From: Deltaproteobacteria bacterium
Lineage (GTDB): Bacteria > Myxococcota_A > Polyangia > Polyangiales > Ga0077539
Assembly (NCBI GenBank): GCA_947477565.1
Contig: CANJUR010000004.1
Coordinates: 62,001 to 126,000 of the forward strand
Direction of reading: 5' to 3'
Length of the DNA: 64,000 nucleotides
A program made the translations under genes and the position numbers. The notes under the pieces were generated by a model. It saw only the letters and a program-made list of their open reading frames with translations. It was not told the origin of the DNA and did no database searches. Shown one piece after another: positions 1 through 64,000 of this stretch. The stretch's first letter is position 1. Each line of letters begins with the position of its first letter.

Positions 1-341
1 TCGACCTGGGCGATTTATCGGATGGAGGGCGACCGCAAATCGACTCAGGAGGCGATGTTCGCGACGCCCCATCCCGCGATTCCGACGCGCGCGATGCCGC
101 TGCGCCAGTGGAAGAATCGACGCTCGGAGATGCTTCGTCGCAGGACGCAGACCCGATGGAAGAATTGCCTGAGTTCGCCGATGCAGCGAGCGTGGAGATG
201 CCTCCCGGGGAGGTGGTCGATTCGCCCGCTGGATGTAGCTGTCGCACCGCGCAGAGCGGGCCCGCGGGGCTCCCCGGGATGAGTTTCGCGCTGTCGCTTG
301 GCGCACTGACACTCGCGCGACGCCGGGCACGCCGGATATGA
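1..341 (+). CDS. C-terminal end of a MYXO-CTERM-sorted surface protein (5' end outside window)
   Basis: An open frame runs from base 3 to the TGA at 339-341 with no start needed, so the gene begins left of the window. About 70 residues of acidic, Asp/Ser/Glu-rich low-complexity sequence are followed by a Gly-Cys-Ser-Cys motif, a short spacer, a hydrophobic helix (roughly MSFALSLGALTLA) and a final Arg-rich tail. That order is the MYXO-CTERM sorting signal used by Myxococcota to anchor exported proteins at the cell surface; its Cys is processed. The catalytic or binding part of the protein is not in the window, so its function is unknown. The stop overlaps the next gene's start by 4 bases (ATGA at 338-341), suggesting translational coupling. 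Confidence 0.75.
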   Translation, partial: DLGDLSDGGRPQIDSGGDVRDAPSRDSDARDAAAPVEESTLGDASSQDADPMEELPEFADAASVEMPPGEVVDSPAGCSCRTAQSGPAGLPGMSFALSLGALTLARRRARRI

Positions 342-1600
342 AACCTGACTCTGAGGATGCGTGGACTCGGCAACAAAACTCGGTCAATTTCGGCGAAGTG
401 GAGACCACGGTCATCGACGAGCTTGAGCTCGCGGAAGATTCTGATGCCCTCGCCGAAGAGGCAGCGGCCGGAAGTCTCGCCGCGGCGATCGCCAAGACCC
501 ACGGAGTGCGTGCATCGCTCTCCGCAAAGAAGCTCCTGACGATCCTGAGCAATCCGGACGTTTCGCTCAACGAGGTGAGAAAGACGATCGAGATCGACAG
601 TTCGCTAGCCGCTCGCGTTCTCCGGGTGGTCAACTCCGCGGCGTACGGTCTGCGGGTGCGCGTTCGGAAGATCAACGTCGCAGTCACGCTGCTCGGGACG
701 AAGAAGCTCAACGAGATCGCGACGGCTGCGTCGGTGCTGGACTGGTTCGAGCAAGACGCGGTGACGGTGCCGGAGATCTTCCGACTTTCGGCTGCGACGG
801 CTGCGCTCTCGCGACACATCGCGACGCGCTGCGCCCTCCCCCCGGAGGACTGCTACACGTGCGGATTGCTGCACGATTACGGCAAGTTGATCATGATGCA
901 AACCGGCGACGATTCGTACGCCGACCTCATCAACAGCGCGGGGCGCGACGACGACCTCTACCTCGAAGAGCGAGCGCGGTACGGCTACGACCACGCCATC
1001 CTCGGCGCCCGCGTACTGGCCGAATGGAACCTCCCGGAGCCGTTGCCCAGCGTCATCGCGCTGCACCACCAGCCTTCGCGCGCATTCAAGCTCGGGGGCG
1101 TCCTGGGCAGGATGGTCGCGGCGCTGCGCTGGGCAGAGCGGCTGACCTACGAATTCGACCGCGGGGTTCCGATCGACGACGTGTGGCTCGCGGAGATGGC
1201 GAAGGACGAGTGCGTGGTGCTCCTCGGGCTCGCGCGCGGCGACTTTCGCCATTTCTGCCTCGATCTGCACCTCACCTGGATGGAGAGCCAGCAGACCAGG
1301 CCCGGCGAACGGGACGATGACGGGCACAACGAAAACCCGTTCGTCTCAGTGCTTCGCGTCGTCAACGAGGCCGTCACGCAGAAGGTCACGCAAACGGGCT
1401 GGAACCTCCGGAGCGTCGCCGTCTTCATCGGAGCGGCGAGCGTTGCGCTGGAGTTCGTGGACGTGTTCGCGGGATGGGGCGGCGTCGGCCACTGGCGGTT
1501 CGCGTCCTTACTCCGGTCGATGAACCACGTGATGCTTTTCTTCGCGGTCGTCCTCGGCGGCGCGCTGCTCATGCGCCGCGTGAGCGCCAATCGCCGCTAG
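338..1600 (+). CDS. HDOD-domain protein with two C-terminal membrane segments
   Basis: 420 aa. Residues ~55-255 form an HDOD domain, a non-enzymatic relative of HD phosphohydrolases used in signalling and regulation. It begins with a helical segment rich in SxxxL repeats, then LLHDYGK (H179-D180) and LHHQP. The N-terminal ~45 residues are acidic. Two hydrophobic helices lie near the end (~357-377 and ~398-412), followed by RRVSANRR, so the HDOD domain is probably tethered to the inner membrane with both termini cytoplasmic. Most HDOD proteins are soluble or carry response-regulator or EAL domains; a C-terminal membrane anchor is less usual. The ATG overlaps the stop of the upstream MYXO-CTERM gene, so the two are probably co-expressed. 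No signalling partner is identifiable. Confidence 0.85.
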   Translation: MKPDSEDAWTRQQNSVNFGEVETTVIDELELAEDSDALAEEAAAGSLAAAIAKTHGVRASLSAKKLLTILSNPDVSLNEVRKTIEIDSSLAARVLRVVNSAAYGLRVRVRKINVAVTLLGTKKLNEIATAASVLDWFEQDAVTVPEIFRLSAATAALSRHIATRCALPPEDCYTCGLLHDYGKLIMMQTGDDSYADLINSAGRDDDLYLEERARYGYDHAILGARVLAEWNLPEPLPSVIALHHQPSRAFKLGGVLGRMVAALRWAERLTYEFDRGVPIDDVWLAEMAKDECVVLLGLARGDFRHFCLDLHLTWMESQQTRPGERDDDGHNENPFVSVLRVVNEAVTQKVTQTGWNLRSVAVFIGAASVALEFVDVFAGWGGVGHWRFASLLRSMNHVMLFFAVVLGGALLMRRVSANRR

Positions 1601-1621
1601 GGCACCGGTCGGCTCCCAGCC

Positions 1622-1659
1622 ATTCCTGCGCAGGTATTCCCAGATTCCTGCGCAGGTAT
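1622..1659. repeat. Two direct copies of a 16-bp repeat containing a palindromic core
   Basis: ATTCCTGCGCAGGTAT occurs at 1622-1637 and again at 1644-1659, so the period is 22 bp. The core CCTGCGCAGG is a perfect palindrome. It lies in the 135-bp gap between two convergent genes. A related 22-bp array is at 47589-47654; on the opposite strand it also carries CGCAGGTA(C/T)TC. It could be a small dispersed repeat or part of a transcription-stop structure. Confidence 0.7.
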
Positions 1660-1735
1660 GGGTGGCGCCACGGCGGCACACCGGCGGCCGCATCAAGTGC
1701 GTGTCGCTGGCGCGATCGATCGAGCGCCGACGGTT

Positions 1736-3277
1736 TCAGGTGAACTTGAGCTTGGTCGCGGCGACGGCGGACATCTGCAGCAGCAGCCAGCCGTGGCGGA
1801 AGCGCGAGATGTTGGTCTCGCCGTACGTGCGATCGCGGTAGCGAATCGGGATCTCGAGAATCTTCAGGTTGAGCTTCGACGCCCCGAAGATGAGGTCGAA
1901 ATCACCGAACGGATCGAAGTCACCGAAGTAGGCGCGGTTGGCCGCGAGGCGCGCGTAGTCCTGGGCCCAGAGCACCTTCGTGCCGCAGAGGGTGTCCTTC
2001 AGCGGCTGATTGAGCAGGTAGGTGAAGAGCTTGCTGAAGCCGATGTTTCCCAACTTGTTGAGGAAGCGCATCGCCTCGGCTTCCATCGGGTACACGAGCC
2101 GCGTGCCCTGCACGTAATCGCTCATTCCCTGGACCATCACGTCGTAGAATTTCGGCAGGTCTTCCGGCGGCACCGTCATGTCGGCGTCGAGGATCATCAA
2201 GATTTCCCCCGTGGCCTCGCGGAAGCCCACGCGCACCGCATCTCCCTTCCCCTTGCCGGTCTGTCCGTACACCGAGATCTTGAGGGGACCGCGGTAGTCG
2301 GCGATGGCGCGCTCGATGGTGCCGCGGGTGTCGTCCTTGCTGCCGCCCTCGACGAAGATCAGTTCGGTCTCCGAGCCCATCATTGGCGTCCGCTCGATGA
2401 TCTTCGAGATGTTGCCGGCCTCGTTGCGGGCGGGCACCACCACGCTGACCTTCGGCTGCGGCGTCGGAACCACCGCCTCGCCACGACGGCGGAGCACGTA
2501 GAGTCGGTACATCGACGTGCGCCGCACCAACGGCAGCTTGGAGACGTACTTGTTGAGCAGCCCCGCGACGCCCGGAACCGGCAGAGGCAGAAGCATCCGG
2601 TCTTCGAGCTTCACGACCTCGAGTCCGGCGATGTCGAAGAGGTTCTGGAGGTCGGACTCACCGAGCCAGTTTGCCGGCGGCGTCGGGAGCTTGAACCCCG
2701 CCATTTCCCCGACACGCAGCGCGACCTCCCAGAGGTAGTTGTAGCAGGTGAGGAAGACCCGCCCCCCGGGCGCGAGGTGCCGCGAGAGGTTCTCAAGGAG
2801 GCGCTGAATGTCCGGAACGCTGTGTACGAGACGGTCGCAGATGATCGCGTCGTAGCGCTCCTCGAGGCGCATCGTGAGGGCATCCTCCTCGCGAAGGTGA
2901 AGGCCCGGATGACGCCGCTTCGCCCCCGCGATGGCCGCCGGAATCGGGTCTACGCCGTCGCGCACCGCGTTGGGCAGCCTCGCCAGGGTGTCGCCCGGTC
3001 CAGAGCCGACCTCGAGCACCCGCGCGTCCTTCGGAATCGCCCGCGCCAGCGTCTCGGCCACGTCGTCGCGGAGGTACCGCACGCCGAAGCCGAAGCGCGG
3101 CTCCTCGACGGCGCTGCGTTCGAAGTATGCGCGCCAGGCTTCGTCCTCCCGGGTACCTACGATTCTGGGCTTCTCGCCCGAGCCAACGCCGTCCTGCACC
3201 ACGCTTGAGGTCTCCATGAAGGGCGCGGAATAGACCATCACCGCGGCCGAGTCATCAAGCGCCCACCGTCCGCTCAT
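1736..3277 (-). CDS. Fusion of a SAM-dependent methyltransferase and a family 2 (dolichol-phosphate-mannose-synthase-like) glycosyltransferase
   Basis: 513 aa in two clear halves. Residues ~50-235 are a class I methyltransferase: motif I VLEVGSGPGD (88-96), an acidic residue ending strand 2, and the post-motif LSRHLAPGGRVFLTCYN (165-180). Residues 277-513 are a GT-A fold family 2 glycosyltransferase: VSVVVPARNEAG, the nucleotide-binding LDADM DxD motif (363-367), and FDPFGDFDLIFGASK further on. The second half most resembles DPM1-like enzymes that load sugars onto a lipid carrier, so an envelope polysaccharide or glycolipid role is likely. It lies 36 bp downstream of the oligoendopeptidase gene and may be co-transcribed. 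The start at 3277 is chosen for reading into that gap; an ATG at 3238 is an alternative. Confidence 0.85.
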   Translation of the reverse strand: MSGRWALDDSAAVMVYSAPFMETSSVVQDGVGSGEKPRIVGTREDEAWRAYFERSAVEEPRFGFGVRYLRDDVAETLARAIPKDARVLEVGSGPGDTLARLPNAVRDGVDPIPAAIAGAKRRHPGLHLREEDALTMRLEERYDAIICDRLVHSVPDIQRLLENLSRHLAPGGRVFLTCYNYLWEVALRVGEMAGFKLPTPPANWLGESDLQNLFDIAGLEVVKLEDRMLLPLPVPGVAGLLNKYVSKLPLVRRTSMYRLYVLRRRGEAVVPTPQPKVSVVVPARNEAGNISKIIERTPMMGSETELIFVEGGSKDDTRGTIERAIADYRGPLKISVYGQTGKGKGDAVRVGFREATGEILMILDADMTVPPEDLPKFYDVMVQGMSDYVQGTRLVYPMEAEAMRFLNKLGNIGFSKLFTYLLNQPLKDTLCGTKVLWAQDYARLAANRAYFGDFDPFGDFDLIFGASKLNLKILEIPIRYRDRTYGETNISRFRHGWLLLQMSAVAATKLKFT

Positions 3278-3313
3278 GCGAGCCCCGGTACCAGCGCTTC
3301 GAAGTACGCGCGA

Positions 3314-5089
3314 TCAGCCGGTCGCGGTGAGGTCGTCCACCATCCGCGTGACCACCGCGAGCCCGCGTGACCAGAACGCCGGATCGCGCACGTCGAGTCC
3401 AAGCTCCGCGAGGAGAGCCTCCGGGCGGTCGCGCCCGCCGCTCGCGAGCAGCCGCAGGTACTTCGGCACGAAGGCCGCGCCCTCGCGCTCCCAGAGGTCA
3501 TAGAGCGCAAAGACCAGCAACTGGCCGAACGCATACGAGTAGCAATAGAAGCGATAGTGCACGAGGTGGGGAATCGCCCCCCAGCCGAAGCGGTCGCGCT
3601 CGGTGCGCCGCACGGCGTCGCCGTAGAGCCGGTCCATCTCACCGGTCCAGATCGCCGAGATGTCCTCGACGGCGACGACCCCCACGGCCCGCGCCTCATG
3701 GGTGCGCTGCTCATAGCGGGTGAACGCCACCTGCCGGTGAATCGTCCCGAGTGCCTCCTCGACTCGCGACGCTCGCATCGCCTTGCGGGCCGCCGGATCG
3801 GTCTCATGCGCCAGGAGGTTGCGCCCGAGCACCAGCTCACCGAACACGCTCGCGGTCTCGGCCATCGGGCTCGTCGGCCAGTAGTTGAGCAGCGACTGCT
3901 GCCCGGCGAGCGCGAAGTGCACCCCGTGCCCGAGCTCGTGAGCCAGCGTAAACACGTCCCGCATGCGACCGTGGTGATTCACCATCACCCGAGGTGCGAC
4001 GCCCGGAATCATCCCCGCGCAAAACGCTCCGTCCTGCTTTCCCGACCGCGGCTCGGCGTCGATGCGCCCCTCGGTAAAGAACCTCCCGGCGAGCTCCGCC
4101 ACGCTCGGATCGAGGTCCCCGAAGGCCCTCAGCACCTCCGCGCGCGCCGTCTCCCAGGAGGCCTCGCGGTCGCCATCCGGCGGTGGCGCGAGCACATCGT
4201 GGCTCTCGAGCACCGGCAACCCGAGGTTTGCGGCCTTCCAACGAAAGTACCGCTGCGCGACGGGGTAATGCGCCTCGACGGCGGTCATGAGCGCGTCGAG
4301 CACTGGCCGCGAGAGTTCGTCCTCGAGCATCGTCGGCGCGACCGGATCGAGGTGCCCGCGCAGCCCGTTCTCGAGGCGGTGGTCCTGGTAGAGGGTGTTG
4401 ACGATGAAGGCGAGCGTGGGCGCGCTCTCGGCGAGCTGATCCTGGATGGCCACGGTGGCGCGGCGACGCACCTCGCGGTCGGGGTCCTCGCGCAGCGAAC
4501 GGACGTCCGCGAGGGTGAGCGTGCGGTCCCCGCCGTGCGGCTCGACGGAGAATCGCCACCCCGCGACGAGCTCGTCGTAGAGCTGGGTCCATGCGCGGCG
4601 ACCGGTAAGATCCTTCGTTGCGAGGGCCTCTTCGACCGGACCCGGCAGCGCGTGGGGTGCAGCGTCTCGGGCGCGTTCGAGATGGTGGCGGTACATCGCG
4701 AGGGCGGGGTCCGCGAGCCAGCGGTCGCACACCTCGACGCTGGCCCGACCGAGTTCAAGATCGACGAAGCGCAACTGATTGAATACTCCGTTCGCGCGCT
4801 CGCCCACCCGCGAGTGGAGTGCGCGCGTGGGCTCGTCGAGGGCGTCCGTCGAGAGCGCGAGGCTGGCGAACATCTGCGGGCGATATGCGACCGCAAGGGC
4901 GGCCTCGTAGGCCTGGAGCATCGCCGCCAGGGCGGGCGCGCTGAGCGCGGCGACCCGGTCGCGGTAGGCATCTGCGAGCGCGGTCGCGAGGCGGAGCGCT
5001 GTGTCGAGATCGGCGTCGAGCGCAGGGTCGGCGACCGAGGCGTAGAGGTCCGAGAGGTTCCATCGGGGCGGGGCTGGGAGAGTGCTCAC
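3314..5089 (-). CDS. pepF: Oligoendopeptidase F (M3 family zinc metallopeptidase)
   Basis: 591 aa from a GTG at 5089. The zinc site HELGH is at residues 384-388 within an LAHELGHG context, and the third ligand region (ETASVFGE) lies ~28 residues on, as in M3B peptidases. The all-helical fold and length (~600 aa) fit the family, which cleaves short cytoplasmic peptides. The reading frame is open upstream to an ATG at 5161, but that extension (Arg/Cys-rich) is unlike the family and would run into the divergent gene. Translation from 5089 starts just before the conserved PRWNLSDLY. No signal peptide is present, so the enzyme is cytoplasmic. No strong Shine-Dalgarno precedes either start. Confidence 0.88.
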   Translation of the reverse strand: MSTLPAPPRWNLSDLYASVADPALDADLDTALRLATALADAYRDRVAALSAPALAAMLQAYEAALAVAYRPQMFASLALSTDALDEPTRALHSRVGERANGVFNQLRFVDLELGRASVEVCDRWLADPALAMYRHHLERARDAAPHALPGPVEEALATKDLTGRRAWTQLYDELVAGWRFSVEPHGGDRTLTLADVRSLREDPDREVRRRATVAIQDQLAESAPTLAFIVNTLYQDHRLENGLRGHLDPVAPTMLEDELSRPVLDALMTAVEAHYPVAQRYFRWKAANLGLPVLESHDVLAPPPDGDREASWETARAEVLRAFGDLDPSVAELAGRFFTEGRIDAEPRSGKQDGAFCAGMIPGVAPRVMVNHHGRMRDVFTLAHELGHGVHFALAGQQSLLNYWPTSPMAETASVFGELVLGRNLLAHETDPAARKAMRASRVEEALGTIHRQVAFTRYEQRTHEARAVGVVAVEDISAIWTGEMDRLYGDAVRRTERDRFGWGAIPHLVHYRFYCYSYAFGQLLVFALYDLWEREGAAFVPKYLRLLASGGRDRPEALLAELGLDVRDPAFWSRGLAVVTRMVDDLTATG

Positions 5090-5169
5090 GGAGACGGGTA
5101 TACCGCAGGACGTAAGAGAGTCGATGGCGCACCGCTGCGCGCTGCGGGTTCGTGGCACCATCGGCCCCG

Positions 5170-5715
5170 ATGGCCGGCCCCAGCGACGACTACGAACGCA
5201 AAGAACAAGAACAGCGCGCGCAAGCCTGGTATGCCGTCGTGGGATTCGGGGTGCTCGTCGCCGCGGTCGCGGTGATCCTCCAGTGGATGCCCGAGAATCC
5301 CTTCTCGCAGCCCTCGGAGACGCCCCACACGACGCGCCTCAACGCGGGCGCGCTGACCGGCCGGGACGCCCCGATGCTGGCGGTGACCCCGTCGCAACAG
5401 GCGGCCATCGCGGCGGGGTGTCGGGTGAGCGACGTGGCGCTGGTGCAGGAGTGGCGCGGGGCGTTTCGGCTCACCAATACCGAGGCTCTTCTGGCGTACA
5501 GTGCTCGCCCCCACCGAGGCGCTTTCAGCCCCGAGGGATGGACCGCCGATGCCTCGCGCGATGGCGGCGTCGGCTGCGAGGTGGTGTTCCATTCGCGCGA
5601 GGGCAGCCGCGCGAAGGACGCCCGCTGGACGATCTCCGACGACCGCACCGTCATCGCCCCGGCCAACGACTTCGCGCGCGAACTTGCCGCCATGCTCCCC
5701 GCCCGCCGTCGGTGA
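5170..5715 (+). CDS. Small bitopic membrane protein of unknown function
   Basis: 181 aa. A charged N-terminus (DDYERKEQEQ) precedes one membrane helix at ~residues 20-40 and a ~140-residue domain that would lie in the periplasm. I recognise no domain. The start ATG at 5170 is preferred over an in-frame ATG at 5152 because it leaves space for a divergent promoter with pepF. The TGA at 5713-5715 overlaps the GTG of the next gene (GTGA at 5712-5715), so it is probably translated together with the membrane glycosyltransferase downstream. It might be an accessory factor for that enzyme, but this is inference from position alone. Confidence 0.75.
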   Translation: MAGPSDDYERKEQEQRAQAWYAVVGFGVLVAAVAVILQWMPENPFSQPSETPHTTRLNAGALTGRDAPMLAVTPSQQAAIAAGCRVSDVALVQEWRGAFRLTNTEALLAYSARPHRGAFSPEGWTADASRDGGVGCEVVFHSREGSRAKDARWTISDDRTVIAPANDFARELAAMLPARRR

Positions 5716-7307
5716 TCGAGCGCGCGCCTCGCACTCCCCGCGGTCTCTTCGCGGCCTCGCTCGCGCTGATCACCCTCGGCTCGCTCGCACTGCGGGTGCC
5801 GCGCCTTGCGAGCATTCCCAACGCGGCCCACGACGAGGGCAACTGGCTCCTCGCCGCATGGCAGCGCGCCCACGGTGTCGCGGTGCCGCTAAGCCCCGAC
5901 GCGCGCTTCGTGACCGACCTCTTCGCCTGGCTGATGGCGTTCGCGCTGCGCCTCGGCGGCCAGTCCATCATCAGCGCACGCGCCGTTCCGGTCGCCGCTA
6001 GCTTCGTCGGGCTGGTGGCCATCGCGCTGATCGCCCGCCGGGTCGCCGGTCCGGGCGCAGCGCTCGTGCTCGCGGCCCTGCTCGCGGTGCACCCGTGGGC
6101 GATCCTCTGGAGCCGCAACGTCGTCACGCCTTACGCTCTCTCGCTCGTCCTCGCGGTCTTCGCACCGCTGCTCGCGCACCTCGCCTGGAACCTCCCCTCC
6201 CCCCGCTCCGCCTGGTGGCGGCTCGCATGCGGTCAATGCATCGCGCTGGGATTCCAGTTCTCCCCGCTCGCGCTCGTGTCGGCGATCGGGGTCGCTGTGC
6301 AGCTCCTCAACGACCCGATCTCCCGCGCGCAACTCCGGACGCGCTCCACCATCACCGCGGTTCTCCTCGCGGCCGCACACGTCGCGCCCATCGCCGTCGG
6401 CGCGGCGCGCGTGGCCCAGCACGGGAGCACCCGTCCCAGCGCCCACTTCGACCACCTCGGAATACGACTCCAGGTATTCGTTCGCGCGCTCGCGGGCGTT
6501 CTTTCCGGCGAAGCCACGCTCCGGGACTTCACCACCGCTACGCTCCCGTGGCCCCTCGAGTTCGCCGCGGCGTCGGTCGCAATCGCCGTCGTCGCCGTTG
6601 CCCTCGCCCGCGGCTGTGATCCGCTGCGTCGCCTCGCGATTCCCCACCTTGCGGCGGCGCTCGTCGGCCTGCCGTTGCTGCTAGCGCCGATGCGCCAGTG
6701 GCACATGCCCTCCGTGGATGCCGAGCGCTACGGATTTGTGCTGATCGCGCCCGCAGCGCTGCTCGTCGCATCGCTCGCTGGTTCGCGACTGCGATGGGTC
6801 GCCGTCGCCGCGGTGGCCGCCCTGGCGCTGGGCCCCACGCGGCGCGGCGCGGAGTGGTTTTGTCGCGGTGGCGGGCCCGACCGTGGACTATTTTTGACGC
6901 GCGATGGGGCCGGGGGCCGTCGCTGGAAGGTCACCGCGCACGACATCGCCGTGGTGGACCAGATCATCGCAACGGCGGACACCCTCGGTGTCGGCGCACG
7001 GGTCACGGTGGTGACGGCGGACTACGTCTTCCACCCGATCTACTTCGCCAACATCGGCCACGGGCACCGCCTCATCGAGATCAACGGGACGCCCCTCCCG
7101 TTGCGCTCGGGCGAGCGGTTGCTTTTCGTCCGTTGGTCCGACGGGGTGTTCGCGCCCACGTTCTGGCCTCGCGCTGACGTGATCGCCAACGATGCGCTCA
7201 CCGCACGGATGCACGCGCCCGACCTCCGCGACCTGCGCCTCGCGCGCACGCTGCGGCAGCCCGACGGCGAGGCGCTAATCGACCTCTGGACGGCGCAGGC
7301 TCCGTAG
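5712..7307 (+). CDS. GT-C fold polytopic membrane glycosyltransferase (ArnT/PMT-like)
   Basis: 531 aa with about ten hydrophobic helices. After the first helix comes an acidic Asp-Glu pair (D41-E42 in NAAHDEGNW), where GT-C enzymes place their catalytic Asp/Glu in the first extracytoplasmic loop. The last ~110 residues form a soluble periplasmic domain. Such enzymes move a sugar from a lipid-phosphate carrier to lipid A, protein or glycan at the outer face of the inner membrane. The exact substrate cannot be read from the sequence. It starts with GTG inside the preceding gene's stop. An ATG is not available near this point, and the TM1 region would be lost with later starts. Confidence 0.78.
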   Translation: MIERAPRTPRGLFAASLALITLGSLALRVPRLASIPNAAHDEGNWLLAAWQRAHGVAVPLSPDARFVTDLFAWLMAFALRLGGQSIISARAVPVAASFVGLVAIALIARRVAGPGAALVLAALLAVHPWAILWSRNVVTPYALSLVLAVFAPLLAHLAWNLPSPRSAWWRLACGQCIALGFQFSPLALVSAIGVAVQLLNDPISRAQLRTRSTITAVLLAAAHVAPIAVGAARVAQHGSTRPSAHFDHLGIRLQVFVRALAGVLSGEATLRDFTTATLPWPLEFAAASVAIAVVAVALARGCDPLRRLAIPHLAAALVGLPLLLAPMRQWHMPSVDAERYGFVLIAPAALLVASLAGSRLRWVAVAAVAALALGPTRRGAEWFCRGGGPDRGLFLTRDGAGGRRWKVTAHDIAVVDQIIATADTLGVGARVTVVTADYVFHPIYFANIGHGHRLIEINGTPLPLRSGERLLFVRWSDGVFAPTFWPRADVIANDALTARMHAPDLRDLRLARTLRQPDGEALIDLWTAQAP

Positions 7308-7361
7308 CGCGCCGCGGATGCATCGACGGACGTGCGCGACCGGTGCGAGACTCCGCGTCCG

Positions 7362-8585
7362 ATGAGCGAACCGATGTCCCCGTACCTCCGCCGCCTGCTG
7401 GTATTCCTGAGCGTTGCGACGTTTTTTGAGGGTTACGACATGTTCGCGCTCGCGCAGATCCTCCCCAACTTGCGCGCGGACTTCCACATCACCCCACAGG
7501 CTGCGGGGATCCTCCTCGCCTGCATCAACTTCGGCACCGTCGTGGCTTATTTGCTCATCCGCGTGGCCGATCGCATCGGGCGCAAGCGGGTGCTCTCGAT
7601 CACCATCGTCGGCTACACGCTGGCGTCGCTCGCCTCCGCGGCTTCTCCCAACGTCGTGGTCTTCGGCCTTCTCCAGTGCCTCGCCCGCGTCTTTCTCATC
7701 GGCGAATGGACCATCGCCATGGTGATGGCCGCCGAGGAGTACCCTGCGGCTCGTCGCGGCACGGTCATCGGCATTCTTCAGGCGTGTTCGTCTCTCGGTG
7801 GCATCGCGTGCGCGGGGCTGGTTCCGCTCATGCTGAAGAGCCCCATCGGGTGGCGACTGGTGTTCGTCGTCGGGTCCGTGCCGCTGGCGATCATGGCGTA
7901 CGCGCGCCGAGGCTTGAGGGAAACGCGCCGCTTCGAGGAAGCCACCGCGCAGGGAAACACCATCCCTCAGGGCAGCCTGTTTGCGGTGCTGCGCACGCGT
8001 CACCTCAAGCGCATCCTGCAGATGGCCGTGATCTGGTTTCTCTCCTACGTGTGCACTCAAAACGCGATCACGTTCTGGAAGGAGTTCGCCGTCGGCGAGC
8101 GGCAATTTACCGACGCTGAAGTGGGCGGTGCGATCACCGTCGCGGCCATCGCTTCGATGCCGCTGGTCTTCCTCGCGGGTCGCCTGCTCGACGCGATCGG
8201 CCGACGCCGCGGCTCGATCATCATCTACGGCGCGCTCTCCCTCGGGGTGTTCACCGCGTACACGCTCCACAGTCGCGCGGCGCTGACCGCGGCGCTGGCG
8301 CTCGCGGTATTCGGGACGAGCGCATTTCTCCCGGTGCTCAACGCCTTCACGACGGAGCTTTTCCCGACGGAGTACCGGGCCGACGCATTCGCGTGGTCCA
8401 ACAACCTCCTCGGGCGCATCGGGTATGTGCTGTCTCCGCCGCTCGTGGGGTACTTCGCGGCCCGCCACGGATGGGGCCCTACGGTGGGTGCGACGGCGGT
8501 GTTTCCGCTACTCGCGCTTGGGTTGATCCTGGCGCTTCTGCCCGAGACGGGCGGGCGCGAACTGGAAGAAACCGCGGGGATGTAA
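7362..8585 (+). CDS. Major facilitator superfamily transporter
   Basis: 407 aa, 12 predicted helices. The N-terminal FFEGYDMFALAQILPNL signature and the loop 2-3 motif RVADRIGRKRVL (D..GRK type) are typical of MFS proton symporters, closest in pattern to the aromatic-acid/metabolite:H+ symporter group. A second copy of the loop motif (GRLLDAIGRRRGS) is at ~270, and LFPTEYRADAFAWSNNLLGR in helix 10-11 fits too. The substrate is not assignable. ATG 7362 is chosen (MSEPMSPYL); GTG 7332 and ATG 7374 are alternatives. There is a 54-bp gap to the glycosyltransferase gene. Confidence 0.85.
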   Translation: MSEPMSPYLRRLLVFLSVATFFEGYDMFALAQILPNLRADFHITPQAAGILLACINFGTVVAYLLIRVADRIGRKRVLSITIVGYTLASLASAASPNVVVFGLLQCLARVFLIGEWTIAMVMAAEEYPAARRGTVIGILQACSSLGGIACAGLVPLMLKSPIGWRLVFVVGSVPLAIMAYARRGLRETRRFEEATAQGNTIPQGSLFAVLRTRHLKRILQMAVIWFLSYVCTQNAITFWKEFAVGERQFTDAEVGGAITVAAIASMPLVFLAGRLLDAIGRRRGSIIIYGALSLGVFTAYTLHSRAALTAALALAVFGTSAFLPVLNAFTTELFPTEYRADAFAWSNNLLGRIGYVLSPPLVGYFAARHGWGPTVGATAVFPLLALGLILALLPETGGRELEETAGM

Positions 8586-8706
8586 GTGTCCGGGAGTCTC
8601 ACGCCGTACCCCCACCCCGTGCCGCCGCTGCGACCGGCTTTTCGCGTATCCCAACTCAACGATTGTTGCCAAACCGACCGGGTGCCCCGGTACACTCCCG
8701 CCAATC

Positions 8707-9705
8707 GTGACGCCCCCTCGAGTGATCTCTAGCGAATACATCGATGCCATCAGCGCCCTCGATGTGCGGGGCTACACCGTCGAGGGCGTCCTCGGTCGCG
8801 GCGGCATCGGCGTAGTGTTCGAAGCGACGTATGAGTCGCGGCCCGTAGCGGTGAAGGTGGCCTGGCCACATACCGGCGAGCACAACGGCAATCTCGGCGA
8901 GAAGACCGTCCACCGACTGCGGTCACCGAAGCTATCCGACGATGGCATCGGGCCGCGCTTCGTGCCGCCGACCGAACTCGGTCGCTGCAACCGCGTGATC
9001 CTTGGGGAGGTGATTCGCATTCGCGAGGTGGAGCACCCTGCGATCATCGGCATCACCGGGCAGATCATCCTCGACGGCCGACAAGGGTATGTGATGCCTC
9101 GCGTACGGGGGCGTGCGCTCGACCCGACTTCGGTAAAGGATGTCGCTCGGCTCGCCGAGGAGATTCATCAACTCCACGAACTGCAGTGGCCGCACGGCGA
9201 CCTTAAACCGGAGAATGTTCTCTTCGGCGAGGACGAACGCGTCACTCTGATCGACCCGCTCCCGGTAGGCCTCGACCTCGTCACCCCCGACTGGACACAC
9301 CTCAACTTCCTCGTCTCCACGCCTCTGGTCGAGAGCGCCGATCCGCGCGATCGACGGATGTTTCTGCGCCACCGCGACCTCGTGGCCCTGGCGCTGATGG
9401 GCGCGCAAGCGATCACCGGCGAGCGCCCGTGGGGCCACGCAGAAGTCGCCCTCATGACTGATCGCTCGGTCGGCATCGAGGCCAAGCGCGAACTGCTCCG
9501 CAAGGCCCGCACGAAGCTAGACGCACTGCTCCCGAAGCTACCTGCGTCACTTCGTCCGTTCGTGGGCCTCGCGCTCGACCCGGGCCTGTGGCCGGACGAC
9601 GGACCCATCTTCGCGGCCTACCTTCAGGCTCGTCCGTTCGATGTGCGATGCGATGCGCTGACCTCGATGCCCTTCGGACGCCTCTTTCGCGAGGTTGCGG
9701 GCTGA
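8707..9705 (+). CDS. Divergent Ser/Thr protein kinase-like protein
   Basis: 332 aa. Residues ~23-200 follow the Hanks kinase order: Gly-rich loop GRGGIGVVFEA (30-40), VAVK lysine (K50), HGDLKPENVLF catalytic loop (163-173, D165 and N170 present). The metal-binding DFG is replaced by Asp-Pro-Leu (D183), and the HRD Arg is Gly. The remaining ~130 residues show no APE or other activation-segment motifs I can place. There is no transmembrane helix. It may be a weakly active or atypical kinase; lack of the HRD arginine suggests no activation-loop control. A TACACT -10-like box at 8691-8696 lies only 10 bases before the GTG, consistent with a very short or absent leader. Confidence 0.75.
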   Translation: MTPPRVISSEYIDAISALDVRGYTVEGVLGRGGIGVVFEATYESRPVAVKVAWPHTGEHNGNLGEKTVHRLRSPKLSDDGIGPRFVPPTELGRCNRVILGEVIRIREVEHPAIIGITGQIILDGRQGYVMPRVRGRALDPTSVKDVARLAEEIHQLHELQWPHGDLKPENVLFGEDERVTLIDPLPVGLDLVTPDWTHLNFLVSTPLVESADPRDRRMFLRHRDLVALALMGAQAITGERPWGHAEVALMTDRSVGIEAKRELLRKARTKLDALLPKLPASLRPFVGLALDPGLWPDDGPIFAAYLQARPFDVRCDALTSMPFGRLFREVAG

Positions 9706-9761
9706 CTTCGGGTCGGTCCTGCGCGACAGCGGGGCCCTTCTCGGATTAGGTTCTGCCGCCC

Positions 9762-12700
9762 ATGCGCCGCCCGAGCGCCTTCGCCCCGACGCTCCCATGG
9801 CTCGCGCTTCTGGGTGCTGTGCTTTGCTTCTTCGGCGCCAACGTCGGCCGAACGTGGGACTTCACCGTCGACGACGCGGGCATCTCTTATTCCTACGCCC
9901 GCAATCTCTGGAACGGCGACGGCCTCGTCCTCACGCCCGGGGCCGAGCGCGTCGAGGCGGCGACCAACTTCCTGTGGATCCTGCTGCTCGCCCCTGCGGA
10001 TGGCCTCGGAATCACTCACGAATCCCTCTCGAAGGTGCTCGGGCTCGCCTTCGCGGGGTTTGCCCTGTGCGCCATCGCGGCCTTCCCCGCCGTCGCCTAC
10101 CAGCGCCGCCCGCGGTACTACGACCTCGTCGCTCCGCTCATCGCCGCGACCTTCGCCCACGTCGCCCTCTGGACTACCTCAGGCCTGGAAAACGGCTTGT
10201 TCCAGTTCCTCGCGGCCGCGACTCTGACGGCGCTCGCGTGGGAAGAACACGACGCCGAGCGCTTCCCGTGGTCATCGGTCACTCTCGGGCTCCTATTCGC
10301 TACACGCCCCGATGGAGCCCTCTACGCCGGCGCCGTGGCCCTCGCGCGCGGTGTACGCATCATGAGCGGCAAGCCACGCAAACAGGACCTCACCTGGGCA
10401 CTCACCCTCGCCGTGATGGTCGGAGCACTAGAGCTTTTCCGCCTCGCATACTTCGCGTGGCCCTTCCCCAACAGCTTCTACACCAAGAAGCGCACCTTCG
10501 ATTTCGGCAAAGACCTCACGAAGTTCGACTCTGCGGGCTGGGTCTACGTCCGGCAGTTCGTCCGCACCTACGACCTGACCCGCGCCCTCGCGATCGTCCC
10601 TGCGTTGCTCCTCGCCCTGCGCGCCCCGGTCGCCCGCATGGCCCTCCTGTTGAGCATCGCCGTCGGGTTCTTCTTCCCGATCTACTCGCACGGCGACTGG
10701 ATGGAGGAATGGCGCTTCCTGACATTCGTGATGCCGCTTCTTGCGCTCGGGTTCGCGGAGGCCGTGCGGGCCCTCGCCCGTATCGTCGTAGTCGCAGTCC
10801 CTCGGAGCCTGCGCGCGCCGGTTGCGATCGCGCTCACCCCGTTCGCGGCGTGGATGGTCATCAAGGAGACGACACACCATTACCCGGCGCGCTTCACCAA
10901 CACCCACCACCACGACACGCTGGAGTTCTCGGTGGTGCGGGGCCGAGCGCGGTACTACGCCGCGGCCGCGCGAACGCTCAACCTTCGCGACGCCTCGGTA
11001 CTCGACCCTGATGTCGGTGGCATGAGCTACGACTCGGGCCTCGAAGTCGTAGACCTCTTTGGTCTCGGCGACGTGGCCATCGCGCGAACACACCCTCAGG
11101 ACGAACCCGGCATGCGGGAGGCAATTTTTGACGAGCGTCGCCCGACCTTCGTCCACCTCCACGGCGCCTGGTACGCGGCGGTCAACCTTGAGCGACTCGA
11201 AGAACTGGACGAGGCCTACCTGCGCCTCCCGGGCTTCATCGGTGTCGAGCACGACGACGCCAGTAACTACGTCCGGCGCGACGTCCTCGCTGCCCCATGG
11301 ACCGAAGAAGCCCACCAGGGACCCCTCTTCTCGGCCGGCCCCGCGGGGCACATCGAGGGCTACACGCTCTCCGCGCGCGGGCTCGAGGCGGGGAGCGCGC
11401 TGCAGGTCGAGGTGACCTTCGCGCACGCAAACGAGGTGACGCCCGGGAGCATCATCGCAGAGCCGTTGCAGGGCGGCGCGCGGGTGTCGGTGCCGCTGCA
11501 CCCGATGGGGGACATCATCCCGCCGTCGAGCCTCTGGGCCGGCGAGCGACCGTGGGCGCGGGCTCGCCTGGTGCTGCCCGCGGGCCGTTACGAGATCCAC
11601 TGGCGAAACGACCAGGCCGAGGCGACGCTGGGCACCGTGACCGTCGCCCGGGGCGAGGCGCGCCGCGAACTCGACCAGTTGCGCGCCACGATGGACGACC
11701 TCCTGCAGCACGGTCGCCTCCACGATGCGCGCCGTCTGGTGTTATCGCTGCGCCTGCGGGCGCTCGATGACTCGGAAACCGAAGCTCGACTACTGGTGTC
11801 CCGCTACGCCCGAGCGTTGGCCGAGCGCGCGCTTACTCTCTCGTCGCATTCGCAGTTCGCGATGGCCCGCGAGCTAGCGGCGCAGGCGAGACGATTCGGT
11901 CGCCATGATCCGGAGACGACGACGCTGGTGCAGCGCACCGCCGAGCGCATGGCTGAGCGCTCTCGAGCGGCCGAGCGCAGCGGGCAGATCGAGGAGGCCT
12001 TCACCCTCGCACGCGACGCTGTGTTGCTCGACCCGCGCCGAAGTTGGATGCGGCGGCGCGCCGAGACCCTCCGTGCCCAACGCCGACACGACTACGACGG
12101 TGGGCGCGAGACTGCGGCCTATCGCAACGCGGCGTGGGTACTTGAGCACCTCGGAGAGTCCGGTGAATCCCACCAGGACTTCCACGATGCGCTGGTGATG
12201 CTCGGATCCATTGGTCGGTCGATCGACGCCGCGGCGCTGGTCGATCGGACGGGCATCGAACCGCGGGGCGCCTGGGCCCGTCTTGTCACGGCGCGAGGAT
12301 ATCTGGCGCGCGGGGAAGTCGATGAGGCGCGACGGCTGGCGACGACGGTGCCGTGCCGCGACGCCTGGGACCCGACCTTTGCGCAGGCCTTCACGGCGCT
12401 CACGGGACAATCCTACCGGGCGGGAGAAGCGGACTGCGCACACCATGGGATGGCGGCGCCGTGGCAGCGCGGGGGGGCCCCTTTTGACGCCATCGAAGGC
12501 TCCTTTGAGGTGTCGCGCTACACCGGCTGGGTCGCAAGCGGAACCGCATTCAACCTGGGCCCGGTTCACGACCTTCCCACGGGCCAGACCTTTGTGAATG
12601 GATGGCGTGGGCAACGCTACGCCACCTCGTTCAACCGGCTCGGTGACGCTGCGGTGGGCACGCTGCGCTCGCGGGATTTCAGCATCACGACCGACGCAAT

Positions 12701-12941
12701 TTCGTTCCTGATCGGCGGCGGTTCAAACGTCGATGAGATGGGCGCACGGTTGATGGTCGACGGTCAGGCCGTGCGTCGCACGGCGGGCGATGACACCGAG
12801 GGGATGCACCGGGCTTTTTGGGATGTGCGTGAGTGGCGTGGTCGCCGCGCGCACCTGGAAATCTACGATCAGGCCACCGCTGGCTGGGGCCACGTGATGG
12901 TGGACGATTTCCTTCTCGAACCAACCTTCCCCCACCGCTGA
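9762..12941 (+). CDS. Large GT-C-like membrane glycosyltransferase with C-terminal helical and beta-sandwich domains
   Basis: 1059 aa. Residues ~10-360 hold about nine membrane helices. The first loop has Asp-Asp (D37-D38 in FTVDDAGISYSYARNLW), GDGLVLTPGAERVEAATNFLW follows, and this is the signature of bacterial arabinofuranosyltransferase-like GT-C proteins. Residues ~360-620 look like a periplasmic domain. ~640-880 is Arg/Ala/Glu-rich helix with TPR-like periodicity. 906-1059 is a compact beta-rich domain ending in FWDVREWRGRR and GWGHVMVDDFLLEP, the pattern of sugar-binding-like beta-sandwiches found at the ends of family 32 glycosidases. Such a combination suggests an enzyme that both transfers and recognises glycan at the cell surface. 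Substrate unknown. Confidence 0.78.
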   Translation: MRRPSAFAPTLPWLALLGAVLCFFGANVGRTWDFTVDDAGISYSYARNLWNGDGLVLTPGAERVEAATNFLWILLLAPADGLGITHESLSKVLGLAFAGFALCAIAAFPAVAYQRRPRYYDLVAPLIAATFAHVALWTTSGLENGLFQFLAAATLTALAWEEHDAERFPWSSVTLGLLFATRPDGALYAGAVALARGVRIMSGKPRKQDLTWALTLAVMVGALELFRLAYFAWPFPNSFYTKKRTFDFGKDLTKFDSAGWVYVRQFVRTYDLTRALAIVPALLLALRAPVARMALLLSIAVGFFFPIYSHGDWMEEWRFLTFVMPLLALGFAEAVRALARIVVVAVPRSLRAPVAIALTPFAAWMVIKETTHHYPARFTNTHHHDTLEFSVVRGRARYYAAAARTLNLRDASVLDPDVGGMSYDSGLEVVDLFGLGDVAIARTHPQDEPGMREAIFDERRPTFVHLHGAWYAAVNLERLEELDEAYLRLPGFIGVEHDDASNYVRRDVLAAPWTEEAHQGPLFSAGPAGHIEGYTLSARGLEAGSALQVEVTFAHANEVTPGSIIAEPLQGGARVSVPLHPMGDIIPPSSLWAGERPWARARLVLPAGRYEIHWRNDQAEATLGTVTVARGEARRELDQLRATMDDLLQHGRLHDARRLVLSLRLRALDDSETEARLLVSRYARALAERALTLSSHSQFAMARELAAQARRFGRHDPETTTLVQRTAERMAERSRAAERSGQIEEAFTLARDAVLLDPRRSWMRRRAETLRAQRRHDYDGGRETAAYRNAAWVLEHLGESGESHQDFHDALVMLGSIGRSIDAAALVDRTGIEPRGAWARLVTARGYLARGEVDEARRLATTVPCRDAWDPTFAQAFTALTGQSYRAGEADCAHHGMAAPWQRGGAPFDAIEGSFEVSRYTGWVASGTAFNLGPVHDLPTGQTFVNGWRGQRYATSFNRLGDAAVGTLRSRDFSITTDAISFLIGGGSNVDEMGARLMVDGQAVRRTAGDDTEGMHRAFWDVREWRGRRAHLEIYDQATAGWGHVMVDDFLLEPTFPHR

Positions 12942-12952
12942 GCGGTCAGCGG
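12935..12952. terminator. Hairpin between convergent stop codons
   Basis: CCGCTGA (12935-12941), loop GCGG, TCAGCGG (12946-12952). The 7-bp stem contains both stop codons: TGA of the forward gene and the TGA of the reverse gene. There is no T tract, so termination would be weak or factor-assisted; it may just be symmetric stop context. Confidence 0.4.
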
Positions 12953-13701
12953 AGATCGGCGCAGCAGCGGAAACCGATCGAGTAGTCGTGGTAGCTCGGA
13001 CTGTGCGCGCGCGTGGCGTAGTCGCAGCCGTCACCGTTGATGCGCACATCGACGTAGTACCCACCACGAAACACTCCACGTCCGCCTCGGGTGGTGGCCT
13101 CGACCCACTCATGGAGGTTGCCAACCATATCGAACACCCCGAAGCGGTTGCGACAACGCGCGTGTGAGCCGCTGCGGGCGAGCGTCCCAGGGAGTTGATT
13201 GAGTCGCGGATCGTTCATCTGCGTCTCATGAAAAACGTCTCCGAGGCCAAAGATGCGCCGCACGGGCCCTTCCCGATTGTCGTTACAGCGCCGCGGAACA
13301 TACGTAGGTCCATAAGGCCACGGGGTCGTAGCCGGCCCCTTGCATGCGCGGACCCACTCTGGCTCGGCGCACAGCCGCCGCCCGGCTGCCCGACACGCGG
13401 CGCGGGCCTGTACCTGCGAGATGTAGCCCTGGGGAAAGGCCCTGACGCGGGACAACGCGCGCACCTGTACTCCCACCGGCAGCGCCACGAATGGGCTCCA
13501 CGGCCGCACTCGCCCGCGTCCCAGCATCTCGACGAGCGATCCCTCAAACCGATCGATGCAAAATTCACCGGCGATGGAGATCATCCCCGTGGGGCACCCG
13601 CGCCGCCGACCGCCCACGAACCCCATTGAGCCGACGGCGAGCGCGGCCATGACGCCATAACCGATCGTCACTCGCAGCCGACGCCGTCCCGCCATGCTCA
13701 T
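12946..13701 (-). CDS. Exported formylglycine-generating-enzyme-like (SUMF1/sulfatase-modifying factor) domain protein
   Basis: 251 aa. An N-terminal positively charged stretch and one hydrophobic helix (~10-35) act as signal or anchor. From ~38 onward the FGE-like fold is recognisable: MISIAGEFCIDRFEG near the start, QARAACRAAGRRLCAEPEWVRAC in the middle, MVGNLHEWVEA, and VFRGGYY near the end with a final IGFRCCADLR. Many Cys residues are present, but the SxxCxxYR-type active-site pair of true FGE is not evident at the C-terminus, so it probably serves as a binding or scaffold protein rather than a sulfatase activator. Its ATG overlaps the stop of the CDF gene (ATGA, 13698-13701), so the two are translationally coupled. 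Confidence 0.82.
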   Translation of the reverse strand: MSMAGRRRLRVTIGYGVMAALAVGSMGFVGGRRRGCPTGMISIAGEFCIDRFEGSLVEMLGRGRVRPWSPFVALPVGVQVRALSRVRAFPQGYISQVQARAACRAAGRRLCAEPEWVRACKGPATTPWPYGPTYVPRRCNDNREGPVRRIFGLGDVFHETQMNDPRLNQLPGTLARSGSHARCRNRFGVFDMVGNLHEWVEATTRGGRGVFRGGYYVDVRINGDGCDYATRAHSPSYHDYSIGFRCCADLR

Positions 13702-14606
13702 GCCTCGTCGTCGGGCTCCACGAACTGCCACTTTACCTCTGGGCAGCGCGCGCGCACCCGGCTCTCAAGATCATTGATCGTGGCGATCAGTTCGGCCCCG
13801 GAGAGGCCATCACGCGGTTTCACCTTCATGGCGAGCACGACTTCGCCGGGCCCTTGCTGAATGCTCACGAGGCGAAGCATGGATAGCAAACGTGGGTCTT
13901 CCGCGAGGGCTTCCCGCACATGGCGCTCGACCGCCGGGTCGGCGCTCTCGCCAAGCAGCAGAGACTTCGTTTCCTGCGCCAGGAAAAAGGCTACCGCGAT
14001 GAGGCCGAGTCCCACCGCAACGCTCCCGAGCCCGTCCCAGACACCGTTGTGCGTACGCCACGCGATGAAGAGAAATAGCGACGCCACGGACAGCCCGAGC
14101 ACGGCCGCGAAATTCTCTCCGGTGACGACGATGAGGTCGGCGTCCTTCGTGTCCCGCAGACGACTCGTGAGGCTGCCAGAGATGCCCTGTTTCCTCACTT
14201 CCCGAAGGCACTGCGCGAGAGAGGCGCCCTCGAGCGCGAGCGAAAATCCCAGGACAAGAAACGCCCATCCGACGCGCTCGACTGGCTCCGGGTGGAGCAC
14301 CTTGTGAACTCCCTCGTAAATTGCGACGACACCGCCGCCGAAAAACAGCATGAGCGCAACGAGGAAACTCCAGAGGTAGGACTCGCGTCCATGACCCATT
14401 GGATGCGACTCCGATGGCGGACGCCGCGCCTGACGATTGCCAATCAACAGCAGGATCTGGTTCACGCAGTCGGAGAACGAGTGCAGGGCTTCCGCGAGCA
14501 TCGAACCCGATCCGGTGACAATGGCGGCGGCGGTCTTTGCGACCGCGATACCCACGTTGGCGGCCAGGGACGAGAGAATGACGTTGGTACTGCCGCCGTG
14601 AGCCAT
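13698..14606 (-). CDS. Cation diffusion facilitator (SLC30A9-like) metal transporter
   Basis: 302 aa, six helices. The family features are ALHSFSDCVNQILLLIG in helix 2, HPMGHGRESYLWSF after it, and a cytoplasmic tail of ~85 residues with a ferredoxin-like fold. The Asn-Gln after the helix-2 Asp marks the ZnT9-like branch, whose substrate is debated (Zn2+, Mn2+ or others). Translation from ATG 14606 (MAHGGSTN) fits the family length; an upstream in-frame start at 14687 would add ~27 residues of Thr/Ser-rich sequence and overlap the divergent gene. It is followed by the FGE-like gene with a 4-base overlap. Confidence 0.88.
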   Translation of the reverse strand: MAHGGSTNVILSSLAANVGIAVAKTAAAIVTGSGSMLAEALHSFSDCVNQILLLIGNRQARRPPSESHPMGHGRESYLWSFLVALMLFFGGGVVAIYEGVHKVLHPEPVERVGWAFLVLGFSLALEGASLAQCLREVRKQGISGSLTSRLRDTKDADLIVVTGENFAAVLGLSVASLFLFIAWRTHNGVWDGLGSVAVGLGLIAVAFFLAQETKSLLLGESADPAVERHVREALAEDPRLLSMLRLVSIQQGPGEVVLAMKVKPRDGLSGAELIATINDLESRVRARCPEVKWQFVEPDDEA

Positions 14607-14673
14607 GATTGTGGCCACACTAGCAGACTGCGCCGATGACCACGTCGTCCGCTCCGTGATAGCCCATGTAGCC

Positions 14674-15858
14674 ATGAACCGAAGCAAACGATCTCGCTGG
14701 GTCTACGCATGGATGTTCGCAACGATGTCGGTGTCCGGCTGCAGTGACCGCAGCACAACCCCCATGGCGGGTTGCTTCCCTGAATGCCGCGCGGGGACGG
14801 TGTGTTCGCCAGCAGGAACCTGTGTGAGTGCATGCAACCCGACCTGCGGCGCGATGGAGACCTGCCTGGGTTCCGGGGCGAGCGCGCGCTGCATGCTTGG
14901 CGGCGCGGACAGCGGAGCGCAGACCGACCTCGGCGCAACGAACGATGTCACGACGCGTGCGGACACCGGAGCCATGGAGGACGGCGGGACAACGACCGAC
15001 CTCGGGACAACGACCGACCTCGGGACAACGACCGACCTCGGAACGATCACCGACACAGGCGCAACGGTGGACGTATTCACGCCGCCAATGAACTGCGGGA
15101 TGCCCGGGCAGACGTGCTGCGTCGCCCGCGGATGTTACGGGGGTGGGTATTGTGAGGGCGGCATTTGTCACGCGCCCTCGATGCGTGACCCTGGTGAGTG
15201 CAATCGCGCAGAGGACTGCTCGGGCGGACAGACCTGCGGCGGACCATTCTTCTGTGGGGGCGGCCCGGACGCCGGGTTCAACGACGCGGGCGCAATTATC
15301 GCGCGACGCTGCTTTCACTGCGAGGCGCCTCCAGGCGGAGGCATCTTCGGAGCGAACTGCACCAACGGTGGCGAGTGCCAGAGCGGCGTCTGTTCCAATA
15401 GCCGCTGCACCATCGCGTGCCCGATCGGCGACGCGGGCGACACACTCTGCCAGAGCCGCGGCGCGGCCCAGCGCTGCATCAACGTCTTCTACTCACCCGT
15501 CGCGATGGGGCCGCTCACCACGCTCGGTGTGTGTGCACCCACATGCAGCCGCGACGCCGACTGCCTGGCCGCCTCTGCCTGTGTTCCGCGACTGAACTAT
15601 TTTGGCGACCGGATGGATTTCGTCTGCTCGCCACCGCCTTCCGCGGCGACGACGCGTGTCGGCGAGTCGTGCAATCCCTCGGGAGCGAGCACGTGTCGCA
15701 ACGTGCTCTGCGTCGGCACCACCGGCACCGCAGGGTATTGCACCGCACCGTGCGTCGTGGATACCGACTGCCCGAGCGCAGCTCCGCGCTGCAGTCCGAT
15801 CATCTACAGCCGCCCGAGTGGTGCTGGGCAACCCGGTCGTGGATGCGGGCCGGCGTGA
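14674..15858 (+). CDS. Cys-rich surface lipoprotein with Thr-Asp repeat linker
   Basis: 394 aa from ATG 14674. Lys/Arg-rich n-region, hydrophobic core and a lipobox-like SVSGC (C23) mark a lipoprotein. Residues 30-75 have a Cys-rich knot, 80-135 is an Asp/Thr/Gly linker including three perfect TTTDLG units (106-123), and the rest is another Cys-rich region (>30 Cys) with EGF-like or disulfide-repeat spacing. No catalytic motifs are seen. Similar proteins are common in Myxococcota and are thought to be surface structural or adhesive components. It begins 67 bp from the divergent CDF gene. The in-frame extension to 14605 is rejected because it lacks a signal peptide. Confidence 0.8.
   Translation: MNRSKRSRWVYAWMFATMSVSGCSDRSTTPMAGCFPECRAGTVCSPAGTCVSACNPTCGAMETCLGSGASARCMLGGADSGAQTDLGATNDVTTRADTGAMEDGGTTTDLGTTTDLGTTTDLGTITDTGATVDVFTPPMNCGMPGQTCCVARGCYGGGYCEGGICHAPSMRDPGECNRAEDCSGGQTCGGPFFCGGGPDAGFNDAGAIIARRCFHCEAPPGGGIFGANCTNGGECQSGVCSNSRCTIACPIGDAGDTLCQSRGAAQRCINVFYSPVAMGPLTTLGVCAPTCSRDADCLAASACVPRLNYFGDRMDFVCSPPPSAATTRVGESCNPSGASTCRNVLCVGTTGTAGYCTAPCVVDTDCPSAAPRCSPIIYSRPSGAGQPGRGCGPA
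14989..15042 (+). repeat. In-frame 18-bp tandem repeat (3 units)
   Basis: Three identical 18-bp units encode Thr-Thr-Thr-Asp-Leu-Gly, followed by a degenerate fourth (TITDTG). Because the period is a multiple of 3, gain or loss of units would change linker length without shifting frame. Confidence 0.9.
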
Positions 15859-15893
15859 GGAAATCCAGCCCCGGCAATCTTACCTGACCCTAC

Positions 15894-15937
15894 AAAAAAG
15901 GCCCTGGTGAAGAGTGGTTCAACCTCTTCCCAGGGCC
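15894..15937 (-). terminator. Rho-independent terminator of the Glt-like operon
   Basis: On the minus strand the hairpin GGCCCTGG/CCAGGGCC (15930-15937 with 15900-15907), extended by GAAGAG/CTCTTC with one bulged base, is followed by six T residues (AAAAAA at 15894-15899 on the plus strand). It lies 15 bp past the stop of the last minus-strand gene. Orientation suits that operon; the forward gene ending at 15858 could be stopped only weakly by it. Confidence 0.88.
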
Positions 15938-15951
15938 CTGCCCGGCGACGA

Positions 15952-17436
15952 TCAGGTACCCGGCGAGAAGGTGAACGGGAAACTGAACTCGACGCTACCG
16001 CCCTCAGGAGTCGGGAATACGAGGTTTCGGAGGCGGCCCGTGACGCAAGTCCCGACCGCAGGAGCCGCAGCCAGCCCTGATGTCGAGGCTCTGGTGATTC
16101 GGCCACTGGCACCGATGGTAAAGCTCACCTCGAGTCGTCCCGAGAGGGCGGGATTGTTGCGCAGTTCACGCTCGTAACAGGCTCGGATGCCACCGAGTTG
16201 ACCTCGGATGATACGAGCAACTGCGTTGGCATCGACCTGACCCTCGCCGCCCGTCGAGTCGCCGCTTCCGACATCCGCATTGCCACGAATTACCCGCTCT
16301 CGAACGACCTCTTGCCCACTACCGATAGCGTTGCCGCTGGAGGCGACCGCAGTGCCCTGACCCAGTCCACGACCACCAAGACCGCCCCCACCAGCCGAGG
16401 CAAGCCCACCACGGCGTACGCCAACCTGACCACTAGCCGCCGAGATACCACCCACATTGGCAAGATCGCGCTCGGTACCTGCCATGAGACCGCCCTGGTT
16501 CAGGGCATCCCGGGCGCTTCCGCGGCCAGTATCGTTCGCGCCGGTGAGCGCGGCAAACTCCGCGCTATTATTGAGGGCAGATAGTGCAGCATCGACCGCA
16601 CGGTTTGCCGCCGACGCCGCCGCTTCGCTTCGGCGCTCAGCCGAGGCCTGTCGGGCGGCCTCGCGCTCGGCAGGATTCTGTGTGGGACGGCGCTCGGCCG
16701 CGGCAGGGGCCGCAGGCGCATTGGCAGCAACCTCAGTCGAAGCCGCCTCTGCCTGCGGCTCGGGCTCATCGACCGGGGGTGGAGTCGCAAGGAGTCGCAC
16801 GAGGCGCGAGTCGTCGAGCGAAAGTTCGTCGTCTACGATGGGATCGTACACGTACTCGACGTACGCGATGCTCGCGATGGCCAACACAAGAAAACCTGAG
16901 AAACAGGCGTTGTAGGTCCAGTCGATATTCTTGACCCACCCAGCTCGGATCGCCGCGGGAAGTTGAGGCTTCGGCTGCGGCGGCGGCGGCACCACGAACT
17001 GGAAGAGAAACATCACCCCCCCCAGCTGAATCTTGCCGCGAGAAGTCTCCGAAAGTGGCACCTGCCACCCGGTCGGACCACGCTTGACGCTGGCACTGGA
17101 GCGCAGGTCTACGAGTTTCTTGATGCCGTCGGGGAGTGCGAGTTGCCCCTCCATCTTCTCAGTGAAGTTCAGTAGGTACTGTCCACCAACCATGGAGAAT
17201 AGTTCAAAGGTCGATGGGAGTTCCGATGAAGCCACCGTGAATGTGTTGCGCTCGATAGTTCCGACGCTGACCGAACCACGGTCGCGGATGATCCGCTCTT
17301 CGGACATCCGGGTCCCCTGCATCACGCCGATGCGCAGAACCTTAGGGCCCGTAGCCACCTTCTGGGCGGCCATCGCCTGGGTCATCGCGCCCGGCTTGCC
17401 GCCACGCGGGGATTGTACCTGCTCCGCCATCGTCAT
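15952..17436 (-). CDS. FHA-like / single-TM / AgmX-PglI C-terminal protein, GltG-like envelope complex component
   Basis: 494 aa. Residues ~30-145 are a beta-rich FHA-like domain (KVLRIGVMQGTRMSEERIIR onward). One membrane helix lies at ~175-195. Then comes a long Ala/Pro/Glu/Gln and Gly linker (200-390), as expected for a protein spanning the periplasm. Residues ~400-494 form the AgmX/PglI C-terminal TonB-like domain (VARIIRGQLGGIRACYER, two conserved Cys, LEVSFTIGASGRITRAS). M. xanthus GltG has this FHA-TM-TonB arrangement and links the cytoplasm to outer-membrane parts of the motility machine. It is the last of seven genes and lies 75 bp after its neighbour, with a terminator beyond. Assignment to GltG is by architecture and order, not alignment. 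Confidence 0.8.
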   Translation of the reverse strand: MTMAEQVQSPRGGKPGAMTQAMAAQKVATGPKVLRIGVMQGTRMSEERIIRDRGSVSVGTIERNTFTVASSELPSTFELFSMVGGQYLLNFTEKMEGQLALPDGIKKLVDLRSSASVKRGPTGWQVPLSETSRGKIQLGGVMFLFQFVVPPPPQPKPQLPAAIRAGWVKNIDWTYNACFSGFLVLAIASIAYVEYVYDPIVDDELSLDDSRLVRLLATPPPVDEPEPQAEAASTEVAANAPAAPAAAERRPTQNPAEREAARQASAERRSEAAASAANRAVDAALSALNNSAEFAALTGANDTGRGSARDALNQGGLMAGTERDLANVGGISAASGQVGVRRGGLASAGGGGLGGRGLGQGTAVASSGNAIGSGQEVVRERVIRGNADVGSGDSTGGEGQVDANAVARIIRGQLGGIRACYERELRNNPALSGRLEVSFTIGASGRITRASTSGLAAAPAVGTCVTGRLRNLVFPTPEGGSVEFSFPFTFSPGT

Positions 17437-17511
17437 AGCCTCCGTCTTACAAAATCCGTCGTCATATCGGACCCCAGTTGCTGCGGAAGGTTCTCCGCGA
17501 ACTACAAGGGA

Positions 17512-17868
17512 TCAGAATGGTGCCCGCCGCACCGCGTCCACGATCTCTCGAATGAAGTGAATCGGAGCCTCAAAGTACGAATACCCAAGGCTCGAACGGC
17601 CCGACACTGAGAACGCATAGGGGCGCTGAATCTCCCCGCGAACTTCAATAGTAGTACTGGCGACGTAAACGCGGCGACCATTTTCGGTGCGCACGGTCGC
17701 GACCATGTCCTGATTAGCGACTGGCGCCGTAGACGTTGTAGGGTCTGCAGAGGGAGGAACCTGCGCGGCAGCCTCGATGCTCCAGAGCGCCGTAACACCA
17801 ACCACCGACGCAACCGCCAGCGCCGTCTGAACTGATCTCACCATTGGGAACCTCACGGAAGGTATCAC
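17512..17868 (-). CDS. Small exported protein, GltF position
   Basis: 118 aa from a GTG at 17868 overlapping the stop of the TPR lipoprotein gene (GTGA). A second start (ATG 17844, MVRSVQTALAV) also gives a signal peptide; cleavage after AAAQ near residue 35 is likely. The mature part (~80 aa) is beta-rich, without a domain I recognise. In M. xanthus, a small periplasmic protein, GltF, occupies the same place between GltE and GltG, so it may be its counterpart. The identification rests on gene order only. Confidence 0.7.
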   Translation of the reverse strand: MIPSVRFPMVRSVQTALAVASVVGVTALWSIEAAAQVPPSADPTTSTAPVANQDMVATVRTENGRRVYVASTTIEVRGEIQRPYAFSVSGRSSLGYSYFEAPIHFIREIVDAVRRAPF

Positions 17869-19436
17869 GGAGCAGTCCCGGGGGATGCACCTGGAGAAGC
17901 ACCTGACGAATCATCCGCCGGGGAGGGCGCAGCCGACGGGGGCCCAGCCGACGCGGGCTCGGCTCCCGACGGCGGGGTCGGCGAAGGAGCAGCGGTTGAG
18001 GTGGAAGTGCGACGCGCCGCCGCCTGCGCGCGCTGCAGAGCACGGTTTGCACGCTCCAGAGCCTGCGGCAGCCGCGTAAGTTGTCCCTCGACATCTTCGT
18101 GCCTCGGGTGAGAAGCGTACTGGGCACCAAGCGAGTCACGGAAGCGAGTGAAAGCTGCTTGCGCCTGCTGAAGCAAGGTCACCTTTCGCTGTAGTGCGTC
18201 CACAGCGGTCCCCGAAACATCCCTGGCCTGATCGGCATAGAGTCGGCCAGAGTTGTAATGCACCTCGAGCAGCGAACCATCCAGTTGTTGTGCCCTCTGG
18301 AACTCCTGCAGCGCCCGCTCGTACTGCCGCGTCGCACGGAGGGCATCTCCAAGGTTGAGATGCGCTTTTGCCCAGCCCGGGGAGAGCGCGACAGCCGCCG
18401 AAAGGTTCTCCACTGCCCGCTGATAGTTTCCGGCGTTAAGAAACTGCACGCCGAGGTTGTTCCGTGCCTCGACGTACTCAGGCGACAACTGCACCGCCCG
18501 CTCAAACGACTGAATCGCCGCGGGCACATTCCGCTCGACCTCGATCTGAAGCAGCCCGCGGAGATGCTGAACCTCTGAATTGTTCACCCCGGCACCATTG
18601 TTCTGATGGTTCGGGTCCGCACCATTGATAAGGTCGTTGACGATATAGAGCGCGAGATCACCGTGAAGTTGCGCACGGTAAGCCTCAGCAACGGCGAGCC
18701 GAGCAGCGACGCTCCGTTCGTCGAAGCGAAGAACCTGCCGAGCCTCTTCGATCGCATCGGGAAGTCGCCCATTCAACACCAGTAGTCGTGCGTATTCCGC
18801 TCGAACCAGGGCATTCCGTGGATTGGCCCGCGCCACGGCGGCAGCAAAGGAGACCGCCTCAGGAATCCTTCGCTGGCGAACCAGCATCCGTGCCCTCCCG
18901 ACGACCGCAGGATGATAGTCGGCCTGTATCGCTAGCGCACGGGTGTAGAGTCCGTCCGCGACACCGTCATTGCCCTGACGTTCCGCCACTACCGCCGCAT
19001 TGTAAGCGGCCTGCGCGGCACGGGGCTCGGCACTCATCGCCGCCTGAAAGGACTGCATCGCCTGCTCGAGTTGGCCCGCGCGCGCAGCTTCGAGCCCCTG
19101 ATCGAAAGAAGCCCTTGCCGACCCTGACAGCGCAACACGCGAACTGCCCGAGGTCGTAGCCGAAGGAGCGGGCTCCGACGTATCGGTTACAGGCGGCGTG
19201 ACCACCGCCGCGGGCTGTGCCGACGGAGGTGGAGGAGCAGTCGGAACAGTGGTGGACTCAGCCGGGAGCCCAGCGTCTTCGGACGCATTGGCGGTCGTGT
19301 CCCCGCCCGAAGTGGATTGCTGCACAGGTGGCGTGGTCTCCTCGGTCGAGGACGAACACGCGTTGGCCGATAGACTCAGCAAAACCGCGATGACCACAGG
19401 GGTAGAGGGAGAAGCGCGCATCGTTCCTCTGATCAT
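17865..19436 (-). CDS. TPR lipoprotein, AglT/GltE-like
   Basis: 523 aa. A signal sequence ends in SANAC (C27), so it is probably lipidated. Residues 28-100 are Ser/Thr/Pro-rich, and ~100-460 contain TPR repeats with the canonical W/L-G-Y-A-F-A-P spacing, such as RGLLQIEVERNVPAAIQSFE and HLNLGDALRATRQYERALQE. The C-terminal 60 residues are Ala/Ser/Pro-rich. The M. xanthus counterpart AglT (GltE) is an outer-membrane TPR lipoprotein of the gliding complex. It overlaps the upstream gene by ATGA (19433-19436) and the downstream gene by GTGA, so expression is tightly coupled. Being a TPR lipoprotein is certain; the Glt identity is inferred from context. Confidence 0.85.
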   Translation of the reverse strand: MIRGTMRASPSTPVVIAVLLSLSANACSSSTEETTPPVQQSTSGGDTTANASEDAGLPAESTTVPTAPPPPSAQPAAVVTPPVTDTSEPAPSATTSGSSRVALSGSARASFDQGLEAARAGQLEQAMQSFQAAMSAEPRAAQAAYNAAVVAERQGNDGVADGLYTRALAIQADYHPAVVGRARMLVRQRRIPEAVSFAAAVARANPRNALVRAEYARLLVLNGRLPDAIEEARQVLRFDERSVAARLAVAEAYRAQLHGDLALYIVNDLINGADPNHQNNGAGVNNSEVQHLRGLLQIEVERNVPAAIQSFERAVQLSPEYVEARNNLGVQFLNAGNYQRAVENLSAAVALSPGWAKAHLNLGDALRATRQYERALQEFQRAQQLDGSLLEVHYNSGRLYADQARDVSGTAVDALQRKVTLLQQAQAAFTRFRDSLGAQYASHPRHEDVEGQLTRLPQALERANRALQRAQAAARRTSTSTAAPSPTPPSGAEPASAGPPSAAPSPADDSSGASPGASPGTAP

Positions 19437-22400
19437 TCGCTAACGAGACCGGGACCCGCAAGGGGAGTCAGTTGGGTGACGGTCGCACCAGGTGCTTCCC
19501 CGTCGAACATACCACTACGGTACTCGAACACACGCTGCTGGGTTAGCGCTGAATCCACAAGCCCACGGTTCTCATCCAGTCGCATGTGCTCTAGCGCCCG
19601 GGCTGCGTATGGCGTCGGAATATTCTGGTTGCGTGCCGTGTAGACCGCGGTTCCGTAGTTAATAATCGCCAGCTTTCGTTCGGCCTCGGCCTCGGCGTCG
19701 AAACTACGCTGTACCTCCTCCTGCTGATTCTGTTGCTGCGCCGCAAGTCGATCGCGCCCCTCCTGCACCCGGTCAAGCAACGCCTGTCGCTGGGGATTTT
19801 CCTCCGGCAAGCGGTTCGCTGCTGCCTCTGCCCTATCAAGCTGAGCGGTCGCCGACGCGATCTGCCGCTGCTGGGAAACGGGCACGATGATGAGCGTCGC
19901 AATCCGAGCCTCCTGGGTCGCTAGGTATTCATGCGCCTCGCCCTGCCGCGTCAACGCACCGATCGAATACTCCCCACCCCGCAGAGAAACCACCTCCCGG
20001 GCAGACGCATCGATCACCCGGAGTTGCTCCTTGAAGCGATTGATCTGCGCAGTCAGAGCCGACGGCTCACCCCGTTGGAACTGCACCTGAGTGAACTGGT
20101 TGACCTGATCATCGAGGTCGCGAAAAAGTGCTTCTGCCGCCCACGCGGCAGCGGGAGAGCCGGGCTGCTGGCCAGAACTGCGAAACACCGCGACGACCTC
20201 ACGAAGCGCTACGCGATAGTTTCTGTCGTTACCCAGGCTCCGATGGGTCAGCGCGATATCGTACTGCGCTCGCACTCGAAACTGGGCGGTGTCGGCTCCC
20301 GAAGGCGTGCGACGAAGATACTCCTGCAGAGAGGTGAGTGCGACAGTCCAACTCGAGGCCTTGAATGGCATCTCGGCCGCCCGGAAGTCAGCCTCTGCCC
20401 GCTCGCGGCCAGCCTCAGCCCGCGGAGCGAATGCCACCCATGCCGAACGCGCAGCATCCCAGCGCCCCAGGTTGGTGTTGATCAACGCAATCGAAGCCAG
20501 TGAGTCATGGACGTGACTGGCATGGTCGGCGGCTGATGCGAACCGTCCGTCGGTCACGACATTGTTGTAGTAACGAATCGAGCTGTCGAAATCGAAGATA
20601 CGTTCAAGGTTCACCGCAGCGCGGAAGTTGGACATCTCAAGAATGTTTACCCGCTCGGTCAGCGCCTCACCGGCGAGTTCGTGCCCCCCGGTGTCCTGGG
20701 TGTTGTTGAAGTCACGCGTGATCCGCTGGTAAGTCTGGGTCGCCGTGTCGAATCGGCCGGTCCGCTCAAACGACAGTGCGGTGTAGTAGGTCGCAAGCGC
20801 TGCCTGTGGATGGCTGCGATTGGTAGCGACCGCCTCCTCCATCTCGTGAGCGGCACGTTCGTACAGCGCGCCCGCCTGATCCGGGGTGGCGCGCTCCGCC
20901 TGCCGGAAGACGTCCATCGCATGGCGGAAGCGCGCGTCCGTCAGGATAGCCTCGAGTCTCGCTCCACCAGTGCCTCCGACACCCTCACAGCGGCGCCCCT
21001 GCTGTTCACGGGCGAGCGTCTCAAGTTCATCCTGACGTCCTTGCAGGAGGTACAGGTTGTTGAGGTCATCAAACGATGCCGCGGCCACCGTTGCGTCCGA
21101 GCAGTACACCTGCAAGATCTGCCGGTAGAGCGCTTCTGCCTCGCTTGCATGACCGTAACGGAGGAGCGTCCGAGCATTAAGGTAGGCAAACTTTGGCCGA
21201 AACGGAGGATTGTTCTCGGGGTGATCAGAATCTGCGGTCACCACATCGGCCAGCGCCGAGGCCGTATCGAGATTCACAGGGACGCGGTTCGAGTACGCGA
21301 TCCGAACTGCCATCAGCGAAGATACGGGCTCTGGAATGTTGAGTTCCGTCACTGCCGTACCAGCCGATGGAGGTGCCGTACAGGTGATCACTTGCTCATC
21401 TGTCAACAAGCGCGAACCCCCCTCATCCATCATGAGGTCCGCAGCAGGGATACCGGCACGGAGTGCGAGACACGGATCGAGAGCGCGCCGCTGTGCCTGG
21501 AGACGGATGAAAGCCTCCTGTGACTTCACTGCCATGTACGCAGAAGCCACGAGGAACTGATCATTCTCGTTTGACTCCCGTACGTCAGAATAGGCCCGGG
21601 AAGATTCCTGGTAGTTGCGTGACCAGAAAAGTGCGTCAGCCCTATTGTACCGAAACTCGTAAGCAGCCTCGTCGTTCGGGTAGTTCTCGATGAACTGGGT
21701 GTAGGCATGCACAGCCGCCTGATACTCAGTGGCCGCTTGACGGAGCTTGTCGAGCGCATCGGCCTGCGATTGCGCCTGGACGGCCCCGCTCTGACTCGCA
21801 GCGGCTTGGATAAGTTCGCGGCCTCGCTGACGCAACTGCCCAGCGGTTTGGTGGTGCTGGAGAGCAGTGTCGTGCAATGAGTTGCGAGCAGCCGTGTCGG
21901 CGAAGCGCTGTGCGTCAGGGTGGTTGTTATTTGCGTTCCACCAGGCGCTGCCCTCGGTGTAGCGAGCGAGACCACCGCGGGCATCGATTGCCTGGTCAAA
22001 ACGACGCTGGCGCTCGTACGAGATAGCGATGCTCTCGGCGACTCGCGGCGCCCGCTCGTGCAGTGGGTACAACGCGAGAAAGAGGCGATAGAGCGTGACT
22101 GCCTCGTAGTACTTCGTCTGCTGGAAGTAGTCGTTGGCAAGTTCGAGGTAAGCCTCCGGAGTCCATGGCCGATCCTGGGGAATGTAGGTCGGTCGACCGG
22201 GCACTGCCACCGCGCGCTGCGCCGCCTGACCCTCGCGAGCAGAGGCGATCTGCGCGGGATCCGCAGGTGAAGTCATTCGCAAAATACCAGCGCAATCGAA
22301 CGGGCGCGCCGCGTCCGCAGGCGGCTGGGCGAGCTGGTCAACGAGACCCTGACAACGATTGACATCGTCCCCAGGCCCCGCACCCCAATCGCTCTCCGAG

Positions 22401-23899
22401 AAGATCACTCCGATCCACTTAATTGTGTCGGAACGGTTACCTTGAGTTCCCGCCTCAGTACCGACGTAGTCGTAGTAATCCAAAAGAAGAGAGAAGTTAC
22501 GAAGGGCTTCTGGATAGCCGTTCTGCATCCGGAAGAAGGCCCAGCCGACTTTGTAGAGGGACTTCGACCAGAAGACGCCATACTCCATCGCCGAATCGAA
22601 TTGCGCCCTCGCCGCGGCTGGCATCTGTACCCCATCCTCCCCGGCCCCCTGAATGGCGGCGCTGGGTGTTTGGTTGATCACAGGGGGCCGTGGCTTCAAA
22701 CTCGCCCGCATCGAAGCGCGGTACGCGGCGATCGAGAGCGCGTTTCCATCGTCATCCCGGGCGCTGTCGAAATGATAATCACCAATGTAGTACCAAACCT
22801 CACCGGCGTACCGAGATGGGAGGTTGTTTGGACCGCGCATCGGCTCGCAGGCCGCATAGTCATTGGGAATAGCAACAGTCTGGTTGGCTGCGAACTCGGT
22901 CTGCAGTGGGGCGAGCAAGCCCCCATCCGCTCCAGGAGCAACCATCGGAACGCTAGGAGAAACTAGTTCCGGGGCCCGAGGACCCAGCATTTCAAAGAGG
23001 TGAGGACACACCACCGGTTGGTCACTCGGCGCGAGCGGCGCTGCCAAGTCGAGACCCGACGAGGGATCATAATGAAATCGGGATGGGCAGACCATGCCCT
23101 TGTAGGCGTTAATTGCCTCATCCTCGCGTCCCATCTCCTTCAGCACCCAGCCGAGGAGGTAGTGGGTAGTGTCGCTCATCCGGAATCCCGAAAAACGCGA
23201 GATCACGTGACGGTAGAGCAGGACCGAACAGCGGTAGTCGATCGGCGGATCCTGGACGGAATCGGTTGGCAGACCCTGCGCGCGAAGTTCCTCACGGCGG
23301 TGGTCGGCGGCGTCCATCGCGGTCAGTCGGGAGTACGCCGACTCGTCGTAGTAAAGTTCCGCAAGGCGGAACATGACGTCGGGTGTTCGTTCTGCGTCCT
23401 CGGGATATGTTTCGAGGAATCGCTCGAAGACCTGAATGGCATGACGTCGGGCCTCGCCTTCGGCAGCGCGCTCTGCCTGAATCTGTCGATCGAACCCCGC
23501 CCGAAGACGACCAAGCTGCCGGTCGTGCTCGCGTGTCAGCAGTCCATTGACCGAACTACGGAACCCCTGTCCACGCTGAAGGAAGCCGTCTACCTCTGCC
23601 TCAAGGAGACGGAGCGCCTCGATCTGAGCGGCGGTCGGGGCAGGCCTCGGAGTGACCGAATGGGGAGAAGAACCTCCCGCGAGGGCCGACCCCACATTTG
23701 GATCAGCGCCCGTGCGTGGCGCGAGCGAGGCATCGTCGGTGGACATCCCCGAGGCCATCGATGACGCATCCGACACGACTGATTGAGAGGCCACATCGGC
23801 GTCAACGGCAGGCAGAGGCTGTGCTTCGGACCGAACGCGCCCGGCGAGGGTCGCCACCAGCAAAAGAAAACCGATCCGCCATCGCATGGAAGCCCTCAT
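19433..23899 (-). CDS. Giant periplasmic TPR protein, AgmU/GltD-like
   Basis: 1488 aa with a signal peptide ending near RSEAQ (~27). Multiple TPR-like helix pairs occur throughout, e.g. RMQNGYPEALRNFSLLLDYY, ANDYFQQTKYYEAVTLYRLF, ALFWSRNYQESSRAYSDVRE, ATYYTALSFERTGRFDTATQ. The last ~180 residues are Gln/Arg/Glu-rich coiled coil. AgmU (GltD) of M. xanthus is also a ~1200-residue secreted TPR protein encoded immediately upstream of AglT; order and topology match. It likely forms a periplasmic scaffold linking inner and outer membrane proteins. Start ATG 23899 overlaps the stop of the preceding gene by 4 bases. Confidence 0.82.
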   Translation of the reverse strand: MRASMRWRIGFLLLVATLAGRVRSEAQPLPAVDADVASQSVVSDASSMASGMSTDDASLAPRTGADPNVGSALAGGSSPHSVTPRPAPTAAQIEALRLLEAEVDGFLQRGQGFRSSVNGLLTREHDRQLGRLRAGFDRQIQAERAAEGEARRHAIQVFERFLETYPEDAERTPDVMFRLAELYYDESAYSRLTAMDAADHRREELRAQGLPTDSVQDPPIDYRCSVLLYRHVISRFSGFRMSDTTHYLLGWVLKEMGREDEAINAYKGMVCPSRFHYDPSSGLDLAAPLAPSDQPVVCPHLFEMLGPRAPELVSPSVPMVAPGADGGLLAPLQTEFAANQTVAIPNDYAACEPMRGPNNLPSRYAGEVWYYIGDYHFDSARDDDGNALSIAAYRASMRASLKPRPPVINQTPSAAIQGAGEDGVQMPAAARAQFDSAMEYGVFWSKSLYKVGWAFFRMQNGYPEALRNFSLLLDYYDYVGTEAGTQGNRSDTIKWIGVIFSESDWGAGPGDDVNRCQGLVDQLAQPPADAARPFDCAGILRMTSPADPAQIASAREGQAAQRAVAVPGRPTYIPQDRPWTPEAYLELANDYFQQTKYYEAVTLYRLFLALYPLHERAPRVAESIAISYERQRRFDQAIDARGGLARYTEGSAWWNANNNHPDAQRFADTAARNSLHDTALQHHQTAGQLRQRGRELIQAAASQSGAVQAQSQADALDKLRQAATEYQAAVHAYTQFIENYPNDEAAYEFRYNRADALFWSRNYQESSRAYSDVRESNENDQFLVASAYMAVKSQEAFIRLQAQRRALDPCLALRAGIPAADLMMDEGGSRLLTDEQVITCTAPPSAGTAVTELNIPEPVSSLMAVRIAYSNRVPVNLDTASALADVVTADSDHPENNPPFRPKFAYLNARTLLRYGHASEAEALYRQILQVYCSDATVAAASFDDLNNLYLLQGRQDELETLAREQQGRRCEGVGGTGGARLEAILTDARFRHAMDVFRQAERATPDQAGALYERAAHEMEEAVATNRSHPQAALATYYTALSFERTGRFDTATQTYQRITRDFNNTQDTGGHELAGEALTERVNILEMSNFRAAVNLERIFDFDSSIRYYNNVVTDGRFASAADHASHVHDSLASIALINTNLGRWDAARSAWVAFAPRAEAGRERAEADFRAAEMPFKASSWTVALTSLQEYLRRTPSGADTAQFRVRAQYDIALTHRSLGNDRNYRVALREVVAVFRSSGQQPGSPAAAWAAEALFRDLDDQVNQFTQVQFQRGEPSALTAQINRFKEQLRVIDASAREVVSLRGGEYSIGALTRQGEAHEYLATQEARIATLIIVPVSQQRQIASATAQLDRAEAAANRLPEENPQRQALLDRVQEGRDRLAAQQQNQQEEVQRSFDAEAEAERKLAIINYGTAVYTARNQNIPTPYAARALEHMRLDENRGLVDSALTQQRVFEYRSGMFDGEAPGATVTQLTPLAGPGLVSE

Positions 23900-26367
23900 T
23901 GCCCCGACCCCTGTGTCGTGCCTTGCGGCGCTGTCGGAGGCGGGGTGACACCCGGCGCAGGCGCCGGGGCTGGAGTCGGCGCGGGAGTCTGCCCCGACGC
24001 AGCAGGAGAAGCAGGCGAGGCTTCGGACGAAGCCTGTGGTGAGCCGACAAGTTGCTGTGCGTCCGTAGTCGAGGCACCCTCGACCACTTCACTGAACTCA
24101 TCGTTGAGCGCGGAAATCTCCCGATTCTGCTCCTCTGCGAGGAGGCGAGCGCGGTTGTTATGCTCCTCACGTTCCTCCCAGGCGACGTCCACGAGCCCAA
24201 GATCGGCACGCAGAACGATCTGGTAAAACTGCAAGCGCACCTGCCGGAATTGCTGTTGAATCAGATTTCCAACCACGTCCTCGGCCTCACGTTCGAGAGC
24301 GCCGAGGCGCTCTCGATACCCAGCAACCCGAGTCTCTTCCTCGTGCACTTGAGTCGTGATTACAACGATACGCTGATCGACCAGAGTATTGATGCGACCA
24401 TCCGCCTCCTCGATACCCCGGTCGAGCAGATCGAGGCGAGCCAGAAGACTGGTCGCCTCCGCGGGAAGACGTCCGGCGGCTCCCAATGCGGACGCCTCAC
24501 GAGCGACGAGGTCACGGAGTTGCGCACGCATCTCCACATCGTGGGCATAGCGAGGATCGCCAGCGCCAATCTGTGAGCGAGCCGCGGAAATCATCCGTCG
24601 GATATTGGTGACCCGGTCCCGGTACTGCTGAAGGGCGAGGCGCTGTTGGCTGAGCTCGGCCAGGAGAGTTGCCCGATCAAGTTGCGCACTCTGGTGCGAA
24701 GGATCAGTCAAGTAGCGCTCTATCGCTACGACCATTGCCTCAAGGCCATCGACGCGTTGCTGGTTGCGCTGAAGAGTTTGCGAGAGGGTTTGCAGTTCGT
24801 TGTCCGCCTGGCGGTCGCGGCGACGAAGACCATCGTCGTCCACCGGGAGTCGCCCGATCTGCGCCGCAAGCGCGCGCCGTTGGCTGATGATCCCCTGTAG
24901 GTCGATGTTGGTGACGTCAGCATTTCGATCCATCGCGAGCGCTACGGACTCACGGAGCTGCGATCCGCGGTTTAGCACCTGCCACACCCGCTGTCGGGCC
25001 CGCCCCAGATCCTGAAACACGTGCGACCGGGAAGGAGCACCGAGCGCGGCGTTGAGCCGGTCGATAAGTTCTGTGGCCTCCCGGACATAGGTGCGACAAG
25101 TGTTGAGATCCGAGATCACGCGGAGGCTGCTGTCCAGGCCGCCTTCCTGTCGCACCCAAGCGAGTGCCTGCGCAGGGAGAAAACTACTCGCATCAAACAC
25201 CTGTAGGTTGGAGCGAATGAGTTCCCGAAAGTACTGCTCGGGGTTCGCGCGGTCGGTTGCCTGGGTAATCTGTTGATAGATCGGCCCAAACTGATCACGA
25301 ACTTCCTGGAATACCTGCTGGGCACGCTGAAACCGACCCGTTCGAAGGAGAAGATTTCCCCATAGCAACTTTCCCTCGGGAATGAGTGGAGAGTCCGGCG
25401 CAGAGATCGCGAGGATCTCCAAGGCGCGTTCGGCCCGAATCGCATCGCCCAGCTTGATATACGACCAGGCCTGTTCAAACAGGGCGCGATCGAAATATGA
25501 AGAGTTTCTTCCGATTCGCTGATAGCTCTCGATCGCGGAATCGAAGCTCTCTCGCTCAACCTGCAGCCGACCCACCGCCAAGATCGAAAGGTCGATGACC
25601 CGCTGCTGCTCAGGGCCATCAGCCTCAAGTTGGCTGACCCGTTGAAAGGCCTCAATCGCCTCAGGATACTGTTGCCGAACGGTCAGGATCGCGCCAAGGA
25701 AATACCGTGCCTGAGGGTAGAGCGGCGCGGTCGTTGGAATGGCCTCAAAGGCCTGCCGAGCGCCGTCAAGGTCTGGTGTACCCCTCAGAAAAAGGAACTT
25801 CCCACGGGTGTACGTCGTCTGCGCTTCAATCTCAGACGGTGGAATCTGGCCAAGACGCCGAAAGTACTCCTCGACCCGTCGACCACTGTCCTCATCATTG
25901 GCACCGAGGGAGATCTCGATCTCAATCAACCGACCTAAAGCACGCTGCACAAACGGTCGAAAAACCGGCTCGGTTGAGTGGTCGAGAACCTGCCTGAATC
26001 GCGTGCGCGCTCCGTAGCGATCCCCTGCCTGAAACAGCGCGTCGCCGAGAAGATAAAGACCCTGTGGAAAAGCCGGGGTATTGGCAAAATTCTCGACAAT
26101 GTCAGTGAAGAGCACCGCAGAACGCGCATAATCGCGGAGGCGATAAAGAAGTTCAGCGTCTGCGAAGCGCTCCTGATAATCCGGACCCCGCCGAGTCGCG
26201 CCGCTCGCCGCGGCGGTTGCGAGTTGACCGATCTGAGCCGTCTGCCCCTCCAATAAACTCAGCTGCGAGGCAACCTCTCCAAGGTTCTGCGCCAAAGCTC
26301 CATACGGCGCAATGAGCGCCGCGAGCACCGCGGACAGACTCCACCCCCGAAGTCCCGGGCGCTTCAT
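23896..26367 (-). CDS. Secreted TPR/coiled-coil protein upstream of the GltD-like gene
   Basis: 823 aa with signal peptide (cleavage after GALA, ~residue 26). Residues ~60-400 are TPR-like helix pairs (LFTDIVENFANTPAFPQGLY, LRTGRFQRAQQVFQEVRDQF). Residues ~430-740 are long heptad helices rich in Arg/Gln/Leu, which suggests an extended coiled coil. The end is a Pro/Ala/Ser/Thr-rich tail. It overlaps both neighbours by ATGA. In M. xanthus, TPR protein GltC belongs to the second glt cluster; this gene could be its counterpart that here sits in the same operon, but I cannot test that without alignment. Confidence 0.78.
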   Translation of the reverse strand: MKRPGLRGWSLSAVLAALIAPYGALAQNLGEVASQLSLLEGQTAQIGQLATAAASGATRRGPDYQERFADAELLYRLRDYARSAVLFTDIVENFANTPAFPQGLYLLGDALFQAGDRYGARTRFRQVLDHSTEPVFRPFVQRALGRLIEIEISLGANDEDSGRRVEEYFRRLGQIPPSEIEAQTTYTRGKFLFLRGTPDLDGARQAFEAIPTTAPLYPQARYFLGAILTVRQQYPEAIEAFQRVSQLEADGPEQQRVIDLSILAVGRLQVERESFDSAIESYQRIGRNSSYFDRALFEQAWSYIKLGDAIRAERALEILAISAPDSPLIPEGKLLWGNLLLRTGRFQRAQQVFQEVRDQFGPIYQQITQATDRANPEQYFRELIRSNLQVFDASSFLPAQALAWVRQEGGLDSSLRVISDLNTCRTYVREATELIDRLNAALGAPSRSHVFQDLGRARQRVWQVLNRGSQLRESVALAMDRNADVTNIDLQGIISQRRALAAQIGRLPVDDDGLRRRDRQADNELQTLSQTLQRNQQRVDGLEAMVVAIERYLTDPSHQSAQLDRATLLAELSQQRLALQQYRDRVTNIRRMISAARSQIGAGDPRYAHDVEMRAQLRDLVAREASALGAAGRLPAEATSLLARLDLLDRGIEEADGRINTLVDQRIVVITTQVHEEETRVAGYRERLGALEREAEDVVGNLIQQQFRQVRLQFYQIVLRADLGLVDVAWEEREEHNNRARLLAEEQNREISALNDEFSEVVEGASTTDAQQLVGSPQASSEASPASPAASGQTPAPTPAPAPAPGVTPPPTAPQGTTQGSGQ

Positions 26368-27155
26368 CGGGTCCCGCTCCCCGCCGTTGGTGCCTGGGTC
26401 GATGACGCAGCCTCGGCCCCCTCCGCCGCTTCACGCAGCGAGATCACACGCTGAACATACCGAACTGCCGGACGGCTCTCGGGGGACTCCAAGGGGCCAC
26501 CCTTTTCGAAACCTACGACCCGAATCTGAATCGCCTTGCCTTCGGGCACGGAGAAGCTCTGCGTCGAGCGTACGGAGAATCGATACCCGCGCATGTAGGG
26601 TAGACCCGCGCCGATATAAGTGAGGTTTACTCCAAGGCTGTGATCGCCGGAGCCGATCTGCCCGTTGTACACTTGGAACTCACGCCGATCAGCCAAAGCT
26701 CCAGACTCGTCCTCGCGATTGAAGATCGGAGCGCCGTCGAGCGAATAGACGACTGTTGCCAACCGGTATGATGAGCCCATCTCGTTCTGATGAACGATAT
26801 GCGCTCGCGAACCTCCGACGGCATTCTGCAGTACCGACTCCGCGAGGAGTGACAGCCGCGCCTTTGAGCGAAAAATTTCCTCTTTGAGCTCGTTGATGCG
26901 CTGTTCGAGGTTGCGCAGCCGAACGACATACTGCTCGCCTGACACCGTGCCCGCGTCGTCTCCGGACGGAAAGGCCATTGGAGCCGCTGTTCCGCCGTCC
27001 CCGGGACCAGGGGCGGTCGTCATGATCGAGGGGGTGATCCCGCCATCACCCAGCTGCTGCGCCAATGCAACCCCGCCTGGTGCCATAGCCGCGAGAACCA
27101 TTACCGTCGCCGTAAACCGCCGCATGCCGTCTCGCCTCTTCACTGACTGCCTCAT
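26364..27155 (-). CDS. Secreted beta-rich protein, second of two tandem paralogues
   Basis: 263 aa, signal peptide from ATG 27155 (or ATG 27125) cleaved near VALAQ. A short coiled coil (LEQRINELKEEIFRSKARLS) precedes a beta-rich domain with HQNEMGSSYRLATVVYSLDG, YNGQIGSGDHSLGVNL and MRGYRFSVRSTQSFSVPEGK. The neighbouring 27152-27922 product shows the same core in the same order, so the pair arose by duplication. Proteins of this type in Myxococcota carry misleading enzyme annotations (dihydrolipoamide acetyltransferase), but no catalytic lipoyl features exist here. Function unknown; operon membership suggests an envelope role. ATGA overlaps at both ends. Confidence 0.78.
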   Translation of the reverse strand: MRQSVKRRDGMRRFTATVMVLAAMAPGGVALAQQLGDGGITPSIMTTAPGPGDGGTAAPMAFPSGDDAGTVSGEQYVVRLRNLEQRINELKEEIFRSKARLSLLAESVLQNAVGGSRAHIVHQNEMGSSYRLATVVYSLDGAPIFNREDESGALADRREFQVYNGQIGSGDHSLGVNLTYIGAGLPYMRGYRFSVRSTQSFSVPEGKAIQIRVVGFEKGGPLESPESRPAVRYVQRVISLREAAEGAEAASSTQAPTAGSGTR

Positions 27156-27922
27156 CGCGCCGCCGGCGCTGCTGCCGCTCCGCCCACGGAGGCGTTTGAC
27201 AACGCCGTCGCCTCTTGCATTGTCATCACCTGCTGCGTGTACCGGATCGCCGGCCGCTCTTCGACCGCGGTGGTTGCACCGCCGCGCTCGTATCCGACCA
27301 CCGTCACCCGTAGAGCACGCCCCTCGGGCACGCTGAACGCTTGAACCGATCGGGCGCGGAAGGTGTAGCCCCTAATATACGAAAAGATCCCGAACCCGTT
27401 CCCCTGGTATTCCAGGCTCACCGTGAGCGAATGCTCACCGGAGGTGATGCGACCATCAAAGACAGGAAAGGTGCGCTGCTCAGCTAGTGATCCACCCTCA
27501 TCGGTACGTGTGCCGATGGTAGCGCCATCAAGGCTGTAGGTCGCCCGCACCAACCGAAACGTCGAGCCCATATCGTTCTGGTGCTCGATGTTCAACTGCG
27601 CGCCCCCGCCGCCAACCTGACTGAGAACCGTCGCCGTCAACTGCTGCAACCTGGTGTGCGCCGCGGTCAGGTCGTTCGAGAGCGAAGTCATCTCGCCATC
27701 GATCTCGCGTAGTGACACCGAACGACCGGTCACCCGCGCGGGCGCTGGGAGGTCGAACGTTCCCCGCGCGACCGGAGTCGCCGCAGACGGCGCGGCCATC
27801 ACGAGCGGTACCGTGGGCGCCGGGGTCAATGCGACCGTCGGCGTCGGAACGGGCGTCGGCTGCGCAAGGAGAGCCGCCGGTGCGACGAAGAACACCGCTG
27901 AAATCAACCATCGAGGCAGCAT
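27152..27922 (-). CDS. Secreted beta-rich protein, first gene of the Glt-like operon
   Basis: 256 aa from ATG 27922 (a GTG at 27955 would add 11 residues). The signal peptide MLPRWLISAVFFVAPAAL is cut near LLAQ. A Pro/Thr/Ala-rich spacer, a short helix (LRQ-type coiled coil, ~85-115) and a beta-rich domain with HQNDMGSTFRLVRATYSLDG and YIRGYTFRARSVQAFSVPEGR follow. It is a paralogue of the next gene. It is the promoter-proximal member, 283 bp from the divergent ECF sigma gene. Function is not known. Confidence 0.78.
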   Translation of the reverse strand: MLPRWLISAVFFVAPAALLAQPTPVPTPTVALTPAPTVPLVMAAPSAATPVARGTFDLPAPARVTGRSVSLREIDGEMTSLSNDLTAAHTRLQQLTATVLSQVGGGGAQLNIEHQNDMGSTFRLVRATYSLDGATIGTRTDEGGSLAEQRTFPVFDGRITSGEHSLTVSLEYQGNGFGIFSYIRGYTFRARSVQAFSVPEGRALRVTVVGYERGGATTAVEERPAIRYTQQVMTMQEATALSNASVGGAAAAPAAR

Positions 27923-28082
27923 CCGCCGTTGCACGCGCACCCTCCATCTCGCCACGTTATCGGGCAGGACCGCTTGTATCGTTCGAGGTGGTGTACCTCA
28001 GGGGGCTCCCGAGGGTCAACGCGCACATTGGCGCAGGAGTCGACCTTCCGGATCGCCGCACGCAACGATGGACCCCGCACCC

Positions 28083-28102
28083 GAACATGACCTAGGATGT
28101 TC
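28083..28102. promoter_or_regulatory. 20-bp dyad between the Glt-like operon and the sigma gene
   Basis: GAACATGACCTAGGATGTTC has perfect 6-bp arms GAACAT/ATGTTC, with CCTAGG inside the spacer. It is in the 283-bp divergent intergenic region, 103 bp before the sigma start, so it could be an operator for either direction. No consensus -35/-10 pair is convincing here. The binding protein is unknown. Confidence 0.45.
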
Positions 28103-28205
28103 AGGCGGGTTGATTGCCCCGTGCGGGTCTCTGCGCGAGGCGGCAGATCGCCCGCGGCTGTCGTGCGTTCAAGGCAATCGTAAGTAACGACCTTCAAGAT
28201 CCCAA

Positions 28206-28826
28206 GTGCCTGGCACAGTGAACGCTGATCGGCTCGCAACGCTTAGCGACGAACTGCTGCTCGATCGCTTTCGGGAAGGTGAGGCGCGCGCTTTCGAGGA
28301 GCTCATGCGCAGACATCGGACGCCGATTTTTCACTTTATCCTGCGGTCTGTGAAGAATCCTGCGACCGCTGACGAAATTCTGCAGGACGCGTGGCTGAGG
28401 ATGATTCAGGGAGCGAGGGAGTTTCAGCGCGCGTCCCGTTTCACCACGTGGGCCTACACCGTTGCCAGAAACCTCTGTATCGATCACGCACGGAAGGCTG
28501 TTCACCGTCGTCACCCTTCCCTCGATCAGTCGCGTGATGAGGACGGTGCGGTGCTCGGAGACTCGGTTGCCTCCAGCGATGCCGGTGCCGAGCGCAACGC
28601 AATCGGGCAGCAACTCCAGCGCAGCCTCGTCGCGGCGATAGAGTCACTACCGAGCGAACAGCGCGAGGTCTTCGTGATGCGCGAATACTCCAACCTCTCG
28701 TTCAAGGAGATCGCCGACGTGGTTGGTGCACCGGAGAACACTGTGAAGTCGCGGATGCGCTACGCTATCGAGCGCTTGCAGTCTTTCCTCGTCGAGTACG
28801 AGGACTACGCCCGCACCATAGGGTGA
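28206..28826 (+). CDS. ECF-type RNA polymerase sigma factor
   Basis: 206 aa. Region 2 (~20-95: AFEELMRRHRTPIFHFILR, DEILQDAWLRM, FTTWAYTVARNLCIDHARK) and region 4 (~140-195: LPSEQREVFVMREYSNLSF, KEIADVVGAPENTVKSRMR) are complete, separated by a short linker, with no region 3, as in ECF sigmas. GTG 28206 is used; GTG 28218 is an alternative. It stops 4 bp before its anti-sigma partner. Divergence from the Glt-like operon suggests it could control that operon, though no promoter motif proves this. Confidence 0.93.
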   Translation: MPGTVNADRLATLSDELLLDRFREGEARAFEELMRRHRTPIFHFILRSVKNPATADEILQDAWLRMIQGAREFQRASRFTTWAYTVARNLCIDHARKAVHRRHPSLDQSRDEDGAVLGDSVASSDAGAERNAIGQQLQRSLVAAIESLPSEQREVFVMREYSNLSFKEIADVVGAPENTVKSRMRYAIERLQSFLVEYEDYARTIG

Positions 28827-28830
28827 CGTC

Positions 28831-30018
28831 ATGGATTGCGAGACCAGCAACGACCTCCTGATGGATCTTCACTACGACGAACTCGACGGGTCGAGGGTCG
28901 CCGAGCTTCAGGCTCACCTGGCAGGGTGTGAGAGTTGCCGCTTGGCGAGCGAGCGCCTCTCTCGCACCCGAAGGCTCGCCGTAAAGCTGACGCTGCCCGA
29001 CGCACCGACGCATTCCGCCGCGGTGATGGCTGCGCTGCTTTCGACCGCCCCGATCGCCGCCGCAACGGCGGGTCGGGTATCGGCGGTCATACCGATCGAG
29101 CGGGCGCGGGAAGCCGCGGCGGTGAACTGGCTTCAGCGAGTGGGCGAACTCGCGATGCGCCGACAGGTCGCCATGGTCGCGATTTCGCTTCTGATGGTGG
29201 GCCTCGGTTTGCGGTACCTCCCGTTCCGATCGCCGACTCAGTCGATGAACGTCGAAGCGTCGCAACCTGAGGTCATTCCTGCGACCGAGCTCACTCCGGT
29301 GCCGGTGACTTCGGCGACGCAGGGCGCGGTCCAAAACACTGCCTCTACGATGCGCGCCCGTGCACCGATCACACGGCCGACCGCCGGCGCAGATGTCCAT
29401 GGGCAGAACCACGTCCTGAGCGCCGATGGGGCTCGAGGTGCGACCTCGGGTGACGGGATGAATGGACTCGGAGGCACAGCGGGTGCTCGGGCAGGCAGCG
29501 CGGAGAGCCGTGCCGAACTTGAGAGATCGAGCGAGACCGAGGCGCCGACGGTGGCGGCACCTTCATCCAATGGGCTCGGACAGGTTCCGACCGATGAAGA
29601 GCACCATCTGCAGCAGGCGCTCCCCGTAGCGCCGGGGCCCATGCCTGTGAGTTGGTCGGCCGCGAGAAGCAGTGCCGAGAGTGCCTCATCTCATGGTGAT
29701 CTTGCGGCGACCATCGTCGGCTACCAACGAGCTCTGGCACTCGACCCGCCGCCGAACGAGCGCCAGGCCATCGCGCTTTCGCTGCACCGCGCCCTCGTCA
29801 GCGCCGGACGCAGTGAGGAGGCCAACCGCGTTCGAGCGCAGTATCTGACTCAGGCGGCAGATCCGGCCGCGCTGGCTGGGCAGGTGCTGACGTCCGCGCC
29901 ACGCACACAGACCTCAGCAGGAACCGTCCTTCCATCCTCCCCTCGACCCGCCTCGACCCGGCCCGCCCGCCGGTCGAATTCCAACATCAACACCGACTTC
30001 AACCAGTCAGCGTACTGA
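28831..30018 (+). CDS. Zinc-finger anti-sigma factor with periplasmic C-terminal extension
   Basis: 395 aa. Residues ~1-45 contain the ZAS motif HxxxCxxC (H29, C33, C36), which clamps an ECF sigma. A membrane helix is at ~111-131 (VAMVAISLLMVGLGL). The periplasmic part is mostly Ala/Thr/Ser/Gly low complexity (135-275), then a helical TPR-like stretch (~285-360: SAESASSHGDLAATIVGYQR onward) and a Ser/Arg-rich end. Starting ATG 28831, 4 bp after the sigma stop, it forms a classic sigma/anti-sigma pair, sensing envelope signals. Such a long C-terminal sensory extension is larger than in many ZAS proteins. Confidence 0.9.
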   Translation: MDCETSNDLLMDLHYDELDGSRVAELQAHLAGCESCRLASERLSRTRRLAVKLTLPDAPTHSAAVMAALLSTAPIAAATAGRVSAVIPIERAREAAAVNWLQRVGELAMRRQVAMVAISLLMVGLGLRYLPFRSPTQSMNVEASQPEVIPATELTPVPVTSATQGAVQNTASTMRARAPITRPTAGADVHGQNHVLSADGARGATSGDGMNGLGGTAGARAGSAESRAELERSSETEAPTVAAPSSNGLGQVPTDEEHHLQQALPVAPGPMPVSWSAARSSAESASSHGDLAATIVGYQRALALDPPPNERQAIALSLHRALVSAGRSEEANRVRAQYLTQAADPAALAGQVLTSAPRTQTSAGTVLPSSPRPASTRPARRSNSNINTDFNQSAY

Positions 30019-30183
30019 GCGTCTCGCGGGGTGCCCTGGCTGTCCTTGATGTTCGTTCGTCGGATCAGCACGGCCTCGCCAACGAGACGATGGCCCTATA
30101 TCCGCCTCTCGGCCCGCGAGGCGAACACGCGACCCCAGATCAGCGCTGGCAACGAGACGATCATGTGGGCTAGTGTACGAGCC

Positions 30184-30284
30184 GGAAGCACGACCTGATC
30201 TGGTGACGGGCCCAGTCTTCAAAACTGGTGGCGACGGTGCCTTTCGCATCGCGCGGGAGGTTCGATTCCTCTGTGCTTCCGCCA
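30184..30284 (+). tRNA. selC: Selenocysteine tRNA (anticodon TCA), 3' CCA encoded
   Basis: The 8-bp acceptor stem GGAAGCAC pairs with GTGCTTCC (30273-30280). The anticodon arm is CCAGT-CTTCAAA-ACTGG (30212-30228), with TCA at 30219-30221, complementary to UGA. A long variable arm (GCGA/TCGC) follows. The T arm GGAGG-TTCGATT-CCTCT leads to the discriminator G30281 and an encoded CCA at 30282-30284. Total 98 nt plus CCA, the long form specific to tRNA-Sec. Thus the organism should make selenoproteins; selA/B/D are not in the window. A decayed integrase follows immediately. Confidence 0.95.
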
Positions 30285-30938
30285 GAAATGGATTTTTTCA
30301 CAGCGTTTGCGGCGAAGATGGCGCTGCGCGTCAGGGGATCGTCCGGGTTATTCACGGGGGAGGACGGAGGCGGCTCCGTGCCGGTCGGTGGCTCCGTCGG
30401 GTCGGCGGCGGTGGGGAGCACGATCTGGAGCTTGCGGAGTTCGCGGCACAGGCTCGTCCACTGCTGGCGTGAGTATCCGTCGTACGCGGTTCTCGGCGGA
30501 GCGTGCGTGATCCAACGGAGCACCGTTCCGCCGCCGCCGTCCTCTTGGGTCAGCGTGATGAACGTGTGCCGCGCGCAGTTCCGATGGCGGTCACGGACGC
30601 CCGCGACCTTGCAGTCGGTGTGAAACGCTCGCGTGGCCGTGCTTCCATTGAGCTCCGAACCCTTCCGTCGTCCCCGGAACGCTGGTGTCACGAGGTCGCG
30701 GTCGGTCGTTGAGCGCCCGGTGACTCCGCCCAGCCACGCTGCTGCCAGTCGGTGAGGAGCCGTTCCTGGACTGGGTGGATTGGCACCTGCTTGACGGCTT
30801 GCGTCTTCGTCGGCACGCCACCGCCGGAGACCACCTCCCCGCCCCCGAGATCGTGATGCGAGTGAGCGCACGGACCGTGCGATCCAAGTCGGCGAATCGT
30901 ACGGCTCCGATCTCTCGAGGTCGCATTCCGGTTGTCAC
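30285..30938 (-). pseudogene. Decayed tyrosine-recombinase (integrase) next to the tRNA-Sec 3' end
   Basis: Read toward the tRNA, pieces of an integrase catalytic domain appear in three frames: TTGMRPREIGAVRFADLD (box I Arg), then PTKTQAVKQVPIHP...RLLTDWQQRGW in another, then DLVTPAFRGRRKGSELNG, RHTFITLTQE, ITH and YDGYSRQQWTSLC in a third. At least two frameshifts break the gene, and the first His of HxxR appears replaced, so it cannot be active. The frame of the last piece continues through the tRNA on the opposite strand. Integrases facing a tRNA 3' end mark integrative elements. The likely attachment core is the tRNA 3' sequence, but I found no second copy in the window. Confidence 0.8.
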
Positions 30939-31239
30939 CGAGCGAGTGAGTTGAGGCTTTGCGGTTGTCTTTCGCGCCGAATCCTTGATGGCAGTTGGGT
31001 TGCCACCGCGACGATGGCCCTCATCGGATTGCCCGTGCGCTCGCCGGTGGTCGCGCGCCAGGAGCGGAGCCGCGACGCCATGTCGGCGATTGCAATAAGT
31101 GACGGGATCGGTGCGCCAACACCCTCCTGTCGGACCCGATGATGTCCTGGGAGAAAGTCATCGAGACCCACCACGAGTCGTCCGCTTCGCGCTCTCCGTC
31201 AGGGACTGGATCGCCGATACCCCGAACGTCCTCGATGCC

Positions 31240-31759
31240 CGACCGCCCATCCCCCCGTGCTGTCACTTCGCCAGCTCCCTGCCCGGTGGCCGCCTCGTGC
31301 TCCATGGTCACGGGTGCCGTACTCGCACCGTTCGCGGGATCCTCACGAACGACGAAACCCCAACCCTCCAAGAACTCCTTGCGCGCCGCTACCTCTTCGC
31401 TACGTGTGGCGTGACCTCCACCGTCGTGCCCGCCGATGTGCTCCCGCGCAAGCACTTCGGCGTCGTCACCATCGCCCGCGCATTCGCCGTCGACGGCGCG
31501 ATCCGGCAGTCGCTCGACGCAGTCTACCGATCGCTCAATCCCGCGCGTGTCCGCGGCTTAAGGTGCGCGCGGCTGGTGCTCGATGCTCCGCTGGCTCTCC
31601 GTCGCCCCGACGTTCTTCCCCAACGTGCACCCGTCGCCCTCCGAGTGCTCCTCGCGCCGCTTCGCAGAGCGCACTGCCATGACCCTCGCGGCCCTCGTCG
31701 CCGACGAGTCGCTCCAGATTCCAGTGCGCGTCGTCCGCGCCGTCTGCCACCCGCCTTGA
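31240..31759 (+). pseudogene. Degenerate transposon-associated zinc-ribbon protein (DUF6431-like)
   Basis: The frame from ~31246 reads CCHFASS, GGRLVLHGHGCRTRTVRGIL, CGVTSTVVPADVLPRKHFG and VTIARAFAV, then shifts near 31570 to a frame reading RWCSMLRWLSVAPTFFPNVH and AERTAMTLAAL, ending with TGA at 31757-31759. This is the pattern of a protein encoded before IS481-like transposases in myxobacteria: a Cys-based N-terminal ribbon, VxPxxVLPRxxF, then a W..LRRW helix. The frame break, missing residues and absence of a clear start show that it is broken. A truncated transposase start follows at 31884. Confidence 0.6.
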
Positions 31760-31883
31760 TGCCCATCGCCTTGTTTTAGACAGGGAATCGCAGCTCCTCC
31801 GGTTGGGCCGACTCCCACGCGCGGCACACACCGATACCGCTCATCCCGAATCGCCCACCAAAGCCCGGGCTCAGGAGACCTCC

Positions 31884-32015
31884 ATGCCTGACGATGACCA
31901 CGAGATTACTCCCCGCCATCACGGCGAAGAGACCGCCCTCTTCCGCCTCGGCGTCATCGACGCTCTCACCCGACGCACGCTCGAGGCGAGCCAGCGAGCG
32001 CCTCCAGCGCGGTGA
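31884..32015 (+). pseudogene. Truncated IS481-like transposase N-terminus
   Basis: From ATG 31884: an acidic start then HHGEETALFRLGVIDALTRR, the helical N-terminus typical of IS481/integrase-core transposases. After ~35 residues the similarity stops at about 31999, exactly where the 120-bp repeat A begins, and the frame closes at 32015. The rest of the transposase is absent. The break shows that the repeat and the lipoprotein gene behind it were placed into, or replaced, the transposase. Confidence 0.6.
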
Positions 32016-32120
32016 ACGGGTGCTCTCGACGGCGCGCAGCGGGGGGAGCTTCGCATATAGATGTGATCAGGTACCTGGAGCGAATCCGTGCCAGCGGGCG
32101 TGCCGCGTTGGATCGCTTAT
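32001..32120 (+). repeat. Repeat A, 120 bp, upstream of the RCC1 lipoprotein gene
   Basis: Nearly identical to repeat B at 35872-35991. Perfect blocks are the first ~33 bases (starting CCTCCAGCGCGGTGAACGGG), ~29 bases around GATCAGGTACCTGGAGCG, and TTGGATCGCTTAT at the end, with mismatches and 1-base indels between. The 3' edge is 67 bp before the ATG of the lipoprotein gene. It likely holds the promoter. Confidence 0.9.
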
Positions 32121-32187
32121 CCCCTAGATTTCGCTCCACACCGGCGCTCCGACCCGCAGTACCAATGGTCTCTGGAGGTCGAATATC

Positions 32188-35100
32188 ATGAGTCGAACAA
32201 GAGCCTTTTCCGCGGTGCTGACCGCGGCGCTGCTGGCTGCGTGCAGCAGCAACTCCTCGGTGGTCGGTGGTGACGACGTCGGCAACCTCGGCGCCGACGC
32301 CTCGGCCGACGCAGGCTTCGACGCAGGCTTCGACGCAGGCTTCGACGCAGGCTTCGACGCAGGCTTCGACGCGGCGCCCGACGTCCCCGCCGACGTCGGC
32401 CGCGCGGGCTGTCGCGACAACATCGACTGCGCGGGCGACGAGCTCGGCAACCGCGTGTGCGACGTCGCGGAGGCGCGCTGCGTGGCCTGCACGGCGACCA
32501 ACCGCGGCTCGTGCGGAGGCAGGCAGTTCTGCACCGCCGCGAACCGCTGCGAAGCGGGCTGTAGCGCCGATGGCGACTGCGCCGGCGGCGGCGACGCGGG
32601 TGCCCCGGCCGACGGCGCGGCCACGGCCGGGTTGCGCTGCGACACCGCGCGGCACGCCTGCGTGGCTTGCGTGAGTGACGACCACTGCTCGGTGGGCCAG
32701 GTCTGCCAGTCGGGCGCCTGCGTCGCGGGCTGCAACGAGCGCCGCGGCTGCCCGACGGGCCAGGCCTGCTGCGGCTCGACCTGCGCCAATGTGCAGGACG
32801 ACGCGCTCCGCTGCGGCACCTGCACGACTGTCTGTGCCGGGGGCAACAACGCCGCCCCCGCGTGCTCAATGGGCGCGTGCACCCGCCGCTGCCTGCCCGG
32901 CTTCGCCGACTGCGACGGCGACACCACAAACGGCTGCGAGGTCTCGCTCGAGGGCTCGGCCAACTGCGGCGCGTGCGGCCGCACCTGCACCGGCGCGACG
33001 CCCCTCTGCTCGACCACCGCGGGCGCCTCGCGCTGCGTCTCGGGCTGCGATGCGATGCAGACCCGCTGCGGCTCGGTCTGCGCCGACACCCAGAACGACG
33101 CCACCGACTGCGGCCGCTGCGGCAACGTGTGCCCCGGCGGCGCCAACGCGACCGGGTCGTGCGCGGCCGGCGCCTGCCGCCTCGCCTGCAACGCCGGCTT
33201 CGCCGACTGCGAAGGCGACGCCACCAACGGCTGCGAGGCCAACCTCAACACCGGCGTCGGCAGCTGCGGCGCCTGCGGCACGGTCTGCCCCTCCGGGGGC
33301 AACAGCACCTCCTCCTGCGCGGCCGGGCGCTGCCGCCTCGCCTGCAACGCAGGCTTCGCCGACTGCGACGCCAACGCCGTCAACGGCTGCGAGGTCAACG
33401 TGCTCACCTCGTCGGGCAGCTGCGGCGCCTGCAGGCGCACCTGCCCCGGCGGCGCCAACGGCTCGGCCACATGCAGCAACGGAACCTGCCAGGTCGCCTG
33501 CAACCCCGGCTTCGGCGACTGCGACGGCGACGCGTCCAACGGCTGCGAGCAGTCCCTCGACAACGCCACCCACTGCGGCCGCTGCGCCAACGGCTGCGCC
33601 GGCGCGACGCCGGTGTGCGCCGCCGCTATGGGCGCGAGCGCGACTTGCACCAGCGGCTGCGCCTCCGGGCAGCAGCGCTGCGGCAGCTCGTGCTTCGACC
33701 CGCAGACTGACCCCGATCACTGCGGCGACTGCACGACGGTCTGCCGCACGACGCCGAACACCCGCGCGACCTGCGCGGTCGGCCGCTGCGGCACCGCCTG
33801 CGCGCCGGGCTTCTCCGACTGCGACGGCGACGCGGCCAACGGCTGCGAGGTCAACACCCAGGTGAGTACGACCCATTGCGGCGCGTGCAACAACACCTGC
33901 CGCACCGGGCAGAACTCCACCGTGGCCTGCGTGTCGAGTCAGTGCCGCGCGACCTGCAACGTCGGCTACGGCGACTGCGACACGCTCGAGCTCAACGGCT
34001 GCGAGGCCAACCTGCTCACCGCCACCGCACACTGCGGCGGCTGCGGGCGCCTGTGCCCCCCCGCGGCCAACGCGGTGCCGACGTGCACTGACGGGGGCTG
34101 CGCGTTCCGCTGCGTGACGGGCTTCGCCGACTGCGACGGCAACGCAGCCAACGGCTGCGAGACCGCCCTCGACGGCGCCACCAACTGCGGCGGCTGCGGC
34201 CGCGTCTGCGGCTCGGCCACGCCGCTCTGCTCCACCGCGGGTGCGACGCCGACGTGCATCTCCGGCTGCGACGCCACGCAGGTGCGCTGCGGCAGCAGCT
34301 GCGTCGACCTGCAGAGCGACCCGACCCACTGCGGCGCCTGCTCGGCCGCGTGCTCCACCGGGCCCAACGCCACCCGCACCTGCACCACCGGGCGCTGCGG
34401 CATCACCTGCGCGTCGGGCTTCGGCGACTGCGACAACGCGCCCTCCAACGGCTGCGAGGTGGCATTCGCCGCCGACAACGCCAACTGCGGCGGCTGCGGC
34501 CGTGCGTGCCCCTCGACGCAGACCTGCACCGCGGGCGCCTGCCGCGACCGCTGCGCCGCCGGCCTCACCTTTTGCAGTGGCGTCTGCGTCAACGGGCAGA
34601 ACGACAACGACAACTGCGGCGCCTGCGGCAACTCCTGCGGCACGGGGCGCTACTGCCTCGCGGGAACCTGCCGCACGGGCAACGTCTCGACGGTGACGTC
34701 GGGCAACGACCATGTCTGCGCGATCCGCGGCTCCGGCACCGTCTGGTGCTGGGGCTACAACGGCTGGGGCCAGCTGGGCAACGGCAACACCACCAGCAGC
34801 CTCGTGCTTCAGCAAGTGCCGCGGATCACCAACGCGGTGGAGGTCGGCGCCTCGAGCGGGAGTTCCTTCGCGCGCCTGGCCGACGGCACGGTCGTCGGGT
34901 GGGGCTTGCACTACGGCGCCGGCGAGCTCGGCGACGGCAGCACGGTCCCGCAGCGCACCTCGCCGGTATCGGTGGTGGGCCTGACCAACATCGTCGACAT
35001 CTCCACCGGCGGCTGGGCGCACAGCTGCGCGGTCGACGCCTCGGGCCGCGCCTGGTGCTGGGGCTGGAACAACTACGCCCAGCTCGGCGACGGCAGCACG

Positions 35101-35781
35101 GCGAGCCGTGTGGCGCCGGGACTGGTCGCGGGCATCTCGACGGCCGTGGAGGTGTGCGCGGGCTACGTGCACAGCTGCGCGCGCCTCCAGGACGGCACCG
35201 TCCGCTGCTGGGGTTACAACGGCAACGGTCAGCTTGGCACGGGCAACACCTCCAACGCCGCCACCGCGGTGGCGGTGGTGGGCATCAGCACGGCGGTCGA
35301 GATCGCCTGCGGCACGAGCCACACCTGCGCGCGCCTCGCCAACGGCACCGTGCAGTGCTGGGGCTTTAACGCCTACGGCCAGCTGGGCGACGGCACCACC
35401 GCGGGGCGCGTGGCACCGGGCCTGGTCGCGGGCCTGACCGACGCCGTCGAGATCGCCACCGGCGACGACGTGTGGCGCGCCGACCAATCGGGCTCCTCGG
35501 CCGACCGCAGCTGCGCGCGCCGCGCGGGCGGAACCATCGTGTGCTGGGGATACAACGGCTACGGCGGCATCGGCGACGGCACCACGACCACCCGGCTCGT
35601 GCCGACGACCGTGGTGGGCATCACGGACGCAACCGAGATCGACGCCTCGGGGCGCTACCACACCTGCGCGCGCCGTGCGGGGGGTGCGATCTCCTGCTGG
35701 GGCTACGGCGGCAACGGGCAGATGGGCGACGGCACCGCCAACAGTCGCAGCGCCCCCGGCCTCGTCGTCGGCTTCCCGTAA
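32188..35781 (+). CDS. Giant Cys-rich surface lipoprotein with C-terminal RCC1 propeller
   Basis: 1197 aa. Lipoprotein signal ends in LLAAC (C19). Residues 43-62 are five GFDA units (12-bp repeat). Residues ~72-830 comprise about ten Cys-rich modules of ~60-75 residues, each with CGxC, a Cys after CxxGxC and FADCDGDxxNGCE. Residues 832-1197 are seven RCC1-type blades (CWGYNGWGQLGNG and variants, with TCAR and CWG signatures), which should form a beta-propeller. No enzymatic residues are visible. The architecture suggests a surface binding or adhesion protein held on the outer membrane. Repeat A precedes it, and a similar repeat B precedes the next gene, suggesting shared control. Codon choice is strongly GC3-rich like core genes. 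Confidence 0.85.
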   Translation: MSRTRAFSAVLTAALLAACSSNSSVVGGDDVGNLGADASADAGFDAGFDAGFDAGFDAGFDAAPDVPADVGRAGCRDNIDCAGDELGNRVCDVAEARCVACTATNRGSCGGRQFCTAANRCEAGCSADGDCAGGGDAGAPADGAATAGLRCDTARHACVACVSDDHCSVGQVCQSGACVAGCNERRGCPTGQACCGSTCANVQDDALRCGTCTTVCAGGNNAAPACSMGACTRRCLPGFADCDGDTTNGCEVSLEGSANCGACGRTCTGATPLCSTTAGASRCVSGCDAMQTRCGSVCADTQNDATDCGRCGNVCPGGANATGSCAAGACRLACNAGFADCEGDATNGCEANLNTGVGSCGACGTVCPSGGNSTSSCAAGRCRLACNAGFADCDANAVNGCEVNVLTSSGSCGACRRTCPGGANGSATCSNGTCQVACNPGFGDCDGDASNGCEQSLDNATHCGRCANGCAGATPVCAAAMGASATCTSGCASGQQRCGSSCFDPQTDPDHCGDCTTVCRTTPNTRATCAVGRCGTACAPGFSDCDGDAANGCEVNTQVSTTHCGACNNTCRTGQNSTVACVSSQCRATCNVGYGDCDTLELNGCEANLLTATAHCGGCGRLCPPAANAVPTCTDGGCAFRCVTGFADCDGNAANGCETALDGATNCGGCGRVCGSATPLCSTAGATPTCISGCDATQVRCGSSCVDLQSDPTHCGACSAACSTGPNATRTCTTGRCGITCASGFGDCDNAPSNGCEVAFAADNANCGGCGRACPSTQTCTAGACRDRCAAGLTFCSGVCVNGQNDNDNCGACGNSCGTGRYCLAGTCRTGNVSTVTSGNDHVCAIRGSGTVWCWGYNGWGQLGNGNTTSSLVLQQVPRITNAVEVGASSGSSFARLADGTVVGWGLHYGAGELGDGSTVPQRTSPVSVVGLTNIVDISTGGWAHSCAVDASGRAWCWGWNNYAQLGDGSTASRVAPGLVAGISTAVEVCAGYVHSCARLQDGTVRCWGYNGNGQLGTGNTSNAATAVAVVGISTAVEIACGTSHTCARLANGTVQCWGFNAYGQLGDGTTAGRVAPGLVAGLTDAVEIATGDDVWRADQSGSSADRSCARRAGGTIVCWGYNGYGGIGDGTTTTRLVPTTVVGITDATEIDASGRYHTCARRAGGAISCWGYGGNGQMGDGTANSRSAPGLVVGFP
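32314..32373 (+). repeat. In-frame 12-bp tandem repeat (5 units)
   Basis: GGCTTCGACGCA-type units encode Gly-Phe-Asp-Ala five times, right after the lipidated Cys region, forming a variable-length spacer between membrane anchor and Cys-rich domain. Confidence 0.9.
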
Positions 35782-35871
35782 ACTCTCGTATTCCCCCGCC
35801 TCCCCGCTGAGATGGGCGCTCCAGGCGCTCGCCTCCCGCCCTCCGCCTCGATTACCATCCGCAAGCGATCA

Positions 35872-35991
35872 CCTCCAGCGCGGTGAACGGGTGCTCTCGA
35901 CGGCTCGAACAGGGTGATCTTCGCACATAGAGATGATCAGGTACCTGGAGCGAATCCGTGCCAAAACGGTAAGGGGTGTTGGATCGCTTAT
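35872..35991 (+). repeat. Repeat B, 120 bp, upstream of the Gly-rich lipoprotein gene
   Basis: Second copy of the 32001-32120 repeat, starting 90 bp after the RCC1 lipoprotein stop and ending 28 bp before ATG 36020. Sharing of an upstream region by two different lipoprotein genes suggests a copied promoter or a copied insertion site. Confidence 0.9.
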
Positions 35992-36019
35992 TCTCCCGCG
36001 ATCGTGCGAAGCTCGACTG

Positions 36020-37750
36020 ATGCTCTCCCACTCCGCCCGCCTCGCGATTGCTTCGCTCGTCGCGCTCACCGCCGCCTGCGCCGAGTCGTCCAACGGAACC
36101 ACCGACGACGCCGGCAAGGACGTCTCGCAAGACCTCACGCAGACAGTCGACGTGGCACCCGATGTCACCCCGGACGTGGCACCCGATGTGCTGGACGCGG
36201 CCGACGTGTCGAACGTTCCTGACGCGGCGGACGTGGTCGACGTGGTGGACGTTTCGGTGGACCTCGGGACGGTGTGTGGCAACGGGATGACCACCTGCGG
36301 TGGCAACTGCCGCAACCTTCAGAGTGACCCGGGCCACTGCGGGAGCTGCCTCCTGGCGTGCCTCACAGGAGAAGACTGCGTCGCGGGCGTTTGTCGGTCA
36401 TCGTGCCCGGTCGGGCGCTCGCTTTGCGGCGGGGCGTGTCGTGACCTCTCGCTCGACACCGCCAACTGTGGCAGCTGCGACCACGCGTGCGCCACGGGCG
36501 AGAGCTGTGTGATGGGCGCGTGCGCCGTCATCTGCCCGTCGGGCCGCACCCTCTGCGGCGGCGTCTGCGCGGACACCGCGTCGAGCGCGACCCACTGCGG
36601 CCGCTGCGGAAACGCCTGCGCCACTGGTCAGATCTGCGCGTCGGGCGTGTGCACGGCGCCCGTGTGCGCCGCCGGGCAGACCCAGTGCGCGGGCGGGTGC
36701 GCTGACCTCATGAGCAGCGCGGCCAACTGTGGAGCATGCGGAACCGTCTGCGACACCGGGCTCTCGTGCGCGATGAGCGCGTGCCGGACGCCGCCCCCGA
36801 GCGGGCAGACGATGACGTGCACGGCGGCCACCGAGGCGCCGCGGTTCTCTACCTGCCTGCCGGGCCCTGGGGATTCGGTGCGGGTATGCACCGCCACCGA
36901 CCTGACTGCGACGCTCCCGACGCGGCGGGCGGTGTTCGACGCGACGGGGGCGGACCAGCCGTGGGTGGTCCCCGCCGGGGTGACGCGGGTGGTGGTGAAG
37001 CTCTGGGGCTCGGGAGGCGGGTCGCACTATGCCAGCAGCGGCGGCGCGGGCGGCGCGGGGGCCTTCGTGCGGGCGGCGCTTGTCGTCACGGCGGGCGAGA
37101 CCCTCACCGTCATCGCCGGGCGCGGCGGGAGCGACGGGTTCACGCGCACGCCCATCTACGGCGGCGGGGGCCTCGGGGGGTACTTCGGGTCGAGCGGCGG
37201 CGGGCGCAGCGGGATCCGTCGCGGCACCACCGAGCTGGTCACTGCGGGCGGCGGTGGCGGCGGCGCGAGCGCGTCGGGTTCCGTCATGAGCGGAGACGGC
37301 GGCGGCGGCGGCGCCCCCGTCGGCGCCGGCGGAACCAACTCTGGGCGCACCGACGCGAGCTACGGGGTCGCGGGCACTGGCGCAACGCTCCTGTGTGGTG
37401 GAACGGGCGGCTGGACTACCTGCGGCTGCGGCTCGGTGGCGGGCGAGGGCGAGGCCGGACAGCGATTTCAGGGGGGAAACACCATCGGCTCGGCCACCGG
37501 TCAGGGCGCGGGCGGCGGCGGCGGTGGCTGGATGGGCGGCGGCGCAGGCGGCGGCGACTGCGGCGGAAACACCGGCGGCGGCGGCGGCGGCGGGTCAAGC
37601 TACGTTCGAAGCGCCGACGGGTGCGCCGAGGCGGCCATCGGCCCGAACCCGGGTCAGCCATCCGACGCCGATCGCGGTACCAGCAGCGCGGGCGCGGCGG
37701 CGGCTTCAAGTGCCAACGGCCAAGACGGGCGCGTGGTGGTCTACTACTGA
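36020..37750 (+). CDS. Cys-rich lipoprotein with C-terminal glycine-rich domain
   Basis: 576 aa from ATG 36020; lipobox LTAAC (C17). Residues 18-80 are Asp/Val/Pro repeats (VAPDV, VDVVDV), and 85-260 hold four to five Cys-rich modules similar to those in the preceding protein (CGGxC...CGxC...C). From ~300 comes a beta-rich and very Gly-rich domain (QPWVVPAGVTRVVVKLWGSG, then GGGG tracts, ending SSYVRSAD), the glycine-rich domain seen in ALK-like receptors and many bacterial surface proteins. The in-frame extension to 35933 lies in repeat B and is rejected. Likely exposed on the outer membrane; ligand unknown. Confidence 0.82.
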   Translation: MLSHSARLAIASLVALTAACAESSNGTTDDAGKDVSQDLTQTVDVAPDVTPDVAPDVLDAADVSNVPDAADVVDVVDVSVDLGTVCGNGMTTCGGNCRNLQSDPGHCGSCLLACLTGEDCVAGVCRSSCPVGRSLCGGACRDLSLDTANCGSCDHACATGESCVMGACAVICPSGRTLCGGVCADTASSATHCGRCGNACATGQICASGVCTAPVCAAGQTQCAGGCADLMSSAANCGACGTVCDTGLSCAMSACRTPPPSGQTMTCTAATEAPRFSTCLPGPGDSVRVCTATDLTATLPTRRAVFDATGADQPWVVPAGVTRVVVKLWGSGGGSHYASSGGAGGAGAFVRAALVVTAGETLTVIAGRGGSDGFTRTPIYGGGGLGGYFGSSGGGRSGIRRGTTELVTAGGGGGGASASGSVMSGDGGGGGAPVGAGGTNSGRTDASYGVAGTGATLLCGGTGGWTTCGCGSVAGEGEAGQRFQGGNTIGSATGQGAGGGGGGWMGGGAGGGDCGGNTGGGGGGGSSYVRSADGCAEAAIGPNPGQPSDADRGTSSAGAAAASSANGQDGRVVVYY

Positions 37751-39112
37751 CCCATCACACCCCCTCGTGCTCGGATCGCTCGCGCTCTCAAAAGGCCCGC
37801 TGATCACGTTGGGCGCGGCCCTCGCGGGCGCATGAAGCATAAGCCGGGACACCACTGTCCCCATGATCAGCCCAGATCTCCATGGGGTTGAAGCTCACGG
37901 CAACACGCGACAGAAGCGGGTCGCTGATCCTTCCCGCAGAGGGCGATGTGCATGGGCAACCCGCTCTCGATCCCTGATCCTCGCAAGCTCGTCCTCGCTC
38001 TCAGGTCCAACTCGACGCGGCCACCGAGCACCTCAAGGGGCGCTTGGATCCCGAGCTGTTCCACGCCAGGAAGGGCCTGAGCGATGCCTTCGGCCTGCGC
38101 GCTCACGGCGGCCCACAAGGCATGCTCCAGGGCAGCGCTCGCGGCGCTGCGCCTCGACGCCCAGCCCGTCGCCCACGACACGACCGCCGACGCCGCACCC
38201 TCGCCTCCGCAGGTCGAGGTCGCGCGGGCGTTGCAGGCCGCGCAGGAGGCGATGCGGCAGGCCGAGGCCGAACAGACGACCCTGCACATGCCGCACCCGC
38301 TGGATCTGCACACGGATGCCTTGGGCGACGCGGACGGGGTCGCGGGCGTCGTGGAGGACGAGCTCTGTCGGCTCGATCCGATCGCGGAATGCCAGGGCGC
38401 AAGTGCCGTGTCGCGGTCGCGAGCGAGAGAGAAGATCCCGACGTGGACGGCCGTGGTGGCGCAGTGGCGACTGCGGGTGCAGGGGCGCGTGACGCAGGAG
38501 ATTCTCTCGGCGGAGCTGCGTGTTCGGATGATTTCGCTATGGATCCTGCCTGCTGCCTGGCGTGGGTGAGCGTTTGCAACCACCTGCCGGCAGCGGTGCG
38601 GACCTAATTTCGGGCGCGGACGCGGAGATGCTGAGGCCGGTGGCGGCGAACGCCGAGTGGTCGTCGCTCCCGGTGGGTCTACGCGTGCATGGCCATCCGC
38701 GCGGTGTTCTCCCGGAGGATGCTGGACGCCGCCTGCGGTGTTCATCGTTCGTCCACAGCTCGTCGCGGCCGTGTTGCATCGCGCACGCAGCGTAAAGCGC
38801 GTCCCGGGTCGTCAGTGAGAGTTGCGCGCGCAGCTCCGCGGCGAGATCGAAGACCCGAGGCGGCAGATGCAGGCGTTCAAACCTCGCGAACTGTGCTTCG
38901 TCGGCAGTCCGAAGGTCGGAGTCGCGCCGATGTCGACTGCCAGAAAATCCCCGATGTTGGTCCTCTCGATCGAAGGACTTCAGCCCGAGAAGCGAGGCCG
39001 TCGAGCATAGATAGGCGCGGTTTCTGCGGCGTCTTCGGGCTCAATTCCCGAAGATCTCTCCCAGCGCGCGGTCGCCTTCGAACCGTCACCCAGGTGGGTG
39101 AGTCGTCACCAG

Positions 39113-39130
39113 CGGTCAATCCATTGACCG
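39113..39130. promoter_or_regulatory. Perfect dyad, candidate operator
   Basis: CGGTCAATCCATTGACCG, arms CGGTCAAT/ATTGACCG with a 2-bp centre, ~270 bp upstream of the MopE-repeat lipoprotein gene. Confidence 0.45.
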
Positions 39131-39277
39131 GTCCCCGATGGAGGCGCGGCACCGGTCCACGGCCCCAACACGCCAGCACCCTTCGTGATCGATCGGTAAG
39201 CGACGACACGCGAAAATCGCCAGCAATAGCCTCGAAATCGCACATAATTACGTCCTGTGCGCGCACGACCAACTCGT

Positions 39278-39295
39278 GCTGACCGATCGGTCAGC
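39278..39295. promoter_or_regulatory. 18-bp perfect palindrome with ACCGATCGGT core
   Basis: GCTGACCGATCGGTCAGC, 104 bp upstream of the lipoprotein ATG. A near-copy (TGATCGATCGGTAA) lies at 39186-39199. The same core recurs at 44755 and 46427, with one variant at 41426. The form resembles binding sites of TetR-type repressors; no regulator gene is close. Confidence 0.55.
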
Positions 39296-39398
39296 CCATG
39301 GCGGGTACACCGCTTGCTAAGCGACCGGACGGAGACGGCTTCGCGGAGAGACGATTCCCCCCCCTCGCCCGACCGTAGCAAGCCCCGTGGTGAACCCG

Positions 39399-41420
<2,022 letters not shown>

Positions 41421-41424
41421 CGCC

Positions 41425-41438
41425 TACCGAACGGTCAG
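41425..41438. promoter_or_regulatory. Variant ACCGAACGGT palindrome in a convergent gap
   Basis: TACCGAACGGTCAG, one base from the ACCGATCGGT core. It begins 5 bp after the forward stop and includes the TGA of the reverse gene (TCA at 41435-41437). Position suggests a transcription-stop or REP-like role rather than an operator. Confidence 0.4.
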
Positions 41439-43000
41439 TGTCGGCCCGTGAAACCGATCGAGAGCACGTCGTACGCAGCGGCGTAGTTTCCCTGGTTGTT
41501 GGTGCAGGCGCCGGCGCCGGGGTAGCCCGCGCCGCGCGCGCAGTCCGAAGCTGTGATGGGCACCGTGCCGCTCAGGGTCGGGGCGCGGCCCACGGCAACG
41601 GTCTGACCCGCGGTGAAGATGTGCTGGTACGCAAGGTCTACGGTGAGCCAGCGCCATCGTAAGCTCGCGCCCGCAGACAGCCCGAAGGTGTCGTAACCCG
41701 CGGTGTCGATGCCAGCATCGGGGTTCCACCCAATCACGCGACCGTTGTAGGTGCGATCACCCGTCTGCGCGCCGAGGTCCCACGAGAAGCCACCGCGGAT
41801 GGCGAGGGTGTCGGGGATGACATTGCGCTCCGCCCCCACGCGCAAGCCAAAGGTGTCGCGCCAGCTTCGACGAAGGATCACTTCGGGCGTTGCGGGAGAG
41901 CCCATCCCCGGCTCTACCTCGACGTTCCCGGTGCTCCGCGTGACCACCTGCTGAAGCAACGACGAGGTCTCGTAGTGGAAGTCGACTTCGACGTCGAAGT
42001 CTTCGTCCCGCATCGGGTCGCGATCGGCCCAGGCCTCGGGCGCCCCCGCGCGCAGCGACGCGAAGCGGGCCCCAAAGCGGAAGAGGCTCGGCAGCGGAAG
42101 CGTCACCACGCTCTCGAACTTCGACGTGTGAATCCGCGAAGCGTCGGCCGCGTAGGGGCGCACCGTCGCGGTCGAAGTGCCCGTGAAAACAACGGGAGTT
42201 TCGTTGATGTGGGCGTGTGCGCCGAGGGTGATCCACGGCGCGGGTTGCACCATGATCCCGAAGTTGGCCGCCCAGAAGAAGCCCCAGGCGTCGGCCTCGG
42301 TGCGCACGTCCGTGGCGGGCGATTGCGACCCGACCGCGTTGGCCATCGTCGCGCCCGCGAAGTGACCGAAGGAGGGCTGAAGCGCAGCGCCGATGCGCAA
42401 CCATGGCGTGGGAGCGACCGCGACCCCAAGGGTCGGGTGAATGATCGCAACGTTGGTCGCCAGGACCATGTACCGCGAGGGAGAAGGCGCGAGACCCGCG
42501 GAAGTTACCACTCGGTCAGGGAAGCGCTGCGTGCCGATGCCCGCGGGCGTGAGAATCCCGGCGCCCACTGCGATCCACGACCGAGGCCGCCACGTCACCA
42601 CAAGCTGCGGAACGATCGCGGGCTCAAGCTCGTTGCACACCTCGGGGTACGCGGGTCGGGCGGTTGAATACGACCCCGACGCGAACACCGTCCCTCGCGT
42701 CTCGACGCCGCTTTCGACGCCGTCGTAGCGTCCCACGCGGGAAAAACAGTGACGAAACAGCCCAACGTTCATCGACGCCGTCCATTGGACGCCCGCGAGG
42801 CCCACGAGGCCTGCGACATTGTGACCGAGCGCCATCGGATCCGACGCGCGGGCCACGAAGGCACCGCCGCGACCGACGGCCGCGACACCCACGGCCCCGA
42901 GTTCGGTGCCCCCCGCGAAGCAAAGAGGCGCATAGGCGACGGATCCCACTGCGAGCACCGCAACGGCCCCTCGGCTTCGAACTCGCTGCGTAAAGATCAT
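41435..43000 (-). CDS. FadL/OmpP1-family outer membrane beta-barrel protein
   Basis: 521 aa from ATG 43000. Signal peptide MIFTQRVRSRGAVAVLAVG... is cleaved near CFAGG. The N-terminal GTELGAVGVAAVGRGGAFVA then ASDPMALGHNVAGL is the FadL hatch motif, and the rest shows alternating hydrophobic strands with Gly-Ala-Gly turns (VGAGILTPAGIGTQRF, LRIGAALQPSFGHFAG) ending in a C-terminal Phe/His. FadL proteins import hydrophobic compounds such as long-chain fatty acids. The frame is open far upstream, but that part is antisense to the next gene and lacks a signal peptide. Its start is 3 bp from the divergent gene's start. Confidence 0.85.
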   Translation of the reverse strand: MIFTQRVRSRGAVAVLAVGSVAYAPLCFAGGTELGAVGVAAVGRGGAFVARASDPMALGHNVAGLVGLAGVQWTASMNVGLFRHCFSRVGRYDGVESGVETRGTVFASGSYSTARPAYPEVCNELEPAIVPQLVVTWRPRSWIAVGAGILTPAGIGTQRFPDRVVTSAGLAPSPSRYMVLATNVAIIHPTLGVAVAPTPWLRIGAALQPSFGHFAGATMANAVGSQSPATDVRTEADAWGFFWAANFGIMVQPAPWITLGAHAHINETPVVFTGTSTATVRPYAADASRIHTSKFESVVTLPLPSLFRFGARFASLRAGAPEAWADRDPMRDEDFDVEVDFHYETSSLLQQVVTRSTGNVEVEPGMGSPATPEVILRRSWRDTFGLRVGAERNVIPDTLAIRGGFSWDLGAQTGDRTYNGRVIGWNPDAGIDTAGYDTFGLSAGASLRWRWLTVDLAYQHIFTAGQTVAVGRAPTLSGTVPITASDCARGAGYPGAGACTNNQGNYAAAYDVLSIGFTGRH

Positions 43001-43003
43001 CGC

Positions 43004-44743
43004 ATGAGTCTTGCAACAACCCTGCCCGTGCGAAATCCAATTCGAGGCTCGAGCGGTCGGTGGGCTGTGGGCTCGTGGTCCCCTGCGGTGCTCTGCGTGG
43101 CGGTCTTTGTGAGCTTCTTCGCGGCGTGCGGCGCGCCCGAAGTGACGAACGCTCAGGTCGCCTCGCCCAGTGACACAGCGTCCATGGACGCCGGCGCGAT
43201 GCTCCGATGCGCGCAGAGTCCGGGCATCGACCCCGAGAGTCTCCCGAGGTGCTGCATCGGGCGTGGGCGGGCGCGGTGCCTCCCCGCAGGGCTCGTTCCG
43301 GGCCGCGCCTCGATGCTCTCGGAGTGTCTCAACGGCGGGCTCTGCGTGCCCGATGTCATTGTGCGTGCGGGGACAAGTTATGTCCCTCCGCGCTGCCGTT
43401 CGTTCGGCGGTCTCGCGGGCGCTTGCGTGTCGCGCTGCGTCCCGACGGTGGCCGAGCAGGGCGATCTCCTCCCGCGAGACATTTGCGAAAGCGACGAACG
43501 TTGCGCCCCTTGCTACGACCCGAGCGACGGCAACCGCTCGACGGGCGCCTGCGAGGCCGCGGACCCTTGTTCCGACGCGGGAACGGCACCCCCGCCGCCG
43601 CCGATTCAGTGCCCGTACACTGGCCCGCCCCTGCTCGACCCGAGCAACATACCCGCCTGCGACTGCGCGGGCACTCGTTGCATGCCCACCGGGCGCGTTC
43701 CGGCTGCACAGCGTACGAGGCTCGCGGCCTGCGAGGGCGGGTTCTGCGTACCCGAGCCCTACATTCGCGCGGCCAACAACTATGTACCGCGACGCTGCAC
43801 GGCCTTCGGAGGGCTCGTCGGTGGCTGCGTCTCGCGCTGCGTCCCAGGAGTGGCTGCGCAAGCCGACGTGCTCACGCGCGACGTCTGCGACGACGGTGAA
43901 CTCTGCGCGCCCTGCTACGACCCAGAGGACGGAAACCAGCCTACGGGTGCGTGCGATGTGCCTCCCAACTGTGGTGACGGTGGCTTTCCGACACAGCCGC
44001 CGCCGCTGCAGTGTCCGCACACGGGCCCCGACGTGATCAACCCATCGTTTCTCCCTGCTTGTCCCTGCGCGGGAACACACTGCATGCCTGCCTCGCGCGT
44101 ACCCGACGCCCAGCGCGGGATGCTGTCGTCCTGCGCAGGGGGGTTTTGTGTGCCCGACGATTTTATCCGCGCCGCAAACAATTTTGTGCCGCCGACCTGT
44201 CGGCCGTTTGGTGGCATGGGCGAGGGACGATGCCTCTCGCGCTGCGTCCCGATGGTGGCCTCGCAGGCCGCGACGCTCGTGCAGTCCACATGCAACCCCA
44301 CGCAACTCTGCGTACCGTGTTTCGACCCGCGCACCGGCGCAAGCACGTCCGCGTGCGACCAGAGCTGCGACCCGGGACCGCAGCAGCCACCGTTTCGTTT
44401 TCAAGACTGCTGCGGCGGACGGGCAAAGTGCGTCCCGACGGCCTCGATTCCCGCGGCGCAGCGCGGCAGCCTCAGCGCGATGAGCTGCCCGCCAGACTTT
44501 CTCTGCGCGCCCAATGAAAACCTCGACCCGAGCTTTCGACCCATTGCATGCCGCGCGAGCCCCGTCCCGATCCCCATTCTCGGACAGCTCCCTGCCTACG
44601 TGGGCTTCTGCGTGAGCACGTGCGTCAACCGCAGCTTCTTCGAACGCCTCGGCACCGCGCAGGGTAGCTGCGCGGGCGGATACTTCTGCGCCCCCTGCCG
44701 TACGCCCTTCGGAGCAGCCACAGGCGTCCCCGGCTGCACCTGA
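43004..44743 (+). CDS. Secreted lipoprotein with four Cys-rich repeats of ~100 residues
   Basis: 579 aa. Hydrophobic signal ends in FFAACG. Four modules start with CIG/CAG...RCxPxxxVP, then CxGGFCVPxxxIRAxxxYVPxxC, FGGxxGxCxSRCVP, DxCxxxxxCxPCYDPxxGxxTGxC; about 12 Cys per module probably pair internally. No family is known to me. Starts: ATG 43004 (used), or GTG 43028, which would leave more space for a promoter. Divergent from the FadL-like gene. Ends near palindrome 44754. Surface structural role guessed only from composition. Confidence 0.8.
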   Translation: MSLATTLPVRNPIRGSSGRWAVGSWSPAVLCVAVFVSFFAACGAPEVTNAQVASPSDTASMDAGAMLRCAQSPGIDPESLPRCCIGRGRARCLPAGLVPGRASMLSECLNGGLCVPDVIVRAGTSYVPPRCRSFGGLAGACVSRCVPTVAEQGDLLPRDICESDERCAPCYDPSDGNRSTGACEAADPCSDAGTAPPPPPIQCPYTGPPLLDPSNIPACDCAGTRCMPTGRVPAAQRTRLAACEGGFCVPEPYIRAANNYVPRRCTAFGGLVGGCVSRCVPGVAAQADVLTRDVCDDGELCAPCYDPEDGNQPTGACDVPPNCGDGGFPTQPPPLQCPHTGPDVINPSFLPACPCAGTHCMPASRVPDAQRGMLSSCAGGFCVPDDFIRAANNFVPPTCRPFGGMGEGRCLSRCVPMVASQAATLVQSTCNPTQLCVPCFDPRTGASTSACDQSCDPGPQQPPFRFQDCCGGRAKCVPTASIPAAQRGSLSAMSCPPDFLCAPNENLDPSFRPIACRASPVPIPILGQLPAYVGFCVSTCVNRSFFERLGTAQGSCAGGYFCAPCRTPFGAATGVPGCT

Positions 44744-44753
44744 ACCGCCATTC

Positions 44754-44767
44754 TACCGATCGGTCAG
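44754..44767. promoter_or_regulatory. ACCGATCGGT palindrome downstream of the Cys-repeat lipoprotein
   Basis: TACCGATCGGTCAG begins 10 bp after the stop codon. Exact copy of the core found at 39282 and 46427. Could be a stop structure, an operator for the next gene (266 bp away) or a dispersed repeat. Confidence 0.5.
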
Positions 44768-44892
44768 AGTGTTGGCCCTCGCAGAAGCGCGGCCCCACCA
44801 GGCGATTGTCCGCGCCGTGCGCACTCCCCGTGGTGCGCTGAGATGCCGTTAAACACCATTGATGTGTGAGGCTTCGAGCAGGCTTTTTCACT

Positions 44893-44942
44893 GGTCACTG
44901 TACCCACCGTCCGTGGTCACTGTACCTACCGTCGACGGTCAC
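44893..44942 (+). repeat. 22-bp-spaced iterons with GGTCAC
   Basis: GGTCAC occurs at 44893, 44915 and 44937, exactly 22 bp apart, with TGTACC(C/T)ACCGTC following the first two. Two turns of helix spacing places the boxes on one face, as for cooperative binding. About 90 bp before the protease start. Confidence 0.7.
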
Positions 44943-45032
44943 GGCGCCGTACGACAGGGCGGTCGTCTCCCTACGGATCGGTAAGGAAGGCTTCCGCAAC
45001 ACGCTGGCCCGACTCATGCTGAAGCGGGACGG

Positions 45033-46427
45033 ATGCAACTTCGACGACGGGGTACATTCGATAGGGGTCTTCTGGGGTCTCCGCGCTCGCGATATGCGCT
45101 GTTGGCGCTGGGGTGCCTGGGGGCAGTGGGTGCGTGTTCGGCAGAGCCCGAGGGGGGGCGGTGGATGCGCGGCGTACTTACGCACAGCGACGGGATCGTG
45201 CGCGCAGTGGGCGAGGCGACGGCGTATCCGTATGTGTGCACGGTGCGCCTGGGGACTTCGGCGGCCTGCTCGGGTTCGCTTGTCGCACGCAACGTCGTGC
45301 TCACTGCGTCACACTGTGTGGAAGGCGAGCGTTCGTTCACGGTCACGTGCCCGTACTCGGGCGACACGGCCTCGGCGTCCGCCCACGAGTCGGTCATGTC
45401 CCCGACGGGGGGAGATTCGTTCGCGGGGGATTACATCACCCCGGAGTCCGGGAGCGACGTCGCGCTGATCCACCTCGATCGAGACATTCACGCAACCCGC
45501 TTCGGCTCCGTGCGACTCGTGAACGTCGCGCCGCCGCAGCGCGTCTTCGTGATCGGTCGCATCAACGACGGTACCTTCACCAACCGCCTCTGGATCAGCC
45601 CGTCCTTCAACGCCATCTGGCGTTACGGGAGCGGTCTGATTCCCAACGCCATCGGCGCGAACACCGGGGTGACGCAACCCGGCGACTCGGGCGGCGCGCT
45701 CTTCGACGCCGCTACGCAGGAAATCATCGGGGTTGTCTCTGGCGGCAGCGACGACACCAGCATCTATGGGGTCGTGGGCAAGCAGGCCGATTGGTACCGC
45801 AGCACCCTCGCGCGCTGGTCGGGCGCGGCGCCGCCTTCGACGCCGCCCTCGACGCCGCCCTCGACGCCGCCCTCGACGCCGCCCTCCGACGAGTGCGCCG
45901 CGCAGGCGACGAGTTGCGGCGCATGCACGCCCATCGCGGGCTGCGGGTGGTGCGGCGCAACGAGCGCGTGCGTCTCGGTCGATCGCGACGGTGTGCCGCT
46001 CGCCGCATGCGCGTCGGGCTTCGCGCTCAACCCCCCGGACTGCGCGCCGCCCATGACGCCCCCTCCCCCCCCTGGTCCCGCTCGACCGCCGGGTGCGTCC
46101 GAGACCTGCGGCCGCTACGAGGGATGGGACAATCGATCGTGCGTGAGCGGGTCTGAGATGGTGCGCTGCGTGGACAGCTCCCTCGAGCGCGTGCAGTGTA
46201 CCCTGGGGGGTTCGTGCATTGGGCGCCCGGCGGGCTTCGACGATGTGTGCGTCCCGCCGCCCGGCGAGGGTGAGCCCTGCGGCGAGTACGACTGGATCGA
46301 TGTGTTCACTTGCAACCAGTCGCACACGCAGCGCGTGATCTGCGTGGACGGTCGGCTCCTTCGCGAGCCCTGCGCCCGCGGATGCGTGACGTACCCTGAC
46401 GGCGTCGACGACCTCTGCGCTCCCTGA
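45033..46427 (+). CDS. Trypsin-like serine protease lipoprotein with Cys-rich C-terminal modules
   Basis: 464 aa. Arg-rich n-region and lipobox AVGAC (C35). Residues ~55-265 are a S1 serine protease: VVLTASHCV (His), SDVALIHLD (Asp), QPGDSGGALFD (Ser). A Pro/Ser/Thr linker of five PPST-like 12-bp repeats (45831-45890) leads to a PSI-like Cys-rich domain (ATSCGACTPIAGCGWCG) and two ~50-residue modules (ETCGRYEGWDNRSC, EPCGEYDWIDVFTC) each with six Cys. A surface-anchored secreted protease; the modules may bind carbohydrate or other ligands. The stop TGA is part of a palindrome. Confidence 0.85.
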   Translation: MQLRRRGTFDRGLLGSPRSRYALLALGCLGAVGACSAEPEGGRWMRGVLTHSDGIVRAVGEATAYPYVCTVRLGTSAACSGSLVARNVVLTASHCVEGERSFTVTCPYSGDTASASAHESVMSPTGGDSFAGDYITPESGSDVALIHLDRDIHATRFGSVRLVNVAPPQRVFVIGRINDGTFTNRLWISPSFNAIWRYGSGLIPNAIGANTGVTQPGDSGGALFDAATQEIIGVVSGGSDDTSIYGVVGKQADWYRSTLARWSGAAPPSTPPSTPPSTPPSTPPSDECAAQATSCGACTPIAGCGWCGATSACVSVDRDGVPLAACASGFALNPPDCAPPMTPPPPPGPARPPGASETCGRYEGWDNRSCVSGSEMVRCVDSSLERVQCTLGGSCIGRPAGFDDVCVPPPGEGEPCGEYDWIDVFTCNQSHTQRVICVDGRLLREPCARGCVTYPDGVDDLCAP

Positions 46428-46438
46428 CCGATCGGTAA
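46425..46438. promoter_or_regulatory. ACCGATCGGT palindrome overlapping the protease stop codon
   Basis: TGACCGATCGGTAA; its first three bases are the stop of the protease gene. The core ACCGATCGGT is at 46427-46436. Followed by a short A-run; in the plus direction no T tract follows. Confidence 0.5.
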
Positions 46439-47588
46439 AACGTCACCGTAGCGCGCCGCGGACCTCTCGCGAGGGAGCCGCGGCGGTGCTGTCACCGCCG
46501 ATCCCCGAGCGCGTGACGAAATATCCAAACCGCTTGCAACGCACCGGGAAGTACCCTCGAAATCCGCTGGGATTTCCTGTGGTTCACGACGGCTGCTCTC
46601 TCGCTCCTGCACGCACCTCCCCCCGATCGTTGCGCCACGACGCGCGCTCCCGATGGCTCCGCCGTCGCGCTTCGGAGCAGCGGGGTAGCGCCTCCTCGCG
46701 GCCCTCGCCGACACTCCATCTCGCCAACGAACTCCACGCCAGTCGGCATCACCTGCTCGACCACCGTCATCACGTTCAGGATCTCGGCCTCGAATGCCTT
46801 TCCCCATCGTGGTTCGACGACGCGATCGTCGAGACGGAGCAGAGAACGCCGGCGAGAAGGGCGATCCGCACCGCGACCCTGACGATCCCCTCCGCCGCTG
46901 CGCCAACAAATTCAATGACCACGGCAACGATGACCAGGACGGTCCGCTCATTCTCGGCGTCATCGGGCGATCTTCTGCCAAGATCTACTTGCAAGAGACT
47001 CATCGCAGTTGCGCGAGATGATGACGGAGATGGCGTGCGCGAGGTCCACACCAACACCATCGAAGGGCAGTGAGCGCCTCTTCATGGCGGGGTGTACGGC
47101 GGCAGGCCCTGCGCCGCCCGAGCCCGACTTCAGGGTGTACGGTTTCCCGTAGGGCGTCCCCTGCGCGTGGAAGTTATCGACCGTCGACATCGTGTCCCGG
47201 CCCGCCGGCGTCGGGGTGTCGAGGCCGCGCACGCCGTCCATCCTCTGCCGCTGCTCAGTGAGCCATGTACGACGTGCGGGGACGACAGCGAGAGTTGGGG
47301 CCCCACCGGATGAACGTCGCCCGCCGCAGCGTGGCCCGGGGTCGAAATGGCTGTCGAAGTGTTCGATGCTGGCGCTCCGCTCGAGGCCGTGGACGGCGGC
47401 GTTCTCCACGTCCATCACGGCGATGTTCTGCCCCTGGGCGAACGCCCGATCCATCGACGGTGGCGTAGTAGACTGACGTGAGCCGCGGCCCTCGCGCACG
47501 GGGACTTTCGGGTGCGCTCTCGGATGCGTTGTCGGAGATAAGTCTGGAAGCGCTTCGCGCGGGGTGCGATCGCAAGTATGCGCCGCTC
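46439..47588. other. 1.15 kb without a recognisable gene
   Basis: A minus-strand frame from 47475 to 46960 has GC3-rich codons in two parts (NIAVMDVENAAVHGLE, MSTVDNFHAQGTPYGKPY), with a poorer part between; it may be a decayed ORF or a real hypothetical protein of ~170 aa. A plus-strand frame around 46835-46985 also looks coding-like. Neither matches a family I know, so no gene is called. Confidence 0.35.
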
Positions 47589-47654
47589 AGCTACTCCCGA
47601 GTACCTGCGTAGCTACTCCCGAGTACCTGCGTAGCTACTCCCGAGTACCTCCAG
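47589..47654. repeat. Three tandem 22-bp repeat units
   Basis: Units start AGCTACTCCCGAGTACCTGC at 47589, 47611 and 47633; the first two are identical and the third differs at its end. There are no spacers, so this is not CRISPR. On the minus strand it carries CGCAGGTACTC, similar to CGCAGGTATTC in the 1622 repeats. It lies right before an IS91-like remnant. Confidence 0.85.
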
Positions 47655-47673
47655 AGCTAACCCCGCGACGCGG

Positions 47674-48375
47674 ATGCAGATGGCGACATCGTGCGCGCAT
47701 TCGCGGACGCACTGGGGGGAGACTTCTGCACTCACGATTGCGCAGCACGAGATGCTCGTCGCTCTGATCCGCTGCAGCGCCTCCGCACTCGGCGGCCACC
47801 TCGCGGTTTGCGACACCTGCGGCTACGCGATGCCGGTCTACCACTCGTGCCGCAACCGGCACTGCCGCACGTTCCAGAACCTCGACCCGCATCGATGGCT
47901 CGAAGACGCTCGTGGCGTTGGCGCGCGACCCGCAGCGCCTGTGCGCGCTGCCCGCCATCACGATGGTGTTGCAGTCCGTAGAAGCGCGAACTGCTCATTC
48001 ATCCCCACATCCACGCCTTCGTGAGTGCCGGAGGCCTGTCGCCGGACGGCGCGCGTGGGGTGGCGAAGAAATGCGACGACCTCTTCCCGGTCCAAGTTGC
48101 AGGCGAAGATCTTCGGCGGGACTTCGCGCGCGGCGGTCTACCGAACCGACTGGGTGGTCTACGCGAAGGCGCCCTTCGGCGGCGCCGTTCAGGTGTTCGC
48201 GTACCTCCGCACGATGGACGAGCGCGGCGTGAACTTCGACACGAAAGGTGGCCGTGAGTGCACGTTCTCGGGGGTCGATTTTCTTTGGCGATTCCGCGAT
48301 CGGGTGTTCGCGAAGAGCTTCACGCGCATCCGGCACTTCGGGCTGCTCGCGCCCCGTTCCCACATCGACGACTGA
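47674..48375 (+). pseudogene. Decayed IS91-family (HUH/Y2) transposase
   Basis: Pieces in order: a helical region with GGHLAVCDTCGYAMPVYHSC and RNRHC (zinc-binding ribbon, 47792-47868), then in a second frame KTLVALARDPQRL, then in a third RELLIHPHIHAFVSAGGLSP (HUH site HPHIH at 48000-48014), and after another shift WVVYAKAPFGGAVQVFAYL, FLWRF and FTRIRHFGLLAP up to 48375. At least three frameshifts make it non-functional. The order is that of IS91 transposases, which move by rolling circle. No terminal oriIS/terIS is identified. Confidence 0.75.
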
Positions 48376-48791
48376 CTCGCCTCGGAGGCTCCGCGGGTTC
48401 GTTCAGCTGCGTCTGGGCAGGTTTGCGGGATTTTCGTCGGATATGGTCAGCACGGCGATGTGTCCCGCTCGCCGCGGGCTGAAGCCCACCATTCACAAGC
48501 GAGACGGACCCTCCGGAGAGTCGACCGTGCCTTCGTCAGGACGGTTTTTTCCGAGAATCAAAGGCGTGATGGAAGAAATTTCGCGCACTGAGTTGCATCC
48601 CTCGACACTTTGGCGCCGCCCTCACGCTCCCAACGAACAAGATCGAGCCTGAGCTTCCGATAGCCTGAGGAGCGGGCGCCTGCTGTCGTTAGCCTGGGTT
48701 GCAGGCGCGGGACGCGACCAACCCCGGTCCGCCAGCCGCTTGTGCCCGTTGCCGAACGGGCTCACCGAAGTGCGGCTGTCGTCGTAGGGGC
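48376..48791. other. Gap with no identifiable gene
   Basis: About 415 bp between the IS91 remnant and the czcD-like gene. Short open frames on both strands have no recognisable motifs. No clear hairpin, promoter or repeat was found. Confidence 0.5.
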
Positions 48792-49754
48792 CTATCGAGC
48801 CGGCGGCGCAACCTCGCATCCGCTCGCGTGCTGACAGGCCGGCGCGTCGTCGAGCGGATCCTCCACCTGCAGCGTCGTGTGGCAGATGCCAAAGCGAGCG
48901 AGCATGGCGGCGTCGATGCTTGCCTGAAACGCCCGCGTCGAGGTGCCACTGGTCATCATCAGGTGTGCCGTCATCGCAACGTCGGTGGTGCTCAGAGACC
49001 AGACGTGGAGATCGTGCACCCCGAGCACGCCCGGCTGCGCGAGGAGGCACGCGCGAACCGCCGCGAGTTCGATGTGCTTAGGCACCGCGTCGAGGCTCAG
49101 GTCGAGGGCGTCGCGGAGCAGCGACCAGGTTCCGCCGACGATGACGACGGAGACCGCGAGGCTCATCACGGGGTCGAGCCACCACCAGTGCGTGCGCCAC
49201 ATCACGAACCCAGCGAACACCACCGCGAGGGAGACCAGCGCGTCGCTCGCGAGGTGCAGAAACGCCCCGCGCGCGTTGGCGTCCGACTTTTGCGAGCGAT
49301 GAAACATCATCGCGGACGCCCCGTTGACCAGCACCCCAGCGGCAGCCACGAGGATCACGGTAACACCCGGCACCGGCTGCAGCGCACCGAGGCGATGCAC
49401 CGCGTCGCGGCACACCACCCCCACTGCGACGAGCAGCAGCACTGCGTTGGTTAGCGCGGCGAGGATGGTTCCGCGGCGCAGTCCGTAGGTGCGCCGGGAC
49501 GACGGAGGACGCCGCGCGAGCACCGCCGCTCCCCACGCAAGCAGCAGCCCGAGGACGTCGCCCAGATTGTGTGCCGCGTCGGCTACGAGGGCCATCGAGT
49601 GAACAAGAAAGCCCGCCACCGACTCGATCACCACGAAGGCAACATTGAGTGCCACGCCGACCCCGAACGCCGCCCCGGTGGCCGCGACGCCGACCCCGTG
49701 GAGGTGCCCGTGCTGGCCGTGGTTGTGGTTGTGCTCGTGGTCGTGATGGGTCAT
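48792..49754 (-). CDS. czcD: CzcD-type cation diffusion facilitator
   Basis: 320 aa. A His-rich N-terminus (MTHHDHEHNHNHGQHGHLHG) likely binds Zn/Cd. Six helices with ALVADAAHNLGDVLGLLLAW (HxxxD, helix 2) and AFLHLASDALVSLAVV (HxxxD, helix 5), the paired metal site of CDF transporters, and a C-terminal cytoplasmic metal-sensing domain. It exports Zn2+/Co2+/Cd2+ from the cytoplasm. Divergent from the BlaI-type regulator; TATAAC at 49771-49776 (minus strand) sits 17 bp before the start and could be its -10. Confidence 0.9.
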   Translation of the reverse strand: MTHHDHEHNHNHGQHGHLHGVGVAATGAAFGVGVALNVAFVVIESVAGFLVHSMALVADAAHNLGDVLGLLLAWGAAVLARRPPSSRRTYGLRRGTILAALTNAVLLLVAVGVVCRDAVHRLGALQPVPGVTVILVAAAGVLVNGASAMMFHRSQKSDANARGAFLHLASDALVSLAVVFAGFVMWRTHWWWLDPVMSLAVSVVIVGGTWSLLRDALDLSLDAVPKHIELAAVRACLLAQPGVLGVHDLHVWSLSTTDVAMTAHLMMTSGTSTRAFQASIDAAMLARFGICHTTLQVEDPLDDAPACQHASGCEVAPPAR

Positions 49755-49798
49755 CGAAGCTCCGACCGGAGTTATAGCGCTTCGGTCGGCGATTCACG

Positions 49799-49817
49799 CA
49801 CCGATTGACGATCGGTG
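49799..49817. promoter_or_regulatory. Perfect dyad between czcD and the BlaI-type gene
   Basis: CACCGATTGACGATCGGTG: arms CACCGAT/ATCGGTG with a 5-bp centre, 24 bp before the regulator ATG. Candidate operator for the BlaI-type repressor, controlling its own operon and possibly czcD. Its half-site ACCGAT is like that of the palindromes at 39-46 kb. TTGACG overlaps it (49805-49810), as in a repressed -35 box. A second dyad CTCCGACCGGAG (49760-49771) lies nearer czcD. Confidence 0.5.
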
Positions 49818-49840
49818 TTTGACGTGGTTACGGTCTGACG

Positions 49841-50239
49841 ATGGACCCGCTGCCGCGGCTCGGAGAGCTTGAGACGGCGGTGCTGAGGCACCTCTGGGCG
49901 CGCGGCGCTGCGGACGCGAAGGAGGTTCACCGAACGCTCCGGGAGGCCGCAGACATCACCCTGAGCACGGTGCAATCGACCCTCGAACGACTGCACCGCA
50001 AACAACTCCTGCTGCGCGAGAAGCTTGGCCACGCGTACCGCTATGCCCCTGCGATTACGGCCGAACAGTTTCGCGCCCGTGCCATCGCCGAGGCCGCAGG
50101 CGACCTGCGAGGCGCGGCGGCCGAAGGAATCCTCGCAGCCTTCGTCGATCTCGCCGCACGGGCCGATCGCGCCAACCTCGACCGACTCGATCGGGCGCTC
50201 TCCGCGGCCCGCGCGCGCCCCGCCCGGAGGTCCAGTTGA
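49841..50239 (+). CDS. BlaI/MecI/CopY-family transcriptional repressor
   Basis: 132 aa. Winged helix at ~1-75: LGELETAVLRHLWARG, AKEVHRTLREAADITLSTVQ, STLERLHRKQLLLREKLGHA, the usual BlaI pattern. The C-terminal ~50 residues are helical, for dimerisation. No BlaR/MecR sensor protease is adjacent, so it may respond to metal (as CopY) or another signal; no CopY-type Cys cluster exists. TGA at 50237-50239 overlaps a TTG; the next gene's probable start is 50311. It probably regulates the czcCBA operon and czcD. Confidence 0.88.
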   Translation: MDPLPRLGELETAVLRHLWARGAADAKEVHRTLREAADITLSTVQSTLERLHRKQLLLREKLGHAYRYAPAITAEQFRARAIAEAAGDLRGAAAEGILAAFVDLAARADRANLDRLDRALSAARARPARRSS

Positions 50240-50310
50240 GCCGGCGCGAAGAGGCGAAGAAGAAGCCGATTGACGGTCGGTTTTCGTCGGTTCAGTCTCC
50301 TGCGCCGCGG

Positions 50311-51579
50311 ATGGTCACGGCGCACTCAAGTCGAGCACTCCGAAGCGGTAGATGGCTCACCGAAGGGCTCCTTACGCTCGCCCTCACGACGACCGCGACC
50401 GCCGCCGCCGCGCAGCCCGTCACCGCGACGGTGCTTGATCGCACGGCGGTCGTTGAGCAGGCGCGGCGACGGTCGTGGGGCGTGCGCGTCGCAACTGCGC
50501 GTTCAGGAGAGGCGCGGGCCCTGCGTGAAGGCGCCGCGCTGCCCGCAAGAGAGAACCCGAGCCTCCAACTTCGAAGCGGCCCGCGCTGGACAAGCGACCG
50601 CGGCCCCGTCGCCGACCTCAGCCTCGCGCTCAGTTGGCCCGTCGATCTATCGGGCTCCGCCGGAGCGCGCACGCGGCACGCCGACGCCGCCGCGGATTCC
50701 GCCGAGGCGGAGGTGCGAAACAGCGTCCGCGTGGCGATCGGCGAGGCACTCGACCTCTACGCGAGGGTGCTGGGCGCAGCCGCAACGGTGGGGCTCGCGG
50801 AGGCCCGCACGACGCTCGACGACGAACTCGTGCGAGCAGCGGGCGTGCGGCGAGCGGCGGGCGCAACGGGGGATGGCGACGTGGCCATGGCAGACGCGGT
50901 TCGGGCCGAGGCCGCCGCGCGGATGCACCGGGCGCGGGCAGAGCGGGAGGCGCTCCGGGCAGAGCTACTGGCCGCGCTGGGCCTCGACGCGCAGGGGGCC
51001 ACAGAGATCGCGGGCGACCTTGCTCCGCCGACGGAACCGGCGTCGTTGGAGACGCTGCTCGCGCGGGCCGAGCGGCGCAGCGACGTGCTCTCGAGCGAGG
51101 CTCTCGTGCGGCTCGCGCGAACCGATGTGGAAGTACAGCGGCGTGCGGGACTGCCAGTGCCGCGGCTGATGGTTCAGGGCATTCGGGAGAATGAGATCTT
51201 CGTGCAAGCAGGGGTCGAGGTTCCGCTTCCGGTGTACCAGCGCAACCAGACGGCCCGGGCCGTGAGCGTCGCGGTGGCGGCGACGCGCGAGGCGCAGCAG
51301 GAGGCCCTGCGGGCGCGGGCGCGGTGCGAAGTGGTGGCAGCCTGGCGGCGCAGCGACGGGGCGGCGCAGGCCTTCGCGGTGATCAACGGAGCGCGCGGCG
51401 CAGTCGAGGAGTCCGAGCGGCTCGCGCTGCGGGCCTACGAGCTGGGCCGGGCGGAGCTGGTGGGCGTGCTGGTGGTGCGCCGCGCGGCGATGGATGCGCG
51501 GGCAGCACAGGTGGATGCGCTGGTGACGTGGGTGCGGGCGCGCGTCGCGCTCGACGTCGCGGCGGGGACGGAGCCCTGA
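50311..51579 (+). CDS. czcC: Outer membrane factor of a CzcCBA metal-efflux system
   Basis: 422 aa from ATG 50311. Signal peptide with RSGRWLTEGLLTLALTTTAT and cleavage after AAAAQ. The rest is a TolC-like alpha-helical repeat: paired helical regions rich in Ala/Arg/Glu (SAGARTRHADAAADSAEAEV; ERRSDVLSSEALVRLARTDV), with strands around LSLALSWPVDLSG and FVQAGVEVPLPVYQRNQ. It would form the trimeric outer-membrane channel. A TTG at 50236 overlapping the regulator's stop is possible but gives a poor signal sequence. Confidence 0.86.
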   Translation: MVTAHSSRALRSGRWLTEGLLTLALTTTATAAAAQPVTATVLDRTAVVEQARRRSWGVRVATARSGEARALREGAALPARENPSLQLRSGPRWTSDRGPVADLSLALSWPVDLSGSAGARTRHADAAADSAEAEVRNSVRVAIGEALDLYARVLGAAATVGLAEARTTLDDELVRAAGVRRAAGATGDGDVAMADAVRAEAAARMHRARAEREALRAELLAALGLDAQGATEIAGDLAPPTEPASLETLLARAERRSDVLSSEALVRLARTDVEVQRRAGLPVPRLMVQGIRENEIFVQAGVEVPLPVYQRNQTARAVSVAVAATREAQQEALRARARCEVVAAWRRSDGAAQAFAVINGARGAVEESERLALRAYELGRAELVGVLVVRRAAMDARAAQVDALVTWVRARVALDVAAGTEP

Positions 51580-51580
51580 G

Positions 51581-52735
51581 ATGCGCGCGATGAGCGTAGC
51601 CCTGCTGTGCGGTGCGGTGGCCTGTCGGCGCGCGACGCCAGAGGTCGCGCGCGCAGCGCCGCCGGCGCGGGACGAGCCGCGGGTGATCGAACTCACCGCC
51701 GAAGGGATCACCAACGCGGAGGTGCGCACGATCGCGCTCACGCCGTCGGCGCTGGCGGCGCGTCTCCCGGTGATCGGTACGTTGATGGCCGATCCGCAAC
51801 GGGTGGCGCGAGTGGGCGCGCGGTTTAGCGGGCGTGTGACGGCGCTGCGTGCGCGGCTGGGGGACACCGTCACGGTGGGTTCAGCGCTGGCGGAGATCGA
51901 CACGGTCGAACTGCACCAGGTCTCGACGGAGTACCTGACCGCAGTGGCAAGGGCACGCGAGGCCGCGGACGCGCTTGAGCGGCAGCGCGTGCTGGTGGGC
52001 GAGCGCGTGGGTGCGCTGCAAGACCTCCGGCACCTCGAGGCCAACGCCGACGAGGCCAACGCCACGCTGCACGAGGCCGAGGAGCACCTGCACGTGCTCG
52101 GGCTGACCGAGCAGGACATCCGATCGCTGCGGGCGCGCACCTCCCACGGCGAGTCGCGGAGCGTGGTGCGCTCACCCATTTCAGGGCGAGTGGTGGCGTT
52201 TTCGATCGGTCTCGGACAGGTGGTGGCGGGCACCGAGGAGGTCGCCACGGTGGCTCAGCCGGGGGCCGTGTGGGCGAGCCTGCGGGTGCCCGAGGCCGAC
52301 ATGGCGTCGCTGCACGCGGGCGCTGCGGTGGAGGTGCGCACCGCGGCAGAACCAGCCGAGGCGCTCAGCGCGACACTCGATTTCGTCGGCGATCTGGTAG
52401 ATCCGGCGACGCGCATGGTCGAGTGCCGGGCGTCCCTCGCGGGCGTCGGGGCGTCGCTTCGTGCAGGCATGAGCCTCGCGGCGTGGATCAGCCTGCGCGC
52501 AGGCCCACCGGCGCTCTGGATTCCAGAGGAGGCGGTGCTGCAGCACGAGGCCTCACCGGTGGTCTTCGTGCAGGTGGGCGAGCGGCGCTTCTCGCCGCGC
52601 TCGGTGCGCGTAGGCGCGCCACGCGCGGGACAGGTTCCGGTCACCGCGGGCGTGGCGGCGGGCGATCGGGTAGTCGTGCACGGGGCGTTCAGCTTGCGCG
52701 GCGAACTCGACCGCGCCGAGCTCGAGGAGGACTGA
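51581..52735 (+). CDS. czcB: Membrane-fusion (HlyD/CzcB) protein of the metal-efflux system
   Basis: 384 aa. N-terminal MRAMSVALLCGAVACRR suggests a lipidated Cys15 or short signal. A beta-barrel/lipoyl region (RVGARFSGRVTALRARLGD; VVRSPISGRVVAFSIGLGQ) is split by a coiled coil (~110-170), as in RND adaptors. The C-terminal domain has VVVHGAFSLRGEL. It links CzcA to the outer-membrane channel. Starts 1 bp after czcC and ends 6 bp before czcA. Confidence 0.88.
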   Translation: MRAMSVALLCGAVACRRATPEVARAAPPARDEPRVIELTAEGITNAEVRTIALTPSALAARLPVIGTLMADPQRVARVGARFSGRVTALRARLGDTVTVGSALAEIDTVELHQVSTEYLTAVARAREAADALERQRVLVGERVGALQDLRHLEANADEANATLHEAEEHLHVLGLTEQDIRSLRARTSHGESRSVVRSPISGRVVAFSIGLGQVVAGTEEVATVAQPGAVWASLRVPEADMASLHAGAAVEVRTAAEPAEALSATLDFVGDLVDPATRMVECRASLAGVGASLRAGMSLAAWISLRAGPPALWIPEEAVLQHEASPVVFVQVGERRFSPRSVRVGAPRAGQVPVTAGVAAGDRVVVHGAFSLRGELDRAELEED

Positions 52736-52741
52736 CCGCCG

Positions 52742-55700
52742 ATGCTCGCCTGGGTGGTCGCGGCGAGCATCCGGCACCGACTCGCGGTGCTGCTGGGCGT
52801 GGTGATTCTCGTGGTGCTGGGCGCGCGGGCCTTCGCGGCGCTGCCCATCGACGCGGTGCCCGACCTCACCAACGTGCAGGTGCAGGTGCTCACGGCGGCT
52901 CCGTCGCTCGGGGCGCTCGACGTCGAGCGGCTGGTGAGCGCGCCCGTCGAGATGGCCCTGAGCGGCATCCCCGGCGCACGAGAGCTCCGGTCGCTCTCGC
53001 GCTACGGCGTCTCCGCGGTGACCGTGGTCTTCGACGACGACGTGGACCCGCAGGTGGCGCGCAACCGCGTGAGCGAGCGCATGCCGCGTATCCGCGGAGA
53101 GGTCGCGCCGGACATCGGCGTACCGGAGATGGGGCCGCTCGCAACCGGGCTCGGGGAGATCTACCAGTTCGAAGTGCGAGGCGAGGCGATGGGCCCCATG
53201 GCACTGCGCTCGATTCTCGACTGGCAGATCGCGCCGCGGCTGCGAATGGTCCCTGGGGTCATCGACGTCAACGTCTTCGGGGGCGAACTGCGCACCTACG
53301 AGGTCACCCTAGACCCGCAGCGCATGGCCATCCGCCACGTGGCGCTCGGGGAGATCATCACCGCGCTTGAGCGCAACCACGTGGCCGTGGGCGGCGGCGC
53401 GATCCAGCGCGGACCCGAGGGGCTGCTCGTGCGGGGCGACGCGATGATTCGCTCGCTCGACGACCTCGGCGACATCGCGGTGTCCCAGCAGGGCGGCGCG
53501 CCGATCTATGTCCGCGACGTGGCGACCCCGCGGTTTGCCCCGATGCTCCGGCAGGGCGCAGCGACGCGGGACGGGCGCGGCGAGGTGGTGGTCGGCATGA
53601 CCCTGATGCTCCTCGGCGACAACTCCCGAGTGGTCTCGCGCGCGGTGGCGGACGCCGTGCGGCGCATCAACCCGACGCTCCCGGCGGGGGTGCGCATCGA
53701 CGCCTTCTACGACCGCACCACCCTGGTCGAGCGCACGCTGCAGACGGTCTCGCACAGCCTCGTGGAAGGCGGGCTGCTCGTGGTGCTCGTGCTCTTCCTC
53801 ATGCTCCGCAACCTGCGCGCGGGACTCGTGGCGGCGGCCATGATTCCGCTCTGTATGCTGGGCGCGTTTATCGGCATGCGGGCGCTCGGCATCAGCGGCA
53901 ACCTGATGAGCCTCGGGGCCATCGATTTCGGCCTCGTCGTCGATGGCGCGATCATCCTTCTAGAGAACGCCGTGCATCACCTCGCGGCTGCGAGCGCCGC
54001 CCGCGGACGACCGTTGACCCGCGGCGAGCGCGACGACGGGGTGCTGCGCGCGGCGCTCGAGGTACGCGGCGCGACGGCCTTCGGGGAGATCATCATTGCG
54101 CTGGTCTACCTGCCCGTGCTCACGCTCCAGGGGGTGGAGGGCAAGACCTTCCAACCCATGGCGCTGACGGTGCTCTTCGCACTCGCGGGAGCGTTCGTGC
54201 TTTCGCTCACTTTCGTGCCTGCGCTGGCCTCACTGCTGCTCGCGGCGGACGCCCGGGATCTCCCATCGCCCATCGTGACGGCTGCGCGCTGGGCCTACGC
54301 GCCGCTGCTGCGCGCAACGCTCCGGCGGCCCGCGGTGACGCTCGCGGTCGCCCTCGTCGCGCTGGGCGTGAGCGGGGCCCTCGCGCGAGGGCTCGGGTCG
54401 GAGTTCGTGCCGCAGCTCAACGAGGGCGCGTTTATCGTGGAGATGGTGCGGCAGCCCTCGACGAGCCTCGATGAATCCGTGCGCCAGGCGACGCTGGTCG
54501 AGCGGGTGCTGCGGCGCTTCCCGGAGGTCACCACGGTGGTCTGCAAGACCGGGCGGCCGGAGATCGCCAACGACCCGATGGGGGTCGAGCAGAGCGACGT
54601 ACTGGTGATGCTGCGACCGTGGGCGCAGACGCTTCCCGCGGCGGAGCGGGAGGCCCTGATCGCGCGCATGGAGGCGGCGCTCACCAGCGCGGTGCCGGGC
54701 GTGGCCTTCGGCTTCACGCAGCCGATCCAGATGCGAATGAACGAACTCCTGAGCGGCGTACGCGCCGACGTCGCAGTGAAGGTGTACGGCGACGACCTGC
54801 CGACGCTCGCCCGCCTCGGGGCGCAGATCGCCCGCGTCCTGCGCACGGTGCGCGGCGCGACGGACCTCCGGGCCGATCGGGTCGAGGGCATGCCGGTGCT
54901 GCGTGCGACGGTCGATCGACACGCCGCAGCGCGGCTCGGCGCGGACGCCCAGGAGGCCCTCTCGATGATCGAGGCGATCGGTGGACGCACGGTCGGAAGC
55001 GTGCTCGAGGGGCGGCAGAGGTACCCACTGCGGGTGCGGCTCCCGGCGGGGCTGCGCGACGACCTCGAAGCCCTGCGGCGCTTGCCGGTGCACATCGCGG
55101 GCGACGCAACGGTGCCGCTACGGGACGTAGCGCGGCTCGAGCTTATCGATGAGCCCGTGGTGATCAACCGGGAGTCCCTCGCGCGGAGGCTGGTGGTGCA
55201 GACCAACGTGCGCGGCCGCGATCTAGGGGGGTTCGCTGCGGAGGCGCAGCGCGCGGTGACCCGCTCGGTGCACCTTCCCCCTGGGTATCGCCTGGAGTGG
55301 GGCGGCCAGTTCGAGAACCTGGAGCGCGCGAAGCTCCGGCTGATGGTGGTGGTGCCGCTCGCTCTCGCGATGATTCTGGCGCTGCTCTACGCGTCGTTTC
55401 GCTCCGTCGGGGCGACGCTTCTGATCTTCGCCAACGTGCCCTTCGCCGCGACCGGCGGCGTGCTCGCGCTCTGGGCCCGGGGGTTGCCGCTGAGCCTCTC
55501 GGCGAGCGTGGGGTTCATCGCGCTCTTCGGCGTGGCGGTGCTCAACGGGCTCGTACTGGTCACCCAGGTGCGGCAGTTGCGCGCGGCCGGCGACTCGCTC
55601 ATCGATGCCGCGCAGGACGGCGCGCTTCGAAGGCTGCGCCCGGTACTGACGACCGCGCTGGTGGCCTCTCTCGGGTTCGTTCCAATGGCACTCACGACGG

Positions 55701-55846
55701 GTGCAGGCAGCGAGGTGCAGCGCCCGCTCGCCACGGTGGTGATCGGCGGCCTCGTCTCCTCGACTCTCCTCACCCTGCTCGTTCTGCCGACGCTCTACGC
55801 CTGGCTCGGCCGCGCGTGGGCTTCGAAGGATCCTCCCGCGGAGTAG
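52742..55846 (+). CDS. czcA: RND heavy-metal efflux pump (CzcA type)
   Basis: 1034 aa, full RND length, 12 helices and two large periplasmic loops. The helix-4 motif GAIDFGLVVDGAIILLEN (392-409) keeps Asp395 and Asp401 of the HME-RND proton relay, and LPIDAVPDLTNVQVQV near the start is the usual HME sequence. This pattern (DFG...D) matches divalent-ion Czc/Cnr/Ncc pumps rather than copper/silver CusA. It exports Zn2+, Co2+, Cd2+ or Ni2+ with CzcB and CzcC. A hairpin follows the stop. Confidence 0.93.
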   Translation: MLAWVVAASIRHRLAVLLGVVILVVLGARAFAALPIDAVPDLTNVQVQVLTAAPSLGALDVERLVSAPVEMALSGIPGARELRSLSRYGVSAVTVVFDDDVDPQVARNRVSERMPRIRGEVAPDIGVPEMGPLATGLGEIYQFEVRGEAMGPMALRSILDWQIAPRLRMVPGVIDVNVFGGELRTYEVTLDPQRMAIRHVALGEIITALERNHVAVGGGAIQRGPEGLLVRGDAMIRSLDDLGDIAVSQQGGAPIYVRDVATPRFAPMLRQGAATRDGRGEVVVGMTLMLLGDNSRVVSRAVADAVRRINPTLPAGVRIDAFYDRTTLVERTLQTVSHSLVEGGLLVVLVLFLMLRNLRAGLVAAAMIPLCMLGAFIGMRALGISGNLMSLGAIDFGLVVDGAIILLENAVHHLAAASAARGRPLTRGERDDGVLRAALEVRGATAFGEIIIALVYLPVLTLQGVEGKTFQPMALTVLFALAGAFVLSLTFVPALASLLLAADARDLPSPIVTAARWAYAPLLRATLRRPAVTLAVALVALGVSGALARGLGSEFVPQLNEGAFIVEMVRQPSTSLDESVRQATLVERVLRRFPEVTTVVCKTGRPEIANDPMGVEQSDVLVMLRPWAQTLPAAEREALIARMEAALTSAVPGVAFGFTQPIQMRMNELLSGVRADVAVKVYGDDLPTLARLGAQIARVLRTVRGATDLRADRVEGMPVLRATVDRHAAARLGADAQEALSMIEAIGGRTVGSVLEGRQRYPLRVRLPAGLRDDLEALRRLPVHIAGDATVPLRDVARLELIDEPVVINRESLARRLVVQTNVRGRDLGGFAAEAQRAVTRSVHLPPGYRLEWGGQFENLERAKLRLMVVVPLALAMILALLYASFRSVGATLLIFANVPFAATGGVLALWARGLPLSLSASVGFIALFGVAVLNGLVLVTQVRQLRAAGDSLIDAAQDGALRRLRPVLTTALVASLGFVPMALTTGAGSEVQRPLATVVIGGLVSSTLLTLLVLPTLYAWLGRAWASKDPPAE

Positions 55847-55871
55847 GGCGTGCTTTGCGAAGCGGACGCCC
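55846..55871. terminator. Hairpin between convergent czcA and SPFH genes
   Basis: GGGCGT-GCTT-loop TGCG-AAGC-GG-ACGCCC forms an interrupted stem beginning at the last base of the czcA stop. No T tract on either side. Likely a bidirectional stop for czcA and the minus-strand SPFH operon. Confidence 0.5.
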
Positions 55872-55888
55872 GCGGGAGTGTCGGCCCG

Positions 55889-56818
55889 CTACCGCGTCGC
55901 GAGAACCTTCTCCCCGTGCCCCGTGAGGGATGCAACGCCGCCCGGTTCGCTGCCCGTCGGGGCAAGCATCGCCGCGTCCACCGCCCGCATCGCCTCCGCC
56001 TCAAACCCTCGAAACGCGATCGTCCGATGCGGCCGCAGCAGGGAGAGCGAATACAGCTCCTGGTAAGCTGCGAGCACCTCCGGGCTCTCACGCAGCGCCC
56101 CGAGAGCGCGCCCGACCGAGAGCGGGTACTGCGCCCTGGCCTCCGCCACGAGCGCCGCCACCTTCACGCCGGTATCGGCTTCGAGCTGCGCTGCCGCCAG
56201 CCGACCGTTCTCGTCGAGGGCTGCTTTCGCGCGCTCGAGCCGCGCGGCGATGGTGCTGAAGATGTGTCGCGACACCTCCGGGAGCAGCTTCACGTTGCGG
56301 ATAAACACCCGCTCGATCTTCAGCCCCCAGCGCGCGGTCTCTTCGGAGATGTCGTGCTGCAGACGCTCGCCCAGCTCCGTGCGATCGCTCAGAATGTGCG
56401 CGAATTCACGGTTTCCCAAGATCGACGTGGCCGCGTGCGAGACGAGGTTGTGCAGCGCATGGTCCCAGTCCGCGACGCCAAAGAGGGCCTTTGCAGGGTC
56501 GTCGATGCGAAACTCCAACCAGAGATCGACCATCAGCGTGGTGCCGCGCGCGTCGTTGACGTGCACGTCGTCGAAGAGGCGAAAGTCACGGCGCAACGAG
56601 ACCTTGCGGAGGGTCACCCAGGGAAACAGCCGCGTGGGCAGCCAGAGAAGCCCCGGCTCGCGCACCGTCCGGACGAGCCGACCGAAGCTCGTGAGCAGCA
56701 CGGCCTCCTCGTCATCGACCTCCACGGTCATCGCGCGGCCGACGGACAGAAGCAACGGGATCAACGCGAGTCCGCCCAGCACTCCGAGTACGAGGCGAAT
56801 GACTTCGGTGCTGTTCAT
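55889..56818 (-). CDS. SPFH/Band 7 membrane protein (second of a pair)
   Basis: 309 aa. One membrane helix at ~7-27. The SPFH domain (~30-220) has DEEAVLLTSFGRLVRTVREPG and LMVDLWLEFRIDD, followed by a helical EARAQYPLSVGRALGALRES region. It resembles HflK/HflC/prohibitin-like oligomeric scaffolds that organise membrane patches and proteases. It overlaps the upstream SPFH gene by ATGA (56815-56818), so the two are probably partners in one complex, as HflK-HflC are, but protease FtsH is not in the window. Confidence 0.87.
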   Translation of the reverse strand: MNSTEVIRLVLGVLGGLALIPLLLSVGRAMTVEVDDEEAVLLTSFGRLVRTVREPGLLWLPTRLFPWVTLRKVSLRRDFRLFDDVHVNDARGTTLMVDLWLEFRIDDPAKALFGVADWDHALHNLVSHAATSILGNREFAHILSDRTELGERLQHDISEETARWGLKIERVFIRNVKLLPEVSRHIFSTIAARLERAKAALDENGRLAAAQLEADTGVKVAALVAEARAQYPLSVGRALGALRESPEVLAAYQELYSLSLLRPHRTIAFRGFEAEAMRAVDAAMLAPTGSEPGGVASLTGHGEKVLATR

Positions 56819-57693
56819 GAGTGGTCCTTGACGAAGACGGCCCGGGACTCGGAGAGAACCTCGGCGCGGCGGCGATCGACGTAGTCGCGGAGGGTGCCGT
56901 CGCGATGGAGGATCGCGAGCGCTGCGCCGAGCGTGCGCACCTCGGTCTCGACGGCCTCTGCGCGGGCCCGGGCGATGGCGATGCCCTGCTCCGAGGCGAG
57001 CACCCGCTGTTCGCAGTCGGCCTGCGTGCGGAAGTAGTGCGCCTCTGCCTCGGTCTGCGCCTGAATCATCCCGTTGAGCGCCTCCGCGAGCTCGTCCGGC
57101 GGCAGGATGTCCGTGAGGTCTACGGCGTTGAAGTGCACCCCGTAGCGGTCGCCGATCTGCGTCCGGCAGAACTCCGCGATATGCCGGTTGAGGGCCACGC
57201 GCTCGCGGCGAATCAGGGCGTACGCCCCGCCGCCGGCGCTCAGGTCTGCGCGCGTGAGGTCACGGGAGGCGCTCCCCTCGGCGCGGAAGTTGGCGATCTC
57301 GTTGCGCAGCAAGCACGTGAAGAGACCAGTGATGTGCTCGATCGGAGCTCGCAGTCCAAAGAGGAATTCCTCCAGCCGCGCCACGATGGGTTGATATCGG
57401 AGAATGGAGTCGAAGCGCAGGACGGTGCCGTCCTCCGCCATCGCCATCTGTCCACCCTTCTCCCCGGAGAGATCCACCGACTGCTCCATTGTCGGCACCA
57501 TCACCACGTGTTGCCACGGGCGCTTGCGGTGCAGCCCAGGGCTGTAGGTGCGCAACGCCCCGGACGTCGCTCGCTCCACCGCCCCGAAGGTGGTGAGCAC
57601 CGCGAGGTGCCCCTCCCCGACGCGGAAGAAGCAGTGCGAGGTCACCATCGCGCCGTACAACAAGACTCCGATCATCAATCCCCAGACCATCAT
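56815..57693 (-). CDS. SPFH/Band 7 membrane protein (first of a pair)
   Basis: 292 aa. N-terminal helix 3-18, then GEGHLAVLTTFGAVERATSG, LRFDSILRYQPIVARLEEFL and FNAVDLTDILPPDELAEALN, the SPFH order; the last part (FRTQADCEQRVLASEQGIAI) is helical. Starts 36 bp after the SulP-carbonic anhydrase stop, suggesting a three-gene operon. Together with the next gene it forms a hetero-SPFH pair. Confidence 0.87.
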   Translation of the reverse strand: MMVWGLMIGVLLYGAMVTSHCFFRVGEGHLAVLTTFGAVERATSGALRTYSPGLHRKRPWQHVVMVPTMEQSVDLSGEKGGQMAMAEDGTVLRFDSILRYQPIVARLEEFLFGLRAPIEHITGLFTCLLRNEIANFRAEGSASRDLTRADLSAGGGAYALIRRERVALNRHIAEFCRTQIGDRYGVHFNAVDLTDILPPDELAEALNGMIQAQTEAEAHYFRTQADCEQRVLASEQGIAIARARAEAVETEVRTLGAALAILHRDGTLRDYVDRRRAEVLSESRAVFVKDHS

Positions 57694-57729
57694 CTTCAGG
57701 CTTCCTCTTCTTGCTTTCGGCTGATCCCG

Positions 57730-59808
57730 TTAGAAACGTTGCGGGTCGCGCTCGGTCTGCCAGCGCTCGTCCCAGCTCGGGCCGCGGCGCTCTTCTTCCG
57801 TCGCGCGCGGCCGCACCGGGCCAGGCCCATCGGCGATCTCGCGGTACGCCGCCACGAGGCCGCGGTTGACCTCCACCACGTCTTCGTTGAACTCCCGGTG
57901 CACATCGCCGACGAGCGGGAGGCGCTCCACCGCGTCCGCCGAGTCCACGATCATCCCGTGCGGAACGAGCCGTCCGTCGGGCACCTCGACCCCCACCACG
58001 ACGGCGCCGATGCCGATGTAGCAATGCGACCCGACCACCGCGTCGTGCACCACCGCTTTGAAGCCGACGAAGGTGTCGTCGCCGATGTAGCAGGGCCCGT
58101 GCACCAGCGCGTTGTGGGCGATGGACACGTTTCGCCCGACGTAGACCGCCCAGTCCTCCCCGGCGACGGACACCCACTTGTTTTTCAGCGCATGAACCAC
58201 CACGCCGTCTTGCAGGTTGGTGTTGCTGCCGATGAAGAAGGGCGATCCCTCGTCCGCGCGCACGGAGCTACCCGCCGCGATGTGGACGTTTTCTCCCAGT
58301 ACCACGCGACCGATCACCGATGCCTGCCGGTGCACGTATGACGACGCCGTCACCAGCGCGCGGTCCCTGATCTGCGAGAGCCACTTGTGGTGCCCCGGCG
58401 ACTCGGTCTCCCCCGCCGGACGCCGGGCCTTCGCGTCGTCGCGCCCCAGCACCGCGCGAATCCCCTTCTCGCGCCGGCTGGATAGTTGCTCCTTCGCGGC
58501 GTGCTCGTGGCGATGGAGCCAGGCGTGCAGCGCGTGCAGCGCGAGGCCCGCCAGGAGGCCCGTCACGAGGTGGCCCGTGACCGTCCCGGCAGCGGTGACC
58601 ACAAACGCCGCGGCCTCGATGCGCTCCTTGCGGGCAAGCTCGACCAGGGTCTTCACATCGACGAGCCGAAAGCCCACCACGCACAGCAATCCCCCGAGCG
58701 CCGCCAGCGGAACCTGCGCGATCGTCCGCCCGAGCAACAGCACCGCCGCGGCGAGGAGAATGCCGTGCACCAGCGCCGCCAAACGGGTGCGACCGCCGCT
58801 CTGCACGTTGACGCCCGAGCGCACGATCACGCCCGTCACGGGCATCCCTTGCAGCAGTCCTACGGCCAGGTTGGCCAGGCCCTGTCCGAAGAGTTCGAGG
58901 TCGGGGTTGTGGGCCTTGAACTCCGGGGTCATGCGATCGACGGCGCGCGCCGAGAGCAGCGACTCCACCGCGGCCAGCAGGGCGAGCGGGAGCGTGGCGG
59001 TGGCGAGGTCGATCCAGCGCTCGTCGGGGATGCTCGGAAACGACGGCCGCGGAATGGCCGCGGAGACCGCCCCGACGCGCTCGATGTCCCAACGGAGATA
59101 GATCGATACGGCGGTGATGAGTCCGATGCCGACGATGGCCGCGGGGAAGCGCTTCATGTTGCGCGTCGAGCTGACGAGAAAGGCCACGAAGAGACCGCTG
59201 ACCACGGCGATCCACGAGACGTGATGCAGCCACGCGGGGCGGTGCATCATCTGGGCGAGTTCGAAGACCCGGTAGTCGAAGCCGAGCACCTCGGGAATCT
59301 GGCTGTCCAGAAGCTTGAGCCCGACGCCGGTGGTGAAGCCCGCCAGCACCGACTCCGGGACCCTCCGACCGAGGCGTCCGGCCAGCGAGAACGACAGCAC
59401 CAGCTGAATCGCCCCGATGAGAATCGCCGCTGCCGCGACGCCCGTCGCGCCGAAGCGCTGAGCCAGCGCGAGCACCATCACGTTGAGCGCCGCGGCGGGT
59501 CCGGTGACCTGCAAGCGCGCCCCGCCGAAGGCCGCCGCGATGCCACCACCGACGGCGCCCGCGATGAGGCCCGCCACCGGCGGCAGGCCGCTCGCGACGG
59601 CCAGCGCGACGTTGAGCGGCAGGGCCACGGCGGCGACCGTGAGCCCCGCGAGGAGGTCTGCCACGATGTTGGGCGAGTGGGCGACGTCCACCCAGCTTCG
59701 CCACCAGTCCGTGGCCATCCCGCGCCATGCCGCGCGGAGCGTCTCACCCAGGTGATCTCGACCGCCTGACGGAAACTTCGATGGCGTCGGGTGCGGGGCA
59801 GAGTTCAT
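57730..59808 (-). CDS. SulP-family anion transporter fused to a gamma-class carbonic anhydrase
   Basis: 692 aa from ATG 59808. Residues ~40-450 are a SulP transporter (VALAVASGLPPVAGLIAGAV, GGARLQVTGPAAALNVMVLA, GQGLANLAVGLLQGMPVTGV, RTRLAALVHGILLAAAVLLL). Instead of the usual STAS domain there is a linker and, at ~489-665, a left-handed beta-helix gamma-carbonic anhydrase. Its active-site residues align with archaeal Cam by spacing: Arg517, Glu520, Asn531, Gln533 and Asp534, Zn ligands His539, His565 and His570 (spacing 26 and 5). The proton-shuttle loop of Cam (Glu84) is absent and shorter. Most likely it moves bicarbonate and converts it to CO2 on the cytoplasmic side. The frame continues upstream to 60189, but that part is antisense to the YqiJ-like gene. 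Confidence 0.9.
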   Translation of the reverse strand: MNSAPHPTPSKFPSGGRDHLGETLRAAWRGMATDWWRSWVDVAHSPNIVADLLAGLTVAAVALPLNVALAVASGLPPVAGLIAGAVGGGIAAAFGGARLQVTGPAAALNVMVLALAQRFGATGVAAAAILIGAIQLVLSFSLAGRLGRRVPESVLAGFTTGVGLKLLDSQIPEVLGFDYRVFELAQMMHRPAWLHHVSWIAVVSGLFVAFLVSSTRNMKRFPAAIVGIGLITAVSIYLRWDIERVGAVSAAIPRPSFPSIPDERWIDLATATLPLALLAAVESLLSARAVDRMTPEFKAHNPDLELFGQGLANLAVGLLQGMPVTGVIVRSGVNVQSGGRTRLAALVHGILLAAAVLLLGRTIAQVPLAALGGLLCVVGFRLVDVKTLVELARKERIEAAAFVVTAAGTVTGHLVTGLLAGLALHALHAWLHRHEHAAKEQLSSRREKGIRAVLGRDDAKARRPAGETESPGHHKWLSQIRDRALVTASSYVHRQASVIGRVVLGENVHIAAGSSVRADEGSPFFIGSNTNLQDGVVVHALKNKWVSVAGEDWAVYVGRNVSIAHNALVHGPCYIGDDTFVGFKAVVHDAVVGSHCYIGIGAVVVGVEVPDGRLVPHGMIVDSADAVERLPLVGDVHREFNEDVVEVNRGLVAAYREIADGPGPVRPRATEEERRGPSWDERWQTERDPQRF

Positions 59809-59979
59809 CGGCGAAGCTCGTTTGCACGACGCGATCCAACGTAAATATTGTTGTTTTAGCGAGGAAGACGAGTCGCCTGGTGCGGTGGGATGTCGCACCG
59901 GCGCGCCAGCGTGCCGCATGGTCTCTCTGGGATGTTGTCCGTACGGTTTTGGTGTGGACGAGGTGATATCGTCGCGCCC
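59809..59979. promoter_or_regulatory. Divergent intergenic region of the microdomain cluster
   Basis: 171 bp between SulP-CA and the YqiJ-like gene, with an A/T-rich patch (GTAAATATTGTTGTTTTAG at 59840-59858), unusual in this GC-rich DNA and likely to hold promoters for both directions. No exact -35/-10 spacing can be set. GAGGTG at 59960-59965 lies 14 bp upstream of the GTG at 59980. Confidence 0.4.
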
Positions 59980-60825
59980 GTGCTGCACCTGCTCGACGCT
60001 GTCGTGACATTTCCGGGGGCGATGTATTCGGCGCTCCTGGGCGTCGTGGTTCTCTACTGGCTGTCGATGTTGATGGGCGCGGTAGACATCGATCTGCTCG
60101 GTGGCGCTGACCATGCCGGGGCCGACGGTGCGGCCGATGGGGCGATGCACGCCGACGGCGCCGCGGGTTCGCACGGCGGCCACGGCCACGTGGGCGACGC
60201 GGACGGCGGCGATGCGGACGGCGGCGATGCGGACGGCGGCGATGCGGGCGACGCGGACGGCGGCGTGTTGGGCGCTCTGGGCGCTCTGGGGCTGCGCAAG
60301 CTACCGATGACGGTGAGCGTGAGCTTGCTTGTGATCTGGGGGTGGCTCATCAGCGTGCTGGGGACGGTGTTGTTGGCCGAGACGGCGGCGCGGCACGTCC
60401 CGGTGGGGGTGTTTCGGGGGCTACTCTTCGCGGTGTCGCTGCTCGCTTCGTTGATGCTGGCGAGCGTGTCGGCGCGCCCGATCGCTCCGCTCTTCGTGGC
60501 CAACAAGGCATCCCGGCGCGAGCAGCTCGTGGGCAAGGTTGCGGAGGTATCCACCGGGCGGCTCGACGCGGGCTTCGGCCAGGTGCTGGTGGCCGACGGC
60601 GGGGCGGGGCTTCTGATCGACGCTCGCCACGAGGGTGGCGTGGTGTTGAAGCGCGGGGACAAGGTGATTGTCACGTCGTGGGATTCGGACAAGGGGTTCG
60701 TGCTGGTAGAGCCCCTTGATCGGTTCACGAGCGTGCGGATTGACACGGACGCGAAGGCCGAGGACGACGCGGAGAATCTCTCGGCGAAGTCCAGCGACGG
60801 CGCGGGCAAGCGGGTGCTAGGGTAG
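59980..60825 (+). CDS. YqiJ/NfeD-like membrane protein with OB-fold, flotillin partner
   Basis: 281 aa from GTG 59980. Three helices: ~16-38, ~110-135 and ~145-165. Between the first two lies an Asp/Gly/Ala/His spacer of DADGG repeats (15-bp units at 60196-60264). The C-terminal ~75 residues (QLVGKVAEVSTGRLDAGFGQ onward) form an NfeD-type OB-fold. YqiJ and NfeD1b proteins are encoded beside flotillins and act with them in membrane microdomains. Flotillin follows 62 bp later. The in-frame start 59890 would add a hydrophilic N-terminus and is less likely. Confidence 0.83.
   Translation: MLHLLDAVVTFPGAMYSALLGVVVLYWLSMLMGAVDIDLLGGADHAGADGAADGAMHADGAAGSHGGHGHVGDADGGDADGGDADGGDAGDADGGVLGALGALGLRKLPMTVSVSLLVIWGWLISVLGTVLLAETAARHVPVGVFRGLLFAVSLLASLMLASVSARPIAPLFVANKASRREQLVGKVAEVSTGRLDAGFGQVLVADGGAGLLIDARHEGGVVLKRGDKVIVTSWDSDKGFVLVEPLDRFTSVRIDTDAKAEDDAENLSAKSSDGAGKRVLG
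60196..60264 (+). repeat. In-frame 15-bp repeats (Asp-Ala-Asp-Gly-Gly)
   Basis: GACGCGGACGGCGGC and close copies occur three times plus a degenerate fourth. Period is a multiple of 3, so copy number affects only linker length. Confidence 0.85.
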
Positions 60826-60887
60826 AGGCGGTCTGGTGGGTTGCGGGCCTTCTTGGTGGCCTCGCAGGTTCGACGGAGGAGTGTCTG

Positions 60888-62684
60888 ATGGAGCAGTTGA
60901 TCCCCATCCTTGTTGCGGTGGTCGCGCTGGTTTTGCTGGCGTTCGGAGTGTTTGCGCTGCTGGCGCGATTCTACCGACAGGTCGATCAGGGCAAGGCCCT
61001 CATCGTAAACACCCTTAAAAACGAGCCGCTCGTGACGTTCACGGGCGCGATTGTCTATCCGATCATCCATCGGGCCGAGGTGATGGACATCTCGGTGAAG
61101 ACCATCGAGATCGACCGCCGCGGCAAAGAAGGGTTGATCTGCAAAGACAACATCCGCGGGGACATCAAGGTCACGTTCTTTGTGCGGGTCAACAAGACCC
61201 ACGAAGACGTGCTGAAGGTGGCGCAGGCGATTGGGTGTGTTCGCGCGAGCGACCAGGGCACTGTCGAGGGGCTCTTCGAAGCGAAGTTTGCCGAGGCGCT
61301 GAAAACCGTCGGCAAGAGGATGAACTTCGAAGACCTCTACAAAGAACGCGACCACTTCAAGGACTCGATCATCGAGATCATCGGCAAGGATCTCAACGGG
61401 TTCGTGATGGACGACTGCGCCATCGACTACCTGGAGCAGACGCCGATCGAGTCCCTCGACCAGAACAACATCATGGACGCCGAAGGGATCCGGAAGATCA
61501 CCGATCTCACGGTGACCCAGAACCTCAAGACCAACGAGCTTCGCCAGAAGGAGCGCATGGAGACCGGGTCGCAGAACCTGGCCGGCGACGAGGCGATTTT
61601 CCGCTTCGAGCAGAAGCGCTCGGAGGCCGAGGCGCGCAAGAACAAGGAGGTCTCCATCGCGCAGTCGCGTGAGCAAAACGAGGCCCAGCGCGTCGCCAAC
61701 GATGAGGCCAAGCGCACCCTGCTCGGGCAGGAGAAGAACTCCGAAGAGACCCTCGTCGCGCAGCAGACCCGTGAGCGCGGTGTGCTCGTCGCGATGAAGA
61801 GCAAGGAGCGCGAGATTGCTGTGGAGATCGAGCGCGTGGAGCGGGCGCGGCAGATGGAGGTCACCACGCGAGAGAGCGACGTGATGGCCCAGAAGATCAC
61901 CCGGCAGGCGGAGATCGAGCGACAGAAGAAGGAGATCGCCGAGGTGGTGCGCAGTCGCATCGCGGTGGACAAGACCGTCGCGGAAGAAGAGGAGCGCATC
62001 AAGGACGTGCGCGTGTTGGCGGAGGCCAACCGGCAGCGCGAGGCGATGAAGATCGGCGCGGAGGCCGAGGCGTCGCAGAACACCACGCGGCTGGTGAAGG
62101 CGGCGGAGGCGGCGGAGGAGGTCGCCCGGGCGCAGGCGCGGCAGCGGCTGGTGCTAGCGGATGCGGACCTCGAAGTGGCGGACAAGCAGTCGCGCGCGAA
62201 GGTGCGGCTGGCCGAAGGCAACCAGGCGGAGGCGGCGGCGGCGGGCCTCGCGGCGGCGCGTGTGCGCGAGGCCGACGCGAAGGCACTGGAGCTGACCGGC
62301 GCGGCGGAGGCGAGCTCGATTCGCGCGAAGATGAGCGCCGAGGCGTCGGGAATCGGCGAGAAGGCCGAGGCCATGAAGGCGCTCGACAGCGTGAGCCGCG
62401 AGCACGAGGAGTTCAGGCTGCGGCTGGAGCAGCAGAAGGTGATCGCGCTGGAGTCGATTCACGCCAAGCGGGACGTCGCCGGGGTGCAGGCGGAGGTGCT
62501 CCGCTCGGCGTTTGAACACGCGAAGATCAACATCGTGGGCGGTGACGGCGCGTTCTTCGAGCGCTTCATCCGCGCGGTGACGGTGGGCCAGTCCATCGAC
62601 GGTGCGGTCGATCAGAGCGAGGTGCTCAAGAGCCTCATGAGCCAGCTCGGGACGGTCTCCAGCGACGACGCACCCAAGGACTGA
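60888..62684 (+). CDS. Flotillin (YqiK-like) membrane-microdomain scaffold
   Basis: 598 aa. One N-terminal helix (~5-27), SPFH domain ~35-190 (DQGKALIVNTLKNEPLVTFT; KTHEDVLKVAQAIG; DYLEQTPIESLDQNNIMDA), then ~300 residues of Glu/Ala/Arg coiled coil with repeated (A/R)EA(E/A) units and a C-terminal FFERFIRAVTVGQSIDG. Flotillins assemble into large oligomers on the inner membrane and organise lipid rafts. It is third SPFH protein in 7 kb. The DNA-repair-ATPase gene starts 6 bp after its stop, so the three forward genes make one operon with the YqiJ-like gene. Confidence 0.93.
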   Translation: MEQLIPILVAVVALVLLAFGVFALLARFYRQVDQGKALIVNTLKNEPLVTFTGAIVYPIIHRAEVMDISVKTIEIDRRGKEGLICKDNIRGDIKVTFFVRVNKTHEDVLKVAQAIGCVRASDQGTVEGLFEAKFAEALKTVGKRMNFEDLYKERDHFKDSIIEIIGKDLNGFVMDDCAIDYLEQTPIESLDQNNIMDAEGIRKITDLTVTQNLKTNELRQKERMETGSQNLAGDEAIFRFEQKRSEAEARKNKEVSIAQSREQNEAQRVANDEAKRTLLGQEKNSEETLVAQQTRERGVLVAMKSKEREIAVEIERVERARQMEVTTRESDVMAQKITRQAEIERQKKEIAEVVRSRIAVDKTVAEEEERIKDVRVLAEANRQREAMKIGAEAEASQNTTRLVKAAEAAEEVARAQARQRLVLADADLEVADKQSRAKVRLAEGNQAEAAAAGLAAARVREADAKALELTGAAEASSIRAKMSAEASGIGEKAEAMKALDSVSREHEEFRLRLEQQKVIALESIHAKRDVAGVQAEVLRSAFEHAKINIVGGDGAFFERFIRAVTVGQSIDGAVDQSEVLKSLMSQLGTVSSDDAPKD

Positions 62685-62690
62685 TCCATC

Positions 62691-64000
62691 ATGGCCGACG
62701 CCTCGCCGGACGCTCCCACCCCGAACGCGCCGACGAGCGCGGCCACGACGACTGATGACCTCGGCGGCAGCTACGAGGTCATCCGTCGGCGGCTTATCGC
62801 CACCACGGAAACGCTCTCGCAGAAGGCCGAGCAGCTCAACGCCCGCCGCAAGGAGGTCTTCGGCGGCAGCGAGCTTGCGCTCGTCGCCACGGAGCGGGTG
62901 CGCACGGAGAACAACTGCCTCCCGCGGGACATCGTCGCGATCGGCTCGCGCCTGCTCGTGGGCTTCGACGTCTTCGTCGGGATGAAGGCCGAGGTGACCG
63001 TCCCGGACGTGTTCGCCCTCTTCAGCCTCGACCGCACCGACGCCACCGCGCTCACGCTCTCTTCTCTCCCCCTCGACGACGGCGGAATCTTCTCCGAAGA
63101 GCGCTTCCAGAAGGACTTCACCGACCTTTTCCGGTACGTCCGCGACGCCCGCCTTGGGCAACTCCGGCGCACCGATCAGCGCCTGCTGGCGGTTTTCAAC
63201 ACCGGTGCGGGCGAGCGTGACAAGCGGGTGCTCCGCTGGGGCATCGACGCCGGCGGCCAGGTCTCGTACCTGGACGCGCGCGGCGAAGACGACCACGTCC
63301 GGCCGCGGGCGCATGACTTCACCTGGAAGGTCACCACCCGCGACGACCAGGTGCAGGGGCGCTTCCCTCACGTGTCGATTCTCGACGAGGTCTTCGTCGA
63401 GACCATCGGCGGCGACCTCACCATCAAGGTCGAGAACAACACCGCCTCGGGCCAGGGGCTCTATTCCGAGCCCGTCGAGGACGCCAACCAGGCCCTCGAC
63501 GACGCGCAGATCGCGTATGCGCGACTGGGCACGCTGATCCTGCTGCGGGTGAAGCCCTACCGCGAGACGGCGTCGCGGTACTTCATCTACAACCCGCGGC
63601 GGCGGCAGGTGCTTCGCGTCGATTCGCTCGAGCAGGCGTGCCTCGCGCTGCCCGAAGACCAGGGGGTTCTTTACCCCGATGGGTATTACCTCCTCACCGG
63701 CGAGCACAAGCGCTTCGAGACCACCGGCGGTCCGATGCAGTTTGAGCGGGTGGTGAAGGCGCCCAACGGCGAAGACGTGCTCTACGTTTTCTACCGCGAC
63801 TCCGACGGGAGCTACCTGCTCTTCCCGTACAACCTGATCCGCAAGGAGGTGGCCGCGCCCATCGCGTGCCACGGGTATTCGTTGTTCGAAGACGGCACGC
63901 TCATCGTGGTGCGTGCGGCGCCCGGCGACGAGCCCACGCGCGTCCACCCGATGCAGGTCTGGCGCACGCCCTTCACCTCCGCGGAGTTTGCGGCGACGGC
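62691..64000 (+). CDS. DNA repair ATPase, N-terminal part (runs off the window)
   Basis: From ATG 62691 the frame is open to the end (436+ residues). YEVIRRRLIATTETLSQKAEQ is followed by ARRKEVFGGSELALVATERV, RTENNCLPRDIVAIGS and VFVGMKAEVTVPDVFALFSLD, the conserved opening of the ~1600-1700-residue proteins annotated as DNA repair ATPase. The Walker motifs lie farther on and are not present here. Such genes commonly sit next to flotillin. Because the start is 6 bp after the flotillin stop, co-expression is expected; the actual role in repair is not established from this sequence. Confidence 0.85.
   Translation, partial: MADASPDAPTPNAPTSAATTTDDLGGSYEVIRRRLIATTETLSQKAEQLNARRKEVFGGSELALVATERVRTENNCLPRDIVAIGSRLLVGFDVFVGMKAEVTVPDVFALFSLDRTDATALTLSSLPLDDGGIFSEERFQKDFTDLFRYVRDARLGQLRRTDQRLLAVFNTGAGERDKRVLRWGIDAGGQVSYLDARGEDDHVRPRAHDFTWKVTTRDDQVQGRFPHVSILDEVFVETIGGDLTIKVENNTASGQGLYSEPVEDANQALDDAQIAYARLGTLILLRVKPYRETASRYFIYNPRRRQVLRVDSLEQACLALPEDQGVLYPDGYYLLTGEHKRFETTGGPMQFERVVKAPNGEDVLYVFYRDSDGSYLLFPYNLIRKEVAAPIACHGYSLFEDGTLIVVRAAPGDEPTRVHPMQVWRTPFTSAEFAAT

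Follow-up and report, generated by a model that had tools for sequence, protein, structure and literature searches.

The window, the whole 64,000-nucleotide stretch of a Deltaproteobacteria bacterium genome analyzed here, in all likelihood (probability about 0.8) retains the attL end of a prophage or island of the Mx8 type, now dead, that had lodged in the 3′ end of the selenocysteine tRNA gene, selC, and whose integrase would have had its C-terminal tail exchanged upon integration. The original prediction had described a complete tRNA-Sec followed by an inverted, frameshifted tyrosine integrase; what it missed, and what is the more interesting point, is that the open frame of the integrase continues across the tRNA gene. 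The window's copy is itself broken and without an attR, the tail swap being seen in relatives only. The features are as follows.

30184 to 30284, plus strand: tRNA-Sec gene (selC), identified by ARAGORN with anticodon TCA, a long variable arm, and encoded CCA; RF01852; taken as the attL copy restored by integration
30250 to 30284, plus strand: putative att core, the last 35 nt of tRNA-Sec, by homology to the core of the selC element of genome G066
30170 to 30421, minus strand: C-terminal tail in the frame of the third integrase piece, antisense across the entire tRNA-Sec, with a stop just past the tRNA 5′ end
30329 to 30352, minus strand: two putative decayed arm-type repeats, 12 nt apart, matching GATACCCTGGAG at 9/12 and 8/12 positions
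30422 to 30724, minus strand: integrase remnant, third piece (tblastn frame −2); CARHTF, ITH, and YDGY, with Arg II, His, and Tyr
30703 to 30813, minus strand: integrase remnant, second piece (tblastn frame −3); TKT, with the catalytic Lys
30840 to 30938, minus strand: integrase remnant, first piece (tblastn frame −1); TGMRPREIG motif, with the catalytic Arg I

A genuine tRNA-Sec gene and selenocysteine decoding

The tRNA-Sec of the window is genuine. Its RF01852 match (positions 30184 to 30280), at 67.6 bits (E = 1.2e-11), clears the cut-off of 47 bits and is the sole Rfam gathering match of the whole window, just as the gene is the sole tRNA found there by ARAGORN; the complete tRNA-Sec with TCA anticodon and encoded CCA that had been proposed is borne out by both programs. 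The gene is single copy, with no second RF01852 match above the cut-off in the genome, where its 22-nt 3′ end also occurs only once with up to 2 mismatches allowed.

UGA recoding, which had been predicted from the tRNA, is very likely in this genome because SelA (405 bits), SelB (313.7 bits), and SelD (362.1 bits) are all encoded, each scoring above its curated cut-off, and because selD (G000:C8:131131-132072) has a single in-frame TGA in the context HGAG-U-ASKI. Read from the DNA, this gene begins M-S-G-E-D-Q-V-R-L-T-Q-L-A-H-G-A-G-UGA-A-S-K-I, placing the UGA at what we take to be the active-site Cys/Sec position of SelD. A stem-loop 3′ of this codon (z = −2.4) is at most a SECIS candidate, and a search of the genome for formate dehydrogenase (Fdh-alpha) as a second selenoprotein gave nothing above the cut-off. 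Given the Sec machinery and the UGA-containing selD, genes of this genome with an in-frame UGA need to be treated with care.

The integrase remnant at the 3′ end of selC

With intact relatives as queries, tblastn matched the minus strand at 30938-30840, 30813-30703, and 30724-30170; since these matches fall in three frames, the remnant is read as carrying two frameshifts. It is also truncated, with the N-terminal half absent and no tblastn match to the intact relatives upstream of 30938. All the catalytic motifs are kept, distributed over the three frames, and the catalytic R, K, R, H, and Y are invariant among 25 aligned relatives. The predicted inverted, frameshifted integrase is confirmed, and the window ORF that holds its last frame (30871-30170) spans the tRNA-Sec antisense.

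Pfam gave no integrase match with the broken remnant frames, and the intact relatives match PF00589. Against the phage collection, the remnant is 38.6% identical over 70 aa to the Int protein of Myxococcus phage Mx8 (E = 3e-7), and its matches at E 1e-5 are four Mx8 records, all of one phage; a first viral scan with a piece of the remnant had given no match, nor was the integrase matched in plasmids. By homology, the remnant is a frameshifted, truncated tyrosine recombinase of the Mx8 type.

The attR copy expected beyond the window did not materialize, as it was absent from the window, from the adjoining C4:126001-186000, and, with up to 2 mismatches, from the assembled genome as a whole. The window's element has probably been lost from the genome.

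Proposed exchange of the integrase tail

We propose that in the intact integrase gene the 3′ coding part would contain arm-type repeats and the attP core, followed by a phage-coded C-terminal tail. During integration the core would recombine with its exact counterpart at the 3′ end of a tRNA or tmRNA gene; this would restore the tRNA, and the integrase frame would lose its tail and enter the antisense tRNA (IntP to IntX in the Mx8 nomenclature). The phage-form integrase would insert the element, insertion would shorten and change the tail, and excision would restore it, lysogeny being stabilized by the tail loss until excision brings the tail back. In the genome studied here, the element would have been lost and the leftover integrase would have decayed. 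We infer that translation yields both forms of the integrase, that the tail has a role in recombination, and that its loss stabilizes lysogeny, the tail thereby serving as a lysogeny switch. For Mx8, published experiments support a lower activity of the integrated form. For elements with no recognizable tail module, the crossing may be accidental.

More tentatively, and at slightly less than even odds, the same arrangement could act as a hinge throughout a clade of myxobacterial phages: with att inside the integrase gene, a conserved module at the C terminus, either a helical hairpin or a zinc ribbon, would be joined by an attP-coded linker, integration would substitute an antisense-tRNA peptide as a reversible, low-activity record of the integrated state, and at selC this would entail antisense transcription of tRNA-Sec. 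If the Mx8 arrangement is a rule of the clade, with about a dozen tRNA and tmRNA targets including selC, the sensing of integration becomes testable through natural pairs of tails. There are consequences for annotation too: part of the C-terminal integrase sequence in these genomes is antisense tRNA, and the missing integrase ends may lie in the small hairpin ORFs at attR.

The integrase frame runs into tRNA and tmRNA genes

Integrases were drawn from 47 of 289 genomes class-wide, 27 of 377 genomes phylum-wide (E 1e-20), 52 loci on GTDB contigs, and two IMG/VR sets of 20 and 19 loci, from which 91 non-redundant rows reaching the end of the profile were kept. An antisense tRNA or tmRNA gene lay within 400 nt of the domain end in 45 of these, the window's integrase included (43 clusters at 85% identity). 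The targets were tmRNA (15), tRNA-Asp (9), tRNA-Glu (7), tRNA-Sec (5), tRNA-Leu (3), and one each of tRNA-Ser, -Lys, -Pro, -Val, -Gly, and -Ala. Locus L129, with a tRNA 759 nt distant, was left out of the set; this is a second Mx8-type integrase of the window's own genome (G000:C38:6495-7136), with a frame open for 472 aa and no tRNA at its 3′ end.

Of the 45 integrase frames, 43 were open as far as the tRNA 3′ end, compared with 19 and 16 for the other two frames; the integrase frames held 3 stops in 1,918 codons versus 94 in 3,798 for the other two. One exception (L145) stops 8 nt short; the other (L055) is the frameshifted selC copy of genome G483. Three further integrases outside the count (L276, L286, and L288) have frames that likewise enter a tRNA or tmRNA gene.

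Direct repeats were present between the domain end and the tRNA, with a period of 12 in 26/45 loci and of 11 in 10/45 (at least 8/9 positions matching; about 1 locus expected from codon shuffling). In the G066 selC element, there are two copies of GATACCCTGGAG between the integrase domain and the core, with one direct and one inverted copy past the core; such repeats are intact in G066 and other elements and decayed at the same spacing in the window. The Mx8 record likewise has repeats annotated around the core within intP. We infer that these coding-sequence repeats are arm-type integrase sites.

The strongest alternative is that the run-in is an accident without consequence, arising in G+C-rich, stop-poor genomes with a core that by coincidence directly follows the integrase gene. 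The tails antisense to the tRNA use all three frames, the other frames are often open as well (the 19/45 and 16/45 above), and several of the alternative frames in joined elements are long, all of which would fit such an accident. Against it, the frequency of stops in the integrase frame is about 16-fold below that of the other two, the period-12 repeats lie within the same stretch, and some tails past the core show conservation across elements that target different tRNAs. On balance we consider an accident unlikely, and favor the exchange of tails. A fixed frame or a conserved peptide for the antisense-tRNA tail was considered separately and is ruled out by the occurrence of all three frames.

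The 46 rows without such a tRNA were mixed, many of them with short tails (4 to 38 aa). An attP-like core lies within the frame in Mx8, L193, L163, L164, L165, L166, and L083, and in L203 and L168 the integrase frame ends ahead of a core-like stretch.

Two tails for one integrase

A second copy of the tRNA-Sec 3′ end was found for the G066 selC element on another contig (C69), the core common to attL and attR being 35 nt long and identical to the tRNA 3′ end. When the ends are joined, the integrase frame crosses the core and the arm repeats and continues for 91 residues; in the integrated form it passes into the antisense tRNA-Sec instead. Counted from the start of the core, the integrase frame of the joined element is 102 aa long and the other two are 29 and 20 aa. 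Eight more joined elements have 56 to 107 residues open past the core: G402 (Gly), G172 (Glu), G172 (tmRNA), G353 (Ala), G370 (Leu), G182 (Asp), G163 (tmRNA), and G276 (Asp). Nine relatives, with the G066 selC element among them, are thus predicted to encode a different tail in the excised form.

The attR searches succeeded for 2/6, 5/9, and 2/5 elements in three rounds, the last of which included G276, retried with a further stretch, and three more rows that held their own locus only; for several elements, the window's and the G533 selC element included, no attR was found. Where there were several core copies (G172-Glu, G370-Leu, and G182-Asp), the copy nearest the integrase was taken. In G172-Glu the frame joined to the two additional copies stops at once. 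The far end of the G172 tRNA-Glu element has three core-like copies at a 97-nt spacing (L254, positions 3378, 3475, and 3572). A G066 element at tRNA-Pro has an internal att junction whose tail is short; here (L082 and L083, G066:C7) the internal junction lies about 85 kb off, with a second integrase, and the arrangement is probably a tandem array.

Phage-coded tails

The tails encoded past the core do not form one family. A general likeness among them was rejected, and only subgroups appear related, because a search among the tails gave 6 directed pairs at E 0.01 or better versus 0 to 4 in 20 shuffles. One subgroup, the G370-Leu and G182-Asp tails, is marked by CxxC...CxxC in both members (E = 3e-5 in a set of 18 tails) and may be described as zinc-ribbon-like. 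Another has a helical segment, or hairpin, common to G402-Gly, G276-Asp, and L195, an unjoined IMG/VR integrase.

A profile of these three hairpins gave one further independent match in 39,093 ORF stretches, L072 of G301 (E = 1e-5), which has an Mx8-type integrase next to it and follows a core-like stretch. Extended to four rows, the profile matched 39 places in 32 of the 289 class genomes at E 0.01, with no match in the window's own family (f1). Inspection of 22 hairpin loci revealed a 17- to 21-nt match to a tRNA or tmRNA 3′ end at or before the segment in 6 and a same-strand tRNA or tmRNA gene nearby in 5, such that 11/22 were near a tRNA/tmRNA core or gene (9/19 without the three seed loci). 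The AlphaFold2 model of L195 (25 sequences) has a confident recombinase whose predicted fold matches the lambda and Tn1549 integrases, followed by a linker (residues 379 to 457) with pLDDT below 50 and then by predicted helices at 458 to 473 and 476 to 493 (pLDDT about 67 to 78).

The hairpin at attR could, in principle, terminate a small gene of its own, one for a directionality factor for instance, that is unfused in the phage form. Many of the hairpin ORFs are indeed short (49 to 124 aa) and some adjoin same-strand tRNA genes; the unjoined L195 contig, however, has the catalytic domain and the hairpin in a single ORF, and the G402 and G276 hairpins fall in the integrase frame once the ends are joined, which makes a separate gene rather improbable. 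A hairpin belonging to the integrase itself remains the preferred reading. The hairpin ORFs at L298, L300, L302, L304, and L312 adjoin same-strand tRNA or tmRNA genes, suggesting elements of opposite orientation with the same integrase split.

A second hairpin subtype (G066, L202, G353, G172-Glu, and L197) was dropped: it came from an alignment by eye to which the search statistics lent no support, the G066 selC tail, which resembles L202 and others by eye, giving E = 6.5. The G163 tail is helical as judged by eye alone, and no tail domain was recognizable in the G172 tmRNA element.

selC as an integration site in relatives

Of 377 genomes sampled across the phylum, 215 had a tRNA-Sec (E 1e-9), as did 12 of the 13 genomes of the window's own family. 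Five of the 12 family loci have an Mx8-type integrase or remnant within 1.5 kb of the selC 3′ end, frameshifted in the window's genome (G000) and in G483 and open in G561, G533, and G066; no Mx8-type integrase was present near the selC 3′ end at the 30 other phylum loci examined of the 215. The comparison of selC flanks suggested by the original prediction therefore gave the same integrase type at the tRNA-Sec 3′ end in four same-family relatives, which argues that the remnant at selC is not there by chance. With matching attL and attR in one selC element of the family (G066), the use of selC as an integration site in this family of Myxococcota, also foreseen, is supported by the comparative data. 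That the remnant is instead a fragment brought to selC by a rearrangement, as its truncation and frameshifts and the lack of attR in the assembly might intimate, is highly improbable given that the integrases at selC in G561, G533, and G066 agree with it in type, orientation, and distance, that G066 has a matched attR, and that the decayed arm repeats keep the same spacing.

The attR of the G533 selC element was not found in its own contig; another contig (G533:C143) has a copy of the tRNA-Sec 3′ end with 2 mismatches.

In enterobacteria, selC is an integration site of islands. The parallel that had been drawn with these islands holds for the target gene and probably goes no further, the integrase being of the Mx8 type; in the phage collection the remnant matched nothing but Mx8 records at E 1e-5. 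An IMG/VR contig (L332, IMGVR_UViG_3300042549_010402, positions 6720 to 7993) has a tRNA-Sec 3′ fragment beside a tyrosine integrase of a different type, which indicates that selC is targeted by at least two integrase types. This one does not cross the core, its ORF (6720-7967) ending 4 nt ahead of the core match at 7972.

Comparison with known systems

Integration of SSV-type elements splits the integrase gene into two fragments, whereas here the catalytic domain stays whole and the tail alone changes, a distinction drawn by description. The likeness is that the gene reaches across attP, as noted for both the Mx8 and the SSV archaeal virus integrases by the authors of Islander (PMC4383910). 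According to published accounts of Mx8, attP lies within int and integration gives the gene a new 3′ end (PMC6070905); 13 residues replace a 112-residue tail, and the modified integrase is less active (PMC4701971). The Mx8 record itself has a misc_recomb feature at 2387-2415, inside intP (1154-2755), and the int ORF contains 28 nt of a tRNA-Asp 3′ end.

Mx8 Int has a related catalytic domain (39.9% identity over 207 aa to the G533 selC integrase), and in both systems attP would lie inside the int coding sequence and integration would change the tail. Unlike Mx8, which has a tRNA-Asp core, the window's element used selC and is dead; the tail sequences also differ, Mx8 being undetected by the hairpin model. 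Elements with att inside their own integrase gene have been called very few in number (PMC4701971), whereas the arrangement here appears clade-wide. The same text describes serine integrases of streptococcal ICEs at the rumA site, which similarly have att within the integrase gene and a different C terminus when excised (PMC4701971); these are serine recombinases with a protein-coding target and an unrelated catalytic mechanism. No clade-wide description of Mx8-type crossing integrases was found in the literature searched. The Mx8 principle is already known; its spread across the clade, the targeting of selC, and tail modules conserved past the core appear to be new.

Other features of the window

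An ORF at 31099-31776, between the remnant and the next intact gene, has a sub-threshold match to DUF6431 (E = 0.098) and is possibly another decayed mobile element. Two stretches of about 100 nt (31990-32093 and 35861-35963) are near-identical (87 to 90%) and lie upstream of two genes for cysteine-rich repeat proteins, a likeness that might reflect the copying of a regulatory or start region. A 12-nt tandem repeat, GGCTTCGACGCA, at 32290-32373 encodes a run of GFDA repeats close to the beginning of a predicted lipoprotein.

Follow-up and report, generated by a model that had tools for sequence, protein, structure and literature searches.

A SulP transporter fused to a gamma-class carbonic anhydrase domain and linked to a pair of SPFH genes in Myxococcota and Bdellovibrionota

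The locus and the domains of the fusion protein

In the window (the whole stretch of 64,000 nucleotides that was analyzed), one open reading frame on the minus strand, uninterrupted from ATG to TAA and free of internal stops and frameshifts, joins a SulP anion transporter to a gamma-class carbonic anhydrase (CA). Two genes for SPFH/Band_7 proteins, here called A and B, follow on the same strand (Table 1). The start of A lies about 36 nt past the stop codon of the fusion, the A and B genes overlap by 4 nt (ATGA), and co-transcription of all three genes is inferred. A first-pass annotation, made from sequence alone, had claimed a 692-residue protein in which a gamma-CA replaces the STAS domain of a SulP transporter. 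Both parts of this claim held, the former through Pfam, NCBIfam, and PDB matches and the latter through a Pfam scan in which no STAS domain appeared. The annotation had not stated that the gene lies on the minus strand, and it had missed both the putative three-gene operon with its two SPFH proteins and the fact that in some lineages the SulP half has been replaced.

Table 1. Features of the fusion locus, with positions in the window
Feature	Position	Strand	Evidence or remark
SulP-gamma-CA fusion gene	57730-59808	minus	692 aa; first gene of the putative operon; single ORF
SulP (SLC26) transmembrane domain, residues 50-405	58594-59661	minus	Pfam Sulfate_transp (PF00916), E 3e-58
Linker, residues 432-485, at the STAS position	58354-58515	minus	ARRP...HKWLxxIR-type motif; linker comparison and no STAS in Pfam scan
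Gamma-class CA domain, residues 486-657	57838-58353	minus	NCBIfam and PDB matches; active-site census
Zinc ligands of the CA domain	H539 58192-58194; H565 58114-58116; H570 58099-58101	minus	Match to Cam/CcmM
SPFH/Band_7 protein A, HflC-like	56815-57693	minus	292 aa; second gene; Band_7 2e-15
SPFH/Band_7 protein B, stomatin/QmcA/HflK-like	55889-56818	minus	309 aa; third gene; Band_7 7e-22
Flotillin-like SPFH protein	60888-62684	plus	Band_7 2e-11; not counted in the operon

Beside these genes lies a divergent pair (59890-62684, plus strand) consisting of a predicted membrane protein, which is NfeD-like by eye but has no Pfam match, and the flotillin-like protein, a third SPFH gene nearby. The flotillin-like gene adjoins the fusion only in the window and in four other loci (L032, L033, L034, and L051), that is, in this genus, and the pair was dropped as a candidate part of the operon because its conservation as a neighbor is limited to the genus. 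On the other side, a complete RND efflux protein of the AcrB/AcrD/AcrF family (52742-55846, plus strand, 2e-267) is convergent with the operon.

The N-terminal half meets the definition of the SulP/SLC26 family in its Sulfate_transp domain and SLC26 membrane fold, but not in the C-terminal STAS domain typical of that family. No STAS domain was found by the Pfam scan in the window fusion or in six other fusions, and one was present in all four of the non-fusion SulP relatives scanned. The PDB relatives of this half are SLC26Dg, BicA, and AtSULTR4;1, and its AF2 model, which is of high confidence, matches structures of the same three proteins (5iof, 6ki1, and 7lhv). Two of its residues, E282 and R330, show little or no variation in a 42-row alignment and align with E347 and R393 of AtSULTR4;1; BicA has an Asp at the position of E282. 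As both residues are common across SulP proteins generally, they leave the substrate unfixed, and no bicarbonate-specific signature was found in the SulP half.

In the C-terminal half, the Pfam scan placed a Hexapep domain at residues 555-588 and found no beta-CA domain (PF00484), and the protein does not qualify as a SulP-beta-CA fusion. The NCBIfam matches were to the CcmM N-terminal domain (residues 483-661, 5e-57) and to Cam-type carbonic anhydrase (residues 485-657, 6e-49), both under the curated full-family cut-offs. The CcmM score of 193.5 bits, against a curated equivalog score of 550, reflects a match to the N-terminal domain only, and membership among the CcmM carboxysome scaffolds, for which the equivalog score and Rubisco-small-subunit-like repeats are required, is not met. 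The first-pass annotation had proposed comparing the structure of this part with Cam and CcmM. It has PDB matches to both (CcmM 3kwc, 2e-45; Cam 1thj, 1e-41), and the strand pattern of the AF2 model fits a left-handed beta-helix, but the confidence of the model is only moderate here, and the top 50 Foldseek hits of the full fusion model were SLC26 and SLC4 transporters only, which is neutral on the CA fold. A lack of CA activity combined with a match to nothing but an acyltransferase hexapeptide family had been named as a refutation of the claim. The acyltransferase identity was rejected on sequence, as the CcmM and Cam scores far exceed those of the acyltransferase families and no zinc or catalytic residue is missing.

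The active site was surveyed in an alignment of 61 fusions (60 non-redundant full-length loci plus the window fusion) with Cam and CcmM. Cam R59, D61, E62, N73, Q75, and D76 correspond to R517, D519, E520, N531, Q533, and D534 of the window fusion, and Cam H81, H117, H122, N195, and N202 to H539, H565, H570, N641, and N648; all 11 are retained in 61/61 fusions. The requirements for a gamma-class CA (a three-His zinc site, Arg59/Asp61/Glu62/Gln75/Asp76/Asn202, and a left-handed beta-helix) are met. In contrast, those for a Cam-type proton-shuttle loop are not: the Glu84 loop is shortened in the window fusion, where Glu84 is replaced by K542, and the Glu84 position holds Lys in 60 of the 61 fusions and Gln in the remaining one. 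The first-pass claim of a conserved Cam active site that has lost its Glu84 loop therefore held. The position of Cam Tyr200 is occupied by Glu or Asp in 54 fusions.

Complete conservation of these residues while the identity of the CA domains falls to as little as 58% argues for a functioning enzyme with an altered proton shuttle, but it is not proof, and CA activity remains inferred. Active CcmM proteins are reported to require a C-terminal disulfide (PMC5472144), and since the fusion has no cysteine after the CA helix, its CA activity could be low. A stand-alone homologue from the same phylum (L143) was observed to have lost several of the conserved residues.

Distribution, gene linkage, and exchange of the SulP half

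Sixty further non-redundant full-length fusions were found, in Myxococcota and Bdellovibrionota. Within the genus, each of the four other genomes carries the fusion, and it also occurs in four genomes from the family and in two from different families; named carriers in Bdellovibrionota are Oligoflexus, Spirobacillus, Bacteriovorax, and Bdellovibrionaceae, and Citreicoccus inhibens M34 is a cultured carrier. Because the same single ORF occurs in the four genus mates and dozens of further genomes, the domain junction is taken as genuine, and a reading frame broken at the junction, which would have refuted the first-pass claim, was not borne out. Among sampled genomes, the fusion was present in 9/284 Myxococcota (in one case split over two contigs) and 12/58 of the Spirobacillus phylum, and in 0/292 Cyanobacteriota, where CcmM and SulP were present only as separate proteins. 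A search of plasmid records gave no full-length match. When 84,980 species genomes were scanned, 67 loci were recovered, among them 49 with a full-length one-ORF fusion and another two truncated where a contig ends; the scan required exact matches to peptide patterns of the SulP half and may have missed distant fusions, or those with a different SulP half (type 2, below), in other phyla.

Two records deserve comment. In one locus (L122, genome G336), a TGA was reported inside the matched stretch, yet a 713-aa open frame with both domains was recovered, and the TGA may fall in an extension of the match. A 9-Mb record assigned to Comamonas sp. KCTC 72670 (L095, BNCN01000007) has a SulP half that groups with Myxococcus vastator, and this record is probably mislabeled or contaminated.

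The two downstream proteins are members of the SPFH/Band_7 family by score (A, 57.7 bits; B, 78.8 bits; gathering score, 23.6). Profile searches of the PDB matched A to HflC (3e-17), also the best match of its AF2 fold (7vhq), and B to QmcA (1e-19), stomatin (4e-19), and HflK (4e-13). Among named NCBIfam families, A and B come closest to HflC and HflK, but the curated equivalog scores are not reached (34.6 versus 134.4 bits for A against HflC and 45.9 versus 159.4 bits for B against HflK). The mean positive charge flanking the single transmembrane segment is higher after than before it (1.83 versus 0.09 in A and 1.23 versus 0.17 in B), and by this rule of thumb, the SPFH domains of A and B are inferred to be cytoplasmic, on the same side as the CA. 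HflK/C, the nearest relatives of A, have periplasmic SPFH domains, which counts against a cytoplasmic cage. Distant HflC-like/HflK-like SPFH pairs were also seen without a fusion (L211, L212, L213, and L216 in genomes G046, G129, G073, and G199), and no common transporter partner was found in the two such loci whose neighbors were scanned. None of the 15 fusion-bearing genomes searched gave an HflC match over the curated cut-off, and these lineages may have no canonical HflC or only a divergent one.

Scored over the fusion loci with enough flanking sequence, A was the next gene after the fusion on the same strand in 50/50 and A was followed by B in 46/46, the order fusion-A-B being fixed in two phyla. 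Neither A nor B was found at any of 46 control SulP loci without a CA, many of which have only ~1.5 kb of flank. Across the 284 Myxococcota genomes, SPFH B was matched at E<1e-120 in exactly the nine that carry the fusion, which span four families (f1, f12, f14, and f25); the next-best matches were a contig-edge fragment at 1e-62 and then one at 1e-36. Two sister genomes in the family of the window (G005 and G008) lack both the fusion and SPFH B. The linkage is thus strict and the co-occurrence with SPFH B exact; the associated statistics are inflated by shared ancestry. Clustering of neighboring genes identified no further conserved partner beyond A and B. One additional downstream ORF cluster, present in 20 fusion loci (e.g., L033, L042, and L077), has no counterpart in the window, is unannotated, and may be antisense or out of frame.

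Phylogenetic analysis placed the CA domains of all fusions in a single clade that excludes CcmM and Cam (96/95 support), and the SulP halves in one fully supported clade, three fusions excepted. In these type-2 fusions (L105, L106, and L139, from genomes G162, G193, and G305), the SulP half was placed elsewhere, among SulP proteins without a CA, and a single origin of the SulP half was rejected (AU p=0.007). Their CA domains fall within the fusion CA clade; the tree hints at their nesting within the type-1 clade, without significant support (AU p=0.26). The linker before the CA is similar in the type-2 fusions, its motif still recognizable and most clearly so in L105 and L106, and SPFH A and B lie downstream of all three. 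As the type-2 SulP is placed elsewhere while the CA remains in its clade behind a similar linker, the CA module has come to be joined to SulP halves of two types. This is a natural domain exchange, in which the SulP half was replaced and the CA and the SPFH pair were retained. Since members of one CA clade are attached to SulP proteins of two types, the coupling of transporter and CA appears to be selected for.

Comparison with known systems

Fusions of SulP to beta-class CAs are known (Felce and Saier 2004, as cited in PMC6458275; also cited in PMC10350532), M. tuberculosis Rv3273 being one example. They share with the present protein a SulP followed by a C-terminal CA, and a coupling of HCO3− transport to hydration has been proposed for them, but their CA belongs to an unrelated class (beta, PF00484) rather than to the gamma-class beta-helix found here. 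An SPFH pair is not mentioned in the relevant sections of those papers, a comparison that rests on the literature only, as the beta-CA loci were left unexamined. In the open-access literature searched, no description of a SulP-gamma-CA fusion or of a SulP-CA-SPFH operon was found, only SulP-beta-CA fusions. Subscription papers and protein databases lie outside this negative result, and some of them may list the domain pair without describing it. Transporter-CA fusions are therefore already known as a kind; the gamma-class version is new in the literature searched, and the operon is the surprising part.

With Cam of Methanosarcina and the N-terminal domain of CcmM, the CA half shares the fold family, the three-His zinc site, Arg59/Asp61/Glu62/Gln75/Asp76/Asn202, and ~44-47% identity. 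It differs from both in forming a separate clade, in having Lys in place of the Glu84 shuttle, and in being joined to a membrane transporter, and from CcmM in the absence of Rubisco-small-subunit-like repeats and of a carboxysome. The SulP membrane fold is shared with BicA and other SulP-STAS transporters, from which the fusion differs by lacking STAS, by its C-terminal gamma-CA, and by having Glu282 in place of the BicA Asp, which is a Na+ site.

The SPFH pair recalls HflK/HflC and QmcA/stomatin, as one of the paired genes is HflC-like and the other HflK/stomatin-like, and protein A has the single N-terminal transmembrane segment, SPFH domain, and long helix of those proteins. However, A and B fall far under the curated cut-offs, their charge pattern suggests a cytoplasmic SPFH domain, and their constant partner is the SulP-CA fusion, whereas that of HflK/HflC is FtsH. 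A further parallel is the erythrocyte, where an anion transporter, AE1 (band 3), and a stomatin-family protein, stomatin (band 7), act together (PMC5383999); a carbonic anhydrase is also part of that association. There, the transporter is an SLC4 protein, the CA is of another class, and the components are separate eukaryotic genes, as opposed to one putative operon with a covalent fusion here.

Proposed mechanism, rival explanations, and significance

We propose that the three genes encode a transporter-CA metabolon and a hetero-SPFH assembly dedicated to corralling it, a reading that we favor by a modest margin (probability of about 0.6) and in which CA activity, substrate, and caging are all inferred. 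It would operate as follows: (i) the SulP half would move an inorganic anion, most likely bicarbonate, over the inner membrane; (ii) the gamma-CA on the cytoplasmic C-terminus would interconvert HCO3− and CO2 where the transporter opens to the cytoplasm; and (iii) SPFH A and B would form a hetero-oligomeric membrane ring or dome that corrals several fusion molecules. The termini of SulP/SLC26 proteins are cytoplasmic and gamma-CAs are trimeric, so the CA would sit at this inner opening and could cluster molecules; as SLC26/SulP proteins are dimeric and the gamma-CA is expected to be trimeric, higher-order clustering is plausible. Stomatin increases HCO3−/Cl− exchange by AE1 and sits close to it (PMC5383999), stomatin forms domes around AQP1 and UT-B, and FtsH is surrounded by HflK/C (PMC12407830). 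Gene linkage is no proof of contact or caging, and the first-pass proposal that bicarbonate transport is coupled to hydration rests on good reasons but is not demonstrated, with both CA activity and the transported anion still inferred.

The genome has other CAs, namely, a stand-alone beta-CA (on another contig; the only beta-CA found) and a CamH-type gamma-CA, and no match to a RuBisCO large subunit was found in it. A carboxysome or autotrophic CO2-concentrating role was rejected for lack of a RuBisCO large subunit in this genome. Given this absence and the other CAs, the role is inferred to be probably not autotrophic: the system would supply bicarbonate/CO2 or keep pH in balance in a heterotroph. 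Moderate-score RuBisCO-large-type matches were seen in three fusion genomes of the 22 genomes searched (L108-L110, in G123, G162, and G316); these are possibly RuBisCO-like proteins.

Several other explanations need to be considered. The gamma-CA domain might not be a working enzyme but a trimerization or regulatory substitute for STAS, or a CO2/HCO3− sensor that gates the transporter. The closest sequence match is indeed the carboxysome scaffold CcmM, some CcmM N-terminal domains act, by analogy, as scaffolds, and nearly all fusions have a shortened loop that lacks Glu84. We nevertheless regard this as unlikely, as a structural domain should have lost some of the three His, Arg59, Asp61, Glu62, Gln75, Asp76, and Asn202 that all 61 fusions keep, and the stand-alone homologue L143 does lose several of them. 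An assembly or frameshift artifact fusing two adjacent genes could be suspected from the fragmented window assembly (252 contigs), but it is all but excluded by the identical fusion in four genus mates and in dozens of independent assemblies, including that of the cultured isolate.

Two further alternatives are harder to dismiss. The SulP half could carry sulfate, chloride, nitrate, or a carboxylate by HCO3− exchange or H+ symport, with the CA handling the counter-ion or buffering pH. This remains possible: E282 and R330 match AtSULTR4;1 E347/R393 and not the BicA Asp, and the close SulP relatives have no assigned substrate here. Against it, a CA fused to two SulP types most simply means that HCO3− is transported, and this alternative overlaps the metabolon reading in most of its mechanism. 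It is likewise conceivable that the SPFH pair, rather than forming an enclosure around the transporter, serves lipid organization or membrane-protein quality control (cf. HflK/C-FtsH), being merely co-regulated with it. The affinity of A and B to HflC and HflK, and the distant A/B-like pairs elsewhere without any CA, speak for this; the gene order fixed in two phyla, the exact co-occurrence across genomes, the retention of the pair after the change of SulP, and the absence of any other identifiable conserved partner (the 20-locus cluster being unannotated) speak against it.

The metabolon reading can be taken further. An SPFH cage around SulP-gamma-CA trimers would be an enclosed bicarbonate/CO2 nano-compartment in the inner membrane of a heterotroph, an extension that we would not bet on, though not by much. 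If true, bacteria would have their own version of the AE1-CA-stomatin complex, in the form of an SPFH assembly whose transporter-enzyme cargo is fixed genetically. The fusion itself represents a second, chemically unrelated solution for joining an anion transporter to a CA, and, for the stomatin/HflC-type proteins of bacteria, few of which have a known cargo, it provides a genetically fixed candidate. The long-debated transport metabolon, in which a CA is tethered to a bicarbonate transporter together with stomatin, becomes testable in a three-gene bacterial system, and the conservation of the fusion with its two SPFH genes suggests, by inference, a membrane assembly dedicated to the handling of bicarbonate.
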